From: Prochlorococcus marinus XMU1404 | GTDB lineage: Bacteria > Cyanobacteriota > Cyanobacteriia > PCC-6307 > Cyanobiaceae | Direction of reading: 5' to 3' | Length of the DNA stretch: 64,000 nt | NCBI RefSeq assembly: GCF_017696175.1 | Contig: NZ_JAAORE010000003.1 | Span: forward strand, 186,001 to 250,000 | Shown: in pieces, positions 1 through 64,000 of the stretch | Position numbering within the stretch: position 1 is the first letter of the stretch | How the letters are laid out: each line of letters starts with the position of its first letter | Notes under the pieces: model-generated | What the model saw: only the letters and a program-made list of their open reading frames with translations | What the model was told of the DNA's origin: nothing | Database searches by the model: none | Translations under genes and position numbers: made by a program

Positions 1-840
1 CTCAATTTTTTCGCCTACACCAATAAATTTAATGGGTTTACCACTTATTTTTCTTATTGATAATGCGGCTCCTCCTCTTGAGTCGCCATCCAACTTAGTT
101 AGTATCGCCCCTGAGATTCCAACTTTTTCATGAAATGACTTTGTTAGGTCAGCAGCTTCTTGCCCAATCATTGAATCAACAACAAGTAAAACTTCATCAG
201 GATTAGAAACTTCTTTAATCCGAACCATTTCACTCATCATTGAATCATCAATTTGCAATCTTCCTGCAGTGTCAATAATGATTGAGTTAAAGCTATTTTC
301 ACTCGCATAATTCAATGCATCCTTAGTTATCTCTTCTGGCTTGCTATTTTTTTCTTTCGCTGAAAAAACTTCTAAGTCATATTGACTTCCTAATGTTTTA
401 AGTTGCTCCACAGCTGCTGGTCGATAAATATCAGCAGCCACCAAAAGAACTTTTTTTTCTTTTTCCTTCAAATAAAGACCTAATTTTCCTGTCGCAGTTG
501 TTTTACCAGCTCCTTGGAGTCCAGCCATTAAAATCACTGTTGGACTATTTTGATTTTCTTTTAGTGGAGCATTTTCATTCCCCATAATATTAATCAATTC
601 TTTATTTACAACTTCTATAAATTTTTGACCAGGGTTTACACCCCTTACAACTTCTTCTCCGATAGCTTTATCTTTAACATCTGCTATAAACTCTTTTACC
701 ACAGACAAACTAACATCTGCATCGAGTAGAGCTCTTTTCACCTCATTTAAGGCATTATTGATATTATTTTCACTAATTTTTGCATCACCTCTTAAACCTT
801 TTACTGCGTCTTCAAAGCGTGATGAGAGTTCATCAAACAT
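1..840 (-). CDS. ffh: Signal recognition particle GTPase Ffh, N-terminal part (gene continues past left edge)
   Basis: Ffh binds signal sequences emerging from ribosomes and delivers membrane proteins to the translocon together with the SRP RNA. The 280 visible residues cover the helical N domain (about 1-90) and most of the GTPase G domain. The P-loop GLQGAGKTT lies near residues 108-115, DTAGR and TKLDGD follow, and the frame is still open at base 1. The methionine-rich M domain that binds RNA lies outside. The start is the ATG ending at 840. The gene lies 47 bp downstream of zipN on the same strand and may be co-transcribed. Its RNA partner is also in this window, at about 27.42 kb. The family call is certain. 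Confidence 0.97.
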   Translation of the reverse strand, partial: MFDELSSRFEDAVKGLRGDAKISENNINNALNEVKRALLDADVSLSVVKEFIADVKDKAIGEEVVRGVNPGQKFIEVVNKELINIMGNENAPLKENQNSPTVILMAGLQGAGKTTATGKLGLYLKEKEKKVLLVAADIYRPAAVEQLKTLGSQYDLEVFSAKEKNSKPEEITKDALNYASENSFNSIIIDTAGRLQIDDSMMSEMVRIKEVSNPDEVLLVVDSMIGQEAADLTKSFHEKVGISGAILTKLDGDSRGGAALSIRKISGKPIKFIGVGEKIE

Positions 841-887
841 TATTAAATAGTAATTTCAGTCATTATAGATGATCTAGCAGTTTATAC

Positions 888-2993
888 TTACAAGCCACTT
901 ACAAAATCAACCAATTTCCATGACTTATTTGAAAAACCCAAGATATATTTAACTTTGAGCGGAGTAAGTGATGTTTCATTAACAAACTCTCCAGAATTTT
1001 TTATTATTTTCTCTAGATAATCTAATTCAACTAAAACAACGATCCTAGAGGAAGTTTGTGATACAAAATCTATTTTTCGTATTTGGGAAATAATTTCTTT
1101 ATTTATTCCTTTCTTGATATCGTTATTTCTTTCTTCGATTGTTCTTTCAATCAAACCATTACTAACAATTTCGGAAAGATTAATTTCACTCTTACCTGAC
1201 AAGTAATTACTCTTATTAATAAGCCATAGATTAATTAAATTACTTAAATCTTTTAGAGTAGGTGAAACTTTTGTAAGTTCTTTAGCTCTAAAGGAATTAT
1301 TTTTAATAGGTTTTACATCTATAGACTTAGATTCACTTGAAGAATTTTTATTTACTTCTTTATTAGATTTTATCTCCCTTAAATTTTGATTTTTATCTAC
1401 AGATGTTAGAGGTTTATCCAGAACAGTTTCATCTTGAATTGAATTTTTAAAATTATTTCTTAAAAATCCAATACCAATACCAAATGAAAATAAAATCAAA
1501 AAAGCATATAGATATATTAAAATAGGTGATCTATCAATAATCTCTTGATCCTTTAAAAATTCGCCAAAACTAAACTTTAATTCGGCAATTTTTTCAATTA
1601 AATACTTATATAAGTTTATTGTTTTATTCTTAAAAATTTCTTCATTAAATTTATCTTCTTGACTATCAAGCTTTTCATCTATTTGTTTTATACCTCCAGG
1701 CCAAGGTAATCTCCTTTCATCAACATTACCTAATTTACCATCAACATCTTGAATAATCTTTGAAGAAGATTCACTATCTATTTTTGATTTCTGAAGATTT
1801 GATTTAATTGTAGTTTTATTTGATTTCTTTTCTAATTTTTCAATAAATTCTTGAATTCTTCCGTCTTCAAACCAAGAATCTAAATCCACCTCTTTTGAGT
1901 CAACATCCCTAAAACCAACTAAAACGTCTTTCTCAAGCCAATTTCTGCAATATATATACATAGCTTCTAGTTTATTTCCTTGATAGTTGTTAAACCAATT
2001 TTGAAAATTTTCATCAGAACTACTTGAGAATCTTGCAGAGGCCTGATCAATATCTGCTAGAAGCAAGTCTAAACAGCCAATAAGAGGCATTGAATCTAGG
2101 CCTGATAAGTTGAGTTTATTTAGAATTTTCCGCGCTTCAAATAATTTTTCCGGTTTTCTTCTTGAGAAACCAATTGCTGTCAAGGATAAAAAAGCTAAAA
2201 ATCCTGCTTCTAATGAACCTCTTTTTTGTAATTCAAGAAACAAATCTACCTGTTCTTCTACTGTCAAATAGGGCTTTATTTGTTTAAAAAAAGCTTCAAA
2301 TTCTTGCTGATTTAAATAATCTCCATATTCAGATTTGTTATTACCTTCCAAACCACCCCTTTTAATTATTAGATTCTCTAACATGCTTAAACCTTTTTTA
2401 TGAGACTCCTGATCATTTAATTCCCTACTAAGTAGATCTAGGATCCTGAAAGGAAGCAGAGAAACCAAATCTTCTTCAAGCTCTTTCCTTCTTTCACCAA
2501 GCTTTCCCATTCTTTGGAGAAGTTGTATACCCTCATGTAAAAAGTCTGCAGCGTTTGAATAGGCTCTAAGCTGTTGTTCTTGAATTGCAGAGTCTCTAGC
2601 TGTTAAAGAAGCTAATAAAGTTAGATCAGCTTCTCTACTACTTCCTAAAGCTGGAGTTTGTGGGGGCTGCAAAGCTTTTCTCGTGATCTTAAAAGCCTCT
2701 TTTGGGGAACCTGATTCCCAAAGAAGTATTAATCCTGCCACTTCTCTATTTGAAGAAAACTCCAATCCAGATGCTCCGTCTAGTATCAAATTTTCGTATT
2801 CTCTTCTGCTTTCTGGATCTGTAAGCAAATCAGCAGTAAGACGAAGCAATTCCGATCTTTGGGTTAAAACTTCATAAGTAAAGCCTTCATCAGGGGTTTT
2901 ATCCAATCGTAATTGAAAAGCTCTTAATATCTCTTCAGATGTTGCAGAGGGGCTTACACCAATTAAACTGAAATGATCTAAGGGAAGTTCCAA
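888..2993 (-). CDS. zipN: Cell division protein ZipN/Ftn2 (ARC6 homologue)
   Basis: This is the cyanobacterial ancestor of plastid ARC6, an inner-membrane protein that tethers and organises the FtsZ ring. The 701 residues begin with a degenerate J-domain (about 1-70, starting MELPLDHFSLIGV). A long helical middle follows, then one membrane span (about 490-511, SPILIYLYAFLILFSFGIG). After it come a Lys/Ser/Asn-rich linker and a C-terminal ARC6-type domain (about 575-701). The start codon is TTG. FtsZ at 26.3 kb keeps the C-terminal tail that this protein family is known to contact. Assignment rests on domain order and the J-domain sequence, and is firm. Ftn2 is an alternative name. Confidence 0.92.
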   Translation of the reverse strand: MELPLDHFSLIGVSPSATSEEILRAFQLRLDKTPDEGFTYEVLTQRSELLRLTADLLTDPESRREYENLILDGASGLEFSSNREVAGLILLWESGSPKEAFKITRKALQPPQTPALGSSREADLTLLASLTARDSAIQEQQLRAYSNAADFLHEGIQLLQRMGKLGERRKELEEDLVSLLPFRILDLLSRELNDQESHKKGLSMLENLIIKRGGLEGNNKSEYGDYLNQQEFEAFFKQIKPYLTVEEQVDLFLELQKRGSLEAGFLAFLSLTAIGFSRRKPEKLFEARKILNKLNLSGLDSMPLIGCLDLLLADIDQASARFSSSSDENFQNWFNNYQGNKLEAMYIYCRNWLEKDVLVGFRDVDSKEVDLDSWFEDGRIQEFIEKLEKKSNKTTIKSNLQKSKIDSESSSKIIQDVDGKLGNVDERRLPWPGGIKQIDEKLDSQEDKFNEEIFKNKTINLYKYLIEKIAELKFSFGEFLKDQEIIDRSPILIYLYAFLILFSFGIGIGFLRNNFKNSIQDETVLDKPLTSVDKNQNLREIKSNKEVNKNSSSESKSIDVKPIKNNSFRAKELTKVSPTLKDLSNLINLWLINKSNYLSGKSEINLSEIVSNGLIERTIEERNNDIKKGINKEIISQIRKIDFVSQTSSRIVVLVELDYLEKIIKNSGEFVNETSLTPLKVKYILGFSNKSWKLVDFVSGL

Positions 2994-3142
2994 ACAAATA
3001 TCCTAAATGAAAATTCTTAGATAAATTTTATCAAGTTAAAAATTTTTTTCATAAGGTCTTACAGAGTTATTAAAAAAAATGATGAAAATCGACCTCCACA
3101 CCTTAGAATGTTAACAAATCAAAACTTCATTAAGGTATTTTC

Positions 3143-4180
3143 TTGGAAACACACGTAGAGAGAATTACAAATCTTCAAGACATAAAAAAAGCAGAATTAG
3201 ATCGAGAAACCGGATTGTTTCTTTATGAAGATATGATACTTGGCCGAAGATTCGAAGATAAGTGTGCAGAAATGTACTATAGAGGAAAAATGTTTGGGTT
3301 CGTTCATTTATATAACGGCCAAGAAGCTATAAGCACTGGAGTGATTGGTGCCATGAAAAAGAAACACGATTGGTTTTGTAGTACCTATCGCGATCATGTC
3401 CATGCACTTAGTGCAGGTGTTCCCTCTTTTGAAGTAATGAGCGAGCTTTTCGGCAAAGCTACAGGTTGCAGTAAAGGCAGAGGGGGATCCATGCACTTAT
3501 TTTCAAGAGAGCATCACTTGTTGGGGGGATACGCATTTATTGGGGAAGGCATTCCAGTTGCTTTAGGAGCAGCATTTTCAAGCAAATATAAAAAGGAAGT
3601 TGCTGGTAATAATAGTAGTGACTCGGTAACTGCAGCATTCTTTGGAGATGGAACTTGTAATAATGGACAGTTTTTTGAATGTTTAAATATGGCCCAATTA
3701 TGGAAACTTCCTATAATTTTTGTTGTTGAAAACAATAAATGGGCTATTGGTATGGCACATGATAGAGCAACCAGCAATCCTGAAATCTGGAGAAAAGCCT
3801 CTGCTTTCGGGATGCATGGTGAAGAAGTTGACGGAATGGATGTATTAGCAGTTAGAGGGGCAGCACAAAGAGCAATTGAGCGGGCTAGAGCAGGTGATGG
3901 GCCTACTCTTTTAGAATGCTTGACCTATAGATATAGAGGGCATTCTCTTGCTGATCCTGACGAATTAAGATCTGAAAAAGAGAAGGAATTTTGGGGAAAA
4001 AGAGATCCCATAAAGAAATTAGCTCAAGAAATTATTGATGGAAAATTCGCAACGGAAGAAGAATTAAAAAGTATTGAAAAGAAAATAGATATAGAAATAT
4101 CCAAAGCGGTTAAAGATGCTTTAGAAGCCCCTGAGCCTCCTTCTCAAGAATTAACCAAATATATTTGGGCCGAAGATTAG
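3143..4180 (+). CDS. pdhA: Pyruvate dehydrogenase E1 component, alpha subunit
   Basis: E1-alpha binds thiamine diphosphate with E1-beta and decarboxylates pyruvate, the entry step to acetyl-CoA. The 345-residue protein has the thiamine-diphosphate motif GDGTCNNG...ENN at about 168-198. It also has the conserved GGSMH segment (about 114-118) and the YRYRGHS loop (about 262-268) typical of E1-alpha. The start is TTG, with AAGG a few bases upstream at 3132-3135; the next in-frame ATG would remove conserved sequence. Its stop directly abuts the stop of the convergent sigma-factor gene with no base between. E3 of the same complex (lpdA) is at 12.7 kb. E1-beta and E2 are not in the window. Confidence 0.95.
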
Positions 4181-5122
4181 TTAAATACCACTAGGTAGTT
4201 TTCTGGTTAAATTTCTTAATTTTCTCAGAGCCTTCAATTCAACTTGTCTTACCCTCTCTCTAGAAACTTCCAATAATCTTCCAATTTCAGCAAGTGTATG
4301 TCTCTCATTTCCATCTAATCCGAACCTTAATTTAAGCACATGTTGCTCTTGTTCACTGAGATGGCTTAACCAATTACCAAGTTGCTCTTGATGCATTTTC
4401 TGTTCAACTTGATCTAGAGGCTCTTCATTATTACTATCTGCAATTAAATCTCCTAAAAAGCTCCTTCCATCATCGCCGTTAACAGGAGCATCTAAACTAC
4501 TTGTTGATAAAGCTTGCCTTAAAACAGAATCTAATTCTTCGACATCAATTTCCATTGCTTCTGCAATCTCAATTCTGCTTGGCATAGCTCCGAGTTTATG
4601 AGCTAAATCTCTACTAACTTTTCTTATAGAAGCTAACCTTTCACTCAAGTGGACTGGCAAACGGATCGTTCGAGATTGACAAGCGATCGCTCTAGTCATA
4701 CTTTGTCTAATCCACCAAAAAGCATATGTAGAAAACTTGTATCCTCTTGTAGGATCAAATTTTTCAACAGCCCTCTCTAAACCAAGTGAACCTTCTTGAA
4801 CTAGGTCAAGAAGTTCAAGACCCTTACCTTGGTATTTTTTTGCCACACTAACAACTAACCTTAAATTAGCTTTCATCATCCTCTCTTTTGCTCTTCTTCC
4901 TATTTTTATTGTTCTTTTTTGCTGTGTTGTAAATTCTTTGTTTTTTTCAGTTAATTGACCATCTTCTGTAAGTATCATCATCTTTTGAACTTGATTACCC
5001 AATTCAATTTCTTCAGAAGGCGTTAATAAAGGCACCCTTCCAATATTCTGCAAGTACCAACTTATAGGGTCATTGCCTCTTCTTTTTTGTGGCTCTGCTT
5101 GTGTTGGTATTGATGAAACCAT
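4181..5122 (-). CDS. RNA polymerase sigma factor, sigma-70 group 2 (SigA-like, non-essential type)
   Basis: This is a sigma factor that directs RNA polymerase to promoters. It has 313 residues. Region 1.2 (DPISWYLQNIGRVPLL) is near the N-terminus, but there is no long acidic region 1.1, which favours group 2 over the principal sigma. Region 2 contains FDPTRGYKFSTYAFWWIRQ, including the melting and -10-reading residues. Region 4.2 contains LAEIGRLLEVSRERVRQVE, the -35-binding helix-turn-helix. Cyanobacteria carry several such paralogues used in light, circadian and stress responses. Which one this is cannot be told without alignment, so no symbol is given. It is convergent with pdhA with zero spacing. 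Confidence 0.93.
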   Translation of the reverse strand: MVSSIPTQAEPQKRRGNDPISWYLQNIGRVPLLTPSEEIELGNQVQKMMILTEDGQLTEKNKEFTTQQKRTIKIGRRAKERMMKANLRLVVSVAKKYQGKGLELLDLVQEGSLGLERAVEKFDPTRGYKFSTYAFWWIRQSMTRAIACQSRTIRLPVHLSERLASIRKVSRDLAHKLGAMPSRIEIAEAMEIDVEELDSVLRQALSTSSLDAPVNGDDGRSFLGDLIADSNNEEPLDQVEQKMHQEQLGNWLSHLSEQEQHVLKLRFGLDGNERHTLAEIGRLLEVSRERVRQVELKALRKLRNLTRKLPSGI

Positions 5123-5261
5123 TTTTACCTGAATTGAGGTAATAAAACTTTCCTACATTTTTATGGAAAAAGCTAAATATTTAATGCGCGCTTCAGATTT
5201 GACGTAACATTTGTATATTTATGTGTTTAAAACTAAAAATAACTCTCATAAATTGTTTCTT

Positions 5262-6827
5262 TCAAGATATTTGTCTCGTTTTCATATTTCTCATTAATTT
5301 TGATAATTCATCACCAATAGCGGATGCATTTGACCCTTTTTTACACTTTGATGCAGCAAATGAATGTAAAAGTACGTATTTAGTAAAAAAATCAGTTGTT
5401 ATATTTTTACAAAGGGTCGAATCAATCGCAGAACTGCCAGCTATAAATCCGGTTAAAAGATCACCTAATCCTGCTCTCGCAGTTTGAGAATCAGTCCCAA
5501 AAAGTTGCCATGCTTTTTTATCATCAGCAACTATACTGTTAGCTCCCTTTAACAAAACACTTATATTAAATTCTTTGGCCGCTTTAAGAGCTAGTCCAAC
5601 ATTTGTCTCACCTTCTATATTAGGAAATAACCTTGAAAATCCCTTAATATGAGGTGTAATCCAAGTTTGAAATTTTCTCTCTAAGAAGAATTTTGATCCT
5701 AATTTTGATTCAGAAATTCTATTAAGTGCATCTGCATCCAAGATCAATAATCCCTTAAAACCTATTAGGTAATCTTTCGATTTATGCCAATCATCATTAT
5801 CAATTCCTATCCCTGGGCCTACAGCTAATGAATCATATAAACTCAGATCAATATTTTTTAATGCACTGAATAAGGATGCATTACCATTGTGGTTAGTTTG
5901 CATAGTTCCTTTTAAAACTATTTCTGGAGCAACTTGCCAAATAGATTCAGCTACTAATTCAGGCAGAACTGCTGAGATAAAACCTGCTCCACTTGATATT
6001 GCCCCTCTTAATGATAAGTATGCAGCTCCGGGATATTTTTCACTTCCAGCAATTAATAATGTTCTTCCTCTTTTATATTTATCGGAATTTTTTGGTAAAG
6101 AAGGTAAATCAATATTTTTTAAATCTTTGTAAGTAACCTTAAAAATTTTTTTCTCAATCTTAGATAACTTATTAGTAGGTACCCCAATATCAATATGATT
6201 CAACTCTCCAATAAAAGGTAAAGCAGAATCTTGTGTTAACCCAATTTTATTGAGACCTATAGCTAAAGTGTAATCTGCCTGTACAGCATTATCTAAAAAC
6301 GGCTCTCCTTTATCAGGGCATAACCCTGTTGGGATATCAATACTTATTACCTTGCCATATTTGTTATGAAATTTTTGATTAATAAGTTTGATTAATTTAT
6401 TATCAACTTTTCTTGTTTGATTATTACCAAAAATCGCATCAATCCAGAGTTCTTTCCCATTTGCATCAGGGGGCTCTACTAATTTTGTGACACCAATAGA
6501 TGTAAGATAATTAAGGAGGTTATTTGTTAATGTTTTTTTTATCGGAAATGGACACCATACCTGGACTAAAAAGCCTTTCAAACAAAGCTCTCGTGCTATT
6601 ACTGCACCATCCCCACCATTATGCCCAGGACCGATTAAAACAGTTATTCCATGTTTTAAAAGAGGTTTCCTTTTCAAGAGCCATCTACTAATTTGGATAC
6701 CAGCTTTCTCCATCAATGCTTCTTGTGGCATTCCATCAGAAAACATTTCTTTCTCTAATATCATCATTTGCTTCGAATCAACAATTAAATGTTTAGAGTC
6801 AATTGCTGGCCATACAATTTCGTTCAT
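5262..6827 (-). CDS. nnr: Bifunctional NAD(P)H-hydrate epimerase / ADP- or ATP-dependent NAD(P)HX dehydratase
   Basis: This enzyme repairs hydrated, dead-end forms of NADH and NADPH. The N-terminal YjeF-type epimerase domain (about 1-220) has the phosphate-binding GPGHNGGDGAVIAREL segment near residue 68. The C-terminal ribokinase-like dehydratase domain (about 230-521) has TLLIAGSEKYPGAAYLS and a late ARAGLGDLLTGFIAG motif. In that motif the usual Thr before the catalytic GD is Leu. Total length, 521, is normal for the fused form. It starts at ATG and is divergent from mnmA, with 46 bp between. The function is inferred from the family; the domain calls are clear. Confidence 0.93.
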   Translation of the reverse strand: MNEIVWPAIDSKHLIVDSKQMMILEKEMFSDGMPQEALMEKAGIQISRWLLKRKPLLKHGITVLIGPGHNGGDGAVIARELCLKGFLVQVWCPFPIKKTLTNNLLNYLTSIGVTKLVEPPDANGKELWIDAIFGNNQTRKVDNKLIKLINQKFHNKYGKVISIDIPTGLCPDKGEPFLDNAVQADYTLAIGLNKIGLTQDSALPFIGELNHIDIGVPTNKLSKIEKKIFKVTYKDLKNIDLPSLPKNSDKYKRGRTLLIAGSEKYPGAAYLSLRGAISSGAGFISAVLPELVAESIWQVAPEIVLKGTMQTNHNGNASLFSALKNIDLSLYDSLAVGPGIGIDNDDWHKSKDYLIGFKGLLILDADALNRISESKLGSKFFLERKFQTWITPHIKGFSRLFPNIEGETNVGLALKAAKEFNISVLLKGANSIVADDKKAWQLFGTDSQTARAGLGDLLTGFIAGSSAIDSTLCKNITTDFFTKYVLLHSFAASKCKKGSNASAIGDELSKLMRNMKTRQIS

Positions 6828-6873
6828 AATTAGTACAAAGCATTTGAAGTACCGTTCAAAATTTTAAACTTCC

Positions 6874-8031
6874 ATGTTAAAGACACAAAAAGATGAAAAA
6901 TTAGAGAACTATTTTTCTACTAATAATAAAACTAAAAAGAAGAAAAATATTATTGTAGGTCTTTCTGGAGGCGTAGATAGTTCTCTTTCAGCTGCTCTTC
7001 TTGTAGAAAGAGGATGGAATGTTGAGGGACTAACTCTTTGGCTAATGAAAGGAGAAGGATCCTGTTGTTCTGAAGGATTAGTAGATGCTGCAGCCCTTTG
7101 TGAAGATTTAGGAATTAATCATAAAATTATAGATTCAAGAGAAATTTTCGAAAGAGAGGTAATTAAAAAAACTACTGAAAGCTACGAGAAAGGTTTCACA
7201 CCACTCCCATGTTCGATGTGCAACAAGAATGTGAAGTTTGAAGAGATGCTTAATTATGCAATAAATAAAAAAGACTTTACCCATATTGCGACTGGACATT
7301 ACGCAAGAATAAAAAAATCATCTTATGCTGAAAAACTTGATTACAAGAGCTTAGTATTTAAGGAATTCCTTCTTCTGAGAGGGGCGGACAAGAATAAAGA
7401 CCAAAGTTATTTTCTTTATTCTCTTTCACAAGAAGTACTAAGCAGATTAGAATTTCCTCTTGGTGAGATGAAAAAAGAAGAAACCAGAAAGGAAGCCCTG
7501 AGATTAGGCCTCAGAACTGCTCAAAAACCAGAAAGTCAAGATTTATGTTTAGTTGAGCATTATGGATCAATGCAGAGATTTATCGACAAACACATTGAAC
7601 CTAAAGAAGGAAAAATAATACATGTTAATGGTCAAGTCCTAGGAACTCACAATGGTATTCAGCACTTTACTGTAGGCCAAAGAAAAGGTTTGGGAGTTGC
7701 CTGGCCCGAACCATTATATGTAAAAAATTTAGACAGAAAAGAAAACATAGTGTACGTAGCAGATAAAAGTGATCTATTTAATAGAGAAGCAATAATTAGT
7801 AAGGTTAATTGGGTTTCAATCGAAGAACCTAAGCAAGATATAAAAGTAGAAGCACAAATCAGATATAGAAGTCATCCAGTAAAAGGAACTTTAATTGCTT
7901 TGAAAAATTCAGATAATCTAACTAAAACTTTTAAATTAATTTTTGAAGAAAGTCAAAGTTCGGTAACGCCCGGACAAGCTGCAGTTTTTTATAAAGGAGA
8001 AATTTTATTAGGTGGTGGATTAATTAATTAA
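6874..8031 (+). CDS. mnmA: tRNA-specific 2-thiouridylase MnmA
   Basis: MnmA puts sulfur on U34 of tRNAs for Lys, Glu and Gln. The 385-residue protein has the PP-loop ATPase motif GLSGGVDSS (about 30-38). Its catalytic cysteines are in [13 protein letters not shown] and SQDLCLV, and GHYARI and GQRKGLGV match the family. A short lysine-rich N-terminal extension (about 25 residues) precedes the PP-loop. Its last 8 bases overlap the convergent lnt. It stands alone, with divergent nnr upstream. The call is secure. Confidence 0.96.
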
Positions 8032-9511
8032 TTTTCAAAAAGATATTTAATCCCATAAAAAATATAAGCAAAAACAAAAGAGGTTTATCTCCAAATTTTG
8101 TATAGAAAGTCTTTTCGGATGAAAAATTAGGGAACACTATTTTATTTTGCTCAACATTTAAATCTAGCATTTGAATTATTTTTCCATCATCCTGAACTAA
8201 ACCCGAAGGGCCTGTGTTTGATACGAGTAAATTATTTTTCTTATTTTCAATACTTCTTAACCTAGCCAATGATAGAAATTGATTATGCAGCTTAATTGGA
8301 TAGGGATCTAAATTTGATGCAGTTATTATTAGTTTTGCACCACTATTAATAGCCTTTCTTATTTTCAATCCATCACTAATTTCGTAACAGATAGCTACTG
8401 CTAATGGGGGGGTAAATTTAGGATCGAAAAATCTTGAATCGGAACCCGGTTGAACTCCTCCTACTGCAGATAATCCTCTTGAAAAACTATTTAGAAATAC
8501 AGGTATATTTTCACCTAATGGAACAAGTCTACTTTTATCTATGAAAGAGGTAAAAGATTTATCTCCAATTTGAAATCCTAGTAAAGAACTTCTTAACTCA
8601 TTATTGTAATTTCTGAAACCTCCTGCCAAAGTATTAATTTTAATGCCTTTAGTTAAATAAAAATTATTAGATAGAGTTCCTTCGGGAGCAACAAGAAGTT
8701 TTGCTTTATTGGCTAAAGCATATTCTTGAGCGATAGATTGTTTTTCTTTAATAAACTCATCATCTATTTTCAATTTTTCTCTTGTTGGGATATTTGTTTG
8801 CCAAATAGCCACAGGAAATTCAGAGTTTCTTTTTATTGGATTTGTTAGGGCCCCAAATAAATGTAAGAAAACAATTATTAAAGATCCAAAAATAAATATT
8901 TTTTTGAAATGAAGTTTTCTTCTCCATCTACCGTGACTAAAAAAAATCCAAAATCCAATCAATATTTGTAATACGCATAAACCACTTGCACCAATCCATC
9001 TTGCCAACCCAGCGAGATAAATATCACCTGGGACAAGACTTTCACCTAAACCTATCCAGAAAAAAGGTGTTTGAGAAAGTATCAATTCACCAATCCCCCA
9101 AGTCAAAGATAAAAAAAATACTTTTATGATTAAAGGCATAATTTTCATATTAAAAACATCCTCTTTCCAGAGAATCATTTCAACTAACAGCCCCCATAAA
9201 TAAACTAATAACCCACCCCAAATAGCACAAAATAATAATATTGAAATGGCAATTATTAAACTTGCAAACCATGAAAACCCAAGCCATGTCAAAGGATGCA
9301 GATCATATAACCATGAATGACTTATCAAAACAAAGAAAAAGCCCCACCAAAAATTTGCTATTTTTCTTTCACTTCCTTCCCATAAAATAAATAAAGATAT
9401 CGGCATAAAAATCAGCCAAAAGTAAGTTGAGACTGAAATTCCTCCTAAAATTCCACCTAGGCAAGGGTAAAAATATTGTCTTAAACTTTTTATCTTAGTC
9501 GGGATTAACAA
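8024..9511 (-). CDS. lnt: Apolipoprotein N-acyltransferase
   Basis: Lnt adds the third acyl chain to outer-membrane lipoproteins at the inner membrane. The 495-residue protein has a hydrophobic N-terminal half with about six membrane spans (1-215). A nitrilase-fold periplasmic domain follows. It shows the catalytic Glu in [12 protein letters not shown] and the catalytic Cys in [10 protein letters not shown], and a final membrane span closes the protein ([15 protein letters not shown]). The start is TTG. It overlaps mnmA by 8 bp tail to tail and is divergent from the FKBP gene (86 bp gap). Sequence identity in the membrane half looks low, as is usual for the family. Confidence 0.9.
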
Positions 9512-9597
9512 TCTAAAATTACGAAATTAAATTTATAATCACTCATTTATTGTACCTTTATTCTGTAATATTAGTTTTAGTAACTTTCAAAATTTAA

Positions 9598-10170
9598 GTG
9601 AAAGAAGTCTTTATTAGTTTTGCAGTTTTTGTTTTTTGTGTTTCGTTAACTCTTTTCAGTCAATTTAATTCACAACAAGTGGTTAATGCTGCCGAATCAG
9701 AAACTCAGTTAATTCAAAAAACACCTATTGCAAAATCATCAAATGTTTCAAATAATAATTTATTTGAGCTAGACCCATCAGATCCAAATCCTATACTTTT
9801 CGCTATGGCAGAAGAAACACAATCAGAAAGCAATTCAAGGACTACAGAAAGTGGTCTAGTTATTTTGGATATCGTAAATGGGGAAGGAGATGAAGCTAGT
9901 GCTGGGCAAACAGTTACTGTAAACTATACAGGAACTCTAGAAGATGGGACACAATTTGATACTAGTATCGGTAGAGCTCCATTTAGCTTTCCATTAGGTG
10001 CTGGAAGAGTAATTAAAGGTTGGGACGAAGGTGTCGCAGGAATGAAAGTTGGAGGTACAAGAAAATTAACAATTCCTCCGGAACTTGGATACGGATCTAG
10101 AGGGGCAGGAAATGTTATACCCGCCAATGCAACTTTGATATTTGAAGTTGAATTATTAAAAGTCAATTAA
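9598..10170 (+). CDS. FKBP-type peptidyl-prolyl cis-trans isomerase, secreted or membrane-anchored
   Basis: This enzyme accelerates proline isomerisation during protein folding. The 190-residue protein begins with a hydrophobic segment (about 3-24) that ends in a VNAAES-type site, so it is probably exported to the thylakoid lumen or periplasm. A Ser/Asn-rich linker follows. A single FKBP domain (about 83-190) carries [27 protein letters not shown] and [20 protein letters not shown], which contain the usual active-site aromatic residues. The start is GTG. It is divergent from lnt and lies 79 bp before sodN. Family assignment is certain; the cellular location is inferred from the N-terminus. 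Confidence 0.93.
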
Positions 10171-10249
10171 ATTTAAGTAAGAAAAATATCTAAGACTTTT
10201 CAATTTAGTTAATCTCCAAGTAATATATATACAACTCCAAATATTTGAA

Positions 10250-10723
10250 ATGTTAAGTAAATTGATCAATTCTTTTCTAGATAAAAAATCCCCAATGACA
10301 GTCCATGCTCACTGTGATGGTCCTTGTGGTGTTTATGATCCAGCATCAACGAGAGTTACTGCTGAAGCAGTTTTATCAATGACAAAAAAACTTATTGCAC
10401 TAGAAGCTCCTTCTAGCACTGATTCAGCAGAGTGGGCTACATATAGTAATACATTTTCTAGATATGTTGCAGTTAAAGAAGAGCAAGCAAAAGAAACAAA
10501 GAAAGAAATTCTAATTTTGTGGACAGACTACTTTAAACCAGTTCATTTAGAAACTTATCCAGACTTACATGAAACTATTTGGAAGGCGGCCAAATTATGC
10601 AGTGCATGCAAAGTTAATATTGATTTAGCTCAAGCTGAAGAGCTCATGAGTTACGTAGAAAAGATTCATAATATCTTCTGGGCTTCAAAAGGGAGATCAG
10701 ACGCTTTCGTAAAAGCTAGTTAA
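10250..10723 (+). CDS. sodN: Nickel superoxide dismutase (precursor)
   Basis: SodN converts superoxide to peroxide and oxygen using a nickel ion. The 157-residue precursor has a 20-residue leader followed by the nickel hook HCDGPCGVY at residues 21-29. Cleavage must expose His21, because its amino group is a metal ligand; Cys22 and Cys26 supply the thiolates. The rest is the four-helix bundle. The leader is short and charged rather than a typical Sec signal, as in other cyanobacterial SodN. The maturation protease sodX follows immediately and a nickel permease gene comes next on the opposite strand. This is the marine cyanobacterial substitute for Fe-SOD. Confidence 0.97.
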   Translation: MLSKLINSFLDKKSPMTVHAHCDGPCGVYDPASTRVTAEAVLSMTKKLIALEAPSSTDSAEWATYSNTFSRYVAVKEEQAKETKKEILILWTDYFKPVHLETYPDLHETIWKAAKLCSACKVNIDLAQAEELMSYVEKIHNIFWASKGRSDAFVKAS

Positions 10724-10728
10724 TCAGA

Positions 10729-11124
10729 ATTATTTTCAAAAGTTTTTTTGATTTTATTTTATTTTTTTTAGGTTTAAGAAAAACCGCTATTATTAGTGGT
10801 GAATCTATGTATCCTTACCTAAAAGACGGGGATATTGTATTTTTTAAAAAATATAAAAAGAATAAATCAATACTAAAAAATCGACAAATAGTTATTTTTA
10901 ATCATCCACTTAAAAATAAAAACCTAATAAAACGGATAAATTCAGTAAATCAAAATAATATTGAAGTTCTTGGCGACAATATTGAACTTAGCGAAGATAG
11001 TAACAAATTCGGATTAATCAATGACGAAAAAATTATTGGGATTGTCACCTCTAAATTAATTTTTCCTAAATTAACAAATTTTTTAATTCAAAAAAACAGA
11101 AGCACTCCTTTGAATCCAAAATAA
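10729..11124 (+). CDS. sodX: Nickel-type superoxide dismutase maturation protease (signal-peptidase-like), non-canonical start
   Basis: SodX removes the SodN leader to free the nickel-binding His. The signal-peptidase S26 fold is visible. The Ser of GESMYP (Ser codon 10804-10806) and the Lys of LIKRIN form the catalytic dyad, and GDNIELSEDSNKFG is the usual distal motif. The first ATG (10807) lies one codon after the catalytic Ser, so it cannot be the true start. The frame is open upstream to 10720 and encodes a conserved-looking anchor (FFDFILFFLGLRKTAIISGES). It contains no ATG, GTG, TTG or CTG. ATT at 10729 or 10732 is the best candidate, six to nine bases after the sodN stop. Function is confident; the exact start is not. 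The 3' end overlaps sodT by 42 bp. Confidence 0.85.
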   Translation: MIFKSFFDFILFFLGLRKTAIISGESMYPYLKDGDIVFFKKYKKNKSILKNRQIVIFNHPLKNKNLIKRINSVNQNNIEVLGDNIELSEDSNKFGLINDEKIIGIVTSKLIFPKLTNFLIQKNRSTPLNPK

Positions 11125-11757
11125 TCCCAAAGAAAAGGAAAGCCCTCCTGCTACAGCTATTAATCTTTTAATAAATTTTTGACTTGCTTTAAAGGTGGTA
11201 AAAGATATTAAACAAGTAAAAAGATTCATACTTGTTAGTGAACCAATCAAATATGAAATCAAATATAAGCAAGCACTTGTTAAAGGTAGTGCCAAAGCAG
11301 GAAGAACTGCGAGGAAATGCGAACCTCCAGCTATACCGTGTAGCAAGCCTAAACCTGTCAAAGCATGTGAGTGCTTATTATTGTTATTTTTTTGTTCCTT
11401 AACATGAAAGTGAAAGTGACGATGGGCAATTCCATTCTCATGCTTATGGGAATGCGAATGGATACTTAATTGAAAAGAATTTTTAATAGCAAATACTCCA
11501 ACAATTAGAAGAGAAATTCCAACTAGGAATTCGGCGATATTGGAAAATTTGTTTAATGGCGTAATATCCTTAATAAAAATAGCTAGGAAAGCTAACAAGA
11601 GGACACCTGAAGAGTGTCCTAAGCCCCATGAAAAACTATTTCTAAGAGCTTTTTTGGGATTATTAATCGCTGCTGGTGCCATTGCAATTAGATGATCAGC
11701 GCCACTAACAACATGCACAAATCCTGCAACTACTCCAGTTAAAATTACAGCTTGCAT
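11083..11757 (-). CDS. sodT: Putative nickel permease (UreH/NicO/HupE-like), SodT
   Basis: This is a membrane protein of 224 residues with about six spans. It starts MQAVILTGVVAGFVHVVSGADHLIA, where the His and Asp resemble metal-path residues of nickel/cobalt transporters. A central loop (about 99-130) is packed with histidines (HSHSHKHENGIAHRHFHFH and a later KHSH), a likely metal-sensing or metal-collecting segment. HGIAGGSHFLA follows in the second half. Position beside sodN and sodX strongly suggests nickel supply for Ni-SOD, as proposed for sodT of marine cyanobacteria. It runs convergent to sodX and overlaps it by 42 bp. Substrate is inferred from context and not shown by the sequence. 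Confidence 0.82.
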   Translation of the reverse strand: MQAVILTGVVAGFVHVVSGADHLIAMAPAAINNPKKALRNSFSWGLGHSSGVLLLAFLAIFIKDITPLNKFSNIAEFLVGISLLIVGVFAIKNSFQLSIHSHSHKHENGIAHRHFHFHVKEQKNNNNKHSHALTGLGLLHGIAGGSHFLAVLPALALPLTSACLYLISYLIGSLTSMNLFTCLISFTTFKASQKFIKRLIAVAGGLSFSLGLFWIQRSASVFLN

Positions 11758-11812
11758 ATATATTCAGTACAACTCTGCTTATTCAATTTTATAGCACGAT
11801 TTGAAGTCAAAA

Positions 11813-12700
11813 TTAAATTGATTTAAATAATTTCTTGAAAGATTGTTCAATATCACTTTCTCTCATAAAAGTTTCACCAATTAATACTCCCTTGATTCCA
11901 ATAGATCTAAGCGAATCTAGATCTTCGGCACAATTAATTCCTGATTCACTAATGGGAATAATATTTTGTTTTAAAAATATATCAGCATATTTATGCATCA
12001 ATTCTATTGATGTTTTTAAATCAGTTTTAAAAGTCTTTAAATCCCTATTATTTATTCCAATCAAATTAAAAGATTTTAATTTTAGAATCCTTTCTAATTC
12101 ATTATCATTATGCACTTCAACAAGAACACTCATCTTTAAATTATCAGCTATTTTCTTTAGATAAATTAAATCGTCATCACTTAAAATCGCAGCGATTAAT
12201 AATATCGCATCAGCACCAGATACCCTTGCTTTATAAATCTGATAAGCAGAAATAATAAAATCTTTGCATAGTAGAGGGAGATTAGTTGATTTTCTTACAG
12301 TTTCGAGTATTTCATAACTACCTTGAAAAAACCTTTTATCGGTAAGTACTGAGATACATGATGCACCTAATCCTTCATAACAAATTGCTATGTCTTCAGG
12401 GTTAAAATCTTTTCTAATAACTCCTTTACTCGGACTAGCTTTTTTTATTTCTGCAATTACTCCTGGTTTAATTTTTGAATCCAAGATATTTTTATAAAAA
12501 TCTTTTGGGGCAGAAAGATTTTCAATTTTTTTTATTAAATCTTCTAAAGAAACTATTTTTTTAAAATTCTTAATTTCAATGTCTTTATGCCATACAATTT
12601 CTTCCAGAATATTTTTTGCTTGTGCTTCTCTATGAGGTACAGCATATTCTAAATTTTCAACCCTAACTGTTGGATTTGGTGGTCTGCGTCTTATCTCCAT
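11813..12700 (-). CDS. trpC: Indole-3-glycerol phosphate synthase
   Basis: This enzyme closes the indole ring in tryptophan synthesis. The 295-residue TIM barrel has the catalytic lysine in [13 protein letters not shown] (about 98-110), [22 protein letters not shown] and the phosphate-binding ISESGI motif. A basic 40-residue N-terminal extension ([16 protein letters not shown]) is typical of cyanobacterial TrpC. It lies 12 bp downstream of lpdA on the same strand, so the two probably share a transcript although they belong to different pathways. The call is secure. Confidence 0.96.
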
Positions 12701-12712
12701 TAATTTTAGATA

Positions 12713-14152
12713 TTATTTTATTTGAGAAGCGGCTTGTTTATACGCGACCTCAACTACTTCACTAAGAGTAGGATGAGTATGAACTTCTTTAGATAATTCA
12801 ATTACATCTTGGTTCCTTGAAATAGCGTTCGAAATTTCTTGAATCAAATCAGCTGCATGTAACCCAAAAATATGAGCACCTAATACTTTCCCATTATCTT
12901 TATTGAAAATCAACTTTAGCAATCCATCACTCTCCATCTCAGCCAATGCTTTTGAATTAGCCTTAAAGAAACTTTTCACAATTCCCAAAGTAAAATTTTC
13001 TTCTGCAGATATCTCTTTAGCTTCAGCTTCAGAGAGACCAACTGAACTTATCTCAGGGTGAGTAAAAGTTGCCGCAGGGATACTTTTATAGTTAATTGCG
13101 ACTTTACCACCGCAAATATTTTCGACAGCAATAGTACCCTGTGCTGCTGCAGTATGAGCAAGCATTAATTTGCCAGTAACATCTCCAACAGCCCAAATAT
13201 TAGGTATTATTTCCTCGCCATTTTTAACTCTCATTTGATCATCTATAGGAATAAAACCTTTTACCGTCTCTATCCCAACAGACTCAAGATTTAAGTTATT
13301 ACTATTAGGACTTCTGCCAGTTGCAACAAGCACAGCGTCAACTTCTAAAGTTTCTATCACTTCTTTGGAATTTGCATCTGTAAGTTCTATTTTGACAGGA
13401 CATCCAGGTGTTATTTTTGTAGCGAAAACATTTGATTTTGTATCTATATCTCTTGATTGAATAAGATTCTTTTTCGCAATTTTTGTAATGTCAGGGTCAA
13501 ATGTTGGCATAATATTCTCTAAAGCCTCAATCATGGTAACTTCACAACCAAGCGCGGTATAAACATCTGCGAATTCCAATCCTATATAACCACTTCCAAT
13601 AATAGCTATCCATCTAGGTAGCCACTCTAGCTTTACTGCATCATCACTAGTAAATACAGTTCTATTATCCAAGGTTATCCCACGAGGAACGAAAGGAGAA
13701 GAACCAGTTGCTATGACGATATTCTTACATGTGTATATTTTATCAATTCCGTTTTTATCTCTTACACCCACTTTTTGATTCCCTTCAAGTCTTCCAATAC
13801 CCAAAATAATTTCAACTCCACTCCTTTTTAGAGTTTTTGTTAAATTTTCTCTAACGTTTAAAACCAGATTATTTGCATGATCAGCAATTTTTGATCTTTC
13901 AAACCTTACGGGTGCAGCATGAATACCAAATTTGGCTAAATGCTCATAATTACCTATTTCTCTGACTTTTCCAGTCGCAGCCAAAAGAGCTTTAGAGGGG
14001 ACACACCCCTTGTTAACGCAAGTTCCTCCCATGTCTGAAGATTCCACTATCGCGACTTTCAGTCCCTTACTAGCAGCATGTTTAGCGGCATCAAAACCTC
14101 CATATCCTGCTCCTATTACGATTACATCGAAATCAAAACTTGAATCAGTCAC
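12713..14152 (-). CDS. lpdA: Dihydrolipoamide dehydrogenase (E3)
   Basis: E3 reoxidises lipoamide in the pyruvate dehydrogenase complex and passes electrons to NAD. The 479-residue flavoprotein has an N-terminal FAD motif GAGYGGFDAA and the redox disulfide GGTCVNKGCVPSK (about 42-54). It also has an NAD-binding GSGYIGLEFA, the second FAD motif WAVGDVTG, and the dimer-interface HTHPTLSE carrying the active-site His. The start is GTG. It sits between the SpoU methylase (7 bp upstream) and trpC. E1-alpha is at 3.1 kb. The call is firm. Confidence 0.96.
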   Translation of the reverse strand: MTDSSFDFDVIVIGAGYGGFDAAKHAASKGLKVAIVESSDMGGTCVNKGCVPSKALLAATGKVREIGNYEHLAKFGIHAAPVRFERSKIADHANNLVLNVRENLTKTLKRSGVEIILGIGRLEGNQKVGVRDKNGIDKIYTCKNIVIATGSSPFVPRGITLDNRTVFTSDDAVKLEWLPRWIAIIGSGYIGLEFADVYTALGCEVTMIEALENIMPTFDPDITKIAKKNLIQSRDIDTKSNVFATKITPGCPVKIELTDANSKEVIETLEVDAVLVATGRSPNSNNLNLESVGIETVKGFIPIDDQMRVKNGEEIIPNIWAVGDVTGKLMLAHTAAAQGTIAVENICGGKVAINYKSIPAATFTHPEISSVGLSEAEAKEISAEENFTLGIVKSFFKANSKALAEMESDGLLKLIFNKDNGKVLGAHIFGLHAADLIQEISNAISRNQDVIELSKEVHTHPTLSEVVEVAYKQAASQIK

Positions 14153-14159
14153 TTTTTAT

Positions 14160-15032
14160 TTATTTATTAGAGGTGAATGCGACTCTTTTTCGTTCTAGTA
14201 ATAACGGAACAGCAACACAAGCCACATTTAATGATTCTACAATCTCACTATGCGGAATTGTAATTGTTTCATTAAAAGCTTCTTGAATTTTTTTATGAAT
14301 ACCTTGACCTTCATTACCCAAGATTAATGCAGTACGTTTAGACCAATCAACTTCCCAGTAGGGTTTTGAGGATTTTTTTAAATTTTTATTTTGGCTACTA
14401 GTAGAAAAAATATTAAATCCTACATTTGATAATTCAGATAAAGACTTTAATAAAGAATTTATTATTTCTTCTTCACTTCCTTCAAACCTTTGAAATGGGA
14501 TTTGAAAGACCGCACCAGTCGATGCTCTTAATGCTTTTTGGCTTAATGGGTGCGCACCTCCAGCTAAAAAAATTGCATCAACACCAGCAGCTAAAGCAGT
14601 TCTAAAAAGATTACCCATATTCCCAGGATCTTGAATCCTATCGAGAACAAGAACAAAATCATCTTTACTATTGAATTGATAATTAAGTATCGATGAGATT
14701 TCTACTAATGCTGCAATGCCATCTGGATTAACTGTTGAAATTGCTGAAGCTAAAACCTCTTCTGAGACCAAAGTTATTAATGATTGATCAAACTTTTTGC
14801 TAAGATTTTGGTTCTTTTTGAGCCATTTTTCAGTAACTAGAATTTTAGAGGGGGAATTTCCAGACTTCAACAATTCTTCAATAAGATGAGTACCCTCTAT
14901 ACAAAAAAAATCTTTGTTCTTGCGAGAGGATCCTCTTTTAAATGATCTAAATCTTTTAACTAGATTATTATTTTTACTAGTTATTTTAAAAAAATTATTT
15001 TCTATGAGGAATTTAAAAATTTTGTGGTCAAT
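14160..15032 (-). CDS. SpoU/TrmH-family RNA 2'-O-ribose methyltransferase, 5' end uncertain (no canonical start)
   Basis: The enzyme uses S-adenosylmethionine to methylate rRNA or tRNA ribose. The SPOUT domain shows LVLDRIQDPGNMGNLFRTA, IFLAGGAHPLSQKA, LILGNEGQGI and the C-terminal IPHSEIVESLNVACVAVPLL, the knotted cofactor site. The first canonical start (TTG ending at 14873) falls inside the conserved substrate-binding domain. The frame stays open to 15059 and encodes LVKRFRSFKRGSSRKNKDFF and then the family motif CIEGTHLIEEL. That upstream part has no ATG, GTG or TTG; possible starts are ATT at 15032 or 15020 and ATA at 14984. The family is sure and the 5' end is a best guess. It lies 7 bp before lpdA. 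Confidence 0.85.
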   Translation of the reverse strand: MDHKIFKFLIENNFFKITSKNNNLVKRFRSFKRGSSRKNKDFFCIEGTHLIEELLKSGNSPSKILVTEKWLKKNQNLSKKFDQSLITLVSEEVLASAISTVNPDGIAALVEISSILNYQFNSKDDFVLVLDRIQDPGNMGNLFRTALAAGVDAIFLAGGAHPLSQKALRASTGAVFQIPFQRFEGSEEEIINSLLKSLSELSNVGFNIFSTSSQNKNLKKSSKPYWEVDWSKRTALILGNEGQGIHKKIQEAFNETITIPHSEIVESLNVACVAVPLLLERKRVAFTSNK

Positions 15033-15095
15033 TTCATTGTAATTCCATAAACGATTGGATCAATAATTTTTAAAATTTAATTCCCTAAAAATTGA

Positions 15096-15123
15096 TTGAT
15101 ACATTTTTACTTTTTATTAATAT
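15096..15123 (+). promoter_or_regulatory. Candidate sigma-70 promoter for murA
   Basis: TTGATA (15096-15101) and TAATAT (15118-15123) are separated by 16 bases. This predicts a start near 15130 and a leader of about 60 bases before murA. Matches are 5 of 6 at each box, but such boxes occur often by chance in AT-rich DNA. Confidence 0.4.
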
Positions 15124-15192
15124 TATGGACGTTACATAGGGTGGACTTACTAATGTTAGTTTGTCATTATAAACCTAATAAACTAAGTCTTA

Positions 15193-16566
15193 ATGATTTG
15201 CGGCAGCGAAAAGAATTCATATTTTAAATCGCAAAATTTAAAAATTCTTGGCCAAGGTAAACTAAACGGGATTGTTGAAATAAGTGGTGCGAAGAATTCG
15301 GCATTAGTTTTAATGGCGGCTTCATTATTAACCAATGAAAGAATAACTCTTGAGAATGTTCCTCGTCTTACCGATATAGAAAAAATGGGGCATATCCTTA
15401 AGTATTTAGGGGTTAATTTAGTAGATAAAAACAATAAATTAGAGATAGATTCAAAAAATGTTTCCATTACAGAAGAACTTCCATATGAACTTGTTAATGG
15501 ACTGAGAGCTAGTTTCTTTTGTATCGGTGCTTTATTAAGTAAATTTGGAAAGGCTAAAGTGCCTTTGCCTGGAGGTTGCAATATCGGTTCAAGACCTATA
15601 GATGAGCATATTAATGGACTTAAAGCATTAGGAGCTGAAATTATTATAAAAAAAGGAATTGTCGTAGCAAAAATAAAGGAAAAGAAAAATAAACTGCATG
15701 GTACTCATATCAAATTAAAGTGCCCAAGCGTAGGAGCAACTGAAACTTTAATAATGGCTGCTTCATTAGCGGAAGGAAGAACTACTATTGAAAATGCTGC
15801 AAGAGAACCTGAAATTCAGGATTTATGCCAAATGCTTAATAAAATGGGAGCAAGAATTTACGACTCCGGAAAAGAAAAAATAATTATTGATGGTGTTAAT
15901 AAACTTGTTGGTTGTGCTCATAAAGTAATTCCCGATCGAATAGAAGCTGGCACTTTTCTAATTGCTGCTGCTGCAACTGGCTCTTCAATAACAATATCTC
16001 CCGTTATTCCTAATCATCTTGAAGCTGTTACGAATAAGCTTCAAGAAAGTGGAAGTAAAATTACGATTAAAGGTAATTCAATTACAATTAAGGGAAAAGA
16101 AATTAGAGGAGTAAATATTGATACAGCTCCTTTCCCAGGATTTCCTACTGATTTACAGGCACCATTTACAGCTTTAATGACAATCGCCAATGGTGAATCA
16201 AAGATCACTGAAACAATTTTCGAAAACAGGATGAATCATATTCATCTACTTAATAAAATGGGAGCTAGTATAAAATTAAATAAAAACGTAGCTCATATCA
16301 AAGGTGTTAAGACAATAAAGGGGATGGATTTAGTTGGCTCAGATTTAAGATCATCAGCTGCATTAATAATTGCTGGGATTATCGCTAAAGGTAATAGTAA
16401 AATCTATGGTTTAGAGCATTTAGATAGAGGTTATGAAAATTTTGAATCAAAATTAAAAATGTTAGGTATTAAAATAACTAGAGAATTTAATAAAAGATCT
16501 TTTACTGAGAAAGAATATAAAATTACTTCTGATCCTGAAGATATTCCTAAACGTAGAGCCGCTTAA
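15193..16566 (+). CDS. murA: UDP-N-acetylglucosamine 1-carboxyvinyltransferase
   Basis: MurA commits UDP-GlcNAc to peptidoglycan by adding enolpyruvate. The 457-residue protein has the two-domain EPSP-synthase-like fold. ISGAKNSALVLMAASLL (about 30-46) contains the substrate Lys-Asn pair. The active-site loop is LPGGCNIGSRPIDEH (about 124-138), with the catalytic Cys that fosfomycin attacks. ATGTFLIAAA-like and FPGFPTDLQAPF segments follow. The C-terminus has a short charged extension. It starts at ATG with a plausible promoter 70-95 bp upstream. It stands apart from other mur genes; ddl is at 23.9 kb. Confidence 0.96.
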   Translation: MICGSEKNSYFKSQNLKILGQGKLNGIVEISGAKNSALVLMAASLLTNERITLENVPRLTDIEKMGHILKYLGVNLVDKNNKLEIDSKNVSITEELPYELVNGLRASFFCIGALLSKFGKAKVPLPGGCNIGSRPIDEHINGLKALGAEIIIKKGIVVAKIKEKKNKLHGTHIKLKCPSVGATETLIMAASLAEGRTTIENAAREPEIQDLCQMLNKMGARIYDSGKEKIIIDGVNKLVGCAHKVIPDRIEAGTFLIAAAATGSSITISPVIPNHLEAVTNKLQESGSKITIKGNSITIKGKEIRGVNIDTAPFPGFPTDLQAPFTALMTIANGESKITETIFENRMNHIHLLNKMGASIKLNKNVAHIKGVKTIKGMDLVGSDLRSSAALIIAGIIAKGNSKIYGLEHLDRGYENFESKLKMLGIKITREFNKRSFTEKEYKITSDPEDIPKRRAA

Positions 16567-16589
16567 AATATAATTTTGGATTGGCTTAC

Positions 16590-16700
16590 TTAAACGTATG
16601 CAACATTTATTAGCGAAATACAACCTAAAAATAATAAAAACAAAACTAAAAAACGATTAGACCAAATTTTATCTAAACCACTAAACCTAAACTCCTTCAT
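16590..16700 (-). CDS. Small single-span membrane protein, 36 residues (unlisted micro-ORF, second of a pair)
   Basis: An ATG-initiated frame of 36 codons begins MKEFRFSGLDKIWSNRF and continues with a hydrophobic helix FLVLFLLFLGCISLI (about 17-31). Its ATG overlaps the TGA of the upstream 35-codon frame in an ATGA junction, a strong sign of translational coupling. The sequence GGAGGAA lies on the minus strand about 10 bases upstream and could act as a Shine-Dalgarno site. I do not recognise the family. Low-molecular-mass subunits of photosynthetic complexes have this size and topology, but no specific match is claimed. Coding status is inferred from the overlap, the ribosome site and the hydrophobic pattern. 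Confidence 0.55.
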   Translation of the reverse strand: MKEFRFSGLDKIWSNRFLVLFLLFLGCISLINVAYV

Positions 16701-16804
16701 GCCCAGGTTCCTCCGTTAGATCCAAATGCTGTCAAAATAGTTACTGCAATAAAAAGATAGGGAACAAATTTTAAAGATAATTTTTTAGCTTGAATCTTTG
16801 ACAT
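16697..16804 (-). CDS. Small single-span membrane protein, 35 residues (unlisted micro-ORF, first of a pair)
   Basis: An ATG-initiated frame of 35 codons reads MSKIQAKKLSLKF, then a hydrophobic stretch FVPYLFIAVTILTAF (about 13-27), and ends GSNGGTWA. The positive N-terminus would sit in the cytoplasm. The TGA stop shares four bases with the next frame, which suggests an operon of two partner peptides. It faces away from the 43-residue frame at 16855 and lies in a 525-bp gap between murA and tRNA-Leu that otherwise has no gene. Not recognised. It could be a small subunit of a membrane complex or chance coding; the paired arrangement makes chance less likely. Confidence 0.55.
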   Translation of the reverse strand: MSKIQAKKLSLKFVPYLFIAVTILTAFGSNGGTWA

Positions 16805-16854
16805 AATTTTTTTACTAATTCTAACATAATATTACTAATTATGAAGCCATACCC

Positions 16855-16986
16855 TTGAATAAAGGACTCTTAGGAGCCTTTAGTTACAGTACTGTATCAG
16901 TAATGTTTATTTTTTTCATTTTTATCTTATTTCTTGTCAGCGATTCCAATAAATATGGCTCTATGTTTTATCAAAAAGATTTTTAA
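16855..16986 (+). CDS. Possible single-span membrane peptide, 43 residues (TTG start)
   Basis: A frame of 43 codons begins at TTG with MNKGLLGAFSYSTVSV. A strongly hydrophobic helix follows (MFIFFIFILFLVS, about 17-29), then a short polar tail ending YGSMFYQKDF. There is no ATG start, and the frame is open some way upstream, so the 5' end is uncertain. It is divergent from the 35/36-residue pair. The topology resembles the small one-helix photosystem subunits, but I cannot name it. Coding potential is supported only by the amphipathic layout and the absence of another explanation for the gap. Confidence 0.4.
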   Translation: MNKGLLGAFSYSTVSVMFIFFIFILFLVSDSNKYGSMFYQKDF

Positions 16987-17034
16987 CTAAAAACAAATGT
17001 GTTCTCGATCGCTCTTCCTTAACCGCCAAAAGGA

Positions 17035-17062
17035 TAGTCAATAAAATGATTTTTGTTATAAT
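17035..17062 (+). promoter_or_regulatory. Candidate promoter for tRNA-Leu and argD
   Basis: A perfect TATAAT box (17057-17062) stands 16 bases after TAGTCA (17035-17040, four of six matches to TTGACA). Transcription would start near 17069, about 23 bases before the mature tRNA. There is little other room for an argD promoter, so it probably drives both genes. Confidence 0.5.
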
Positions 17063-17091
17063 AAAAAAGTTCATTATTTTTCAAAAGCCTT

Positions 17092-17173
17092 GGGAGCGTG
17101 GTGGAATTGGTAGACGCACCGCACTCAAAATGCGGCACCTTCGGGTATGTCGGTTCAAGTCCGACCGCTCCCA
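17092..17173 (+). tRNA. trnL: tRNA-Leu (anticodon CAA)
   Basis: The acceptor stem GGGAGCG (17092-17098) pairs with CGCTCCC (17166-17172), and the discriminator is A. The anticodon stem CCGCA/TGCGG encloses loop CTCAAAA, giving anticodon CAA. A variable arm (CACCTTCGGGTATG) marks a class II tRNA, and GGTTCAAGTCC is the T arm. No CCA is encoded. The argD start codon lies six bases beyond the last base. Confidence 0.96.
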
Positions 17174-17178
17174 CTTTG

Positions 17179-18354
17179 ATGAAAACTTATAGTCGATTCG
17201 ATATATCTTTCAAAAAAGGAAAAGGTTGTTGGCTATGGGACAAAACAGGTAAAAAGTATCTTGATGCAGTTGCTGGTATAGCCACTTGTAGTCTTGGTCA
17301 TAGCGATAGAGTTTTGAGAAGAAATCTATCAACTCAACTAAAAAAGATTCAACACATTTCAAATCTCTACATTATTGAAGAACAAGAACAATTAAGCAGA
17401 ACTTTAACGAATATAAGTTGTGCTGAAAGCGTTTTTTTCTGCAACAGTGGCGCAGAAGCAAATGAATCAGCTATTAAATTAATTAAGAAATTTGGAAATA
17501 CAACAAATGAAAGTAAAGAATCAATTATTCTAGCTGCTAAGTGCAGCTTTCATGGCAGAACATTGGCAGCCTTGAGTGCTACTGGTCAGCCAAAATACCA
17601 AAAAGGTTTCGAACCCATGATAAAAGGGTTTAAGTTCTTTGAATTTAACAATTTTGATTCGGTAAAAAAATTATTTGAAGATTGTAAAAATAATGATCAA
17701 AAGATTTCTGGTGTCTTAGTTGAACCAATACAAGGAGAAGGTGGCGTGATTCCTGGAAGTAAAATATTTTTTAAAAACCTTAGAAATATCTGTGATAAAT
17801 ATAATTCTCTTCTTATTTTAGATGAAGTCCAAAGTGGAGTAGGTCGAACTGGAAAAATGTGGGGCTATGAGAATTTAGGAATTGAACCAGATGGATTCAC
17901 TCTTGCTAAAGGATTAGGAGGAGGTCATGCAATTGGGGCATTATTGGTAAAAGAAAAAGCTAACATTTTTTCTCCAGGAGATCATGCAAGCACTTTTGGA
18001 GGGAACCCGTTCGCCTGTAAGGCTGCCTTAACTGTATTAGAAGAAATAAATAGAAGAAATCTTATCAATAATGTTTACCTGAGAGGGGAACAATTAAGCG
18101 CTGGGTTTGAAGAATTAATAAAAAAATTTCCAAATATAATTAGTGGGAAAAGAGGCTTAGGTTTAATACAAGGTCTTGTTATAAATGATGATTATGCTGA
18201 TGCAAAAGACATTACGTTAAAAGCTTTTGAGAAAGGATTACTTGTAGTTCCTGCAGGAGGAAATGTTGTTAGAATTGTCCCACCATTAGTTATATCTCGA
18301 AGAGAAATTAATGTTCTTTTGGATAAATTAAATTCAATTTTTAAAGAGTTTTAG
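17179..18354 (+). CDS. argD: Acetylornithine aminotransferase
   Basis: This PLP enzyme transaminates acetylglutamate semialdehyde in arginine synthesis. From the ATG at 17179 it has 391 residues. It shows the family opening FKKGKGCWLWDKTGKKYLD, FFCNSGAEANESAIKL, CSFHGRTLAALSATG, LVEPIQGEGGV, LILDEVQSGVGRTG and the PLP lysine in GFTLAKGLGGG, followed by STFGGNPFACKAA. The frame runs back through the whole tRNA-Leu gene, but that part is not protein. The ATG lies six bases after the tRNA end (a TTG stands just before it), so no separate ribosome site is possible outside the tRNA. folC follows after 11 bp. The call is secure. Confidence 0.96.
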   Translation: MKTYSRFDISFKKGKGCWLWDKTGKKYLDAVAGIATCSLGHSDRVLRRNLSTQLKKIQHISNLYIIEEQEQLSRTLTNISCAESVFFCNSGAEANESAIKLIKKFGNTTNESKESIILAAKCSFHGRTLAALSATGQPKYQKGFEPMIKGFKFFEFNNFDSVKKLFEDCKNNDQKISGVLVEPIQGEGGVIPGSKIFFKNLRNICDKYNSLLILDEVQSGVGRTGKMWGYENLGIEPDGFTLAKGLGGGHAIGALLVKEKANIFSPGDHASTFGGNPFACKAALTVLEEINRRNLINNVYLRGEQLSAGFEELIKKFPNIISGKRGLGLIQGLVINDDYADAKDITLKAFEKGLLVVPAGGNVVRIVPPLVISRREINVLLDKLNSIFKEF

Positions 18355-18365
18355 CAATTTAAATT

Positions 18366-19598
18366 TTGAAAAATGCAAATTTAAAAATTCTTGAATCATT
18401 ATCACCCAAATATGAAAGGGATAATATCAATTTAGGTTTATCTAGAGTTAAAAAAGTACTTCAAGAACTTGGATTTCCTTGCAAGAATATTCCTGCAATA
18501 CAAATTATTGGAACCAATGGGAAAGGATCAATCGCGGCATATTTAGAAAGTATACTTTTTGAAGCTAAAAAAAATTTTGGTGTTACTACATCTCCTCATC
18601 TTTTTGATGTATGTGAGAGGATTAGAGTTAATAAAAAAATTATAAACAAAGTTGATTTTGAAAAAATCTATAACTTTATTGAAAAAAATTATTCAACATG
18701 TAAATTGACTCCTTTTGAAAAAATAATTTGCTGCGCACTAAAATTTTTTGACAATGAAAAAGTTGAATTGCTTATTCTTGAGGCTGGTTTAGGGGGAAGA
18801 TTAGACGCGACAACGGCTCATAAATCTAGACCAATAATTGCTATTGGGAATATTGGCTTAGACCATAAAGAATTCCTTGGAGACACGATTGAAAAAATTG
18901 CTAAGGAAAAACTAGCAGTTATCGAAAAAGACTCAATTGTTATCTCATGCGACCAAAACAGCCGAGTTGAAAAATTAATAAACAAAAAAGTTGAAGAGGT
19001 TGGAGCAGAAATTATCTGGAAAGATTCGATTTCAAACAATTATCAACTTGGATTAAAAGGAGTTTTCCAAAAGCAAAATGCTTCAGTTGCGATTGGAGCA
19101 ATTCAAGCTCTAAATAAGTTAGGATTTAAAATTAAAGAAAAATATATATTTGAAGGTCTTAAAAATACAACTTGGAATGGAAGGCTAGAAATAATAAACT
19201 TTTTAAACAAAAAAATTCTTGTGGATTGTGCACATAATTATCCTGCTGCAAAAGCACTCTCAAATGAGAGGTGTAATTGGGAAAATGAAGAAGAAGGAAT
19301 TTATTGGATTTTAGGTGTCCAAAGACAAAAAGATATGTACGCAATATTAAAAACACTTCTAAAGAAGAATGATCACTTATTACTTGTACCAGTACCAAAC
19401 CAACCTAGTTGGAAATTAAAAGATCTCTATCAGATTAAAGAAATTAACTTTCAAAACATAATTGAGTTTGATAAATTTGAATTTGCCATTGATTATTTAT
19501 TTGCCCTTAAAAAATGGCCTCCTAATCATCCTGTTTTGACTGGTTCTATTTTTTTAGTGGCTGAATTTATTAAATTTGCAAATAAACAGAATTGCTAA
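18366..19598 (+). CDS. folC: Folylpolyglutamate synthase / dihydrofolate synthase
   Basis: FolC joins glutamate to dihydropteroate and to folates. The 410-residue Mur-ligase-fold protein has the ATP loop IIGTNGKGSIAAYLE (about 48-62), TTSPHLFDVCERIRVN, LEAGLGGRLDATTA and GNIGLDHKEFLGDTIE. The C-terminal domain carries LVDCAHNYPAAKAL. The start is TTG at 18366; a later start would cut the N-terminal helix. It lies 11 bp after argD and is probably co-transcribed with it. The last 4 bp overlap the convergent oxidoreductase gene. The call is secure. Confidence 0.95.
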   Translation: MKNANLKILESLSPKYERDNINLGLSRVKKVLQELGFPCKNIPAIQIIGTNGKGSIAAYLESILFEAKKNFGVTTSPHLFDVCERIRVNKKIINKVDFEKIYNFIEKNYSTCKLTPFEKIICCALKFFDNEKVELLILEAGLGGRLDATTAHKSRPIIAIGNIGLDHKEFLGDTIEKIAKEKLAVIEKDSIVISCDQNSRVEKLINKKVEEVGAEIIWKDSISNNYQLGLKGVFQKQNASVAIGAIQALNKLGFKIKEKYIFEGLKNTTWNGRLEIINFLNKKILVDCAHNYPAAKALSNERCNWENEEEGIYWILGVQRQKDMYAILKTLLKKNDHLLLVPVPNQPSWKLKDLYQIKEINFQNIIEFDKFEFAIDYLFALKKWPPNHPVLTGSIFLVAEFIKFANKQNC

Positions 19599-20950
19599 AT
19601 ATTAAATTGTTCTTTTATTTCCCAGCCTTCTAATTTCCCAGGATTTAATAGCCCCTTAGGATCAAATTTGATTTTCGCTTTTACTTGATCAGCATCAACC
19701 ACTCCTAGGCCTCCACCTTCGACAGTTAAAACATGGGGATTAAATATAAACGCACCAAGTTTCTTACAATCTTCCATTATTTCATTTAATTCTTCTACCC
19801 CATTCCACTTTAATACTGGCAAAGCCGCTAATCTGGGTGATCCTTGCTGAGAAACTGCCTCTAAATGCCAAAGAACTTTTTTACCCCATTTTTTTCTCAA
19901 AAAATTAATTAATTCAAGTTCATTATTCAGTGGCAAAAGCATTTGTAAATATGTCCAATTTTTATCCTTAGACCTCATATGTAGAGTTGTATGATTCCAT
20001 ACGACTTCAGAAATTCCATTGACGAGTTTTTCTTCTTCCCCTAGGAGGGTAGATTCAACTTTGAATTTTTTACAAATCAGCTCTATCGTTTTTATTCCTC
20101 CAAGAGTAGATTGAACTAATATCTTGTTATTTCCAGATTTACTTTTAAACCATGTTGGCATTTGATCTACAATTTCATCTTCAAGAATTGCTCCCAGTTT
20201 CAGATCAACTGCTGCACAAGTAAGAGTTTTTAATATTTCTATTGTTTTTTCAAATTCAATACAGTCGATAATTATTGAATACCACTTACGTTTAATATCA
20301 GTGGCAAGTAATAAAGAGGTAATTATTCCATTAGTTCCATAAGCATGATTTAAAGGTTCGGATTCTTCAGCATCAAATTTTATTAATACAGGTTTTTCAT
20401 TCATCGTCACTGCCTCTAAACCTATAAGATTGCCAGGATCTCTTAAAAATCCCCACCTAATGGAGCCAATACCTCCTGATCCACCAGCAATAAAGCCTCC
20501 AATTGTAGCGGTTTTCCAAGTACTAGGCAGCAACCTTAGTTCTCTCCCATATTTCTCTAATTGTTTATTCAAATCTCCCATGACACAGCCAGACTGTACT
20601 TTCACAAAACCTGTATCAGGATCAAATTCTTCTATTTTATTAAAGTGACTCATCTGCATCACAACTCCTTTAAAAAGAGGGACCGCTTGTCCATAATTAC
20701 CTGTACCTGAACCTCTAAGAGTAAGAGGGATAGAAAATTTCCAACAAATTTCTGCTACTTTCTTTAACGCATTATGATCAATAGGTCTTACTACCAAATC
20801 AGCAATACATCCATCTAATTTTTCAGTAAGGATTGGAGAGTAGTTATAAAAATCTTTTGAGAGTCTTTTTAAGTCGGATTGGCTTTCAATAATCTCTAAG
20901 TTTTTGACTTCCCTAAATTTGTCTATAAATTTAAGATTATTTGTTGTCAT
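19595..20950 (-). CDS. FAD-binding oxidoreductase (GlcD / FAD-linked oxidase family)
   Basis: This is a 451-residue flavoenzyme of the PCMH type. The FAD-binding half contains LVVRPIDHNALKKVAEIC, PLTLRGSGTGNYGQAV (about 93-108) and TATIGGFIAGGSGGIGS (about 155-171). The C-terminal cap ends in VVDADQVKAKIKFDPKGLLNPGKL, the usual closing signature of D-lactate/glycolate dehydrogenases. The substrate is unknown. Glycolate is possible in a photorespiring cyanobacterium, but partner subunits GlcE and GlcF are absent nearby. It is preceded on the same strand by the deaminase-like gene (39 bp). The family is sure; the reaction is not. Confidence 0.85.
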   Translation of the reverse strand: MTTNNLKFIDKFREVKNLEIIESQSDLKRLSKDFYNYSPILTEKLDGCIADLVVRPIDHNALKKVAEICWKFSIPLTLRGSGTGNYGQAVPLFKGVVMQMSHFNKIEEFDPDTGFVKVQSGCVMGDLNKQLEKYGRELRLLPSTWKTATIGGFIAGGSGGIGSIRWGFLRDPGNLIGLEAVTMNEKPVLIKFDAEESEPLNHAYGTNGIITSLLLATDIKRKWYSIIIDCIEFEKTIEILKTLTCAAVDLKLGAILEDEIVDQMPTWFKSKSGNNKILVQSTLGGIKTIELICKKFKVESTLLGEEEKLVNGISEVVWNHTTLHMRSKDKNWTYLQMLLPLNNELELINFLRKKWGKKVLWHLEAVSQQGSPRLAALPVLKWNGVEELNEIMEDCKKLGAFIFNPHVLTVEGGGLGVVDADQVKAKIKFDPKGLLNPGKLEGWEIKEQFNI

Positions 20951-20989
20951 TAATAAATGTTTTTTTGTTTTATCTATAAATTTAGACGA

Positions 20990-22225
20990 TTAGCAATGTA
21001 AATCGCCTTTTATAAATACTTTTCTTTTTAAAGAGCTCGAAAAAACATCAGCCCAACTTTGTGCCTCCAAAATTACAAAGTCAGCAGGGCAGCCCTTTTT
21101 AATTAAACCATCCCATTTTAGGTTTAATAATCTGCTTGGAGCTAAAAAAATAGAAGACAAAGTCATTCTCTCCCAAGGATTTAGTTGAAGCATAGGTATT
21201 GCGCAAGACAACATATAAAAAGGGTCAAAATTACCAAATGGGTACCAAGGATCTTGAACGTTATCACTACCTAGAGATACATCCACATGTGAATTTTGCA
21301 ATTGCTTAATTGGCGCAACTGGTCTTTTTAATGGGGTAGTTTTAGTGTATCGATTGAGCAGCCAAAAATTTGTTAGTGGTAAAGCAATAACCTTAATATT
21401 TTTCTTGGCCATTTTTTCGCCTAAATTTAAAATCTCTTTGTGACTTAAAGAAATAAGACTACTCAAATGACTACAAGTAATAGGAATACTATTAATTTTT
21501 AAATTTTCGATGGTCTCTAATAAAACTTTTATTCCTGCTCCAGGCTCAATAATTGATTCATCTATGTGCAAATCAATTTCTAATTTATATTTGCTCGCTA
21601 GAAGAAGCATCTTTGAGAGAAATTTACTTGTATCTTTTTTATTAAAAGGAGGAACAATAACACCACCTAAAATGCCTCCATTAGAGGAAAATATTTTTGC
21701 TAACTCTTCTCCACTAGAAGTATCCCAGAATTCCAATGGGGCTAGAGCAACGAATTGCAATGTAAGCTCAGATGAAAACTTTTTTTGTAATTTAAAAAGT
21801 TCAATCCAAATATCCATCGATTGACTTTTGTATGTATCAATATGACTTCTAATAGCTCGGTATCCATTATGTATGGCAAGTTTTAATGATTTCTCAACTC
21901 TCTTAAGAACCTTATCTGAAGTTCTAGTTTTATGTTCTTCAAGATTTACTGATAATGCTCCTCCATAGTTTGATTCCAGATTAGGAAAATTTGCCCACGT
22001 AAAAGATTTGTCAAAATGCGAATGGGTTTCAACAAACCTTGGAAATAAAATATTTTTTGGTTTAGTAACTTTATTTTGTAAAGGCTTTAACTCAGAAACA
22101 AATCCATCCTCCCAACTAATGGAAACTGAACATAAATCCTCTACATCAATAATGAGGTTATCTAAATCTTCTATTAAAAAAAGGCTTCTGGGAATAAGAA
22201 CCTCAGCTTTGCCGGAATTACTCAA
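20990..22225 (-). CDS. Amidohydrolase related to cytosine deaminase
   Basis: A metal-dependent hydrolase of 411 residues. The family ligands are present in order: ETHSHFDKSF near residue 65, the HID of RSHIDTYK, IDLHIDES, ITCSHLSS and LGSDNVQDPWYPFG near 320-333. This set matches the CodA-like branch, which deaminates cytosine or related rings. The substrate cannot be fixed from sequence alone, and isoguanine or creatinine-type rings are alternatives. The start is TTG. The gene is upstream of and probably co-transcribed with the FAD oxidoreductase. A salvage enzyme in so small a genome suggests nitrogen scavenging, which is inference. Confidence 0.8.
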   Translation of the reverse strand: MSNSGKAEVLIPRSLFLIEDLDNLIIDVEDLCSVSISWEDGFVSELKPLQNKVTKPKNILFPRFVETHSHFDKSFTWANFPNLESNYGGALSVNLEEHKTRTSDKVLKRVEKSLKLAIHNGYRAIRSHIDTYKSQSMDIWIELFKLQKKFSSELTLQFVALAPLEFWDTSSGEELAKIFSSNGGILGGVIVPPFNKKDTSKFLSKMLLLASKYKLEIDLHIDESIIEPGAGIKVLLETIENLKINSIPITCSHLSSLISLSHKEILNLGEKMAKKNIKVIALPLTNFWLLNRYTKTTPLKRPVAPIKQLQNSHVDVSLGSDNVQDPWYPFGNFDPFYMLSCAIPMLQLNPWERMTLSSIFLAPSRLLNLKWDGLIKKGCPADFVILEAQSWADVFSSSLKRKVFIKGDLHC

Positions 22226-22351
22226 AGTTTTAAATTTTCTTTTATTTTAAACATAAGAAAACTTTACTGAATTAGAAAATAATTCAAATTTCGCTAAAAG
22301 ATAAAAATAACTATGAAAATTCACCTTAAGTTGTTAAATTTATAAATGTGA

Positions 22352-22425
22352 GGCGGGCGTCGCCAAGTGGTTAAGGCAGCGGCTTGTGGCGCCGCTATTC
22401 GGGGGTTCGAATCCCCTCGCTCGCC
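22352..22425 (+). tRNA. trnH: tRNA-His (anticodon GTG)
   Basis: The acceptor stem GCGGGCG (22353-22359) pairs with CGCTCGC (22418-22424). An extra G at 22352 lies opposite C73, the hallmark of tRNA-His. The anticodon loop CTTGTGG contains GTG. The T arm is GGGGGTTCGAATCCCC. No CCA is encoded. Confidence 0.95.
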
Positions 22426-22497
22426 CTCCAAAAAATTGCAGCAAAATTATTTAACTTGTAATTTTGAATTAATGAATCATAAAAAATTCCTAGCAAA

Positions 22498-23892
22498 GTG
22501 CTAACAAAAACAAAACCAGAAGAAAAAAAATTTCAAAAGAATTCAACTACAGGCAGTTATTGGATAACCACATTTGGATGTCAAATGAATAAGGCTGATT
22601 CAGAGAGAATGGCTGGTACATTAGAAAAAATGGGATATACCAAAGCAGATAATGAATTAAACGCTGATTTGGTCCTATACAATACATGCACTATTAGAGA
22701 TAATGCAGAGCAAAAAGTTTATAGTTTTCTAGGCAGACAGGCAAAAAGAAAACACAAAACACCCAGCTTAAAACTTGTTGTTGCAGGTTGCCTTGCTCAG
22801 CAAGAAGGAGAGTCTTTATTAAGAAGAGTACCAGAACTTGATCTAGTAATGGGACCTCAACACGTCAATAATCTTGAGAACCTTCTGGGGAAAGTTGATG
22901 CAGGAAATCAAGTTGCTGCTACAGAAGAAACCTTCATCTCTGAAGACATTACAAATGCGAGAAGAGAAAGCTCTATTTGTGGCTGGGTTAATATCATTTA
23001 TGGGTGTAATGAAAGATGTTCATATTGTGTAGTTCCTTCTGTCAGAGGAAAAGAACAATCAAGATATCCAAATGCGATAAAAAGTGAGATACAAAATTTA
23101 GCAGATGATAATTTTAAAGAAATTACTCTTTTAGGTCAAAATATTGATGCTTATGGAAGAGATCTTCCAGGAACTACAAAAGAGGGGAGAAAAGAAAATA
23201 CCCTAACTGATCTTTTATACTATATCCATGATGTTGATGGGATTCGTAGAATTAGATTTGCTACTAGCCATCCAAGATATTTTTCAAAAAGATTGATTCA
23301 AGCTTGTTATGAACTTGACAAAGTTTGTGAACATTTCCATATTCCCTTTCAAAGTGGTAATGACGAAATCTTAAAGCAGATGTCCAGAGGATACACTATC
23401 AAAAAGTATAAAAATATCATTGAGAATATAAGATCATTAATGCCAGATGCATCAATTACAGCTGATGCAATAGTTGCTTTCCCAGGAGAAACCGAACAAC
23501 AATATCAAGATACATTGAAACTAATAGCAGATATTGGCTTCGATCAAGTAAACACAGCAGCATACTCTCCAAGACCAAATACCCCTGCAGCAGTTTGGTC
23601 GAATCAACTTTCGGAAGAAGTAAAAAAAACTAGATTGCAAGAAATTAATGCTTTGGTCGAGAAAACTGCTAGAAGAAGAAATCAAAGATACATCAACAAT
23701 ATCGAAAGGGTTTTAATTGAAGGTTTAAATCCAAAAAATTCATCACAAATTATGGGAAGAACTAGAACAAATAGATTAACTTTCGTGGAGATTCCCCAAA
23801 ACATTAAATTTAATTTTTCATTGGGAGATGAGATAGATGTAAGAATAAGTGAAGCAAGATCTTTTTCTTTAACAGGCCAACTTTGTTTATAA
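22498..23892 (+). CDS. miaB: tRNA-2-methylthio-N6-dimethylallyladenosine synthase MiaB
   Basis: MiaB adds a methylthio group to i6A37 of tRNAs that read UNN codons. The 464-residue protein has the N-terminal methylthiotransferase domain with the first cluster cysteine in [14 protein letters not shown] (about 24-37), then [12 protein letters not shown] and [10 protein letters not shown]. The radical-SAM motif is [17 protein letters not shown] (CxxxCxxC). A C-terminal TRAM domain follows. The start is GTG; a hydrophilic N-terminal tail of about 20 residues precedes the domain. ddl starts 9 bp after the stop. The call is secure. Confidence 0.96.
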
Positions 23893-23901
23893 TTTTTCAA
23901 A

Positions 23902-24969
23902 ATGGTTGATAAAAAGAAGAAGTGTATTGGATTGATATTTGGCGGGTTTTCCAATGAACATGAAGTATCGATATCCTCTGCAAAAACAGTTTTTCAAGCA
24001 TTTAATTCAGAGATAAACAAACAACGCTTTAATGTAAAAGCCTTTTACATTAATAGATATGGAGATTGGCTTGATAGTGATTTCTCAGAAAAGATCCTAA
24101 ATGGTGAAATTGAAAACAATACAATAAAAAAATACGGAATTTTTAATCAAGAAAAAATTAACTTCCTAGACAGAATTGAATTTCAAAATGTTGATGTTTG
24201 GTTTCCTCTTCTTCATGGATTTAATGGTGAAGACGGATCAATTCATGGTTTACTAAAATTCACAAAAAAACCTTTAGTTGGATGCGGAATTTTAGGCTCT
24301 GCTCTTGGAATGGATAAAATATTGATGAAATCAATTTTATCAAATCTAAATATTCCACAAGTTAATTATCTAGTTTTTCAAAATGAGAACCTCCATGATA
24401 AAGAAGTAAAAGATAAGTTGATTAATGAGATCTTTAAAAAACTAAATTTTCCTATTTTTGTGAAACCATCTAACTCTGGATCATCTCTTGGTATCTCTAA
24501 GGTAATAAATGAATCAGAAATATTAAAGGCATTAGAAAAGGCTTTGGAAATAGATCCTAGAATCTTAATAGAAGAAGGTCTAGAGGTTAGAGAAATTGAA
24601 TGCGGAATAATTGGAAATTCAAAACTATTAACCTCTGAGATAGGGGAAGTGAAGTACGAGAGTGATTGGTATGATTACAATTCAAAATATAATTCAAATA
24701 ACAAGATAACTATCCCAGCCGAAATAGATTCTAAAATTACCAAACAAATTAAAGAAATTGCTATTCAAAGTTGTAGAGCACTAAATATTTATGGTTTTGC
24801 AAGAGTAGATTTCTTTTTAGAAAAATCTTCAAATAAAATTTTGTTAAACGAAATAAATACAATTCCTGGTTTTACAAAAAACAGTATGTTTCCAATGCTT
24901 TGGAAAGCTTCAGGTTTAAATATTGAGCAACTTGTGGCTAAACTGGTAGATATATCTTTAGAATTATAA
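23902..24969 (+). CDS. ddl: D-alanine--D-alanine ligase
   Basis: Ddl makes the D-Ala-D-Ala dipeptide for peptidoglycan. The 355-residue ATP-grasp enzyme begins IGLIFGGFSNEHEVSISSA. It has LLHGFNGEDGSIHGLL, GSALGMDKILMK, FPIFVKPSNSGSSLGISKV and the metal-binding end FLLNEINTIPGFTKNSMFP-type segment (the first part reads KILLNEINTIPGFT). It heads a run ddl, a small membrane protein, ftsQ, ftsZ, a fragment of the classical division and cell-wall cluster. The call is secure. Confidence 0.96.
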   Translation: MVDKKKKCIGLIFGGFSNEHEVSISSAKTVFQAFNSEINKQRFNVKAFYINRYGDWLDSDFSEKILNGEIENNTIKKYGIFNQEKINFLDRIEFQNVDVWFPLLHGFNGEDGSIHGLLKFTKKPLVGCGILGSALGMDKILMKSILSNLNIPQVNYLVFQNENLHDKEVKDKLINEIFKKLNFPIFVKPSNSGSSLGISKVINESEILKALEKALEIDPRILIEEGLEVREIECGIIGNSKLLTSEIGEVKYESDWYDYNSKYNSNNKITIPAEIDSKITKQIKEIAIQSCRALNIYGFARVDFFLEKSSNKILLNEINTIPGFTKNSMFPMLWKASGLNIEQLVAKLVDISLEL

Positions 24970-24979
24970 TTCAAATCAA

Positions 24980-25390
24980 ATGTTGCATGGACTTCTTTGG
25001 TTACCATTACTTATAATCTTCATTTTATTAACTGCTCTGGGATGGTTAGAAAGAAGAAGGCAAAATCTTTTTAGGAACTGGGCTAATGGATCTGAACTTT
25101 GTAAGTTAGATAGTTCAAGCGCTGCGTCCCTAAAAGATGGGGAATTGAGATGGAGCGCATTTGAAGCTGGTACATTTGAAGATAAAGACAGTTTCATAAT
25201 AAAGAAACTTGAATTGGTCGAATTAATGGCGCTAACTTCAGGAGAAGCTCCTCTAACAAGCGAGTCTCAAGGAAAGTGCAGGCTTAGACTGGTAGGTGAT
25301 GGGAAAGAGATGGATGTGCCATTTTCAGATGCAGAGAAAGCGAGAGAATGGATGGACAAATTGATGGAAAAAGCTCGATGTGATTTGTGA
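24980..25390 (+). CDS. Conserved cyanobacterial small membrane protein between ddl and ftsQ
   Basis: A 136-residue protein with one N-terminal membrane helix (LLWLPLLIIFILLTALGWL, about 5-23) and a basic stretch ERRRQNLFRNW. A soluble domain of about 100 residues includes LKDGELRWSAFEAGTF and ends in an amphipathic helix DAEKAREWMDKLMEKA. It starts at ATG 10 bp after ddl, and its stop overlaps the ftsQ GTG start by 4 bp, so it is translationally coupled to ftsQ. I do not recognise a named family. Position suggests a part in division or wall synthesis; this is inference only. Confidence 0.75.
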   Translation: MLHGLLWLPLLIIFILLTALGWLERRRQNLFRNWANGSELCKLDSSSAASLKDGELRWSAFEAGTFEDKDSFIIKKLELVELMALTSGEAPLTSESQGKCRLRLVGDGKEMDVPFSDAEKAREWMDKLMEKARCDL

Positions 25391-26112
25391 ATAACCAAAA
25401 AAAAACTAACAATAGAAACTTTTTATTTCTAATTTTATTTTTATTATCAACAAGCTTAGTAAGTCTAAAAACTTTAAAAAAGGTATATATTCAGGACATA
25501 AGGATCTCTGGTAGTAAATTTTTCTCAAAGAATGATTTAGTAAATAATTCATCTTTAAAATTTCCAATCCGCTTAATTTTTATTCAAGCTAAGGTTCTAG
25601 AAAAAGAATTAAAACAAAATTTATCGCTTAAAAATGTTTCGGTAAGTAGACAAATATTCCCTTTTGGTTTGGAAGTTCAAGTTAATACTAGAACCCCAAT
25701 TGCTTACGGTGAAAGAATAATTAATAACGAAAAAATATTAGGTTTTATTGATCAAGATGGAATTTTTATCGATCAACAAAATGTAGACAAAAAAAATTTG
25801 GATAAAATAACCATAAAAGTTGTTGGATGGGAAGAAAAATTTAAAAGAACATTATCTGAAATTTTTATTACCCAAGAGAATTATGAATTTGAGTTAGTTA
25901 ATATTACTTTTTCTCCCAATGGGTTTCTTACTATTGAGGAAAAAGATTTAAAAACAATCTTCCTTGGTTTTAATCCAAATTTAATAAGCTATCAATTACA
26001 AATAATCAATAACTTAAAAAATGAATTTAAGAAAAATAATTTTTCTGAAAAAATAGATAATATTGATCTTACTGATCCAAACAAACCAAAAATAAAAGTG
26101 TTCAAACCCTAA
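25387..26112 (+). CDS. ftsQ: Cell division protein FtsQ (POTRA domain)
   Basis: FtsQ is a bitopic divisome scaffold. The 241-residue protein has a short cytoplasmic tail and a membrane helix (FLFLILFLLSTSLVSL, about 10-25). A POTRA domain follows, starting VYIQDIRISGSKFFSKNDLV, and then a beta domain with VQVNTRTPIAYG and LGFIDQDGIFID. The start is GTG, overlapping the preceding gene. The sequence is divergent, as FtsQ usually is, but order and position before ftsZ support the call. Cyanobacterial FtsQ links FtsZ-ring proteins such as ZipN to the septal wall machinery. Confidence 0.88.
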   Translation: MNNQKKTNNRNFLFLILFLLSTSLVSLKTLKKVYIQDIRISGSKFFSKNDLVNNSSLKFPIRLIFIQAKVLEKELKQNLSLKNVSVSRQIFPFGLEVQVNTRTPIAYGERIINNEKILGFIDQDGIFIDQQNVDKKNLDKITIKVVGWEEKFKRTLSEIFITQENYEFELVNITFSPNGFLTIEEKDLKTIFLGFNPNLISYQLQIINNLKNEFKKNNFSEKIDNIDLTDPNKPKIKVFKP

Positions 26113-26182
26113 TATTTGGGAATGGATTTTAAATAATTTTTTTTAATTAATGTAGTGTTGGTAAGGGTTTAGCATTTAAAAC

Positions 26183-26207
26183 AAAATATTTATTAAATAA
26201 ATATTTT
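26183..26207. repeat. Perfect 25-bp AT palindrome upstream of ftsZ
   Basis: Two 12-base arms, AAAATATTTATT and AATAAATATTTT, flank a single A. The centre is about 95 bp before the ftsZ ATG, in the 178-bp gap after ftsQ. It could be an operator for a dimeric regulator or a weak hairpin in the ftsZ leader. It contains no G or C, so part of the symmetry may come from base composition. Confidence 0.6.
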
Positions 26208-26290
26208 AAGCATTTTCCTCAATAAATCCTACAGATGAGCTTAGTGAGTTCATAATGCACCCAATACTAGTATTAGATCCCTAATTAGAG

Positions 26291-27406
26291 ATGAGCTTCG
26301 GTAACAATCCAAACTTTGATCAATCGAGAGAAATCCTTCCAAGTCAAAATGCCAAGATAGAAGTAATTGGCGTAGGTGGTGGTGGAAGCAACGCAGTAAA
26401 CAGAATGATAGATAGTGATCTAGGAGGTGTATCTTTCCGAGTGCTTAATACTGATGCTCAAGCACTCTTACAATCATCAGCGGAAAGGAGAGTTCAATTA
26501 GGTCAAAATTTAACAAGAGGGCTCGGAGCAGGGGGAAATCCCAGTATCGGCCAAAAAGCAGCTGAAGAATCAAAAGAAGAGCTTCAACAAGCCTTAGATG
26601 CATCTGATTTGGTTTTTATAGCTGCAGGCATGGGTGGAGGTACAGGTACAGGAGCTGCTCCAGTTGTGGCTGAGGTCGCTAAGCAAAGTGGCGCTTTAAC
26701 TGTAGGTATAGTTACTAAACCATTTTCTTTTGAAGGCAAAAGGAGAATGCGTCAAGCTGAGGAGGGTATTGCTAGATTAGCTGAAAATGTTGACACTTTA
26801 ATTGTCATTCCCAATGATCGTTTAAAGGAAGTCGCTTCGGGTGCTTCTATTCAAGAGGCATTCAGGAATGCTGATGATGTTCTTCGAATGGGTGTAAAAG
26901 GTATAAGTGAAATCATCACCTGCCCTGGTCAAATTAATGTTGACTTTGCCGATGTAAGATCAGTTATGACTGAGGCAGGATCAGCCCTTCTTGGTATGGG
27001 TATAGGTTCTGGACGTTCTAGAGCTTTAGAGGCTGCTCAGGCTGCTATAAACAGTCCATTGCTTGAGGCAGGCAGGATAGATGGTGCTAAAGGATGTGTT
27101 GTAAATATCACTGGTGGAAAAGATTTGACACTAGATGATGTAAATGCAGTTGGAGAAGTTATTAGTGAGGTTGTTGATCAAGATGCAAATATCATCTTGG
27201 GTACAGCTATAAACGAATCAATGGAAGGTGAAGTACAAGTCACTATAATCGCAACTGGCTTCGACACCAATCAACCACTTAAGCAACAAAGACTTAAAAA
27301 CAGATTATCAAATACTCCTCTTTATAATTTTTCTGATAACAAAGACAGTGGAGCAAATATTCCAGAATTCCTGAGATTAAGGCAAAATAAAAAAGATATA
27401 GAGTAA
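26291..27406 (+). CDS. ftsZ: Cell division GTPase FtsZ
   Basis: FtsZ is the tubulin-like protein that forms the division ring. The 371-residue protein has [19 protein letters not shown] (about 22-40) and the tubulin signature [14 protein letters not shown] (about 112-125). The T7 loop [11 protein letters not shown] and [20 protein letters not shown] follow. A variable linker ends in the conserved C-terminal peptide IPEFLRLR, the docking site for ring partners. The 178-bp upstream gap, with its palindrome, suggests ftsZ has its own promoter apart from ftsQ. The start at 26291 leaves a short N-terminal tail, as in other cyanobacteria. Confidence 0.98.
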
Positions 27407-27420
27407 TAGGTAAAATAAAG

Positions 27421-27517
27421 TGACTCGGTTATCTCGCCTGCCTCAAGCATCCCTTGTGGCTGCTACCTTCCGATCCTGACCAGGTTTGGGCGTTAAAACC
27501 GCGAAAGGCCGAGTCAT
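27421..27517 (-). ncRNA. ffs: Signal recognition particle RNA, small bacterial (4.5S) type
   Basis: Read on the minus strand, GACTCGG near the 5' end pairs with CCGAGTC at the 3' end. The apical part contains the conserved GGTCAGGATCGGAAGGTAGCAGCC with the GGAA tetraloop, the Ffh-binding hairpin. Length is about 97 bases. A TAAAAT box lies just upstream on the minus strand, a likely -10 element. The gene points toward the 3' end of ftsZ and away from panB. Its protein partner ffh is at the left edge of the window. Confidence 0.93.
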
Positions 27518-27562
27518 CGCTATTTTAGCAATTTTTGATTAAAAAAGATACATAAATTTCTT

Positions 27563-28336
27563 ATGTTACCTTCGGACCTCGTTAAGTATAAAGAAAAGTC
27601 CCAGAAAATCATTGCACTTACTGCTTGGGACTCTATATCGGGCTCTTTAGCAGAACAAGCTGATGTTGATCTTGTCTTGGTAGGAGATTCCTTAGCAATG
27701 GTTTGTTTGGGATACAAATCCACATTACCATTAACTTTAGAAAACATTATTTATCATACTAATGCTGTTTCGAGAGGTTTTACAAAGAAAATTGAAGACC
27801 AACCTTTGATAGTTACAGATATGCCTTTTCTTACTTACCAATGTGGAGAGGATAAAGCTGTAGAGTATGCAGGGAAAATTATTCAAAGCACTTACGCAAA
27901 AGCTGTAAAGGTAGAAGGGGCTGAACCGGAAATACAAAAAGTTATTTCTAGATTAATAAGAATGGGAATCCCTGTTATGGGTCATATAGGGCTTACACCA
28001 CAAAGCTACTTAAATCTTGGATTTAAAAAACAAGGAGAAAGTTTAGAGAGCCAAGAAAAGATCATGAAAGAGGCTTCTATTCTTGAAAAATTAGGATGTT
28101 TTTCAATAGTTCTTGAACATATTCCTAAGTTGCTTGCTAAAGAAATACAGAATAAATTAAGAATTCCCACGATAGGCATCGGTGCAGGTAAATATTGCGA
28201 TGGGCAAGTAAGAGTTACTGCAGATTTATTAGGCCTTAATGATGATCAACCACCATTTTGTCAACCGATTATCCAAGGAAAGAAATTACTTGAAGATAAA
28301 TTAAAAGAATGGGTTAATTCTGAAAGATTTAACTAA
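27563..28336 (+). CDS. panB: 3-methyl-2-oxobutanoate hydroxymethyltransferase
   Basis: PanB adds a hydroxymethyl group to ketoisovalerate, the first step to pantothenate and CoA. The 257-residue TIM barrel has IIALTAWDSISGSLAEQA, the metal-binding VLVGDSLAMVCLGY (about 41-54), VKVEGAEPEIQKVISRL, MGHIGLTPQSY and the catalytic Glu region IVLEHIPKLLAKEI, then PTIGIGAGKYCDGQV. The usual D in YDxxxA is W-D here (AWDSISG). Length is normal. It stands alone after the SRP RNA, with a weak hairpin just past its stop. Confidence 0.95.
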   Translation: MLPSDLVKYKEKSQKIIALTAWDSISGSLAEQADVDLVLVGDSLAMVCLGYKSTLPLTLENIIYHTNAVSRGFTKKIEDQPLIVTDMPFLTYQCGEDKAVEYAGKIIQSTYAKAVKVEGAEPEIQKVISRLIRMGIPVMGHIGLTPQSYLNLGFKKQGESLESQEKIMKEASILEKLGCFSIVLEHIPKLLAKEIQNKLRIPTIGIGAGKYCDGQVRVTADLLGLNDDQPPFCQPIIQGKKLLEDKLKEWVNSERFN

Positions 28337-28341
28337 TAAAT

Positions 28342-28360
28342 ACCTTTTTATAGAAAAGGT
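28342..28360 (+). terminator. Weak terminator-like hairpin after panB
   Basis: ACCTTTT (28342-28348) and AAAAGGT (28354-28360) form a 7-bp stem with a 5-base loop, six bases after the panB stop. Only a short T stretch follows (TATTTCCCC), so efficiency as a rho-independent terminator is doubtful. Confidence 0.4.
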
Positions 28361-28453
28361 TATTTCCCCAACAACGTAGTTTTTGTAATAGTTTATAAGG
28401 GCATTAATTATCTAGTAAGCGTTTCATTTTTTTTATTTATTATCAAAATATTC

Positions 28454-28696
28454 TTAAACTGAACTTTTAGTATCTTCAGCATCTTCAAATTCTCTTAGCA
28501 AACGGAAAGTTTTGGAAATTAAAGGGAAGATCCATACCAACAAACCCACTACTGTTATCAAAGCGACAAGAAAACCCAAAATTGCTAAGAATCCCCCTGT
28601 TACATCTCCTTCGTAGAAGCGATCAAGCCCAATGGGGGCACCCACCCCTAAAAGGAAAAGTCTAGTTAAGGCTTTTTTTTCTTTTTTTCTCAACAT
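28454..28696 (-). CDS. TM2-domain membrane protein
   Basis: This is a protein of about 80 residues with the two-helix TM2 fold. A lysine-rich start (MLRKKEKKALTR) is followed by LFLLGVGAPIGLDRFYEG, which carries the GxDRFY motif of the family. FLAILGFLVALITVVGLLVWIF and an acidic C-terminus complete it. The ATG ending at 28696 is preferred over a TTG nine bases upstream. The role of TM2 proteins in bacteria is not established. Neighbours give no clue; it lies alone between panB and hemW on the minus strand. Confidence 0.8.
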   Translation of the reverse strand: MLRKKEKKALTRLFLLGVGAPIGLDRFYEGDVTGGFLAILGFLVALITVVGLLVWIFPLISKTFRLLREFEDAEDTKSSV

Positions 28697-28870
28697 TAGG
28701 TTCAAACTAATTGCGTCTTATTTTAGAACAACTGTCAATGATTTTATAATTTATAAATTTGTTAGGCTTTTATAAAGAAACTTTTGAAGGAATTTATTTT
28801 ATTATCTAAAATTCCCATAGAACAAGTGATCGCAGTGGGTTTAGCTTTAACGAAAAGGGTATGATTAGTC

Positions 28871-30094
28871 TTATTTAATTTTATCCCACCACTTAAACAT
28901 AGAAATGAGAATTTGATTGCTCAGCTCCATTCCTTTTGGATCGCTTAAAAAGAATCTATTACCCTGTCTCATTAATAACCCACTTTTAAGAAATCTTTCC
29001 CATTCTTCAAGCAATTTACTAAAATAAATCTCAAATTTTTTGTTATCCCAGTTTTGTTCTTTTAAAACCTTATAAATATCTATACCCTCTTTGAGTCTCA
29101 ATCCCAACATTATTTTCTCATCAATTTCTTTATAGATAAAATCACTATTAGTGAGGGATGAATCTAAACAAAATTCGTCTTGCCTAGTTACCCATTCTTT
29201 ATATTCTTTACTAACTCTTGGTCTAGTTAACTTTCCCCCCCAAGGTGAACTAGTGGAACCTTGGCCAAAACTCCACCAGCCTAAACCACTCCAATAAACT
29301 CTATTATGTCTCGATTGATGCCTCGGCAGGCAATAGTTCGAAATTTCATATCTTGAATAACCTGAATTTTTCAAAATCAAATGAGTTAATTCACTATTTC
29401 TAAAAGCATCTTCATCACTTGGAAGTTGTAATTCCCCTAAATTAACTAATCTTTTAAAAACAGTTCCATTTTCAATATTTAAATCGTAAATAGATATGTG
29501 CGGTGGTGAAAATGTGAGGGTTTTTTTTAAGTCATCTTGCCATTCTTTCAATCCACTAAGTGGTAAATTTTGGATTAGATCTAAGCTCCAACTTTTTATT
29601 AACCCAGAACTATATACTTTTTTTAACCATAAACAAGATTTTTCAGCATCTTCTCTCAAATGCCTTCTTCCAGACTTTTGAAGTATCTGATTATTAAAAC
29701 TTTGCACTCCTAGACTAAATCTATTTATCCCAGCATTTATAAATTCATAAAGATCATCTTGATTAAAACTTGCTGGATCTACTTCCATAGTAATTTCAGC
29801 ACCATAGTCAACTCCATAATTTTCTTTAAAAAGATCAATTAATTCTTTGATTTGTTTGGGATCCAAAATTGAAGGTGTACCACCACCTACATAAATTGTC
29901 GAAAGAGGTGATTTATGTTTAATTGACAAAATTTCTTTATACAAAAAGTGCAAATAATCTTTAACAGTTTTACTTCCATAACCATTCAAAGTTTCAACTT
30001 TGTTTCCTAATGGAATGACTGCAAAATCACAATAAAAGCACCTTCTATGGCAAAAAGGGATATGTACATAAGCACTTCTTGGAAACTTATTCAT
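28871..30094 (-). CDS. hemW: Radical SAM protein HemW (HemN-like, heme chaperone family)
   Basis: A 407-residue radical-SAM enzyme. It begins SAYVHIPFCHRRCFYCDFAV, where the CxxxCxxC cysteines hold the 4Fe-4S cluster and the YCDF ending favours HemW over true oxygen-independent coproporphyrinogen oxidase. IYVGGGTPSIL and FSLGVQSFNNQILQKSGR follow, and the C-terminal HemN domain ends in FFLSDPKGMELSNQIL. HemW proteins bind heme and are thought to deliver it. Many genomes label this gene as coproporphyrinogen III oxidase. It is divergent from the PIN-TRAM gene with 98 bp between. Confidence 0.87.
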   Translation of the reverse strand: MNKFPRSAYVHIPFCHRRCFYCDFAVIPLGNKVETLNGYGSKTVKDYLHFLYKEILSIKHKSPLSTIYVGGGTPSILDPKQIKELIDLFKENYGVDYGAEITMEVDPASFNQDDLYEFINAGINRFSLGVQSFNNQILQKSGRRHLREDAEKSCLWLKKVYSSGLIKSWSLDLIQNLPLSGLKEWQDDLKKTLTFSPPHISIYDLNIENGTVFKRLVNLGELQLPSDEDAFRNSELTHLILKNSGYSRYEISNYCLPRHQSRHNRVYWSGLGWWSFGQGSTSSPWGGKLTRPRVSKEYKEWVTRQDEFCLDSSLTNSDFIYKEIDEKIMLGLRLKEGIDIYKVLKEQNWDNKKFEIYFSKLLEEWERFLKSGLLMRQGNRFFLSDPKGMELSNQILISMFKWWDKIK

Positions 30095-30192
30095 AAATCT
30101 AAATACATTTTTAGAGCTCCAAAAATCTATTGAGGATCGGAAAAAATAAAATCCTTATTTACTCAATTAGTAAATCATTGTAGATTAGAGAT

Positions 30193-31302
30193 ATGACAGA
30201 TATCTTAGTATTAATTTTATTTGTATTGTCTGGTGCTGCTTCAGGATGGCTTGGAGTTGATTTATTACCAGTAGACATACTAAAACAGGTGTCTAATGTT
30301 GAAGGTTTTAGAATAGTTTTAGCAATCATAGGTTTTTTTATAGGTTTAGCTGCTGGTTTCGTATTCTTACAACTTAGAAAAACTTTTCTTGATCAAATAA
30401 GAACAATGCCTACAGATCTACTAATTAGTAGGTCAGTTGGCTTAATTTTAGGATTACTAGTAGCGAACCTGCTTCTTGCTCCAATTCTATTAATTCCTTT
30501 CCCGAGAGAAGTATTTTTTGGAAAACCTTTAGCAGCCATCCTAAGCAATATTTTCTTTGGTGTCCTTGGATATAAGTTAGCAGATACACATGGCAGGACA
30601 TTATTGAGATTATTTAATCCAAATAATACTGATGCATATCTTGTTAGTGAGGGAATACTCCCTGCTGCAAGTCCAAAAATTCTAGATACTAGTGTAATCA
30701 TTGATGGAAGAATAAATGGTTTATTAAATTGCGGCTTGTTGGAGGGACAATTAATTGTTGCTCAAAGTGTAATAGATGAATTACAAACTTTAGCTGACTC
30801 AAGCAGTAATGAAAAAAGATCTAAGGGTAGAAGAGGTTTGAAGTTGTTAAAAGAATTAAGAGATTTATACGGTAGAAGACTAGTGATTAACCCAACAAAG
30901 TATGAAGGCAATGGGGTAGATGAAAAACTTTTGAAAATCACTGAAGATATGACAGGAACATTAATTACAGCCGATTATAATCTCTCCCAGATTGCAGAAG
31001 TTAAGGAATTAAAAGTTATGAATTTGAGTGATCTAGTTATTGCTCTAAGGCCAGAGGTTCAGCCAGGAGAATCCCTTAATATAAAAATCGTAAGAGAAGG
31101 CAAAGAAAAAATGCAAGGAATTGGATATCTAGATGACGGAACAATGGTTGTAATCGATGAAGCAAAAAATTTTGTAGGAAGCAGATTAGATGTTGTTATT
31201 ACTGGAGCACTACAAACTCCTACTGGAAGAATGGTCTTTGGAAAACTATTAAATAATCCTGAGTCAAACAAATCTTTTAAATCACCAGCGACACAGGGCT
31301 AA
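30193..31302 (+). CDS. PIN and TRAM domain membrane protein (YacL-like)
   Basis: The 369-residue protein has four predicted N-terminal membrane spans (about 1-135). A PIN nuclease-like domain follows, with the acidic residues in ILDTSVIIDGRI (about 162-173), VIDELQ and TLITADYNL. A C-terminal TRAM RNA-binding domain carries GIGYLDDGTMVVIDEA and ITGALQTPTGRMVFGKL. The layout equals YacL of Firmicutes and a conserved cyanobacterial family. A role as membrane-bound ribonuclease is inferred from the domains. It lies 31 bp before the clpR GTG and may share its transcript. Confidence 0.85.
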   Translation: MTDILVLILFVLSGAASGWLGVDLLPVDILKQVSNVEGFRIVLAIIGFFIGLAAGFVFLQLRKTFLDQIRTMPTDLLISRSVGLILGLLVANLLLAPILLIPFPREVFFGKPLAAILSNIFFGVLGYKLADTHGRTLLRLFNPNNTDAYLVSEGILPAASPKILDTSVIIDGRINGLLNCGLLEGQLIVAQSVIDELQTLADSSSNEKRSKGRRGLKLLKELRDLYGRRLVINPTKYEGNGVDEKLLKITEDMTGTLITADYNLSQIAEVKELKVMNLSDLVIALRPEVQPGESLNIKIVREGKEKMQGIGYLDDGTMVVIDEAKNFVGSRLDVVITGALQTPTGRMVFGKLLNNPESNKSFKSPATQG

Positions 31303-31342
31303 ATATAGCTAGAATCAAATAAATAATAATTTTGTGATACAT

Positions 31343-32005
31343 ATGACTGTATCTGCTCCTTATTACGGCGAAAACACCGTTATGAGGACTCCACCTCCTG
31401 ATCTACCCTCTCTTTTACTGAAAGAGAGAATTGTTTATCTTGGTTTACCATTATTTTCAGATGATGATGCCAAAAGACAATTAGGCATGGATGTTACTGA
31501 ACTAATCATTGCTCAGCTTCTTTATCTAGAGTTTGAGGATCCTGAAAAACCTATCTATTTTTATATAAACTCAACAGGGACAAGTTGGTACACTGGTGAC
31601 GCAGTTGGTTTCGAAACAGAAGCCTTCGCTATCTGCGATACTATTAGCTACATCAAGCCACCAGTCCATACAATCTGTATTGGACAAGCTATGGGAACTG
31701 CTGCCGTTATCCTTTCATCTGGCACTAAGGGTCAAAGAGCTGCTCTTCCACACGCATCCATTGTTTTACATCAGCCCATAAGCGGAGCAAGAGGTCAAGC
31801 AACTGACATTCAAATAAGAGCTGAGGAAGTTTTAAAAAATAAAAAATCAATGTTAGAGATCTTATCTCGTAATACTGGTAAGACTATTAAAGAACTTTCT
31901 AAAGACTCAGATAGAATGAGTTATCTAAACCCCCAAGAAGCACTAGATTATGGAGTTATAGATAGAATACTTACGAGTCAAAAGGATTTACCAAATAAAA
32001 TTTAA
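31343..32005 (+). CDS. clpR: ClpR, inactive ClpP-like subunit
   Basis: ClpR is a structural subunit of the mixed ClpP3/R protease core of cyanobacteria and plastids. The fold motifs match ClpP (VYLGLPLF, PIYFYINSTG, LPHASIVLHQP). At the catalytic serine position, however, GLAASMG of active ClpP becomes GQAMGTA, so Ser is replaced by Gly. The catalytic Asp position (DRDYF in the neighbour) reads DRMSY. His is kept. I prefer the ATG at 31343 (MTVSAPYY, 220 residues) over a GTG nine bases upstream. It is followed 25 bp later by clpP, its partner in one operon. Confidence 0.92.
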   Translation: MTVSAPYYGENTVMRTPPPDLPSLLLKERIVYLGLPLFSDDDAKRQLGMDVTELIIAQLLYLEFEDPEKPIYFYINSTGTSWYTGDAVGFETEAFAICDTISYIKPPVHTICIGQAMGTAAVILSSGTKGQRAALPHASIVLHQPISGARGQATDIQIRAEEVLKNKKSMLEILSRNTGKTIKELSKDSDRMSYLNPQEALDYGVIDRILTSQKDLPNKI

Positions 32006-32030
32006 CTTTCACAAACAAAACTTTTAAATT

Positions 32031-32642
32031 ATGCCAATAGGAACTCCAAGCGTGCCTTACAGACTTCCAGGAAGTCAATACGAAAGATGGGTTGATATAT
32101 ATACAAGATTAGGTGTTGAAAGGATTCTTTTTCTAGGACAAGAAGTTAACGACGGGATCGCTAATAGTCTTGTTGCTCAAATGCTTTATCTTGATTCTGA
32201 AGATAATTCCAAACCTATTTATTTATATATAAATAGCCCTGGAGGCTCAGTGACAGCAGGTTTGGCTATATTCGACACTATCAAATACGTAAAAAGTGAT
32301 GTAGTAACTATTTGTGTAGGTCTTGCAGCCTCAATGGGTGCATTCCTTTTAGCTGCTGGTACAAAAGGTAAAAGGGTTGCTTTGCCCCACAGCAGAATAA
32401 TGATTCATCAACCTCTTGGAGGAACATCTCAACGTCAAGCTAGTGACATTGAAATAGAAGCCAAAGAAATTTTAAGAATTAAAGATATGTTAAATATGTC
32501 TATGGCTGATATGACAGGTCAATCATTCGAGAAAATTGAAAAAGATACTGATAGAGATTATTTTCTAAGCGCAGAAGAGGCAAAAAACTATGGCTTGATT
32601 GATAGAGTAATCACACATCCAAGCGAAGCAAATCAGTCTTAG
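32031..32642 (+). CDS. clpP: ATP-dependent Clp protease proteolytic subunit (ClpP3-type)
   Basis: This is the active protease subunit that pairs with ClpR and is fed by ClpC. In the 203 residues the catalytic triad is complete: Ser101 in [10 protein letters not shown], His126 in IMIHQPLGG and Asp176 in [18 protein letters not shown] is the substrate groove. The length is normal for ClpP3. It lies 25 bp after clpR on the same strand. Other ClpP paralogues in these genomes are elsewhere, so the suffix 3 is inferred from the ClpR pairing. Confidence 0.95.
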
Positions 32643-32751
32643 ATTTTCTAAATAATATTTTAATTTTCATTTTTAAATTAATAATTTATTGGTTTAATTA
32701 CACGTTTAATGTCTAAAATACTAACTATTGAATGCTAAGAAGCCACAACTA

Positions 32752-33741
32752 ATGACTCAACTCTTCTACGACACAGATGCAGATCTAAGCCTTTTAAATA
32801 ATAAAACAATCGCGATAATTGGATACGGTTCACAAGGTCATGCACATGCCCTAAACCTCAAAGATAGTGGTATGGATGTAATTGTAGGACTATATGAAGG
32901 GAGTAAATCTGAAAGCAAAGCTATTAGCGATGGACTAGAAGTGTTTAATGTTTCTGAAGCTTGCGAAAAAGCAGACTGGATTATGATTCTCCTACCAGAT
33001 GAGTTTCAGAAAGATGTTTACCTTAAAGAAATAGAACCAAACTTAAAAGAAGGAAAGATATTAAGTTTTGCTCATGGTTTCAATATAAGATTTGAACTAA
33101 TCAAACCTCCTGGTTTTGTAGATGTCGTAATGATCGCGCCCAAAGGACCTGGACATACTGTTCGTTGGGAATATCAGAATGGTCAAGGCGTTCCTGCATT
33201 ATTTGCAGTAGAACAGGATTTTTCTGGCAGCGCAAGATCACTAGCAATGGCTTACGCTAAAGGTATAGGAGGAACAAGAGCTGGGATACTTGAAACAAAC
33301 TTCAAAGAAGAAACAGAAACTGATTTATTTGGAGAACAAGCAGTTTTATGTGGAGGTTTATCTGAACTTGTCAAATCAGGCTTCGAGACACTAGTAGAGG
33401 CAGGATATCAACCAGAACTTGCTTACTTCGAATGTCTACATGAAGTTAAACTAATTGTCGATTTAATGGTTAAGGGCGGCTTATCTCAAATGAGAGATTC
33501 CATTTCAAATACGGCAGAATATGGAGATTATGTAAGTGGAAAAAGACTTATTAATAGTGATACAAAGAAAGAAATGCAGAAAATTCTAAAAGATATTCAG
33601 GATGGAACTTTCGCTAAGAATTTTGTAGAAGAATGCGACAAAAATAAACCCTTAATGACAAAATTAAGAGAAGAGAATTCAAAACATGAAATTGAGAAAG
33701 TTGGCAAAGGTCTTCGCTCTATGTTTAGTTGGCTGAAATAA
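32752..33741 (+). CDS. ilvC: Ketol-acid reductoisomerase (NADP+)
   Basis: IlvC reduces and rearranges acetolactate in valine, leucine and isoleucine synthesis. From the ATG at 32752 the protein has 329 residues, the usual class I length, and starts [12 protein letters not shown]; a TTG 24 bp upstream would add eight unrelated residues. NADP binding is in [35 protein letters not shown], the metal-binding [10 protein letters not shown], and [14 protein letters not shown] follow. It probably has its own promoter in the 109-bp gap after clpP. cobD overlaps its 3' end by 13 bp. Confidence 0.97.
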
Positions 33742-34748
33742 GATTATTTTTCATATTTCTTGGATCGATTGGTTTTGATTTATTAATCGGCGACCCAAGA
33801 TACTTGATCCACCCTGTTCAAATAATTGGATTCTATATAAAAAAAATATCCGATTACTTTATAAATAATTTCAGGGGAAATAAAAAATTATTATTATGGG
33901 GAGGTTTCATTCTTGCACTATCCACCATTGGAATTAGTTTTAGTTTTGGGAAACTAATAGAACTTAGTTATATTCAATCCAAAAATAATTTTTTTAGTGG
34001 ATTTTTAATTTTTCTTGGGCTTTCAAGTTGTCTAGCCACTAAAGGACTTATTTCAAGTGTAAAAGAGATTGCAGAGCTACTAGAAAAGAAAGAATTTGAT
34101 AAGCGAAATGAAAGAATAATCAAAGAGAAAGTGCAAAGGATAGTAAGTAGGGATGTTAGCTCATCTTCGAAAGAACATCTTTTGAGATCGACTACAGAGA
34201 GTCTTACCGAAAATTCTGTTGATGGCATATTTGGACCATTATTTTGGATTTTCATTGGAATCATTTTAATGAAGTTTTCAATTTTCCTGCCTGGGCCTTT
34301 ATCACTTGGTTTTACATATAAAGCGGTAAGCACTTTAGATTCAATGATTGGTTATAAATACGATTACTTTAGATATTTAGGTTTTATGAGTGCAAAAATC
34401 GAAGATGGTTTTACTTTCATACCTTCAAGATTAGTTTTAATTACATTACCTATAGTAAGTTTCAATTTTAAGGACTATTTATTAATCATTAAAAAAAGTT
34501 TTCTTGATGGTAAAAAGTATGAATCGCCTAATTCTGGAATTTCAGAGGCTGTTTTTGCATATATTGCCGGTATTAAATTAGGAGGAAAAAGTAAATATAA
34601 AAATGAAACTATTGAAAAACCAATAATCAATGAAAATGGGGCTATTTGCACAAGAAAGAAAATTAAATTAATTTGTCAACTAATATTGAAATTACAATTT
34701 TTATGGATAATTATTTTTATCTTAATTTTTTTTATAATTCCCTTTTAA
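33729..34748 (+). CDS. cobD: Adenosylcobinamide-phosphate synthase CobD/CbiB
   Basis: CobD attaches the aminopropanol side chain in cobalamin (here pseudocobalamin) synthesis. It is a membrane protein of 339 residues that starts with the family segment [19 protein letters not shown] (about 14-32). [20 protein letters not shown] and [14 protein letters not shown] are the catalytic-loop signatures, and [15 protein letters not shown] and [14 protein letters not shown] follow. The start is TTG inside the ilvC end, with a 13-bp overlap that suggests coupling. Marine picocyanobacteria make their own cobalamin analogue, in keeping with this gene. Confidence 0.93.
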
Positions 34749-34754
34749 TTTATT

Positions 34755-34766
34755 AACAAATTTGTT
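34755..34766. repeat. 12-bp palindrome upstream of the hli gene
   Basis: AACAAATTTGTT is perfectly symmetric and centred 33 bp before the hli ATG, right after the cobD stop. It may be an operator or part of a promoter, but a 12-base AT-rich palindrome can arise by chance. Confidence 0.35.
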
Positions 34767-34793
34767 TTAAAATATTTATAAAATATAAATTTT

Positions 34794-35039
34794 ATGGAAG
34801 AAAAAAACTTACCAACAGAAAATCAAAATAATGATTTTACCAAGACATCAACAACAAATAATGAATACGCAAAGTGGGTAGATAACCAAGGAGGTGAAGT
34901 AAAGAATGTTTTCGGCTTTAATAGCAGTGCAGAGCTCGTGAATGGTAGAGCGGCTATGATCGGATTCCTAATGCTTATATTGACCGAGCTAGTTTTAAGT
35001 GGCAGACCTGTAACGTCTTCAATTTTTGGTATTAATTGA
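34794..35039 (+). CDS. hli: High-light-inducible protein (Hli, one-helix LHC-like)
   Basis: Hli proteins bind chlorophyll and carotenoid and protect photosystems under excess light. In the 81 residues the chlorophyll-binding motif ELVNGRAAMIGFLML (about 49-63) begins the single membrane helix, preceded by a polar N-terminal half rich in Asn and Thr. The C-terminus SGRPVTSSIFGIN is typical of longer Hli forms. Its stop overlaps the possible TTG start of the next frame. Prochlorococcus genomes carry many hli copies, and which paralogue this is cannot be told here. Confidence 0.92.
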   Translation: MEEKNLPTENQNNDFTKTSTTNNEYAKWVDNQGGEVKNVFGFNSSAELVNGRAAMIGFLMLILTELVLSGRPVTSSIFGIN

Positions 35040-35041
35040 AA

Positions 35042-35254
35042 ATGGTAGAAAAGAAAACTAATTCAATAAAAGTATTTTTATACATATCCGTATGGGTAAT
35101 AATTTGGGGAACTCTAGGTTCACTTATAGATTATCCTCTTTATAAAAATAAAATTTATCTAGAAGGAAGCGTATATCAATTTCTCACTTTCACAATTACA
35201 GCGATAATTTCCATAGTATGCGCAAAATTTCTCTATAAAAAAATTGAGTTATAA
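35042..35254 (+). CDS. Small two-helix membrane protein next to hli, unknown function
   Basis: A frame of about 70 residues with two hydrophobic helices (VFLYISVWVIIWGTLGSLI and FLTFTITAIISIVCAKFLY) joined by a polar loop DYPLYKNKIYLEGSVYQ. The start may be TTG at 35036 overlapping the hli stop, or the ATG at 35042. Both give tight coupling to hli. I do not recognise it. Context suggests an accessory in the light-stress transcript, which is inference. The last 6 bp overlap the convergent small gene on the other strand. Confidence 0.65.
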   Translation: MVEKKTNSIKVFLYISVWVIIWGTLGSLIDYPLYKNKIYLEGSVYQFLTFTITAIISIVCAKFLYKKIEL

Positions 35255-35506
35255 AAACTTATACCTAAATTTTTTGATTATTTTAGCAGGTTCATTGTTT
35301 TCATTTGACTCATAAAGTATCCACTGATGTGTTTCAGTATCATGATCACAACCATAATTACTAGATAGATTATCGTAACCAAGTAGAGTTGAATGACAAT
35401 ATTGATCTGCTTCAAAAGCAGAGTCATAAGCTGTTAGAAAATATATCAAAAGTACAACGAGAAATAACAAAAAAAAGACCTGAAAAACTAAATTAACTAC
35501 CTTCAT
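35249..35506 (-). CDS. Small membrane-anchored protein, unknown function
   Basis: A frame of 85 residues. One N-terminal membrane helix (LVFQVFFLLFLVVLLIYFL, about 6-24) is followed by a soluble tail with two cysteines (YCHSTLLGYDNL and NYGCDHDTETHQW) and a basic C-terminus. If exported, the cysteines could form a disulfide. It starts at ATG. It is convergent with the two-helix gene and is followed upstream by two more orphan genes on the same strand. Not recognised; probably specific to picocyanobacteria. Confidence 0.65.
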   Translation of the reverse strand: MKVVNLVFQVFFLLFLVVLLIYFLTAYDSAFEADQYCHSTLLGYDNLSSNYGCDHDTETHQWILYESNENNEPAKIIKKFRYKFL

Positions 35507-35559
35507 AAGAATTTCTAAAATTTAAATATATCATCTCAAAAATTTTAATCTAAAAATAC

Positions 35560-35805
35560 TTAACGACCAACATTAAAAACAAAGTCATGAAATTCTTGAT
35601 TATTTAGATACAAGAGAACTAACAGAATTAAAATCATATTCAAACCTATTACTATTGATCCGAAAATATTTATTTGTTTTTTACCTGGTAAAGTGTAAGT
35701 AAATTTTTTGCCTTTAAGAAAAGAAGTCAACCCTTTTTTTTCTTTTTTTACATCTTTTATTTGGGTATTATTATTTACTTTATTATCAGAGAAACCTTTT
35801 ACCAT
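35560..35805 (-). CDS. Small single-span protein, unknown function
   Basis: A frame of 81 residues with a highly charged, lysine-rich N-terminal half (VKKEKKGLTSFLKGKKFTY). A single membrane helix follows (INIFGSIVIGLNMILILLVLLYL, about 45-67), then a short exterior tail. It starts at ATG. It lies between two other small orphan genes on the minus strand with 50-bp gaps. No family is recognised. The basic N-terminus should be cytoplasmic and could bind an acidic partner or the membrane surface, but that is only inference. Confidence 0.6.
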   Translation of the reverse strand: MVKGFSDNKVNNNTQIKDVKKEKKGLTSFLKGKKFTYTLPGKKQINIFGSIVIGLNMILILLVLLYLNNQEFHDFVFNVGR

Positions 35806-35859
35806 TGAAACTAAAATAAAAAATTTATTTTATTCCAAAAAAAGAATTTATTTAAATAT

Positions 35860-36171
35860 TTAACAATTTTTAATCACATATGGAATCATAAATGAATTCT
35901 TCTCTTTAGAGAAATTTTTAAAAAAATAAGCTTCAATAAGTTCCGATTGCAACCCCAATAAACTAGATTGACATTTAAATTTATTTTGTTTAAAAACTGC
36001 TAATTGAAACTTCTCTATTTGGGAAACTAATTCCCTACATAATTGATTTTGCGAATTTACAATACATTCACTAGATTGCTTTAAAATCTTGGACTTTGTT
36101 GGTATTGTTTCTGCCATAAGTAAATTAGATGTTAATAAAAATTTGAGGCATAAAATTACTAAAAATTTCAT
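35860..36171 (-). CDS. Small secreted protein with four cysteines, unknown function
   Basis: A frame of 103 residues starting with a signal peptide (MKFLVILCLKFLLTSNLLMA, cleavage likely after residue 20). The mature part has four cysteines at 36, 45, 67 and 103, enough for two disulfides, and is mostly helical (LCRELVSQIEKFQLAVF). It starts at ATG. The gene is followed on the same strand by the other small orphan genes and preceded by HU and its terminator. I do not recognise a family. Confidence 0.65.
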   Translation of the reverse strand: MKFLVILCLKFLLTSNLLMAETIPTKSKILKQSSECIVNSQNQLCRELVSQIEKFQLAVFKQNKFKCQSSLLGLQSELIEAYFFKNFSKEKNSFMIPYVIKNC

Positions 36172-36245
36172 TACTTATGTAAGAATGTAAATTTTGGGTT
36201 ATCTTGTTAAATCTTGGTAAATTACCTAACAGTAATTTATTAAAA

Positions 36246-36273
36246 TAAAAAAAAGATGCTCTACTAGAGCACC
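36246..36273 (-). terminator. Rho-independent terminator of the HU gene
   Basis: On the minus strand a stem TGCTCT/AGAGCA with a three-base loop (extended by an outer G-C pair) is followed at once by eight T residues. It begins about 34 bases after the HU stop. This is the clearest terminator in the window. Confidence 0.85.
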
Positions 36274-36306
36274 TTTGTTTTAAAGGAAGAATTAGATTAA
36301 AGAAAA

Positions 36307-36582
36307 TTATCCTTGAACTCTATCCTTAAAAAGTTTACCGGCTGAGAATGTAGGCACTCTTTTAGCAGGTATTGCTATTTTTTCGCCTGTCTTAGGGTTT
36401 AATCCCTGTCTTGCAGAACGATCTCTTGGTTCAAAAGAACCAAATCCTAGTATGGAGACTTTTTTGCCTTCCACGACTGAATCAACAATAGTTTCAATAG
36501 TCGTATCAACTATTGAAGAGACAACAGTTTTTGTTTCTCCTGTTGCAGCGGACACCAGGTTTACTAAATCAGCTTTGTTCAT
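36307..36582 (-). CDS. hup: DNA-binding protein HU
   Basis: HU bends and compacts DNA as a dimer. The 91-residue protein shows MNKADLVNLVSAATGETK at the N-terminal helices, VSILGFGSFEPRDRSARQG in the beta saddle, and NPKTGEKIAIPAKRVPTFSAG in the DNA-contacting arm. The intercalating proline lies in the arm (NPKTG). Length and sequence are standard. It starts at ATG and is followed by a strong terminator, so it is a single-gene transcript. Confidence 0.97.
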   Translation of the reverse strand: MNKADLVNLVSAATGETKTVVSSIVDTTIETIVDSVVEGKKVSILGFGSFEPRDRSARQGLNPKTGEKIAIPAKRVPTFSAGKLFKDRVQG

Positions 36583-36658
36583 TGAATTTTAGAGTAAAGC
36601 AGAGATTAAATAGACAAGAGTTTGAATCAAGACTAAAAACCTCGAACTTGTACATCAT

Positions 36659-36784
36659 ATGGATCAAATAGGAATCCGGCAACCGAAAATGATAGCGGCG
36701 CAAAGCTTTATACAAATTTTAGGGACATTTTTAGCTATATTTTTTTGTTTTATAGTCAATTATTTTATTGATCAATGGAATTAA
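36659..36784 (+). CDS. Possible single-span membrane peptide, 41 residues (unlisted micro-ORF)
   Basis: An ATG-initiated frame of 41 codons begins MDQIGIRQPKMIAAQ. A hydrophobic helix follows (ILGTFLAIFFCFIVNYFI, about 19-36), and it ends DQWN. It is divergent from HU and lies in the largest gap of the window. An inverted repeat stands just after its stop. I do not recognise it. The layout suits a small membrane-complex subunit or membrane peptide; coding is probable but not proven. Confidence 0.45.
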   Translation: MDQIGIRQPKMIAAQSFIQILGTFLAIFFCFIVNYFIDQWN

Positions 36785-37212
36785 ATTAACATTTCCAAAA
36801 TAGGCAAAACCATTGGAAATACTGAATTTAGCCTTTAAAAACCCAACTTTCCTCTTCAAAAGTAGTGAATTTTAAATGTAATGAAGTTATGAATTTGAAC
36901 TATTTATTATTTTTTATTAATTTTCAGATATATTTTCTTCTCATCACATGAAAAACATAATTTGTATTTTGAAATCAAGAAAAATGTAGTTTGTAATGAG
37001 TAATCTTTATCTCTAAATCGTTTAATTAAATATCAGTTAAGATGAATGAATAACAACAACAGGTAAGAAAATTTATATTCTCCAAGATTTAATATATTTG
37101 ATTAGTGAAGCCTTAAATTTGAGTTTTTTTTTTTAATTTTGCATATATTATTCAAATATCAGTAATTTAAATAAATTATCTCAATATTTAACTAATCAAT
37201 GATAAAGAGAAA
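36785..37212. other. Intergenic region before glgX
   Basis: This stretch of about 430 bp is AT-rich. It contains an 8-bp inverted repeat (ATTTCCAA at 36791-36798 and TTGGAAAT at 36813-36820, 14-base loop) directly after the 41-codon frame. I see no long frame, no tRNA and no clear terminator. It may hold the glgX promoter and perhaps a small RNA, but nothing in the sequence lets me place one. Confidence 0.5.
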
Positions 37213-39246
37213 GTGATTCATCTCAATAAAGGCAAACCATTTCCTTTAGGGAGTTCTCTAACTTCACAAGGAGTTAATTTTTCCTTAATAGCCACAAATG
37301 CAGAATATATAGAAATCTTATTGTTTGAGAAAGACGACTCTATTTACCCAAAAAGTATATTCAAATTAGATCAGACTCATAATAAAGGTCCTTACTGGCA
37401 TGCGGAAATAAAAAATCTAAATGAAGGTTGTATTTATGCTTTTAGAGTAAAACAAAAAAATAATGAAATTAATAATAACTATGAAAAAAAAGTATTACTT
37501 GATCCATGTTCGAGGGGTATTACCGGATGGGGAAGTTATAAAAGAGAAAATGCATTAAAAACGAAAGAAAATACTAATTCTTGTCTTAAAAGCGTTGTTT
37601 GCGACAGAAAATTATTTAATTTTAAGGATTATCCAAGACCGAAACATTCTTGGGAAGAAACAATTATTTATGAACTCCATATCAAAGCTTTCACTGAATC
37701 AACTGAAAAAGATGAAAGTTGTTTTAAGAAATTTTTAAAAAAAATTCCATATCTCAAAGAACTGGGTATTACAACAATTGAATTACTTCCAATTTTTTGT
37801 TTTGATCCTACTGATGCCCCAAATGGTCTAAAGAACTTTTGGGGTTATAGTCCAATCAATTGGTTTACTCCGCATTTTGAATATCTTTCGAATGAATCCG
37901 CCGAAAAGAATAGAGAGGAATTTAGAAGATTTGTAGAGGAATGTCATAAAGCAGATATTGAAGTCATCTTAGATGTTGTGTACAATCACACTTCCGAAGG
38001 TGATTCAAAAGGGCCAGCAATATCTTGGAAAGGTATAGATGAAAATCTTTATTACTTTATTGGAAAAGATAAAAATTATCAGGACGTCTCTGGATGTGGT
38101 AATACTATTGCGGCAAACAGAGGATTTGTTAGAAAACTAATAATTGAATCATTAAAATGTTGGGCGAGTGAATTAGGAGTTGATGGTTTTAGATTTGATT
38201 TGGGAATTGCCCTATCAAGAGGAGAAAATCTTTCGCCGCTTGATAATCCTCCAATTTTTGAAGACATAGAATGTGAGCCAGAACTTATTGATATCAAGTT
38301 CATAAGTGAGCCATGGGATTGTGGCGGTTTATATAAATTAGGTGATTTCCCATCTAAGAATACTTTCACTTGGAATGGTCATTTTAGAGATGACTTGCGG
38401 AGATTTTGGAAGGGGGATAAAGATACAGCTTGGAATATGAGCGATAAAATAAAAGGGACACCATCTATTTATAAAGAAGATAATATTTTCCCAAAATCAA
38501 TAAATTTTATTACTTCACATGATGGATTCACTCTAAAAGATTTAGTAACTTTCAATAGAAAACATAATTTTGCGAATAGAGAACAAAATAGAGATGGTGA
38601 TAACCATAACAATAGTTGGAATCATGGTATAGAGGGACCAACTACAAACTTATTAATTAATGATTTAAGGAAAAGACAACAAAAAAATCTCATTCTTAGT
38701 TTACTTATATCTAGAGGAGTTCCAATGATACTTATGGGTGATGAGATAGGAAGGTCACAAGGCGGTAACAATAATTCTTGGTGCCAAAATAATTTATTGG
38801 GCTGGATGAATTGGGAACAAGGTCAACAAGATAAGGAATTATTAGAATATTTTAAATACGTTATAAAAATCCGAAAAAAACTAATAAAAATTTTTAATCC
38901 ATCATTCTTCCCTAATAGTCAATCCAATGAAAATATTCCAAGATATCATTGGCATGGAACAAAGTTAGATAGACCCGATTGGAGTAGTTGGTCTCACACA
39001 GTTGCCTTTAGCATTAACAAAGGCAGTACTAATCCGCTGGTCTGGATAGGTTTAAATGCATATTCAAAAAGTATCGATTTCTCCTTACCGAAATCTAAAT
39101 ATAATTGGTTAAAAGTTATTGACACTAGCATGTCTGAGATTTTTAAACCCTTAACTATTAATGAAAAATCTGTTTCAATAAAGAGTAGAAGCTCTTTATT
39201 AATCATTTCAGAAGAAGTATTTGGGACAAAAAACGATTTATTCTAA
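37213..39246 (+). CDS. glgX: Glycogen debranching enzyme (isoamylase type, GlgX)
   Basis: GlgX cuts alpha-1,6 branches of glycogen. The 677 residues comprise an N-terminal CBM48 domain (about 1-140, GVNFSLIATNAEYIEI) and then the GH13 barrel. The catalytic residues are the nucleophile Asp in GVDGFRFDLG, the acid Glu in FISEPWD, and Asp in ITSHDGFTL; VILDVVYNHTSEGD is conserved region I. A C-terminal beta domain closes it. The start is GTG with AAGAGAAA before it. It is followed by tRNA-Gly on the other strand and a sugar permease gene, hinting at a carbohydrate locus. Confidence 0.95.
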   Translation: MIHLNKGKPFPLGSSLTSQGVNFSLIATNAEYIEILLFEKDDSIYPKSIFKLDQTHNKGPYWHAEIKNLNEGCIYAFRVKQKNNEINNNYEKKVLLDPCSRGITGWGSYKRENALKTKENTNSCLKSVVCDRKLFNFKDYPRPKHSWEETIIYELHIKAFTESTEKDESCFKKFLKKIPYLKELGITTIELLPIFCFDPTDAPNGLKNFWGYSPINWFTPHFEYLSNESAEKNREEFRRFVEECHKADIEVILDVVYNHTSEGDSKGPAISWKGIDENLYYFIGKDKNYQDVSGCGNTIAANRGFVRKLIIESLKCWASELGVDGFRFDLGIALSRGENLSPLDNPPIFEDIECEPELIDIKFISEPWDCGGLYKLGDFPSKNTFTWNGHFRDDLRRFWKGDKDTAWNMSDKIKGTPSIYKEDNIFPKSINFITSHDGFTLKDLVTFNRKHNFANREQNRDGDNHNNSWNHGIEGPTTNLLINDLRKRQQKNLILSLLISRGVPMILMGDEIGRSQGGNNNSWCQNNLLGWMNWEQGQQDKELLEYFKYVIKIRKKLIKIFNPSFFPNSQSNENIPRYHWHGTKLDRPDWSSWSHTVAFSINKGSTNPLVWIGLNAYSKSIDFSLPKSKYNWLKVIDTSMSEIFKPLTINEKSVSIKSRSSLLIISEEVFGTKNDLF

Positions 39247-39247
39247 A

Positions 39248-39318
39248 AGCGGGCGGCGGGAATCGAACCCGCATCTTCAGCTTGGAAGGCTGAGGTTTTA
39301 CCACTAAACCACGCCCGC
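39248..39318 (-). tRNA. trnG: tRNA-Gly (anticodon TCC)
   Basis: On the minus strand GCGGGCG pairs with CGCCCGC. The D arm is TGGTTTAGTGGTAAAACC. The anticodon stem TCAGC/GCTGA encloses CTTCCAA, giving TCC. The T arm is GCGGGTTCGATTCCCGC and the discriminator is T. No CCA is encoded. Confidence 0.96.
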
Positions 39319-39379
39319 ATTAAGTAATAGAATTACCATTGCAATAATACATTATCAAACAATCAACAAAGTAAAAAGA

Positions 39380-40777
39380 TTGGAAAATTCACACTCGAAA
39401 AAAAATATTACTAGATCAACAACAAGATTAATGTTCTCTTATGGGCTAGGAGATGCAGGCACAGGTTTAGTCGCGACGCAATTTGGTTTTTTTCTGTTCA
39501 GATTCTTTATTTCTGCTGGTTTACCAGTAATAATTGCAGGTTCATTATTAATGTTAATAAAGATATGGGACGCAGTAAATGATCCGTTAATTGGATGGTT
39601 AAGTGATCGAACCAAATCTAGATGGGGCCCTAGAATCCCTTGGATGGTAGCAGCATCTGTTCCTCTTGGTTTCTCTTTAGCTGCGATATGGTGGACACCC
39701 ACTGGTTCCGTGCTAACCAAGACTATTTACTATGCCATAATTTCTATAGTCGTAATGACTGCTTATACAAGTATTAATCTTCCTTTTGCAGCTCTATCCA
39801 CTGAAATTTCTGAAAAAACAGCAATAAGAACACGACTAAACGCATCTAGATTTACTGGCTCAATAATTGCAGGACTTACTGGTTTAATAATTGCTGGAGT
39901 TGTATTAGGTTCTGAAGGATCAGCAAATAATGAATATTTTTTAATGGGTAAAATAAGTGGATTTATTGCAGTTACTGCAACATTAATTTCTTGTTGGGGA
40001 TTGGCTCCATTTGCAAAAAAAGCACGAAGGCCTTCAGGAAAAGTGGAAGCCATAACACTTCAATTTAAAAGAATCTTCAGAAATAAAAAATTTCTAAAAG
40101 TTATTACGCTTTATATTCTTCTCTGGTGCGCCTTACAATTGATGCAAACTGTAGCTTTAATTTATGTAGAAGATGTACTGAATGTACCAACATATATTGC
40201 GAAGTGGATCCCGATACCTTTCCAAATTAGCGCTTTAGTGGGTTTACAAATATGGACCAGAGTATCAAATAAATTGAATAGGATTTCAGCTTTGAACTAT
40301 GGAGCGATGATTTGGATTCTTTCATGTACGGCAACTTTGTTTTTACCTCCTTTATATATGGTTTCAGGAGTTAGGGATAATTTATTTCTAAATTCAGGAA
40401 ATATAATTTTGTTCATTCTTTTAATTTTCATAATCTGTCTTATTGGTATTGGAGCTTCAACTGCTTTTCTTATCCCTTGGTCACTACTTCCTGATGCGAT
40501 AGATGAAGATCCAGAGAAGCCAGCAGGACTATATACTGCTTGGATGGTACTTATTCAGAAGATTGGAATCGCGTTTAGTGTTCAATTATTAGGATTTTTA
40601 TTGTATTTATCTGGTTATCAATCATGCCTGGTTGATAAAGATGGTCTAAATATTATGGAACAATGCTACTCAGCACAATTAACTATTAGATTGTGTATTG
40701 GTTTTATACCCTCAATATTGGTAATAATTGGTCTTTTAATCATGAGAAAATGGGATCGAAAATTAATTACAAACTAA
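39380..40777 (+). CDS. GPH-family (glycoside-pentoside-hexuronide:cation) symporter
   Basis: This is a 12-span transporter of 465 residues related to MelB. The family signature is clear: MFSYGLGDAGTGLVATQFG at the first helix, WDAVNDPLIGWLSDRTKSRWGPRIPW at the first cytoplasmic loop (given here in two parts: WDAVNDPLIGWLSD and RTKSRWGPRIPW), and DAIDEDPEKPAGLYTAWM near the middle loop. The start is TTG. The solute is unknown; sugars or sugar alcohols are usual, and glgX next door is only weak support. It lies 9 bp before the MlaE-type permease gene. Confidence 0.88.
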   Translation: MENSHSKKNITRSTTRLMFSYGLGDAGTGLVATQFGFFLFRFFISAGLPVIIAGSLLMLIKIWDAVNDPLIGWLSDRTKSRWGPRIPWMVAASVPLGFSLAAIWWTPTGSVLTKTIYYAIISIVVMTAYTSINLPFAALSTEISEKTAIRTRLNASRFTGSIIAGLTGLIIAGVVLGSEGSANNEYFLMGKISGFIAVTATLISCWGLAPFAKKARRPSGKVEAITLQFKRIFRNKKFLKVITLYILLWCALQLMQTVALIYVEDVLNVPTYIAKWIPIPFQISALVGLQIWTRVSNKLNRISALNYGAMIWILSCTATLFLPPLYMVSGVRDNLFLNSGNIILFILLIFIICLIGIGASTAFLIPWSLLPDAIDEDPEKPAGLYTAWMVLIQKIGIAFSVQLLGFLLYLSGYQSCLVDKDGLNIMEQCYSAQLTIRLCIGFIPSILVIIGLLIMRKWDRKLITN

Positions 40778-40786
40778 TATAAAGAT

Positions 40787-41542
40787 ATGTATTACCCTAA
40801 TTTTTTCAAAAGACTTCTGAGCAGCTTAATCATTGGCGGGCAAGCAATTAATTTTATCTTTAGAGGTAAAATTTCCAAAAATGATCTCTTTGACCAACTT
40901 ATGGAGTCAGGTCCTGGAAGTTTGTTAATTGTATTAATTACAGGAATTGCCGCAGGTACAGTTTTTAATATACAAGTTGCATCACAACTTACCAGTATGG
41001 GGGTTTCAAGTGAAATTGGAGGTTTATTAGCAGTTGGCATGGCGAGAGAAATGGCTCCTCTTCTAACTGCTACTTTAATGACTGGAAAGGTTGCCACTGC
41101 CTATGCTGCTCAACTAGGCACTATGAAAGTCACAGAACAAATTGAGGCAATAACCATGTTAAGGACGGAACCAGTCCAATATTTGGTAGTCCCAAGGTTA
41201 CTTTCGATGGTAATAATGTCTCCTATACAGTGTCTTTTATTTTTATCTGTGGCTTTATGGAGTGGACAAATTTGGAGCACAATTTTTTATAAAGTTCCTC
41301 CAATAGTTTTTTGGACATCTGTAAGATCAGGTAATGTAAGTTTAACCAGCACAGACTTAACTTCAATGTTAATAAAATCTGTGGTGTTCGGATTACTTAT
41401 TTCAATCATTGCTTGTGGATATGGACTTACAACTAAAGGTGGTCCAAAAGAAGTTGGAACAAGTACAACAGGTGCAGTTGTAATGACTCTCGTTACTGTA
41501 TCTTTAATGGATGTATTACTAACACAAATTTTATTTGGATGA
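40787..41542 (+). CDS. MlaE-type ABC transporter permease (Ycf63 family)
   Basis: The 251-residue permease matches the MlaE/Ycf63/TGD1 family, which moves lipids between membranes. It has the conserved VFNIQVASQLTSMGVSSEIGG, GMAREMAPLLTATLMTGKVATAYAA-type segment (here GMAREMAPLLTATLMTGK) and LGTMKVTEQIEAITMLRTEP. About five spans are visible. It starts at ATG. It heads a run with DUF3119, DUF3086 and plsY, all plausibly membrane-lipid related. The ATPase and MCE partners are not in the window. Confidence 0.9.
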   Translation: MYYPNFFKRLLSSLIIGGQAINFIFRGKISKNDLFDQLMESGPGSLLIVLITGIAAGTVFNIQVASQLTSMGVSSEIGGLLAVGMAREMAPLLTATLMTGKVATAYAAQLGTMKVTEQIEAITMLRTEPVQYLVVPRLLSMVIMSPIQCLLFLSVALWSGQIWSTIFYKVPPIVFWTSVRSGNVSLTSTDLTSMLIKSVVFGLLISIIACGYGLTTKGGPKEVGTSTTGAVVMTLVTVSLMDVLLTQILFG

Positions 41543-41546
41543 TTCT

Positions 41547-41951
41547 ATGTTTAACACTAAATCAAAAAAAGAGGAACCAGTAATAATATCTCCATCATTT
41601 CAATTGCCAATCATTCTAATAGTTTTAAGTTTTATGCTTTTGTTTTTGAATATTGGTTCTTTGCCTACAATAGTTTTTGCTTCTTTTAGCTTTTTTTTAT
41701 TACTTCAGTCATTCACCTTAAGAATAAAAATAACAAATGATGATTTTATCGTTTTACAATTAGGGAAAGAGATTAGAACTTTTCCATTCAAGAACTGGAT
41801 ATCATGGAAATTCTTTTTCCCTATAATCCCAGGTATTTTTTATTTTAGAGAAAAGTCCAGTCCTCATTTATTACCAATTTTATTTAATCCAAAGCAATTA
41901 AAAGATGAGCTCATAAAAAAAGTTGACTCCCTGGAGATTAAAAATTCTTAA
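41547..41951 (+). CDS. DUF3119 family membrane protein
   Basis: A protein of about 134 residues known only from cyanobacteria and plastid lineages. Two adjacent helices (LPIILIVLSFMLLFLNIG and TIVFASFSFFLLLQSFTL) precede a soluble PH-like part with GKEIRTFPFKNWISWKFFF and FNPKQLKDELIKK. The ATG at 41547 is preferred; a TTG at 41535 would overlap the permease stop. The function is unknown. Its place between an MlaE-type permease and plsY suggests a part in membrane lipids, by inference. Confidence 0.8.
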   Translation: MFNTKSKKEEPVIISPSFQLPIILIVLSFMLLFLNIGSLPTIVFASFSFFLLLQSFTLRIKITNDDFIVLQLGKEIRTFPFKNWISWKFFFPIIPGIFYFREKSSPHLLPILFNPKQLKDELIKKVDSLEIKNS

Positions 41952-41986
41952 AATTCAGACTTTGCCTAATCATCAAAATTATTTAA

Positions 41987-42997
41987 ATGACCAATACAGA
42001 AATTTCCAACAATAATCCTGAAAAGGAATTAATAATAGATAAGTCAATTTCAAATGATAAAACCAAACAAATTAGTAAGAAAAATACAACGCAAAATAAA
42101 AAAATTACACCAAAAAACGATAAATCGACTAAATCTTTCGATGAAATTTCTAATGAAATTTTTAGAGATCTTGTTTCAAAAAAAGACTCTTTAGTTAAAG
42201 AAATAAAAGAGTTAGAAACAAAAAAAATTGAAATAGAAAAAGATATTGAGTCAAATTTCAAAGGACAGTCAGATAATATTGCTAAAAGAGTTAAAGGCTT
42301 TCAAGAGTACTTAACTGGAGCTTTGCAGAATCTTTCACAAAACGTAGAGAAACTTGAATTAGTTTCTCAACCAATAATCGTAAAGCCTTCTCCCCTTGAT
42401 GAGAGAAAGCAAAACAAAAGCACAAATAATGTAGTTAATGTTCCTGCTCTTTCTGAAACATTTAAGCCAGATGAAGAGATTATAAAAAGTTGCTTTACAA
42501 ATTTCACAGAACAACCTGACTTTTATGCAGAACCTTGGAAATTAAGACGGAGTCTTGATTCATCAGATATAGAAATTATGGATGATTGGTTCTTTAATAT
42601 GGGCGGAAGAGGTTCTCTTGAAAGTAGAGGGTCTCGACAAAAAAATGCCTTGTTATCAGCAGGTTTAATATCTATTCTTGGCGAATTATATGGAGATCAG
42701 TTTCAGACTCTTATTTTAGCTTCGCAGCCTGAACGATTAGGTGAATGGAGAAGAATTCTTCAAGATTCACTTGGTCTCACAAGGGATGACTTTGGACCTA
42801 ATAGTGGGATTGTTCTTTTTGAAAGGCCTGAAGGTGTAATAGAAAGAGCTGACAGATTAGAAGCCAATGAAGAATTACCATTTATTATTATTGATGCAGC
42901 AGAAACATCTGTTGAAATTCCAATACTTCAATTCCCATTATGGCTTGCATTCGCTGGTTCAGATAATGAAATTTACGATGATCTTGAACTAAACTAA
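41987..42997 (+). CDS. DUF3086 family protein
   Basis: A 336-residue cyanobacterial protein. The first 60 residues are low-complexity, rich in Lys, Asn and Thr. A coiled coil follows ([19 protein letters not shown], about 68-86). The C-terminal domain carries [18 protein letters not shown] and a globular stretch [19 protein letters not shown]. The function is unknown. It starts at ATG 35 bp after DUF3119 and ends 5 bp before plsY, so it is likely co-transcribed with a lipid gene. Confidence 0.8.
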
Positions 42998-43002
42998 TCT
43001 TT

Positions 43003-43593
43003 ATGAATATTTTAATAATTTTTGTAAGTTATCTCTTAGGATCTTTTCCTACTGGTTTTTTAACTGGAAAATATCTCAAAAATTTAGATCTAAGAACAAT
43101 AGGCTCTGGATCTACAGGTGCCACAAATGTCTTGAGAAATGTAGGAAAATGGCCAGCACTTTTTGTTTTTATCATTGATGTTGGGAAGGGTGTTATTGCT
43201 GTAAAAATTGCTCAGCATTACACAGACCAAGGATTAATAGAAGTAATAGCAGGCATATCCGCTATCACAGGACATATATGGCCAATATGGCTTGGAGGGA
43301 AAGGAGGAAAAGCTGTTGCTACTGGACTAGGCATGTTTTTAGCCCTTTCCTGGAAAGTTGGACTTGCTTCTCTTGGGATTTTTTTAATCGTATTAGCAAA
43401 AACTAAATTTGTATCTTTATCAAGTATTTCAGCTGCGATCTTACTTCCTTTGTTTATGTTTTTTTATCTAGGTAATATTATAAATTCATACTTTTTTATT
43501 AGTTTAATTGTGGCGTTTTTAGTTATCTGGAAACATAGAACTAATATAACAAGATTGATTAAAGGAGAAGAATCTAAAATTAATCAGAATTAA
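43003..43593 (+). CDS. plsY: Glycerol-3-phosphate acyltransferase PlsY
   Basis: PlsY transfers acyl phosphate to glycerol 3-phosphate, the first step of phospholipid synthesis. The 196-residue membrane protein has the three family motifs: [35 protein letters not shown] (about 32-51) and the loop [21 protein letters not shown]. It is five bases after the DUF3086 stop. Its end overlaps pyrF by 14 bp tail to tail. The call is secure. Confidence 0.95.
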
Positions 43594-44308
43594 TAGATTT
43601 GAAAATTTCTATAAGAGCTTTATTAGGATCTAAAGCTTTGGATATTGTTCTACCAATGACCAATTTAGAAGCACCATTATCTATAGCCTCATGGGGAGTC
43701 ATAATCCTATTTTGATCATCTGCACTATCGATCTTTAATCTAATGCCCGGTGTTATTAGTTCAAAATTATTTTTATAAATCGATCTCAATATTTTTACTT
43801 CCCATGGGGAGCAAACGCATCCATCTAATTCAGCATCAAAAGACAATTTCGCAAGTCTCAATACATTATCTTCAATTGAATTTTTCCTATCGAGATCAGT
43901 TTGAAAATCTTTAAGAGAAAAACTTGTTAATACAGTTATACCAACAACTAATGGAGGTTTTACATTAGCGACGGTCGCTCCTTCAAAAGATGCTTTTTTT
44001 GAATACTTAAGAGCTTTAAGACCTGCCGAAGAATGAATAGAAATTATATCAACCCCTAATTTTGAAACTTGATAACATGCTGCACTCATGGTATTTGGAA
44101 TATCATGAAATTTTAAATCTAAAAATATCTTTTTATTTAAACCTTTCAAAATTTCAATAGCTCTTGGACCTTCCCTAACAAAAAGCTCTAAACCAACTTT
44201 CACCCACTTAATACTAGGACATCTTTCTAGAAGTAATTTTGCTTGATTAAGATCTAGACCATCAATTGCCAATATTATTTTATCTTCTAAATTAAATCTA
44301 TTTTTCAT
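43580..44308 (-). CDS. pyrF: Orotidine 5'-phosphate decarboxylase
   Basis: PyrF makes UMP from OMP. The 242-residue TIM barrel has [13 protein letters not shown] and WVKVGLELF. The catalytic DxKxxD occurs as [14 protein letters not shown] (about 60-73). ITPGIRL and [10 protein letters not shown] form the phosphate site. It starts at ATG six bases after tyrS ends on the same strand, so the two are co-transcribed. Length is normal. The call is secure. Confidence 0.96.
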
Positions 44309-44314
44309 TTATAA

Positions 44315-45553
44315 TCAGTTTTCAAACCTTTTAATGATTTTTTTTCCAATTTGCAAAATTTTACCTTCTAAATCTTTTTTTGATTCAAAAACTAGATTTG
44401 GATCGATTACTTTCTGGCTATCAATCTTAACTCCACCACCTTTAATAGATCTTTTCGACTCACTGCTAGATTTAAATAATTTTAAAGCACTTAACAAATA
44501 AAAAAATTTAACAGGAAAAACTATTTCTTTTAAAGAAATCTCTGGTATTTCTCCAACTTTCTCTTTATGTCCAAGGAATAATTTTTCGCAGTTGGATTGT
44601 GCTTTTAATGCTTCTTCCGCGCCATGGAATAAAGTAGTAACTTCTAAAGCCATTCTTCTCTGCAATTCACGAGGATTCATGTCATTAAGTACATTTAGAT
44701 CTAATTCAGTGAGTAATTCAAAGTAGGTGGGTATTATGTTATCGGGAACTTTTTCTAACTTTGAATACATTGAAAGAGGATCTTCAGTTAAACCTACGGT
44801 GTTAAATTCAGATTTACTCATCTTCTTAATTCCATCTAAGCCTGTCAAAATTGGCAACAGAACACCAAATTGAGGTTCTTGTTTAAAGTGCCTCTGAAGA
44901 TCTCTTCCTATTGCAATATTAAATTTCTGATCTGTACCTCCCAGCTCAATATCTGATTGAACAACTACCGAATCATAACCTTGCAATAGTGGATATAAAA
45001 ATTCATGCAAAGCAATTGGAACTTGTGAAGTATATCTTTTATTAAATTCTTCCTTAGCTAGCATTTGGCTAACTGTTGAACTGCTCATTAATTCAATTAT
45101 CGAATTAAGATTTAATCCTTTTAACCATTCACTATTATATCTGATTTCTATTCTCTCTTTTGAATCAAAATCTAAAATAGATTCATTAGCTGTTTTACCC
45201 ATTCCAAGTTGGTTTAAATATGTTTTTGCGTTCTCCCTAACTTGTTTTTCAGATAACTGCACTCTTGTTTTATTTTTTCCAGTTGGGTCACCTATTTGTG
45301 CTGTAAAATCGCCAATGATTAAAACTGCAATATGTCCATTATCTTGGAATGCCCTAAGCTTTTTAAACAATATGCTGTGTCCAAGGTGAATATCGGTTCC
45401 AGTTGGATCGATTCCTAACTTAACCCTTAATTTTTTATTATTTTTTTTTGCATGATCAAATATCTCCGAAAAAGTTTGATCTATTCCCTTAACTGGAAAG
45501 TACTCGTCTATTCCTCTTGAGAGCCATGACGGCAATATTAATTGATCGGACAT
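44315..45553 (-). CDS. tyrS: Tyrosyl-tRNA synthetase
   Basis: TyrS charges tRNA-Tyr. The 412-residue class I synthetase has the HIGH-like HLGHSILF (about 57-64), [20 protein letters not shown] for tyrosine binding, and the KMSKS loop ([10 protein letters not shown]). The C-terminal S4-like RNA-binding segment ([12 protein letters not shown]) is present. The start is ATG. It is upstream of pyrF with a 6-bp gap and 19 bp downstream of the DUF1825 gene. The call is secure. Confidence 0.96.
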
Positions 45554-45572
45554 TAAGTTTTAACCGTTAAGT

Positions 45573-45896
45573 TTAAGAAGTTTTATCAAGTTCATCCTTC
45601 ATTCTTATTAGGGTTTTATTCATCTGCTCAAACATCTGATCAGGAGTAATACCAAACTGGCTTAACTGAGTTTTTAATTGCTCTACTGTCATTTTTGCTT
45701 GAAAATCTTCAGACAATTCAAATCTCTTCATAAAAACCTTATAACGATCCATAAGAGATTCCATCTTTTTTATAAACATTTTTTTCCCCTCTCTATCAAA
45801 TTTGCCATAATCAGAACCAAGCTTCATGAGGTCTTGGTAATCAGTAAAAAGCTTTTTAGCTTCTTCTTGCACAATGTCTGACTCAAAAAATCCCAT
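45573..45896 (-). CDS. DUF1825 family protein
   Basis: A 107-residue, mostly helical, soluble protein conserved in cyanobacteria. It starts MGFFESDIVQEEAKKLFTDY and carries MDRYKVFMKRFELSEDF and FGITPDQMFEQMNKTL. No catalytic motif is visible. The high helix content and charge suggest an oligomeric or binding role. Function unknown. It is first in a minus-strand run with tyrS and pyrF. Confidence 0.85.
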   Translation of the reverse strand: MGFFESDIVQEEAKKLFTDYQDLMKLGSDYGKFDREGKKMFIKKMESLMDRYKVFMKRFELSEDFQAKMTVEQLKTQLSQFGITPDQMFEQMNKTLIRMKDELDKTS

Positions 45897-46048
45897 TTCT
45901 ATTTTTTAACTTCACAAGATTAAGGCTCAATTACAAGATAACAAGAATCTTTTCAATTGATTAGAACATTAATAAAATTTTAGTTTAAAAATAATTCTCT
46001 GATAAATATTTATTCAGAATTAAATTTAATAGAAATGATTTATAATTT

Positions 46049-46660
46049 TTGGAATACTTCAACTCAAATAACATTTCAAAACAAAATAGACAATTTGAAT
46101 TATTTGGTTCAAATACAAATACTGCAATTAATATTCAAAATACAAATAATTTAAAAATCAAATGTGAAACCTTAATTGAATGGCGAAATCAAATACATAA
46201 TCACCAACTCAAAATTTCAGAAGATAGTTACGATAAAACTCTTCAACAAACAATTCTTCCTTTAAACAATATTTTCAATGAAAAAAAAATTGATCCGTTT
46301 TCCCTACAACCTTTATCACTAAACTTCTGGAGAACTAATCAACATATACATGATGGTCCAGCAATGTATTTTGTAATTGACAATATGGTAAGTTCTAAAA
46401 TAATCCTTTACATAGGAGAAACAAATTCAGCAAATAGAAGATGGAAGGGAGAACATGACTGTAAAAACTACTTAATGAACTATAAAGAAGCCCTAGCTAA
46501 TAACAACCTCTCAAGTCACCAAGATATACGTTTCTTCTTAGATGTACCTAAAGAAGTAAAATTAAGGCGTAAATTAGAACAGCAACTGATATATTTATGG
46601 TTACCACCTTTTAATAAAGAAACCAGAGATAGGTGGACAACTACTTTCACAAACAACTAA
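46049..46660 (+). CDS. GIY-YIG-like protein of unknown function
   Basis: A 203-residue protein. The C-terminal half (about 115-203) contains MYFVIDN and ILYIGETNSANRRWKGEH, which resemble the GIY-YIG fold start and the conserved Arg helix. The spacing is longer than in standard nucleases, and the first motif is MYF rather than GIY. The N-terminal half, rich in Asn and Gln, has no recognised domain (IKCETLIEWRNQIHNHQ is a likely helix). The start is TTG and poorly defined. It stands before pepA (24 bp). Similar proteins occur in other cyanobacteria, but activity is unproven. Confidence 0.65.
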   Translation: MEYFNSNNISKQNRQFELFGSNTNTAINIQNTNNLKIKCETLIEWRNQIHNHQLKISEDSYDKTLQQTILPLNNIFNEKKIDPFSLQPLSLNFWRTNQHIHDGPAMYFVIDNMVSSKIILYIGETNSANRRWKGEHDCKNYLMNYKEALANNNLSSHQDIRFFLDVPKEVKLRRKLEQQLIYLWLPPFNKETRDRWTTTFTNN

Positions 46661-46684
46661 AAATTTATTTAATCCCTTTTACAA

Positions 46685-48157
46685 ATGCAATTTTCTACAT
46701 TCCAAAAAAATCTAGATAACTGGCAAGGTCCTTCATTAATTTTTGGAGTTTTAGAAGAAGAAATAGCAAACCAACTTGAAAAATTAAATTTTGTTGTTGA
46801 CTCAAAATTATTACTAAAAAAAGTTACTCAAAGAAAATTTAAAGGAGAAAAAGGAAAAACTTTAAGCTTTGAATTTTTAGATCAAAAATTAGAAACTTTA
46901 ATCATTGTTGGGCTTGGAAAATCAAAAGACCTTAACAAAAGTGATATAGAAATCTCCATAGGAAATCTAATTAGGAAGATTGTTGATAAAAACGAGAAAA
47001 TCAGCATATTGTTGCCTTGGGAATTAATAAATTCAAAAATAGAAATAAATCAATTAGCAGAGTCAGCCAGATTATCTGCTTATAAGGACAATAGATTCAA
47101 TAAGAAAAAAGATGAAAAGAAAGTTCTTAAAGAAATTGAATTTTTGAATTTAAAAAAATTTGAAAATATTAGCTTTGAAGAGTCAGAAAAAATATGTGAA
47201 GGTGTAGAACTAGCCAGAAGACTTGTAGCTGCCCCTCCAAATAGCCTTACGCCTCTAGAAATGTCTATGCAAGCTACTCAAATAGCTAAAGATCATGGCT
47301 TGGAAGTAAAAATTTTAGAGTCAAAAGAATGTGAAGATTTAGGAATGGGTGCATATCTAGCTGTAGCAAAAGGATCTGATCTTGATCCTAAATTTATACA
47401 TCTAACTTTGAAATCAGAGGGGCCTATAAAAGAAAGGATTGCTCTTGTTGGGAAAGGTTTAACCTTTGATTCTGGAGGTTACAATCTGAAAGTAGGGGCA
47501 TCTCAAATTGAAATGATGAAATATGATATGGGCGGCAGCGCAGCAGTTTTAGGAGCAGCAAAAGCACTTGGAGCTATCAAACCAAAAGGCCTAGAAATTC
47601 ATTTTATTGTGGCATCATGTGAAAACATGATAAATGGATCTGCTGTACATCCAGGAGACGTAGTTAAAGCATCTAATGGCAAGACAATTGAAATAAATAA
47701 CACCGATGCAGAGGGCAGACTAACATTGGCTGATTCTTTAACTTACGCATCAAATTTAAAACCAGATTCAATCATAGATCTTGCCACCTTAACAGGAGCA
47801 ATTGTTATTGCATTAGGAAGTGATGTAGCAGGATTCTGGAGTAATAATAATGATTTAGCAAATGATCTAAAAACTGCATCAGCCGAAGCTGGAGAAGAAT
47901 TATGGCAAATGCCTTTACAAAAATCCTATAAGGAAGGGTTAAAGTCTCATATAGCTGATATGAAAAATACAGGTCCAAGAGCAGGTGGATCAATAACTGC
48001 TGCTTTGTTTCTCGAGGAATTCTTAAATGAAGATATAAAATGGGCTCATATCGATATCGCAGGCACTTGTTGGACTGATAAAAATAAGGGGATTAACCCA
48101 TCAGGTGCAACCGGTTTTGGAGTTAAAACTCTTGTTCAATGGATTAAAAATAAATAA
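46685..48157 (+). CDS. pepA: Leucyl aminopeptidase (M17)
   Basis: PepA is a zinc or manganese hexameric aminopeptidase in the cytoplasm. The 490-residue protein has an N-terminal macro-like domain and a C-terminal catalytic domain. It contains [15 protein letters not shown] with metal ligands, [14 protein letters not shown], and the family signature [15 protein letters not shown] (about 339-353); [19 protein letters not shown] follows. The start is ATG. It is convergent with msrA, 12 bp apart. The call is secure. Confidence 0.96.
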
Positions 48158-48169
48158 TAATATTTAAAA

Positions 48170-48775
48170 TCATTCAGACCAAGGATTATTTGATCTAGCG
48201 TTATTCCCCCATAACTTATCCAATTTCTGATCTCTCCCACAGGAGTATCTATAAAACTTATATTTTAATTCATTTCTCTCAGCAAAATCCTGATGATATT
48301 CTTCAGCTAACCAAAATTGACCTCTTGGTTTTAATTCAACATATATTTTTTCTAATGGCAATCTCAATTCATTAGATGCTGAAACAATTGCATTTTTTGC
48401 ATAAGTTTCCTCTATTTTATCTTTGAAAAAAATCACTGGCCTATAAGAATCTCCACGATCACAAAATTGCCCATTACCGTCCAGCGGATCAATATTTCTC
48501 ATATATAGCCTAAGTATTTCGGCCAAACTTACAAGTTGGGAATCATAATTAACCAAAACAACTTCTTGATGACCGTCATGATTTTCGTAAGTAGGATTTT
48601 GGGAATCTCCTCCAGAATAGCCACTTTGCACAAAATTTATCCCTTTAAAAGACTCTAAATCGTGTTCTAAACACCAAAAACACCCTCCCGCAAGAATCAA
48701 TTCTTCTGCGAAGGTATTTATAGGGTTAAGAAAAATTGAAAAAGCAATTATTAAAGGTAAAAAATATTTCATCAC
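48170..48775 (-). CDS. msrA: Peptide methionine sulfoxide reductase MsrA, with signal peptide
   Basis: MsrA repairs oxidised methionine. The 201-residue protein has the active-site motif GGCFWCLE (about 30-37), QSGYSGGDSQNPTYEN, GHQEVVLVNYD and WLAEEYHQDF. An N-terminal hydrophobic stretch (YFLPLIIAFSIFLNPINTFA) ends in an AxA-like cleavage site, so the enzyme is probably exported to the periplasm or lumen. The start is GTG with ATG directly after. It lies 13 bp after lpxB on the same strand. Cysteines near the C-terminus (RYSCGR) could be resolving. Confidence 0.94.
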   Translation of the reverse strand: MMKYFLPLIIAFSIFLNPINTFAEELILAGGCFWCLEHDLESFKGINFVQSGYSGGDSQNPTYENHDGHQEVVLVNYDSQLVSLAEILRLYMRNIDPLDGNGQFCDRGDSYRPVIFFKDKIEETYAKNAIVSASNELRLPLEKIYVELKPRGQFWLAEEYHQDFAERNELKYKFYRYSCGRDQKLDKLWGNNARSNNPWSE

Positions 48776-48788
48776 TTAATTATAAGGT

Positions 48789-49967
48789 TCAAATAATTGA
48801 ATTAATGATTTCTTTGGCGGCTCTATCAACTACTCCTTCCTCTCCTAATTCTTTTTTTAAAAGAGCATACCCTTTTTTGATTTTTGCTTTTTCTGATTTC
48901 AGATCAAGAAGCCTGCAAGCTTTATAAAAAATTTTCTTTTCATTAAAATTTTTCTGGACAAACTCTGCTATTATTGATTTTTTCATTAAAAGATTCACAG
49001 GAGAAATAAATCTCACTTTAAAATTCAGAATTTTTCTTGCAATAAAAGCTGTAACTCTACTCACTTTATATCCAACAACCTGTGGTATACCGTATAAAGC
49101 TAATTCCATATTAACTGTACCTGATTTGCATAAAGCTAGTTTTGTTAATGAATAAATATAAGGTTTCAATTCAGAATTATCTTGCTGAGAGATAACCTTA
49201 CCTTTGATTCCATATTTTTCTAAACCCTTTCTAAATTTTTCATCAAAAGCACTCCTACAGGATGGAATACAAACAACAAGACTTGGGTATTTTAGTTGCA
49301 ATTGTTTTGCAGTTTTCAAAAATGTTGGCAATATGTACCTCAACTCTTGTGGTCTTGATGCAGGCATTAAAAGTAAAATATTCTGGTTATTTCTAAGTTT
49401 AAGAATTGTTCTAGAAACTTTCTTAGAAGGAAGTTTTTTTGTTAAATCAATCATTGGGTGTCCAACCCAAAAAACATTTCCACCCCTCCTTTTATAGAAG
49501 TTCGCTTCCTGCTTAAAAATCGCAAAAATTTTATCTGAAAAATTAATTAAATTTGTAGTGCTATTATTACCAACTCTCCACGCCCATTCTTGAGGAGCAA
49601 TGTAGTAGTAAATTGGAAGAGTATTTTTCGATCTTTTTAATTTATTCCCAATACTAATATTTGGCCCCATATAATCAATCAAAATTAAGCAATCTGGAGG
49701 ATATTTTTTTAGTAATTTATATAATCTTCTTTGAATTCTTATTGTGGGAAGAAGAAGAGGCAAAGCCTCCCAAATTCCTATTGCACTAATTGATGTAGTA
49801 TCTTGAAGAATTTTTACACCTTCTTTCTTCATCCTTTCCCCACCTAATCCGCAAATTTCTAAATCTAAAGATTTTTTCATTGCTTCATCAAATAATGCTT
49901 TTGACAATAAACTCCCATGTAAATCTCCGGAGACTTCTCCTGTACTGATAAATATTTTTTTGTTCAT
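48789..49967 (-). CDS. lpxB: Lipid-A-disaccharide synthase
   Basis: LpxB joins two acylated glucosamines in lipid A synthesis. The 392-residue GT-B enzyme begins KIFISTGEVSGDLHGSLL and has LILIDYMGPNISIG, YYIAPQEWAWR, FWVGHPMID and LALCKSGTVNMELAL. It is the last gene of the lpxC-fabZ-lpxA-lpxB run, 4 bp after lpxA. It is known that Prochlorococcus keeps a simple lipid A. The call is secure. Confidence 0.96.
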   Translation of the reverse strand: MNKKIFISTGEVSGDLHGSLLSKALFDEAMKKSLDLEICGLGGERMKKEGVKILQDTTSISAIGIWEALPLLLPTIRIQRRLYKLLKKYPPDCLILIDYMGPNISIGNKLKRSKNTLPIYYYIAPQEWAWRVGNNSTTNLINFSDKIFAIFKQEANFYKRRGGNVFWVGHPMIDLTKKLPSKKVSRTILKLRNNQNILLLMPASRPQELRYILPTFLKTAKQLQLKYPSLVVCIPSCRSAFDEKFRKGLEKYGIKGKVISQQDNSELKPYIYSLTKLALCKSGTVNMELALYGIPQVVGYKVSRVTAFIARKILNFKVRFISPVNLLMKKSIIAEFVQKNFNEKKIFYKACRLLDLKSEKAKIKKGYALLKKELGEEGVVDRAAKEIINSII

Positions 49968-49971
49968 TAAT

Positions 49972-50817
49972 TTATAAAGGCATTGGACCGCGTCTTTCTT
50001 TCGAGATTGAATCTTTTAAAAAATTACATAATTTCATTGAAGCATTATCTAACTTACTTTTTTTTGCGATTTCCAATGCTTCAGACATTACATTATTGGA
50101 TTTAAAAAGTAAATTCCACGTACTTTGCAAAATTTTTAAATCAACATCATTATTTTCCATCAAACCACTTCTTTTAATACCAATTCTGTTCAAACCTCTT
50201 AGTCTCCCAGGATGACCTTCTGCTATACAAAAAGGTGGTACATCCCTATCCACTCTAGTCATTCCTCCAATCATTGCTAAATATCCAATATGTACAAATT
50301 GATGAATACCTAAACAGCCACCAATAATAGCTTTATCTTCAACCTTTACATGGCCAGCAACTTGCACACTATTAGATAAAACTATCCCATTACCAAGTTC
50401 ACAATTATGACCTATATGAGAATAAGCCATTAACAAATTATTATTGCCAATAATAGTTTTTTCCCCTTCATCAGTTGCTTTATTAATAGTTACACATTCT
50501 CTAAAAGTATTATCATCTCCAATAATGACCTCTGTAGGAGCTCCTCTATATTTAAGATCTTGGGGATCTTGACCTATAAAAACATTTGGGAAAACCTTAT
50601 TGTTCCTTCCTATTTGAGTCTTTCCAGTAATTACAGCATTCGGTCCTATCTCTGTCCCTTTCCCAATAGTCACGTTAGGGCCAATAACAGCTCCTTGAGA
50701 GATAAATACTCCATCATGCAATTCTGCATTTGAGTCAACAAAAGCATTTGGGTGTACTTGTACACCTTCAAAGTTTTTCTTTAATTCATTATTTTTATTC
50801 TTCATATTACTAATCAA
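49972..50817 (-). CDS. lpxA: Acyl-[ACP]--UDP-N-acetylglucosamine O-acyltransferase
   Basis: LpxA adds the first acyl chain to UDP-GlcNAc. The 281-residue left-handed beta helix shows hexapeptide repeats such as [20 protein letters not shown] and the catalytic His segment [16 protein letters not shown]. The start is TTG at 50817 (overlapping fabZ by 8 bp) or the ATG at 50805. The C-terminal helical domain ends [17 protein letters not shown]. It belongs to the lipid A cluster. The call is secure. Confidence 0.95.
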
Positions 50818-51268
50818 CCAAGGAAAACATTAATTCTCCGGCACAAGCCAACTTCCCATCTACGTGTGCCTCTCCTTTTACCTTGCCAAATCTTTTTCTT
50901 TTTATACTCAATAATTCACAAGTAATTATCAATTGATCTCCAGGTACAACAGGTCTTCTGAATTTAACATTATTTATTCCAGCAAAAACGAAAAGTCCTT
51001 TAGGAAGGTCAGGCATTTGAGTTACTATTATTCCTCCAACTTGAGCCATCGATTCAACAATAAGGACCCCAGGCATTAATGGTCTCTCAGGAAAGTGGCC
51101 TTGAAATTGCGGCTCATTTATAGTTACATTTTTTACTGCGACGGCACGCTCACCAGGAATATGCTCAATTACTTTATCCACTAGAGCAAAAGGATATCTG
51201 TGAGGTAATAAACCTAATATTTTCTCAGAGGAGAGTTGATTATTTTCACTGGATAATTTCTTTTCCAA
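50810..51268 (-). CDS. fabZ: 3-hydroxyacyl-[ACP] dehydratase FabZ
   Basis: FabZ removes water from 3-hydroxyacyl-ACP in fatty acid elongation and competes for the LpxA/LpxD substrate. The 152-residue hotdog-fold protein has [14 protein letters not shown] and the catalytic [20 protein letters not shown] (about 74-93), containing the active-site His and Glu. The start is TTG. It overlaps lpxA by 8 bp and follows lpxC after 16 bp. This position is usual for the lipid A cluster. Confidence 0.96.
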
Positions 51269-51284
51269 AGCAATAAAGATAAAG

Positions 51285-52121
51285 TTAATGTTTTAGCGAT
51301 GAGGCCAATAAAGCGTTTAAAGAATGTGATCCTTTATAAACTAAAATTTGGGCCTTAGGTAACCCTACCAAAGCCAAGTCCCCAATAAGGTCCAAAATTT
51401 TATGTCTTATTGGTTCATTATCAAATCTTAATGGTGGATTAACCCATCCATCACCATCACAAACAAGGGCATTTTCCAAACTTCCACCCTTTATTAATCC
51501 AAGTTCACTCAACTCTTGAAATTGATCCTTAAAGCCAAAAGTTCTTGCTGGAGCAATCATTTCAACAAAACTTTTTGGATTTAAATCAATCACAAAAGTT
51601 TGATCACTAATTGCTTTATAGGGAAAACTTATGGTTGATATAATTGTAGTTTTTTCAGAGGGGGTTGCTGCTATAACTGAGCTTTTTTTATTTAAAATTA
51701 TGGATTTATTAATCGCCCGAAAAAAATTATCTGGTTTAGGAGCCTTTTTTATCCCTACTTCCTCAAATTCTTTAACCCACTGAATCGCTGAACCATCTAA
51801 AAGCGGGATCTCTCTCCCATCTACTTCAATATGTATATAACTTAATCCACACCCAGCCATTGAAGATAATAGATGTTCAATAGTGTATAAATTTCGTCTT
51901 CCTAATTTAACCGCCGTACAAAGCATCGTACTTCCTATTAAATCTTGAGTTAGCTTAAAAATATCGTTGGGTTTATCCTTAAAAGAAACATAATATCCTT
52001 CTTTTTCGTAAGGAGAAATTGTTACCCTTGTTGAATCTCCACTATGAAGACCTATCCCTTCTCTGGTAATGGTACCAGCTAAGGTATAGCAATAATCATA
52101 ATTAGTAGGCCAAGAAAACAC
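51285..52121 (-). CDS. lpxC: UDP-3-O-acyl-N-acetylglucosamine deacetylase
   Basis: LpxC is the zinc amidase that commits lipid A synthesis. The 278-residue protein contains the first zinc His in [18 protein letters not shown], and the second pair [12 protein letters not shown] (zinc His and Asp). [13 protein letters not shown] is at the N-terminus. The start is GTG immediately after the omp85 stop, with no base between. It is normal in length. The call is secure. Confidence 0.96.
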
Positions 52122-54266
52122 TTAAAACTTCCATCCCACTCCAAGTGTATATCTCCAATCTCCACTTAGTTCTTTACTAGCAACATCTAATCTTAATGGA
52201 CCAATTGGGGTTTTAACTCCAACTGAACCTCCAAGCGAATAGCCAGAACCTGATTTCTTTAATAATTTTCCGGGTTTTCCTGGAACATTCTTTTGAGAGC
52301 CTAAATCACTTCCTGCATCAACGAATAAAGCTCCAGTTATCATTCTCCAAACAGGGAATCTATACTCTATGGTACCTTCAACAAAACTTTTACTTACAGC
52401 TAGATCACAAGATCCCCAACCTCTAACTGATGATGTTCCTCCCATACAAAATGCTTCATAAGGAGGCAATTCCCCAACAATTGTTCCTCCCGTAAAGTGA
52501 AAACCAATAGCCTGAGGACAATCTTCACTACTTTCATTACTAGACCTACATGCTTTGGTTAAATTTATCAACTTTATTGGGATAAAAGATGAATAGGAGG
52601 CTTTCATTCTATTGAAAGTTGGAGAGTTTTGACCCATTGAAACAAATTGTTCAGTACCAAAGCTTAATTTGTTTCCTGAAGTTGGATTTACAGAATTATT
52701 CAAATTATTTCTAGATGTACTTGCAATTAAACTAACCAGTGTATTTTCTTCAGGACAGGTGCCATCACTAGGAGTAAATCCAATACATATAATATCGCTT
52801 ATATTACCGGTTGTTGGTGTCATATCACCATAAGGTTTTTTGTTGCCATCACCATCAATCATCTTTACTTTCTTGAAATTCATCCCTGCAAGAACTCTCC
52901 ATTTGGCAATTTTAAATGGATCCCCATCATTAAATGGTCTTGAGAAAGAAAATCCACCTCCTGTTTTTTCTAGAACTATTGATGAAAAAGTATCAGCTGT
53001 TGAAGTAGTTGTATCATTTACAGCATAAATACGTCCATTATCTTCACTTTTAAATTCCTGTGGATAATTTCTACTTAGAAAAATATTTGTTCTAAAAGAA
53101 GTTTTATATTTATCTCCTTTAATCCATGGGTCATATATAGAAAAATTATAGGTTGTTGAATATTCTCCAAAATTTAGATTGAATTTTGTAGACCAAGCTC
53201 TGCCTAGTGCATTAGTTTCCTGCAAACCAATAGTGGCAAAGACACCTGCACTATTACTATAACCAAGACCACCTGTTAATGATCCTGTTCTTTGCTCGCT
53301 CAAATCTAAGAAAATTATGACTTGACCAGGATTTAAATTATCTGGGCCAAGAGATACCTTTACATCATCAAATAATGATGTGGCATAAAGTCTTTTGATA
53401 TCAGCTTCTAAAATTTTTCTATTAAAAATAGTACCAGGCTGTGTTTTTAACTCTCTATTTATAACCCAGTCTTTTGTTTTCCCTTTTCTAGGTTTCCCAT
53501 CGACAGTAGATTCACCATCAGACCCAAGAAATCTTAACTTTACATCAGATATAATTCCCTCAGAGACTTTTAATGTTACTATCCCATTTTCGGAAATTCT
53601 GTCAGGTCCATTGATTCTCACTAAAGAATAACCCTTACTTTCATAATGCTTTTTAATAATTTTTATCTTGTTTTGCAATTCATTTAGGTTAAGAGTTGTG
53701 CCATAAAAATTTTTAAAAATATTATTTACATATGAATTAGAGATTACAGAATTCAATGGTTCAAGTTCAACTTTTGTCAAAATTGGATTGGGCACTACAT
53801 TTACAATTATCCTTACTCCTAACGGGCCATCTTGAGAATTTATTTTAACTCCTGAAAACCAACCACTAGCATAAATTGCATTTAAATCTTTGTTTAAAAT
53901 TCGATTATTAACAACACTTCCCGGCTTTATACTCATAGAATCATATGCAGCTAATTCAAGTTTCCTGCCCTCAGGATGATTTTCCCAACCTTTTATAATT
54001 ATTTCTGAAATAAGAACACTTTCTTGCTTAGTATTCTTTTCATTTTCTGCCATAAAGAAATTTTTCTGTTGTTTAATATCAAAACCTTGAATTAAACCAT
54101 CTTGAATATTTTGTATTTCTAAAGTTGAGATCGATTGCTCAAAGTCATTTGACAAATACTTAGCCGCTAGTTCTGAATTATTTGATATCAAAATCAAAGG
54201 AGAACAAGCAATATTCGTGAAAACCTTTTTAAATTTTAAAAAATGTTTTTGCATAGTATTTTTCAT
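52122..54266 (-). CDS. Outer-membrane assembly factor Omp85 (BamA/Toc75 family)
   Basis: This protein inserts beta-barrels into the outer membrane and is the ancestor of chloroplast Toc75. The 714 residues comprise an N-terminal segment without a clear family domain. POTRA domains follow in about 75-330, with ISEIIIKGWENHPEG, ILTKVELEPLNS and VSEGIISDVKLRFLG. A C-terminal 16-strand barrel contains GTSSVRGWGSCDLAV near 610 and ends GDWRYTLGVGWKF, with an aromatic last residue. The start is ATG. It is first in a compact run with lpxC, fabZ, lpxA and lpxB. Confidence 0.93.
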   Translation of the reverse strand: MKNTMQKHFLKFKKVFTNIACSPLILISNNSELAAKYLSNDFEQSISTLEIQNIQDGLIQGFDIKQQKNFFMAENEKNTKQESVLISEIIIKGWENHPEGRKLELAAYDSMSIKPGSVVNNRILNKDLNAIYASGWFSGVKINSQDGPLGVRIIVNVVPNPILTKVELEPLNSVISNSYVNNIFKNFYGTTLNLNELQNKIKIIKKHYESKGYSLVRINGPDRISENGIVTLKVSEGIISDVKLRFLGSDGESTVDGKPRKGKTKDWVINRELKTQPGTIFNRKILEADIKRLYATSLFDDVKVSLGPDNLNPGQVIIFLDLSEQRTGSLTGGLGYSNSAGVFATIGLQETNALGRAWSTKFNLNFGEYSTTYNFSIYDPWIKGDKYKTSFRTNIFLSRNYPQEFKSEDNGRIYAVNDTTTSTADTFSSIVLEKTGGGFSFSRPFNDGDPFKIAKWRVLAGMNFKKVKMIDGDGNKKPYGDMTPTTGNISDIICIGFTPSDGTCPEENTLVSLIASTSRNNLNNSVNPTSGNKLSFGTEQFVSMGQNSPTFNRMKASYSSFIPIKLINLTKACRSSNESSEDCPQAIGFHFTGGTIVGELPPYEAFCMGGTSSVRGWGSCDLAVSKSFVEGTIEYRFPVWRMITGALFVDAGSDLGSQKNVPGKPGKLLKKSGSGYSLGGSVGVKTPIGPLRLDVASKELSGDWRYTLGVGWKF

Positions 54267-54298
54267 TATGGGAATAAAGCATTGCTCATTGAATTTAG

Positions 54299-55027
54299 TT
54301 AAATGACTTTGTTTATTCTTCGGTTAATTTCGCTATAAGCTTCAATTAGACCACCTAAATCATTTCTAAATCTGTCTTTGTCTAGGCTTACAATTGTATC
54401 ATTTTTCTGATTGAGATCCCATAATCTACAATTATCAGGACTTATTTCATCTCCTAGAAGTATGTTATTTTTAGAATCATATCCAAACTCCAACTTGAAA
54501 TCTATAAGTCGAAGCTGAATATTTTTAAAAAAAATTTTCAGGATTTCATTAATTTTTAAGGTTAAATCTACTATTAAATTTAAATCATTAGAACTTATAA
54601 TATTCATTAATTCAATTCTATCTTTTGTAATAAGAGGATCATTTAGTTCATCATTCTTAAGATAAAAATCAATTAATGGTTTTGCCAAGTCAGTTCCAGG
54701 TCTAATAGTTGTTTGTTTACATAAAGAACCATAAGCAGTATTTCTCAAAACAATTTCAAGAGGTATTACTTTTATTTTTTGTGCAATTATTGTATTTTCA
54801 TTTTTAAGTTCAATAAAATGAGTAGGAATATTCTTTTTAATTAGAAATTCAAAAATTCTTGCACTTATTAGGCAATTAAGTTTTCCCTTCCCTTCAAATT
54901 TAGCTTTTTTCAATGCATTAAAAGCTGTAGCATCATCTTTAAATTCAATTATCACTTTATCTACATCATCATGAGAAAATACTTTTTTTGCTTTACCTTC
55001 ATAAATCAACTCATATTTATTATTCAT
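54299..55027 (-). CDS. purC: Phosphoribosylaminoimidazole-succinocarboxamide synthase
   Basis: PurC adds aspartate in de novo purine synthesis. The 242-residue protein opens YELIYEGKAKKVF and has AIRFKDDATAF-like FKDDATAFNALKKA. IPLEIVLRNTAYGSL (about 92-106) and LIDFKLEFG with LLGDEISPDNCRLW form the ATP and substrate site. It starts at ATG and is divergent from purD, with a 139-bp gap. It lies 32 bp before omp85 on the same strand, so purC transcription may run into the envelope operon. Confidence 0.96.
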   Translation of the reverse strand: MNNKYELIYEGKAKKVFSHDDVDKVIIEFKDDATAFNALKKAKFEGKGKLNCLISARIFEFLIKKNIPTHFIELKNENTIIAQKIKVIPLEIVLRNTAYGSLCKQTTIRPGTDLAKPLIDFYLKNDELNDPLITKDRIELMNIISSNDLNLIVDLTLKINEILKIFFKNIQLRLIDFKLEFGYDSKNNILLGDEISPDNCRLWDLNQKNDTIVSLDKDRFRNDLGGLIEAYSEINRRINKVI

Positions 55028-55166
55028 TAATTTAAGACCTCAATTGATTACTAAAAGTAAAATTTATAATTAACATATTTATTAGAGATCAACTTTTATA
55101 AATAGTTTCTTTTATTTTACCTGATTATTCATCGAAACCTCATAACCTTCAAAAAAAACAAATTTT

Positions 55167-56498
55167 ATGAGTATCAATTCAACAATTTCTAAGAACTTAA
55201 TAAATTTAGAAAATATTTTAATAATTGGAAATGGAGGAAGAGAAAATTCTTTAGCTTGGGCTATTCAAAAAAATGAATTAGTCAAAAAAATTTATTTAGT
55301 CCCAGGCAATGGAGGATCAGAAAGAATAGAAAAATGTGAAAGAATAGATATTGATATTAACAAGAAAAATGAATTAGCCGAAAAGCTTTATTTACTAAAA
55401 ATAGATTTGATTGTAATAGGGCCCGAAATACCTTTAGCAGATGGATTGGCCGATTTTCTTCGCAAAAAAGATTTCAAAGTATTTGGTCCTGGTAAAGATG
55501 GAGCAAAACTGGAATATAGCAAATCCTGGGCAAAGGAATTTATGGAAGATGCAAATATTCCAACTGCAAAGTTTTGGAAAGTAAAATCTCTAGAAGAGGC
55601 AAAAGAAATTATCCATGCATCTACTATTCCACTAGTCGTCAAAGCGGATGGTTTGGCTTCAGGTAAAGGTGTTTTTATTCCCGATTCAAAAGATGAATGT
55701 TTTAGAGCAGCAGAAATAATCTTCAATGGGAAGTTTGGTAATTCTGGGAATGTGGTAGTTCTCGAAGAAAAAATTCAGGGGCCAGAAGTTTCAGTTTTTG
55801 CTCTATGTGATGGAGAGAAATTCATATTACTTCCAAGTGCACAAGATCATAAACGTCTCAATGAAAATGATAAAGGTCCAAATACAGGAGGGATGGGGGC
55901 TTATTCTCCAGCTCCATTATTAACAGAAGATTACCTTAATATAATTATCAAAGAGATAATTAAACCGACAATAGTTGAGCTTAATAAAAAAAATATTGAT
56001 TATAAAGGCGTAATTTATTTTGGATTAATGATCACAAGGTCTGGGCCAAAAGTTATAGAATATAACTGTAGATTTGGTGACCCCGAATGCCAAACAATAA
56101 TGCCTTTGATGGATCAAAATTTTGTATTTCTTTTAGAAAAATGCTCCATGGGTAATTTAACTGGAGACGAAGTGATTAATACAACCGATAAGGTTAGCGG
56201 TTGTGTAATAGCAACTTCAGGAGGTTACCCTAACCAATATAAAACTGGTTTTCCGATTAAAATAGGAAATATTGATTCAAATGATTTTCAAATATTCGAC
56301 TCTGGCACTGCTCAAAGTAAAAACGGGGAATTATTAACTAATGGAGGACGAGTTTTAAGTATTGTCTGTCAAGATAAAGATTTTGATACGGTTTTCGAAA
56401 AAGCATATAAAAATTTAAAAGAAATATACTTTGATGGTATTTATTTTAGAAATGATATTGGTCATCAAGTGAGGAAAAACTTTCCAAAGGGTAATTAA
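55167..56498 (+). CDS. purD: Phosphoribosylamine--glycine ligase
   Basis: PurD adds glycine to phosphoribosylamine. The 443-residue ATP-grasp enzyme has LIIGNGGRENSLAWAI, VIGPEIPLADGLADFL, PLVVKADGLASGKGVFIP (about 155-172) and QDHKRLNENDKGPNTGGMGA. YNCRFGDPECQTIMPLM is the metal-binding end. It starts at ATG about 18 residues before the core domain. nblS begins 3 bp after its stop, so the pair is an operon. The call is secure. Confidence 0.97.
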   Translation: MSINSTISKNLINLENILIIGNGGRENSLAWAIQKNELVKKIYLVPGNGGSERIEKCERIDIDINKKNELAEKLYLLKIDLIVIGPEIPLADGLADFLRKKDFKVFGPGKDGAKLEYSKSWAKEFMEDANIPTAKFWKVKSLEEAKEIIHASTIPLVVKADGLASGKGVFIPDSKDECFRAAEIIFNGKFGNSGNVVVLEEKIQGPEVSVFALCDGEKFILLPSAQDHKRLNENDKGPNTGGMGAYSPAPLLTEDYLNIIIKEIIKPTIVELNKKNIDYKGVIYFGLMITRSGPKVIEYNCRFGDPECQTIMPLMDQNFVFLLEKCSMGNLTGDEVINTTDKVSGCVIATSGGYPNQYKTGFPIKIGNIDSNDFQIFDSGTAQSKNGELLTNGGRVLSIVCQDKDFDTVFEKAYKNLKEIYFDGIYFRNDIGHQVRKNFPKGN

Positions 56499-56501
56499 AC
56501 A

Positions 56502-58568
56502 ATGATAAATACTAACAATCAAGAAAGTAGAGATTATAAAATCGTGGATAGTGAAGATATTAATAATAACTATTGGATTAATAGACTGTTTGCTTGGTGG
56601 AGTGGGTTTAGTTTAAGAACAAAATTATTAGCAATAGCTACTCTTGTTGTAAGTCTCTTAATGACAGGAATAACATTCTTTGCATTAAACAGTATTCAAA
56701 GAGATGCGGGAATGAATGACACTAGATACGCTCGAGATCTTGGATTATTGCTATCGGGAAATGTCACAGAATTAGTTGCTAATAATCAAAAAAAAGAAAT
56801 TTCAAATGTAGCTGAAAAGTTTTGGAGATCAAGTCGAAATTTACGTTATATATTTTTTACCGATGCTGAAGATATAGTTCAACTTGGAATACCAATTAGT
56901 GCAACTCCTACAAGTTCAGATAGTCAGTTTCAGCTTACTAGAAGATTAAAACTACCATCAGAATTGAAGAAGAGGCCCCAATTTCCACTAGTAAGACAGC
57001 ATGTTACGCCTCAAGGTCAGGTCACAGATGTATTTGTCCCAATGCTTTGGAAAGGGAAATATCTTGGAACTTTAGCTTTAGGAGTTACACCTAATAAAAA
57101 AGCCTTAGCCAGTGCAGCTTTAACAAGAGAAGTAACAATAGCAGTATTTATATCAATTTGGGTTTTAGTAATACTTGGAGCTGTATTCAATGCACTTACA
57201 ATTACTAGACCTGTAAGAGAGTTGGTAAGAGGTGTTAGAGAAATTTCAAAAGGAAACTTTAAATCCAGAATTTCTTTACCTATGACAGGAGATCTAGGAG
57301 AACTTTTAAATGGATTTAATCGAATGGCCACTCAGTTAGAAAATTATGACGAGGCAAACATTAAAGAACTTAAAGCCGCTCAAATAAAGCAGCAATCACT
57401 AATAGCTACTATGGCTGATGGTGCAATATTACTAGATTCTCAGGGAAAGATTGTACTAACTAATCCAACCGCAAAAAGATTATTCCGATGGGAAGGAAGA
57501 TTCTTAGAAGGAAAATATTTTTTAAATGAAATTCCAGAAATTTTATCTAATGACTTGCATACAAATGTAGAATCTCTCCTCAATAGAGAAAAAGAGAAGG
57601 ATGATTTGAGGTTTAGCCTAGGAGAACCTGCTAGAACTCTAAGAATTGTCTTACAATCAGTATTAGATACCAACAAAGTTGAATTAAAAGGTATAGCAGT
57701 CACAATTCAAGATCTAACAAGAGAAGTAGAATTAAATGCTGCACAAAACAGATTCATTAGTAATGTTTCTCATGAACTAAGGACACCACTTTTTAACATT
57801 AAAAGCTACGTAGAGACTTTACATGATTTAAAAGATCAGCTCACTAATGAAGAACAACTTGAATTTCTCGGAATAGCAAATTCAGAGACTGATAGGCTTA
57901 CAAGACTTGTAAATGATGTTTTAGATTTATCAAGACTTGAGTCTGGGAAAATAATTCAACTAGAGGAAATGGATATAAAACCAGCAATTGAACAGACTCT
58001 ACGAAATTACAGACTTAACGCTACAGAAAAAAATGTTTCATTGGCGCACGATATAGAAGAAACTATTCCCTCAATTCTTGGAAATTTTGATCTACTTCTA
58101 CAAGTTTTCGATAATTTATTGGGGAACGGATTGAAATTCAGTCCAAAAAACAGCAACCTTATGATAAGAGCTTATACATGGCCAGATTCTTGTCCTGCCT
58201 TCCCCCCCAGTAATAAAGATGATGGAGCTCCTCAATGTGAATTAGTTTCACCATTACCAAAAGTCAGAATTGAGATTGCTGATACAGGTTCAGGAATATC
58301 TCAAGCAGATCAAGAAAAAATATTTGACCGTTTTTATAGAGTGGAGAACGCTGTTCATACTGAGCAAGGAACAGGTTTAGGTTTATCTATAGTGCGAGGA
58401 ATAATTGAAAAACATGGAGGGGAAATTCGTATGGCTAGCGAATTAGGAGTTGGAACAACCTTTTGGTTTGATTTAGCCTTATCACAATCTGATAAAGATG
58501 AACTATTGACTCAAACAATTAAAAATAAAGATAATTTTTCAAACTCTGAAATCAGCGAAATTATCTAA
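56502..58568 (+). CDS. nblS: Sensor histidine kinase NblS (Hik33/DspA type)
   Basis: NblS is the conserved cyanobacterial light and stress kinase. In the 688 residues, membrane spans lie at about 41-63 and 212-234 around a sensor loop. HAMP (about 235-285) and PAS (about 295-405) follow. The phospho-acceptor is His424 in NVSHELRTPLFNI. The ATPase domain carries DNLLGNGLKFSP, IEIADTGSGIS and EQGTGLGLSIVRG. All catalytic boxes are intact. It overlaps the convergent kaiC by 4 bp and lies 3 bp after purD. Its family normally controls high-light genes such as hli and, in other cyanobacteria, phycobilisome turnover. Confidence 0.93.
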   Translation: MINTNNQESRDYKIVDSEDINNNYWINRLFAWWSGFSLRTKLLAIATLVVSLLMTGITFFALNSIQRDAGMNDTRYARDLGLLLSGNVTELVANNQKKEISNVAEKFWRSSRNLRYIFFTDAEDIVQLGIPISATPTSSDSQFQLTRRLKLPSELKKRPQFPLVRQHVTPQGQVTDVFVPMLWKGKYLGTLALGVTPNKKALASAALTREVTIAVFISIWVLVILGAVFNALTITRPVRELVRGVREISKGNFKSRISLPMTGDLGELLNGFNRMATQLENYDEANIKELKAAQIKQQSLIATMADGAILLDSQGKIVLTNPTAKRLFRWEGRFLEGKYFLNEIPEILSNDLHTNVESLLNREKEKDDLRFSLGEPARTLRIVLQSVLDTNKVELKGIAVTIQDLTREVELNAAQNRFISNVSHELRTPLFNIKSYVETLHDLKDQLTNEEQLEFLGIANSETDRLTRLVNDVLDLSRLESGKIIQLEEMDIKPAIEQTLRNYRLNATEKNVSLAHDIEETIPSILGNFDLLLQVFDNLLGNGLKFSPKNSNLMIRAYTWPDSCPAFPPSNKDDGAPQCELVSPLPKVRIEIADTGSGISQADQEKIFDRFYRVENAVHTEQGTGLGLSIVRGIIEKHGGEIRMASELGVGTTFWFDLALSQSDKDELLTQTIKNKDNFSNSEISEII

Positions 58569-60094
58569 ATACTATCAACACCTTTAAAAACATTTTGAAC
58601 ATTTTGATCAGGAATAACTCTATGGGGGGCGCCACTAAATATTTGTTCAAAATTAGAAAAAGAATCTTTTATTTCAGGACCCTTATTTGTAATAATAAAT
58701 TCTCTAATTCGTTTATCATGCCATGAACCTCGCATTTTAAAGACATTTAAAGCTCTAGCCATCTCTCCCTTAATTTCAACATATTGGAGCAAAAGTATAG
58801 TATCAGTAATTGTTGAGATATGAGAATCAGTAATAGAATGACTTCCCATGAATTCCTCTGCAGTATTAGTAAAAAATCCTGCTATTTCCTCTTGTTTTGT
58901 ATAACCTGTGACTGCAATTACAAATTGTCTAAATGCATTCAAACTCACGCCTCGTGCTAGTGCCGAGAGAGAATCTATAGCCATTCTCTTTGGTTTAAAT
59001 TGATTAATTTGTGTTTTTATGATTTGTAAGTGGTCTTCCAATCCAGTTGATTCAGGATATGCACAAATAATCTTTAATAATCCATCACTTTCCATCTTTT
59101 CAAAGTCTATTCCCCAACTAGTGGCATTCCTAAGTAATTGAGCCCTAGATTCTTCATAGGCGAAAAGTATTGCTCTTTCGCTATTGTTATATGCATCTTC
59201 TACAAATTTTGAGACTAACATCGTCTTACCAGTTCCAGTAGCTCCTGTAGCGAGGATAATGGAATCTTGGAAGTAGCCTCCTCCGCACATATCATCGAGA
59301 TCTTTAACTCCAGAACTAATTCTAATATTTGAAGATCTTTGCGTAAGTCTCATCGCTCCAAGGGCAAAAACACTTATCCCATCCATTCCCATTGTGAATG
59401 GATATTCACCTTTCATATGAACAGTACCTCTCAATTTGAGAACTTCTAAAGTTCTTCTTCTTTTCTCAGACTCCAAAACATTTCTTAATAAGACAACATT
59501 ATCAGAAACAAATTCTTCTACTCCATATCTAGCAATAGGTCCGTAATCATCGACCCTTTCTGTAGTCATAACTGTTGTAACACCTATTTCCTTCAATCTC
59601 GCTATTAGCCGGAATATTTCTCGTCTAACAACATAAATAGCATCATATTGTTGAAAAACGGCAGTTATTGAATCTATTGCAACTCTTTTAGCTTTATATT
59701 TCCTTATTGCGTAACTAATTCTCTCAATAAGACCAGATAAGTCAAAGTTCCCAGCAACATCTTGACCGTCAGGATCAGGAGAAGCATCTAATATAAATAG
59801 CTTATTTTGATCAATTAATTCTTGTAAATCCCATCCGAAGCTAGCAGCATTTCTAATTATGTCCAAAGGCGACTCCTCAAAAGTAACGAAGATTCCAGGC
59901 TCATCAAAATTGCAAATGCCATGATGTAGATATTGAAGAGAAAAAACAGTTTTACCAGTCCCTGATGTACCACTAATTAACGTACTTCGAGATACAGGCA
60001 ACCCACCTCTACAAACATCATCAAAGCCCTCTATGCCAGTAGGTAATTTTTGTACTTGCATTTTATTTGATTTACCAAATTTCTTATCTTTCAT
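58565..60094 (-). CDS. kaiC: Circadian clock ATPase/kinase KaiC
   Basis: KaiC is the timekeeping double ATPase. The 509 residues contain two RecA-like domains, with Walker A motifs GTSGTGKT (CI, near 42-49) and GATGTGKT (CII, near 284-291). Catalytic Glu pairs lie in TFEES and AYEES. The phosphorylation pair is kept, with Ser427 and Thr428 in SHISTITD. The C-terminal segment GPEIKDSFSNFEQIFSG, which KaiA binds in other species, is still present, but the tail after it is short. kaiB follows upstream. No kaiA is in the window. It is convergent with nblS (4-bp overlap). Confidence 0.97.
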   Translation of the reverse strand: MKDKKFGKSNKMQVQKLPTGIEGFDDVCRGGLPVSRSTLISGTSGTGKTVFSLQYLHHGICNFDEPGIFVTFEESPLDIIRNAASFGWDLQELIDQNKLFILDASPDPDGQDVAGNFDLSGLIERISYAIRKYKAKRVAIDSITAVFQQYDAIYVVRREIFRLIARLKEIGVTTVMTTERVDDYGPIARYGVEEFVSDNVVLLRNVLESEKRRRTLEVLKLRGTVHMKGEYPFTMGMDGISVFALGAMRLTQRSSNIRISSGVKDLDDMCGGGYFQDSIILATGATGTGKTMLVSKFVEDAYNNSERAILFAYEESRAQLLRNATSWGIDFEKMESDGLLKIICAYPESTGLEDHLQIIKTQINQFKPKRMAIDSLSALARGVSLNAFRQFVIAVTGYTKQEEIAGFFTNTAEEFMGSHSITDSHISTITDTILLLQYVEIKGEMARALNVFKMRGSWHDKRIREFIITNKGPEIKDSFSNFEQIFSGAPHRVIPDQNVQNVFKGVDSI

Positions 60095-60167
60095 AATTTT
60101 GTGCTAGAGAAACCTAAATAAAAAATAAACATGTAATTTATCTTGAGTTAATAAAGTTTTCTATATG

Positions 60168-60485
60168 TTATTTATCTCCACTATATTCAGTTTCAGTTAA
60201 TTCATCAAAAAGTAGATCTAAACCGATTAAAACTTTTTCTCTATCAGACAAGTCACCAATTATTTTTCTAACTGGTGGGGGTAAAATTTTAGCTAAAGTT
60301 GGGGTAGCCAAAATCTTGTCTTCCTCTGCAAGTTGTGGTTGTTTCAATACATCGATAACCTTCAAAGCATAAACTCCTTTAAATTCATTTTCTAAAATTT
60401 CCCTTAAAGTATTTAAAGCTCTCATAGAGTTAGGAGTATTTCCAGCGACATAGAGTTTTAAAATATATGTTTTTCTTGCGGCCAT
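60168..60485 (-). CDS. kaiB: Circadian clock protein KaiB
   Basis: KaiB is the fold-switching clock protein that binds the KaiC CI ring. From the ATG ending at 60485 it has 105 residues. It starts [20 protein letters not shown], followed by [20 protein letters not shown] and the conserved [20 protein letters not shown]. The upstream frame to 60563 is open but not KaiB-like. It lies 73 bp before kaiC in the same direction, so both share a transcript. rplU lies divergently 143 bp away, where kaiA stands in relatives that keep it. Confidence 0.96.
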
Positions 60486-60590
60486 TTTATGGTTCCTCGA
60501 ATGAATATGTAAGATTTTAAAAAACCCTTGACTTATTACACTACAAGATAAGAAAATAAACAAACAATAGTGATTGCTTATTTGGCTTAA

Positions 60591-60607
60591 TCAAATTTTA
60601 AATTTGA
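60591..60607. repeat. 17-bp palindrome between kaiB and rplU
   Basis: TCAAATTT and AAATTTGA flank a single T, 22 bp before the rplU ATG. GGC stands just outside on the left and GCC on the right, offset by the four bases TTAA, so a longer imperfect hairpin is possible. It may be an operator or a leader structure for the L21 transcript, or part of the divergent control region. Confidence 0.5.
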
Positions 60608-60628
60608 GCCTTATAGCGTCTTTAATAT

Positions 60629-61069
60629 ATGACAAATTCTAAAAACTCCTCCAACAATTCTTCTGAAAATGATGAATTGTACGCAATAGCAGAAACTTCA
60701 GGCCAACAATTTTGGTTCGAAGTTAATAGATACTACGACATAGACAGGTTAAATGCTAAAGAAAAAGATAAAATAACATTAGAAAAAGTTTTACTTTTAA
60801 AGGATAAAAATTCAATCACAATTGGGAAACCTTACGTAAAGGATGCAAAAATTGAATTAGAAGTTGTTTCGCATAAAAGAGATAAAAAAATTCTTGTCTA
60901 CAAAATGCGTCCCAAAAAAAAGACAAGAAGAAAGATGGGCCATAGACAAGAACTCACAAGAGTTATGGTAAAATCTATATCAATAGGTAAAAGTGCTCCT
61001 AAGTCTTCTTCAAAAAAAGAAACTGTTAAAAAGGAAACTAAACCAAAATCTGAAAAATCTACAAATTAA
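60629..61069 (+). CDS. rplU: 50S ribosomal protein L21
   Basis: L21 binds 23S rRNA. The 146-residue protein has ELYAIAETSGQQFWFEVNRY (about 15-34), ITIGKPYVKDAKIELEVVSH and the basic end RPKKKTRRKMGHRQELTRV. A Ser/Asn-rich N-terminal tail of about 15 residues and a lysine-rich C-terminal extension of about 30 residues go beyond the bacterial core, as is common in picocyanobacteria. It starts at ATG and lies 9 bp before rpmA in the standard ribosomal pair. Confidence 0.97.
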   Translation: MTNSKNSSNNSSENDELYAIAETSGQQFWFEVNRYYDIDRLNAKEKDKITLEKVLLLKDKNSITIGKPYVKDAKIELEVVSHKRDKKILVYKMRPKKKTRRKMGHRQELTRVMVKSISIGKSAPKSSSKKETVKKETKPKSEKSTN

Positions 61070-61078
61070 ACATTTCTA

Positions 61079-61339
61079 ATGGCACATAAAAAGGGTACAG
61101 GTTCTACAAGAAACGGTAGAGATTCAAATTCCAAAAGACTGGGGGTAAAAGCATACGGTGGAGAGAAAGTAACTGCAGGTTCAATTTTAATTCGCCAAAG
61201 AGGAACATCCTTTTTGCCAGGAATCAATGTTGGCAAAGGAAAAGATGACACTCTTTTTGCACTCAAAGAAGGAACTGTGAGTTTTGAAAGCATTAAAAGA
61301 AATTTGAGAAATAGAAAAAGAGTTAATGTAGTTATTTAA
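61079..61339 (+). CDS. rpmA: 50S ribosomal protein L27
   Basis: L27 reaches the peptidyl-transferase centre. The 86-residue protein starts [20 protein letters not shown], with no cleavable leader before it, and has [20 protein letters not shown] and [20 protein letters not shown]. It follows rplU by 9 bp. Its last 8 bp overlap the convergent methyltransferase gene. The call is secure. Confidence 0.98.
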
Positions 61340-62072
61340 TTTTCTTATAAGCTCTTGTAGTTATAAGAATAGGGTGAAAAACTTCTAAAAACGTTGATTG
61401 AAGTGTATTAAAAAACTTTTCAACAATTTGAACATCGTCAATGTGGAAAGGATATTCATTTTTTTCTCCTTTATAGAAATACCAATTAAATAAAGCAATA
61501 GAATTAGAATCCATAAAATCATTAAAAATCTCAATTTGAGAAGCTGGATCAGCAAGATGTTCCAAAACATCGAGGCAAATTATCGTATCGAATTTTGTTA
61601 TTTGTGTATCTTTAATTGTCTTGCAAAAAGTAAGTTTTTTTTCGACTCCTAATTTCTTAGCCCTATATTCAACAAAGTTTCTATTTGTTTTATTAATATC
61701 TACAAAAAAAACATGCTCAACTTTTGAAGACATCGCATTAGCTAAGGCATGTGTGCCAATCCCTCCTCCAAAATCTAAAACTAAATCTCTAGAAAATCTT
61801 TGCTGAAGTTTTAAAGTATCAGCGATATAATCCTTGCTTGTAATATGCCACGCAGCTAAATCAGCTACATGCCGATCTCCAACAATCTCAGTATAAAAAT
61901 CTGAAACATCTCCTAACGCATCTCCAGGATGTGAATTTGCCAAATTCATCTTTGCATTTGAAAGAAATTCATCTAAATCGCATTCTTTAATAGATAAATA
62001 TTCGATTAAATGTGATTTCAAATTGAAAGCATTATTTAAAAACTCCTTTAATATAAAATTATTCTTTTTCAA
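61332..62072 (-). CDS. SAM-dependent methyltransferase, unknown substrate
   Basis: A class I methyltransferase of 246 residues. The cofactor motif is [18 protein letters not shown] (about 100-117), with the acidic partner [10 protein letters not shown] and the post-motif [13 protein letters not shown]. About 95 helical residues precede it ([16 protein letters not shown]). The substrate is unknown; the DVLEHL segment is common to small-molecule and biosynthetic methylases. The start is TTG. It overlaps rpmA by 8 bp tail to tail and is divergent from truB. No pathway neighbour is evident. Confidence 0.82.
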
Positions 62073-62148
62073 TTTCTTACTTCAAATCTCTAATACAAAA
62101 ATCATAGGATGTTGGTAAATCTTTCTCAAAATATTCTTAATATTAAAA

Positions 62149-63072
62149 ATGGAAACTAAGGATGGATTCTTAATAATCAATAAAGAAAAAGGTTGTACAT
62201 CTCATGATTGCGTTAAACAAATACGCAACTTATTAAATACAAAAAAAGTTGGCCATGCAGGAACTCTTGATCCAGAAGTTACAGGAATATTACCAATTGC
62301 CATAGGCAGTGCAACAAGATTTATTCAATATCTTCCCCAGGGGAAAACTTATATTGGACAAATTAAATTAGGTATTAGAACAAGTACTGATGATATTCAT
62401 GGCAAAATAATAAACCGAAAAGATTGGCCTAAAATCAGTAATAAGAAATTAGATCAATATTTAAATAAATTCAGAGGAATAATTAAACAAGTTCCGCCAA
62501 AAGTATCTAGTGTACATGTCAATGGAGAGAGAGCATATAAAAAATCTTTTAAAAATGAAAATTTTGAATTAGAACCAAGAAAAGTAACAATAGACGAACT
62601 CCTTTTAATAAAATGGGACCAAATAAATGGAATCATAGAAATAAAAATCAAATGTTCCGCTGGTACATATATAAGATCAATTGCAAGAGATGTAGGTGAA
62701 ATTCTTAATTCCGAAGGTTGTCTTCTACAACTAAAAAGAGTTTCAGCTTGCGGCTTTGATGAACAAAACTCTATTAAAATATCTGACATTGAAAAAGATA
62801 AAGGCAAAAAAAACGCAACAAATTATATTATTCCGACACTCTCTGCTCTCAATCACATTTCAACATTAGTCTTAAATAAAGAAGAAGAAATAAATTTTTG
62901 GCGAACTGGAAGAGCTATTAAAGTTAATACAAGTTACTTAAATAAAAGCAAATTTTTTGATTATAAGAGACCCATAAAGGTAGTGGACAAAAGAAAAGCT
63001 CTTCTTGGTATAGGCTTTTTTAATAAAGAACAAACTGATATAAATCCAAAATTGGTCCTTAATGCAAAATAA
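62149..63072 (+). CDS. truB: tRNA pseudouridine-55 synthase
   Basis: TruB makes pseudouridine 55 in the T loop of tRNAs. The 307-residue enzyme has [20 protein letters not shown] and the catalytic Asp in [18 protein letters not shown] (about 35-52). It also has [36 protein letters not shown] and [16 protein letters not shown]. The start is ATG. It is divergent from the methyltransferase gene and convergent with the SpoIID gene (4 bp apart). The call is secure. Confidence 0.96.
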
Positions 63073-63076
63073 TTTT

Positions 63077-64000
63077 TTATAAAAAATATTTTTTAAACGG
63101 TTTTATTTCAACTCCCTTATAAAAATGTTTTAGGATGGCATTTGCTTTTAGTCCCTTATTTGCCATATATTTAGCACCCCATTGACTCATCCCCACACCG
63201 TGACCAGATCCATATCCCGAAACTACTAAAATTTTGTCTGAAGATGATGAATTAAGATTATTTCTTGGAACTAATAATCTTTGACCTATATTTATTAATG
63301 ATGAATTTTTAATATTATTTAAGGCAACTATTGCTTCAACACTTACATCATATTGATCAGCTATAAGTATCAAGGTATCTCCAACTCGAACTATATGGGT
63401 AAGAGGTTCATTTTCTGATGAATTTGTTGAAAATAATTTAAGGCTTTCATCACTAGATTTATTTTCATTATCTTCGATAAATTTAAATCTTACTAAAGTG
63501 CTTTTAAGGTTCATTTTTTTTCGAATATCAACTCCTGAAATTTGATCAGTTCCAAATTCACCATGAATTCTTACATTTTTTACTCGACCCGTACTTGTTA
63601 CATTTAAAATTTCAATTTTGTTAATTCCTCCAATGTTTGGGAATAGATTTTGCAATTGAGACTTTGAGAATTTCTTATTCCATCGAAGTTTTGGATTATT
63701 TTTATCAAAGTCTTTAACACTTGATAAATATGGATATTTATTTTTCCATACATCTTGGCTATTTTCTGTCATGCCAGCCGAACTACTATGAAATAAAGAA
63801 TTAATTAATTTGTTTTTATATGTCAAAACTAATGATCTTGTACTATTTACTGCTCTTTTAGTTCTATGCGTCCCGGCCTCTAGTCCAATGTAGACTTGAT
63901 TCTTATTTGTCGAATCAATATCGTAAAGAGAATTTCCTTTTTGCTTCAAGGCATAAGTTCTTGATGCAATAGCTTGAGCTTTTAATGCTTCTAGAGGCCA
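63077..64000 (-). CDS. SpoIID/LytB-domain protein with internal LysM, partial (continues past right edge)
   Basis: The coding frame is open to base 64000. Its first visible residues, WPLEALKAQAIASRTYAL, are the core motif of the SpoIID amidase-enhancer family. The C-terminal part carries VVSGYGSGHGVGMSQWGAKY and ILKHFYKGVEIKPF, the other SpoIID signature. Between them is a LysM repeat (HIVRVGDTLILIADQYDVSV, then INIGQRLLVPRNN), which would bind peptidoglycan. The usual role is a lytic transglycosylase or cell-wall remodelling factor. The N-terminus, including any signal peptide, is outside the window. A TTG at 63949 is internal and not the start. Confidence 0.88.
   Translation of the reverse strand, partial: WPLEALKAQAIASRTYALKQKGNSLYDIDSTNKNQVYIGLEAGTHRTKRAVNSTRSLVLTYKNKLINSLFHSSSAGMTENSQDVWKNKYPYLSSVKDFDKNNPKLRWNKKFSKSQLQNLFPNIGGINKIEILNVTSTGRVKNVRIHGEFGTDQISGVDIRKKMNLKSTLVRFKFIEDNENKSSDESLKLFSTNSSENEPLTHIVRVGDTLILIADQYDVSVEAIVALNNIKNSSLINIGQRLLVPRNNLNSSSSDKILVVSGYGSGHGVGMSQWGAKYMANKGLKANAILKHFYKGVEIKPFKKYFL

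Follow-up and report, generated by a model that had tools for sequence, protein, structure and literature searches.

A probable AUU start, likely coupled to sodN, for the sodX gene of Prochlorococcus, which lacks a canonical start codon upstream of its catalytic serine

Few AUU-started genes are known in bacteria, and in infC, pcnB and cvfC1 such a start goes together with autoregulation, with a low output or with a strong Shine-Dalgarno (SD) sequence. According to PMC9410913, Escherichia coli has just two genes that begin with AUU, infC and pcnB, and the AUU of pcnB is called inefficient. Conserved non-canonical starts have also been described in Staphylococcus aureus, where cvfC1 (AUU) and ccpN (AUA) carry extended SD motifs, according to the accessible part of PMC13009471. 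Regarding coupled genes, it is reported that, in experiments with E. coli and Haloferax, reinitiation or coupling depended on the two genes overlapping or being separated by a very short gap (PMC10666635), that a stable structure after the stop hinders reinitiation (PMC7518266), and that coupling without an SD occurs in vivo, the SD being one of the factors affecting coupling (PMC12548453). AUU has no match in the available text of the last of these, a review of coupling.

The sodX gene of Prochlorococcus marinus can be compared with each of these systems. With infC (IF3) and pcnB of E. coli it would share the AUU start and an output kept low, differing from them by its place behind another gene in a closely spaced pair and by the lack of an SD-like motif. 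With cvfC1 and ccpN it would share a non-canonical start that is conserved among relatives; however, cvfC1 stands at the head of its operon and has an extended SD, whereas 97 of 98 sodX loci of the genus lack an SD-like 4-mer. The likeness between sodN-sodX and coupled pairs such as galT/galK lies in a stop and a start only a few nucleotides apart. AUU starts as such are already known from infC, pcnB and cvfC1, and the new element is genus-wide conservation without a Shine-Dalgarno sequence, which is what makes the putative AUU of sodX notable. In addition, sodX would provide a natural test case of how termination-reinitiation relaxes start-codon choice, and the gene, which is needed for NiSOD activation, sits in very abundant photosynthetic cells. 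No report of the sodX start was found in the literature, as judged by titles and abstract openings among the matches listed, which covered few subscription papers. The infC gene of the same genome (L254, G000:C3:494095-494592) was considered as a parallel AUU case and rejected, as it starts with ATG.

The window, a stretch of 64,000 nucleotides from strain XMU1404, carries sodN, encoding the Ni superoxide dismutase precursor, at 10250..10723 on the + strand (ATG start, stop TAA at 10721-10723; TIGR02753 with 244.7 bits, PF09055). The sodX frame, on the same strand, is closed upstream by a TAG at 10717..10719, within the last sodN codons, and is open from 10720 to the stop at 11122-11124, with no ATG, GTG, TTG or CTG before the catalytic serine. 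From 10720 onwards, its codons are TTA ATC AGA ATT ATT TTC AAA AGT TTT TTT GAT TTT ATT TTA, continued by TTT TTT TTA GGT TTA AGA AAA ACC GCT ATT ATT AGT GGT GAA TCT, the last being the serine codon of the GESMYP motif (10804..10806). The first ATG of the frame follows it immediately (10807..10809, codon +1) and cannot start a working enzyme, because the needed serine sits upstream of it. On both points, the frame open to 10720 without a canonical start and the ATG directly after the serine, the earlier note is borne out. It had also placed the two candidate ATT codons, at 10729..10731 and 10732..10734 (codons -25 and -24 from the serine), six to nine bases after the sodN stop; this holds when positions are counted, the two codons lying 5 and 8 nt past the last base of the stop. 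Read from the second of them, sodX, the predicted Ni-SOD maturation protease gene, spans 10732..11124 on the + strand (130 codons from 10732) and its product would begin with (f)MFKSFFDFILFF, including the hydrophobic N-terminal segment IFKSFFDFILFFLGL (10732..10776, + strand), a likely membrane anchor.

The absence of NTG codons in a single genome is weak evidence, since, given the codon usage of sodX, a stretch of 28 codons would be free of any NTG with a probability of about 0.61. The missing start is real because a constrained gene must start in this region and because the same absence of ATG, GTG, TTG and CTG between the previous in-frame stop and the serine is found in 88 of the 98 own-genus loci; the lack of a canonical sodX start is thus confirmed and is not a sequencing error. 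A consensus scan of the + strand from 10000 to 11400 gave no sigma-70-like promoter for sodX, and no Rfam match reached the gathering score within 9500-12000.

As for the protein, SodX passes the curated cut-off of TIGR02754 (75 vs 63.25 bits), and both Ser29, in an SMxP motif, and Lys71 of the open-frame SodX (Lys codon at 10930..10932, + strand) are invariant in 11 aligned sequences. The serine is presumed to have the catalytic role that it has in the peptidase S26 family, and the lysine is taken to be the expected general base of the Ser-Lys dyad, again as in that family. The gene adjoins sodN, and in all 98 own-genus loci a sodN-like frame ends at most 50 nt from the start of the open sodX frame. 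The protein of the window therefore shares with the SodX family the passed cut-off, the Ser and Lys residues and the adjacency to sodN, and it is a predicted maturation protease of the SodN precursor. It differs from the family in its start codon, and its hydrophobic segment is not covered by the match to the 90-position model TIGR02754, which begins at residue 25, shortly before the serine. TIGR02227, the bacterial signal peptidase I model, aligns from residue 2. In a single-sequence structure prediction of low confidence (mean pLDDT 41), residues 2-20 are helical, 13 residues have a pLDDT of 70-90 and every residue from 18 on is below 50.

The comparison among relatives was based on a first set of 149 genomes, in which 87 matched the SodX of the window, and on an order-wide set of 399 genomes, in which TIGR02754 had matches in 373 at E 0.001 and above its cut-off in 240. 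Among the matches listed, 98 loci of the same genus (L001-L078 and L154-L173) and 70 loci from 24 other genera of the same family (L084-L153, listed matches above the cut-off only) were read; five more distant loci (L079-L083) were left out of the counts. The loci were picked by match quality and listing, not randomly, and genera with only weak matches were left out. Moreover, 266 own-genus genomes were scanned with a start-codon motif, and the best 80 of 172 named homologues, labelled Prochlorococcus, with two uncultured Synechococcaceae, and including MIT 9302, were inspected; 76 of these were read and four dropped, as the motif was not found. The named loci overlap in part with the own-genus loci.

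Considering ATG, GTG and TTG only, no such codon is found between the previous in-frame stop and the serine in 92 of the 98 own-genus loci, and codon +1 is the first of them in the sodX frame in just as many. The ten exceptions that bear an NTG codon are L024, L039, L042, L049, L074, L075, L076, L078, L169 and L173. Meanwhile, codon -24, at 10732 in the window, is ATT in 87 loci, ATC in 6, ATA in 1, ACC in 2, AAC in 1 and GAA in 1 (n = 98), and codon -25, at 10729, is ATT in 51, GTT in 40, ATC in 3, TCT in 3 and AAA in 1 (n = 98). Taking both positions together, ATT or ATC is present in 96 of the 98 loci, the two others being L076, with ATA and a CTG at -26, and L169 (G247), where a 5-nt deletion in the N-terminal segment puts the ATT out of frame and a TTG (-17) in frame. 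This deletion restores a canonical start and could be an assembly error; if it is not, it suggests that the part upstream of -17 is perhaps dispensable. The motif scan found ATT or ATC followed by the conserved N-terminus in 139 of the 266 genomes (4 of the 139 with ATC) and ATG, GTG or TTG followed by the same conserved N-terminus in none of the 266, the remainder lacking the exact motif or the locus. From the best 80 of 172 named homologues, 70 of the 76 loci read have no NTG and all 76 have ATT at -24. The AUU at 10732 is thus the most likely start as judged by conservation, the constraint boundary and the motif scan, with that at 10729, which is GTT in 40 of the 98 loci, as an alternative in strains having ATT there; the suggestion of the earlier note that one of these two codons is the likely start agrees with the 96 of 98 loci.

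The third base of the ATT is not conserved beyond that of ordinary Ile codons, by a criterion set in this analysis and not published. At most one ATA is found in 8 of 16 ATT-majority Ile columns of sodN and sodX, the putative start ATT included, and 15 of 30 T-majority four-fold columns are without G. According to these counts, this ATT is indistinguishable from an ordinary Ile codon, and they give no sign of active avoidance of ATG. Third-base conservation was dropped as start-codon evidence, being matched by half of the ATT-majority Ile columns.

The point at which coding constraint begins was located by several features. In-frame stops occur at -29 (65 loci, matching the TAG at 10717-10719 of the window), -28 (7), -27 (5) and -26 (6), and none is found from -25 on (n = 98). 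Amino acid entropy is high at -26 (1.67), lower at -25 (1.22) and lowest of the three at -24 (0.31), with single later positions also being variable (1.39 at -19 and 1.66 at -1). In codons -23..-13, the third position changes about twice as often as positions 1 and 2, a pattern that is not present upstream of -25; the ratio of nonsynonymous to synonymous codons reaches 16 upstream, compared with 3.2 in -23..-13 and 1.3 in the core, as calculated from 97 loci with L169 left out. In addition, the hydrophobic N-terminus is conserved among own-genus homologues, and the gaps of a 22-sequence DNA alignment, of which L169 with its more downstream deletion is not part, lie after the sodN stop and ahead of codon -25. 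The stop distribution, the entropy drop, the codon pattern and the gap placement across loci consequently point to a sodX start at -25/-24; the ratio of 3.2 in -23..-13 against 1.3 in the core, together with the variable positions, counts against it.

At the junction itself, the ATT or ATC of the 96 loci follows the sodN stop at a distance of 3-11 nt, as expected of a termination-reinitiation pair (an overlap or a gap well under 20 nt). Upstream of codon -24, an SD-like 4-mer (GGAG, GAGG, AGGA or AAGG) is found in a single locus and in none of the other 97. The consensus of 22 sequences shows no conserved RNA structure around the start and no base pair past the sodN stop; in the window alone, a weak hairpin just past the sodN stop covers both ATTs, with -6 kcal/mol (z -0.58) or, when 20 nt more upstream are included, -9.3 kcal/mol (z -2.06). 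On the basis of what is seen in these sequences, namely the lack of a canonical start, the conserved ATT/ATC, the onset of constraint, the short gap and the missing SD-like motif, sodX would start at AUU, or AUC in a few relatives, with ribosomes coming straight from termination at sodN, a reading to which a probability of about 0.64 is given. Ribosomes finishing sodN at the stop 5-8 nt upstream would then reinitiate at the sodX AUU, and the closeness of the terminating ribosome would offset the poor codon. Low yield may be the purpose, as a weak start would hold SodX, which is needed in catalytic amounts only, well below its substrate SodN. Against this reading stand the third base without a special signal, the two loci without ATT/ATC, the weak hairpin of the window, the inefficiency of the pcnB AUU and the influence of the SD on coupling.

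Other routes to SodX have to be weighed against this one. An AUU start independent of sodN, in which the A/U-rich leader itself recruits free 30S subunits, is unlikely: the region is indeed A/U-rich and free of conserved structure in the 22 sequences, but 97 of 98 loci lack an SD-like 4-mer, the distance to the sodN stop is short in the 96 ATT/ATC loci, and the conserved non-canonical starts of S. aureus carry extended SD motifs in the accessible part of PMC13009471. This short gap and the missing SD-like motif favour coupling to sodN, which the earlier note had raised together with a frameshift from sodN; the latter is rejected as a general mechanism. If SodX were an extension of SodN made by programmed frameshifting or stop readthrough, the frame relation between the genes should be fixed and their overlap open, yet the relation takes all three values in the genus (2, 0 and 1, mod 3, in 72, 13 and 13 of 98 loci), and this excludes both as a general route. 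The 13 own-genus loci with sodX in the same frame after the sodN stop, as well as the many loci of other genera in which the open sodX frame reaches back 60-100 nt, or further, into the 3' part of sodN, would suit such an extension; most loci, however, have a sodX-frame stop at -31 to -26, at or past the sodN end, and in loci such as L061-L063 this stop falls after that of sodN, so that the idea is very improbable.

Slippage within sodX is quite improbable. Translation would start at an out-of-frame TTG (10748..10750, + strand) and enter the sodX frame by -1 slippage, ribosomal or transcriptional, on a run of eight T (T8) at 10762-10769. An out-of-frame ATG, GTG or TTG open to a run of at least six A or T before the serine is present in 68 of 98 loci, and the 5-nt deletion of L169 brings that very TTG into frame. 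The arrangement is, in contrast, absent from the other 30, of which 25 have no in-frame ATG, GTG or TTG and 22 no NTG at all, the longest T-run has at most five T in 14 of the 98 loci, and the constraint from -24 to -18 is left unexplained. A shorter enzyme, started at another non-canonical codon of the N-terminal segment, would be compatible with the ATT codons at -16 and -5/-4, with L169, which could start at -17, and with a TIGR02754 alignment that begins only at residue 25; since the absence of stops and the codon-type pattern extend to -25/-24, little likelihood is granted to it. That sodX is decaying or untranslated in the genus is barely credible. The canonical start is missing, what G373 retains of sodX is a C-terminal piece, with no match to sodN in the genome, and L077 has 44 residues after the serine; against this, at least 88 residues separate the serine from the stop in 97 of 98 own-genus loci, L077 being the exception, the codon-type pattern is present, and of 16 own-genus genomes checked because they gave no family match or a weak one, 14 are without sodN too, while in the remaining two it lies where a contig ends.

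Beyond the genus, reinitiation at an AUU-like codon after sodN may be one form of a wider behaviour. In the other genera, no ATG, GTG or TTG lies between the sodN stop and codon -18 in 52 of 70 loci, and 16 of 24 genera lack these codons there in most of their loci; with 80 nt of overlapping sodN included, there is still none in 24 of 70. The kind of junction varies between genera. In g43 and g48 (within L084-L112), a CTG overlaps the sodN TGA (CTGA) in 22 of 26 loci, with GTGA in one; g42 (L133, L140-L144, L152, L153) has an overlapping canonical start, either GTG or ATG, which in all eight loci sits at the same place, 23 nt ahead of the sodN stop; and g41 has no ATG, GTG or TTG between the sodN stop and -18, an Ile codon at -21 in 8/8 loci and a TTG inside sodN in 4/8. 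The earlier note had expected homologues to conserve the anchor and an ATT/ATC or to start with ATG at the aligned place: the former is found in the 96 of 98 own-genus loci, and the latter in g44, where two of three loci (L085, L089) have ATG ATG at -26/-25. The third, L093, has ATT where its sister loci have ATG, and it is not a clean case of ATT for ATG because another ATG is found further up, inside sodN. It is conceivable, though doubtful, that the choice of the sodX start codon is almost unconstrained throughout the marine picocyanobacteria, that delivery by sodN termination, rather than the codon or an SD, defines the start, and that the AUG-less junction is usual in the family. Ribosomes leaving sodN would then start at any weak near-cognate codon close to the stop. 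This family-wide claim is weaker than that for the genus, as many loci can be read as overlapping or CTG starts.

The missing start also concerns annotation. Gene finders are likely to miss or shorten sodX, as it has no normal start signal, and a caller restricted to ATG, GTG and TTG would return a 105-residue protein without the catalytic serine, or none. NiSOD and sodX are called core in Prochlorococcus in the available part of PMC10119275. Meanwhile, the accessible portion of a survey (PMC8346466) lists ten cyanobacteria with sodN and without sodX, four of them picocyanobacteria without any other SOD, and suggests that their sodX might exist and simply not have been sequenced. For these sodN-only cyanobacteria, an artefact of the start codon could be another account. 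Among the 16 own-genus genomes checked here, 14 without a family match and two with a weak match only, none has a complete sodN and its downstream region but no sodX, and in G283 and G007 sodN is present at a contig end.

Some minor observations were made in these genomes and at the locus. The C-terminal piece of sodX in G373 (G373:C10:55300-55449, L257), one of the 14 checked genomes without sodN, is a remnant or reflects an assembly gap, and neither sodN nor sodX was found in G238, G310, G361, G362 and G379, which are 91-99% complete, perhaps owing to contig gaps or real loss. In the window, the 3' end of sodX overlaps tail to tail, by 42 nt (11083-11124), with a gene on the opposite strand (11083-11757), which encodes a His-rich membrane-like protein. 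Its product fits the Ni transporter SodT and is a candidate for it. The SodT reading of 11083-11757 also leans on the available part of PMC4284471.
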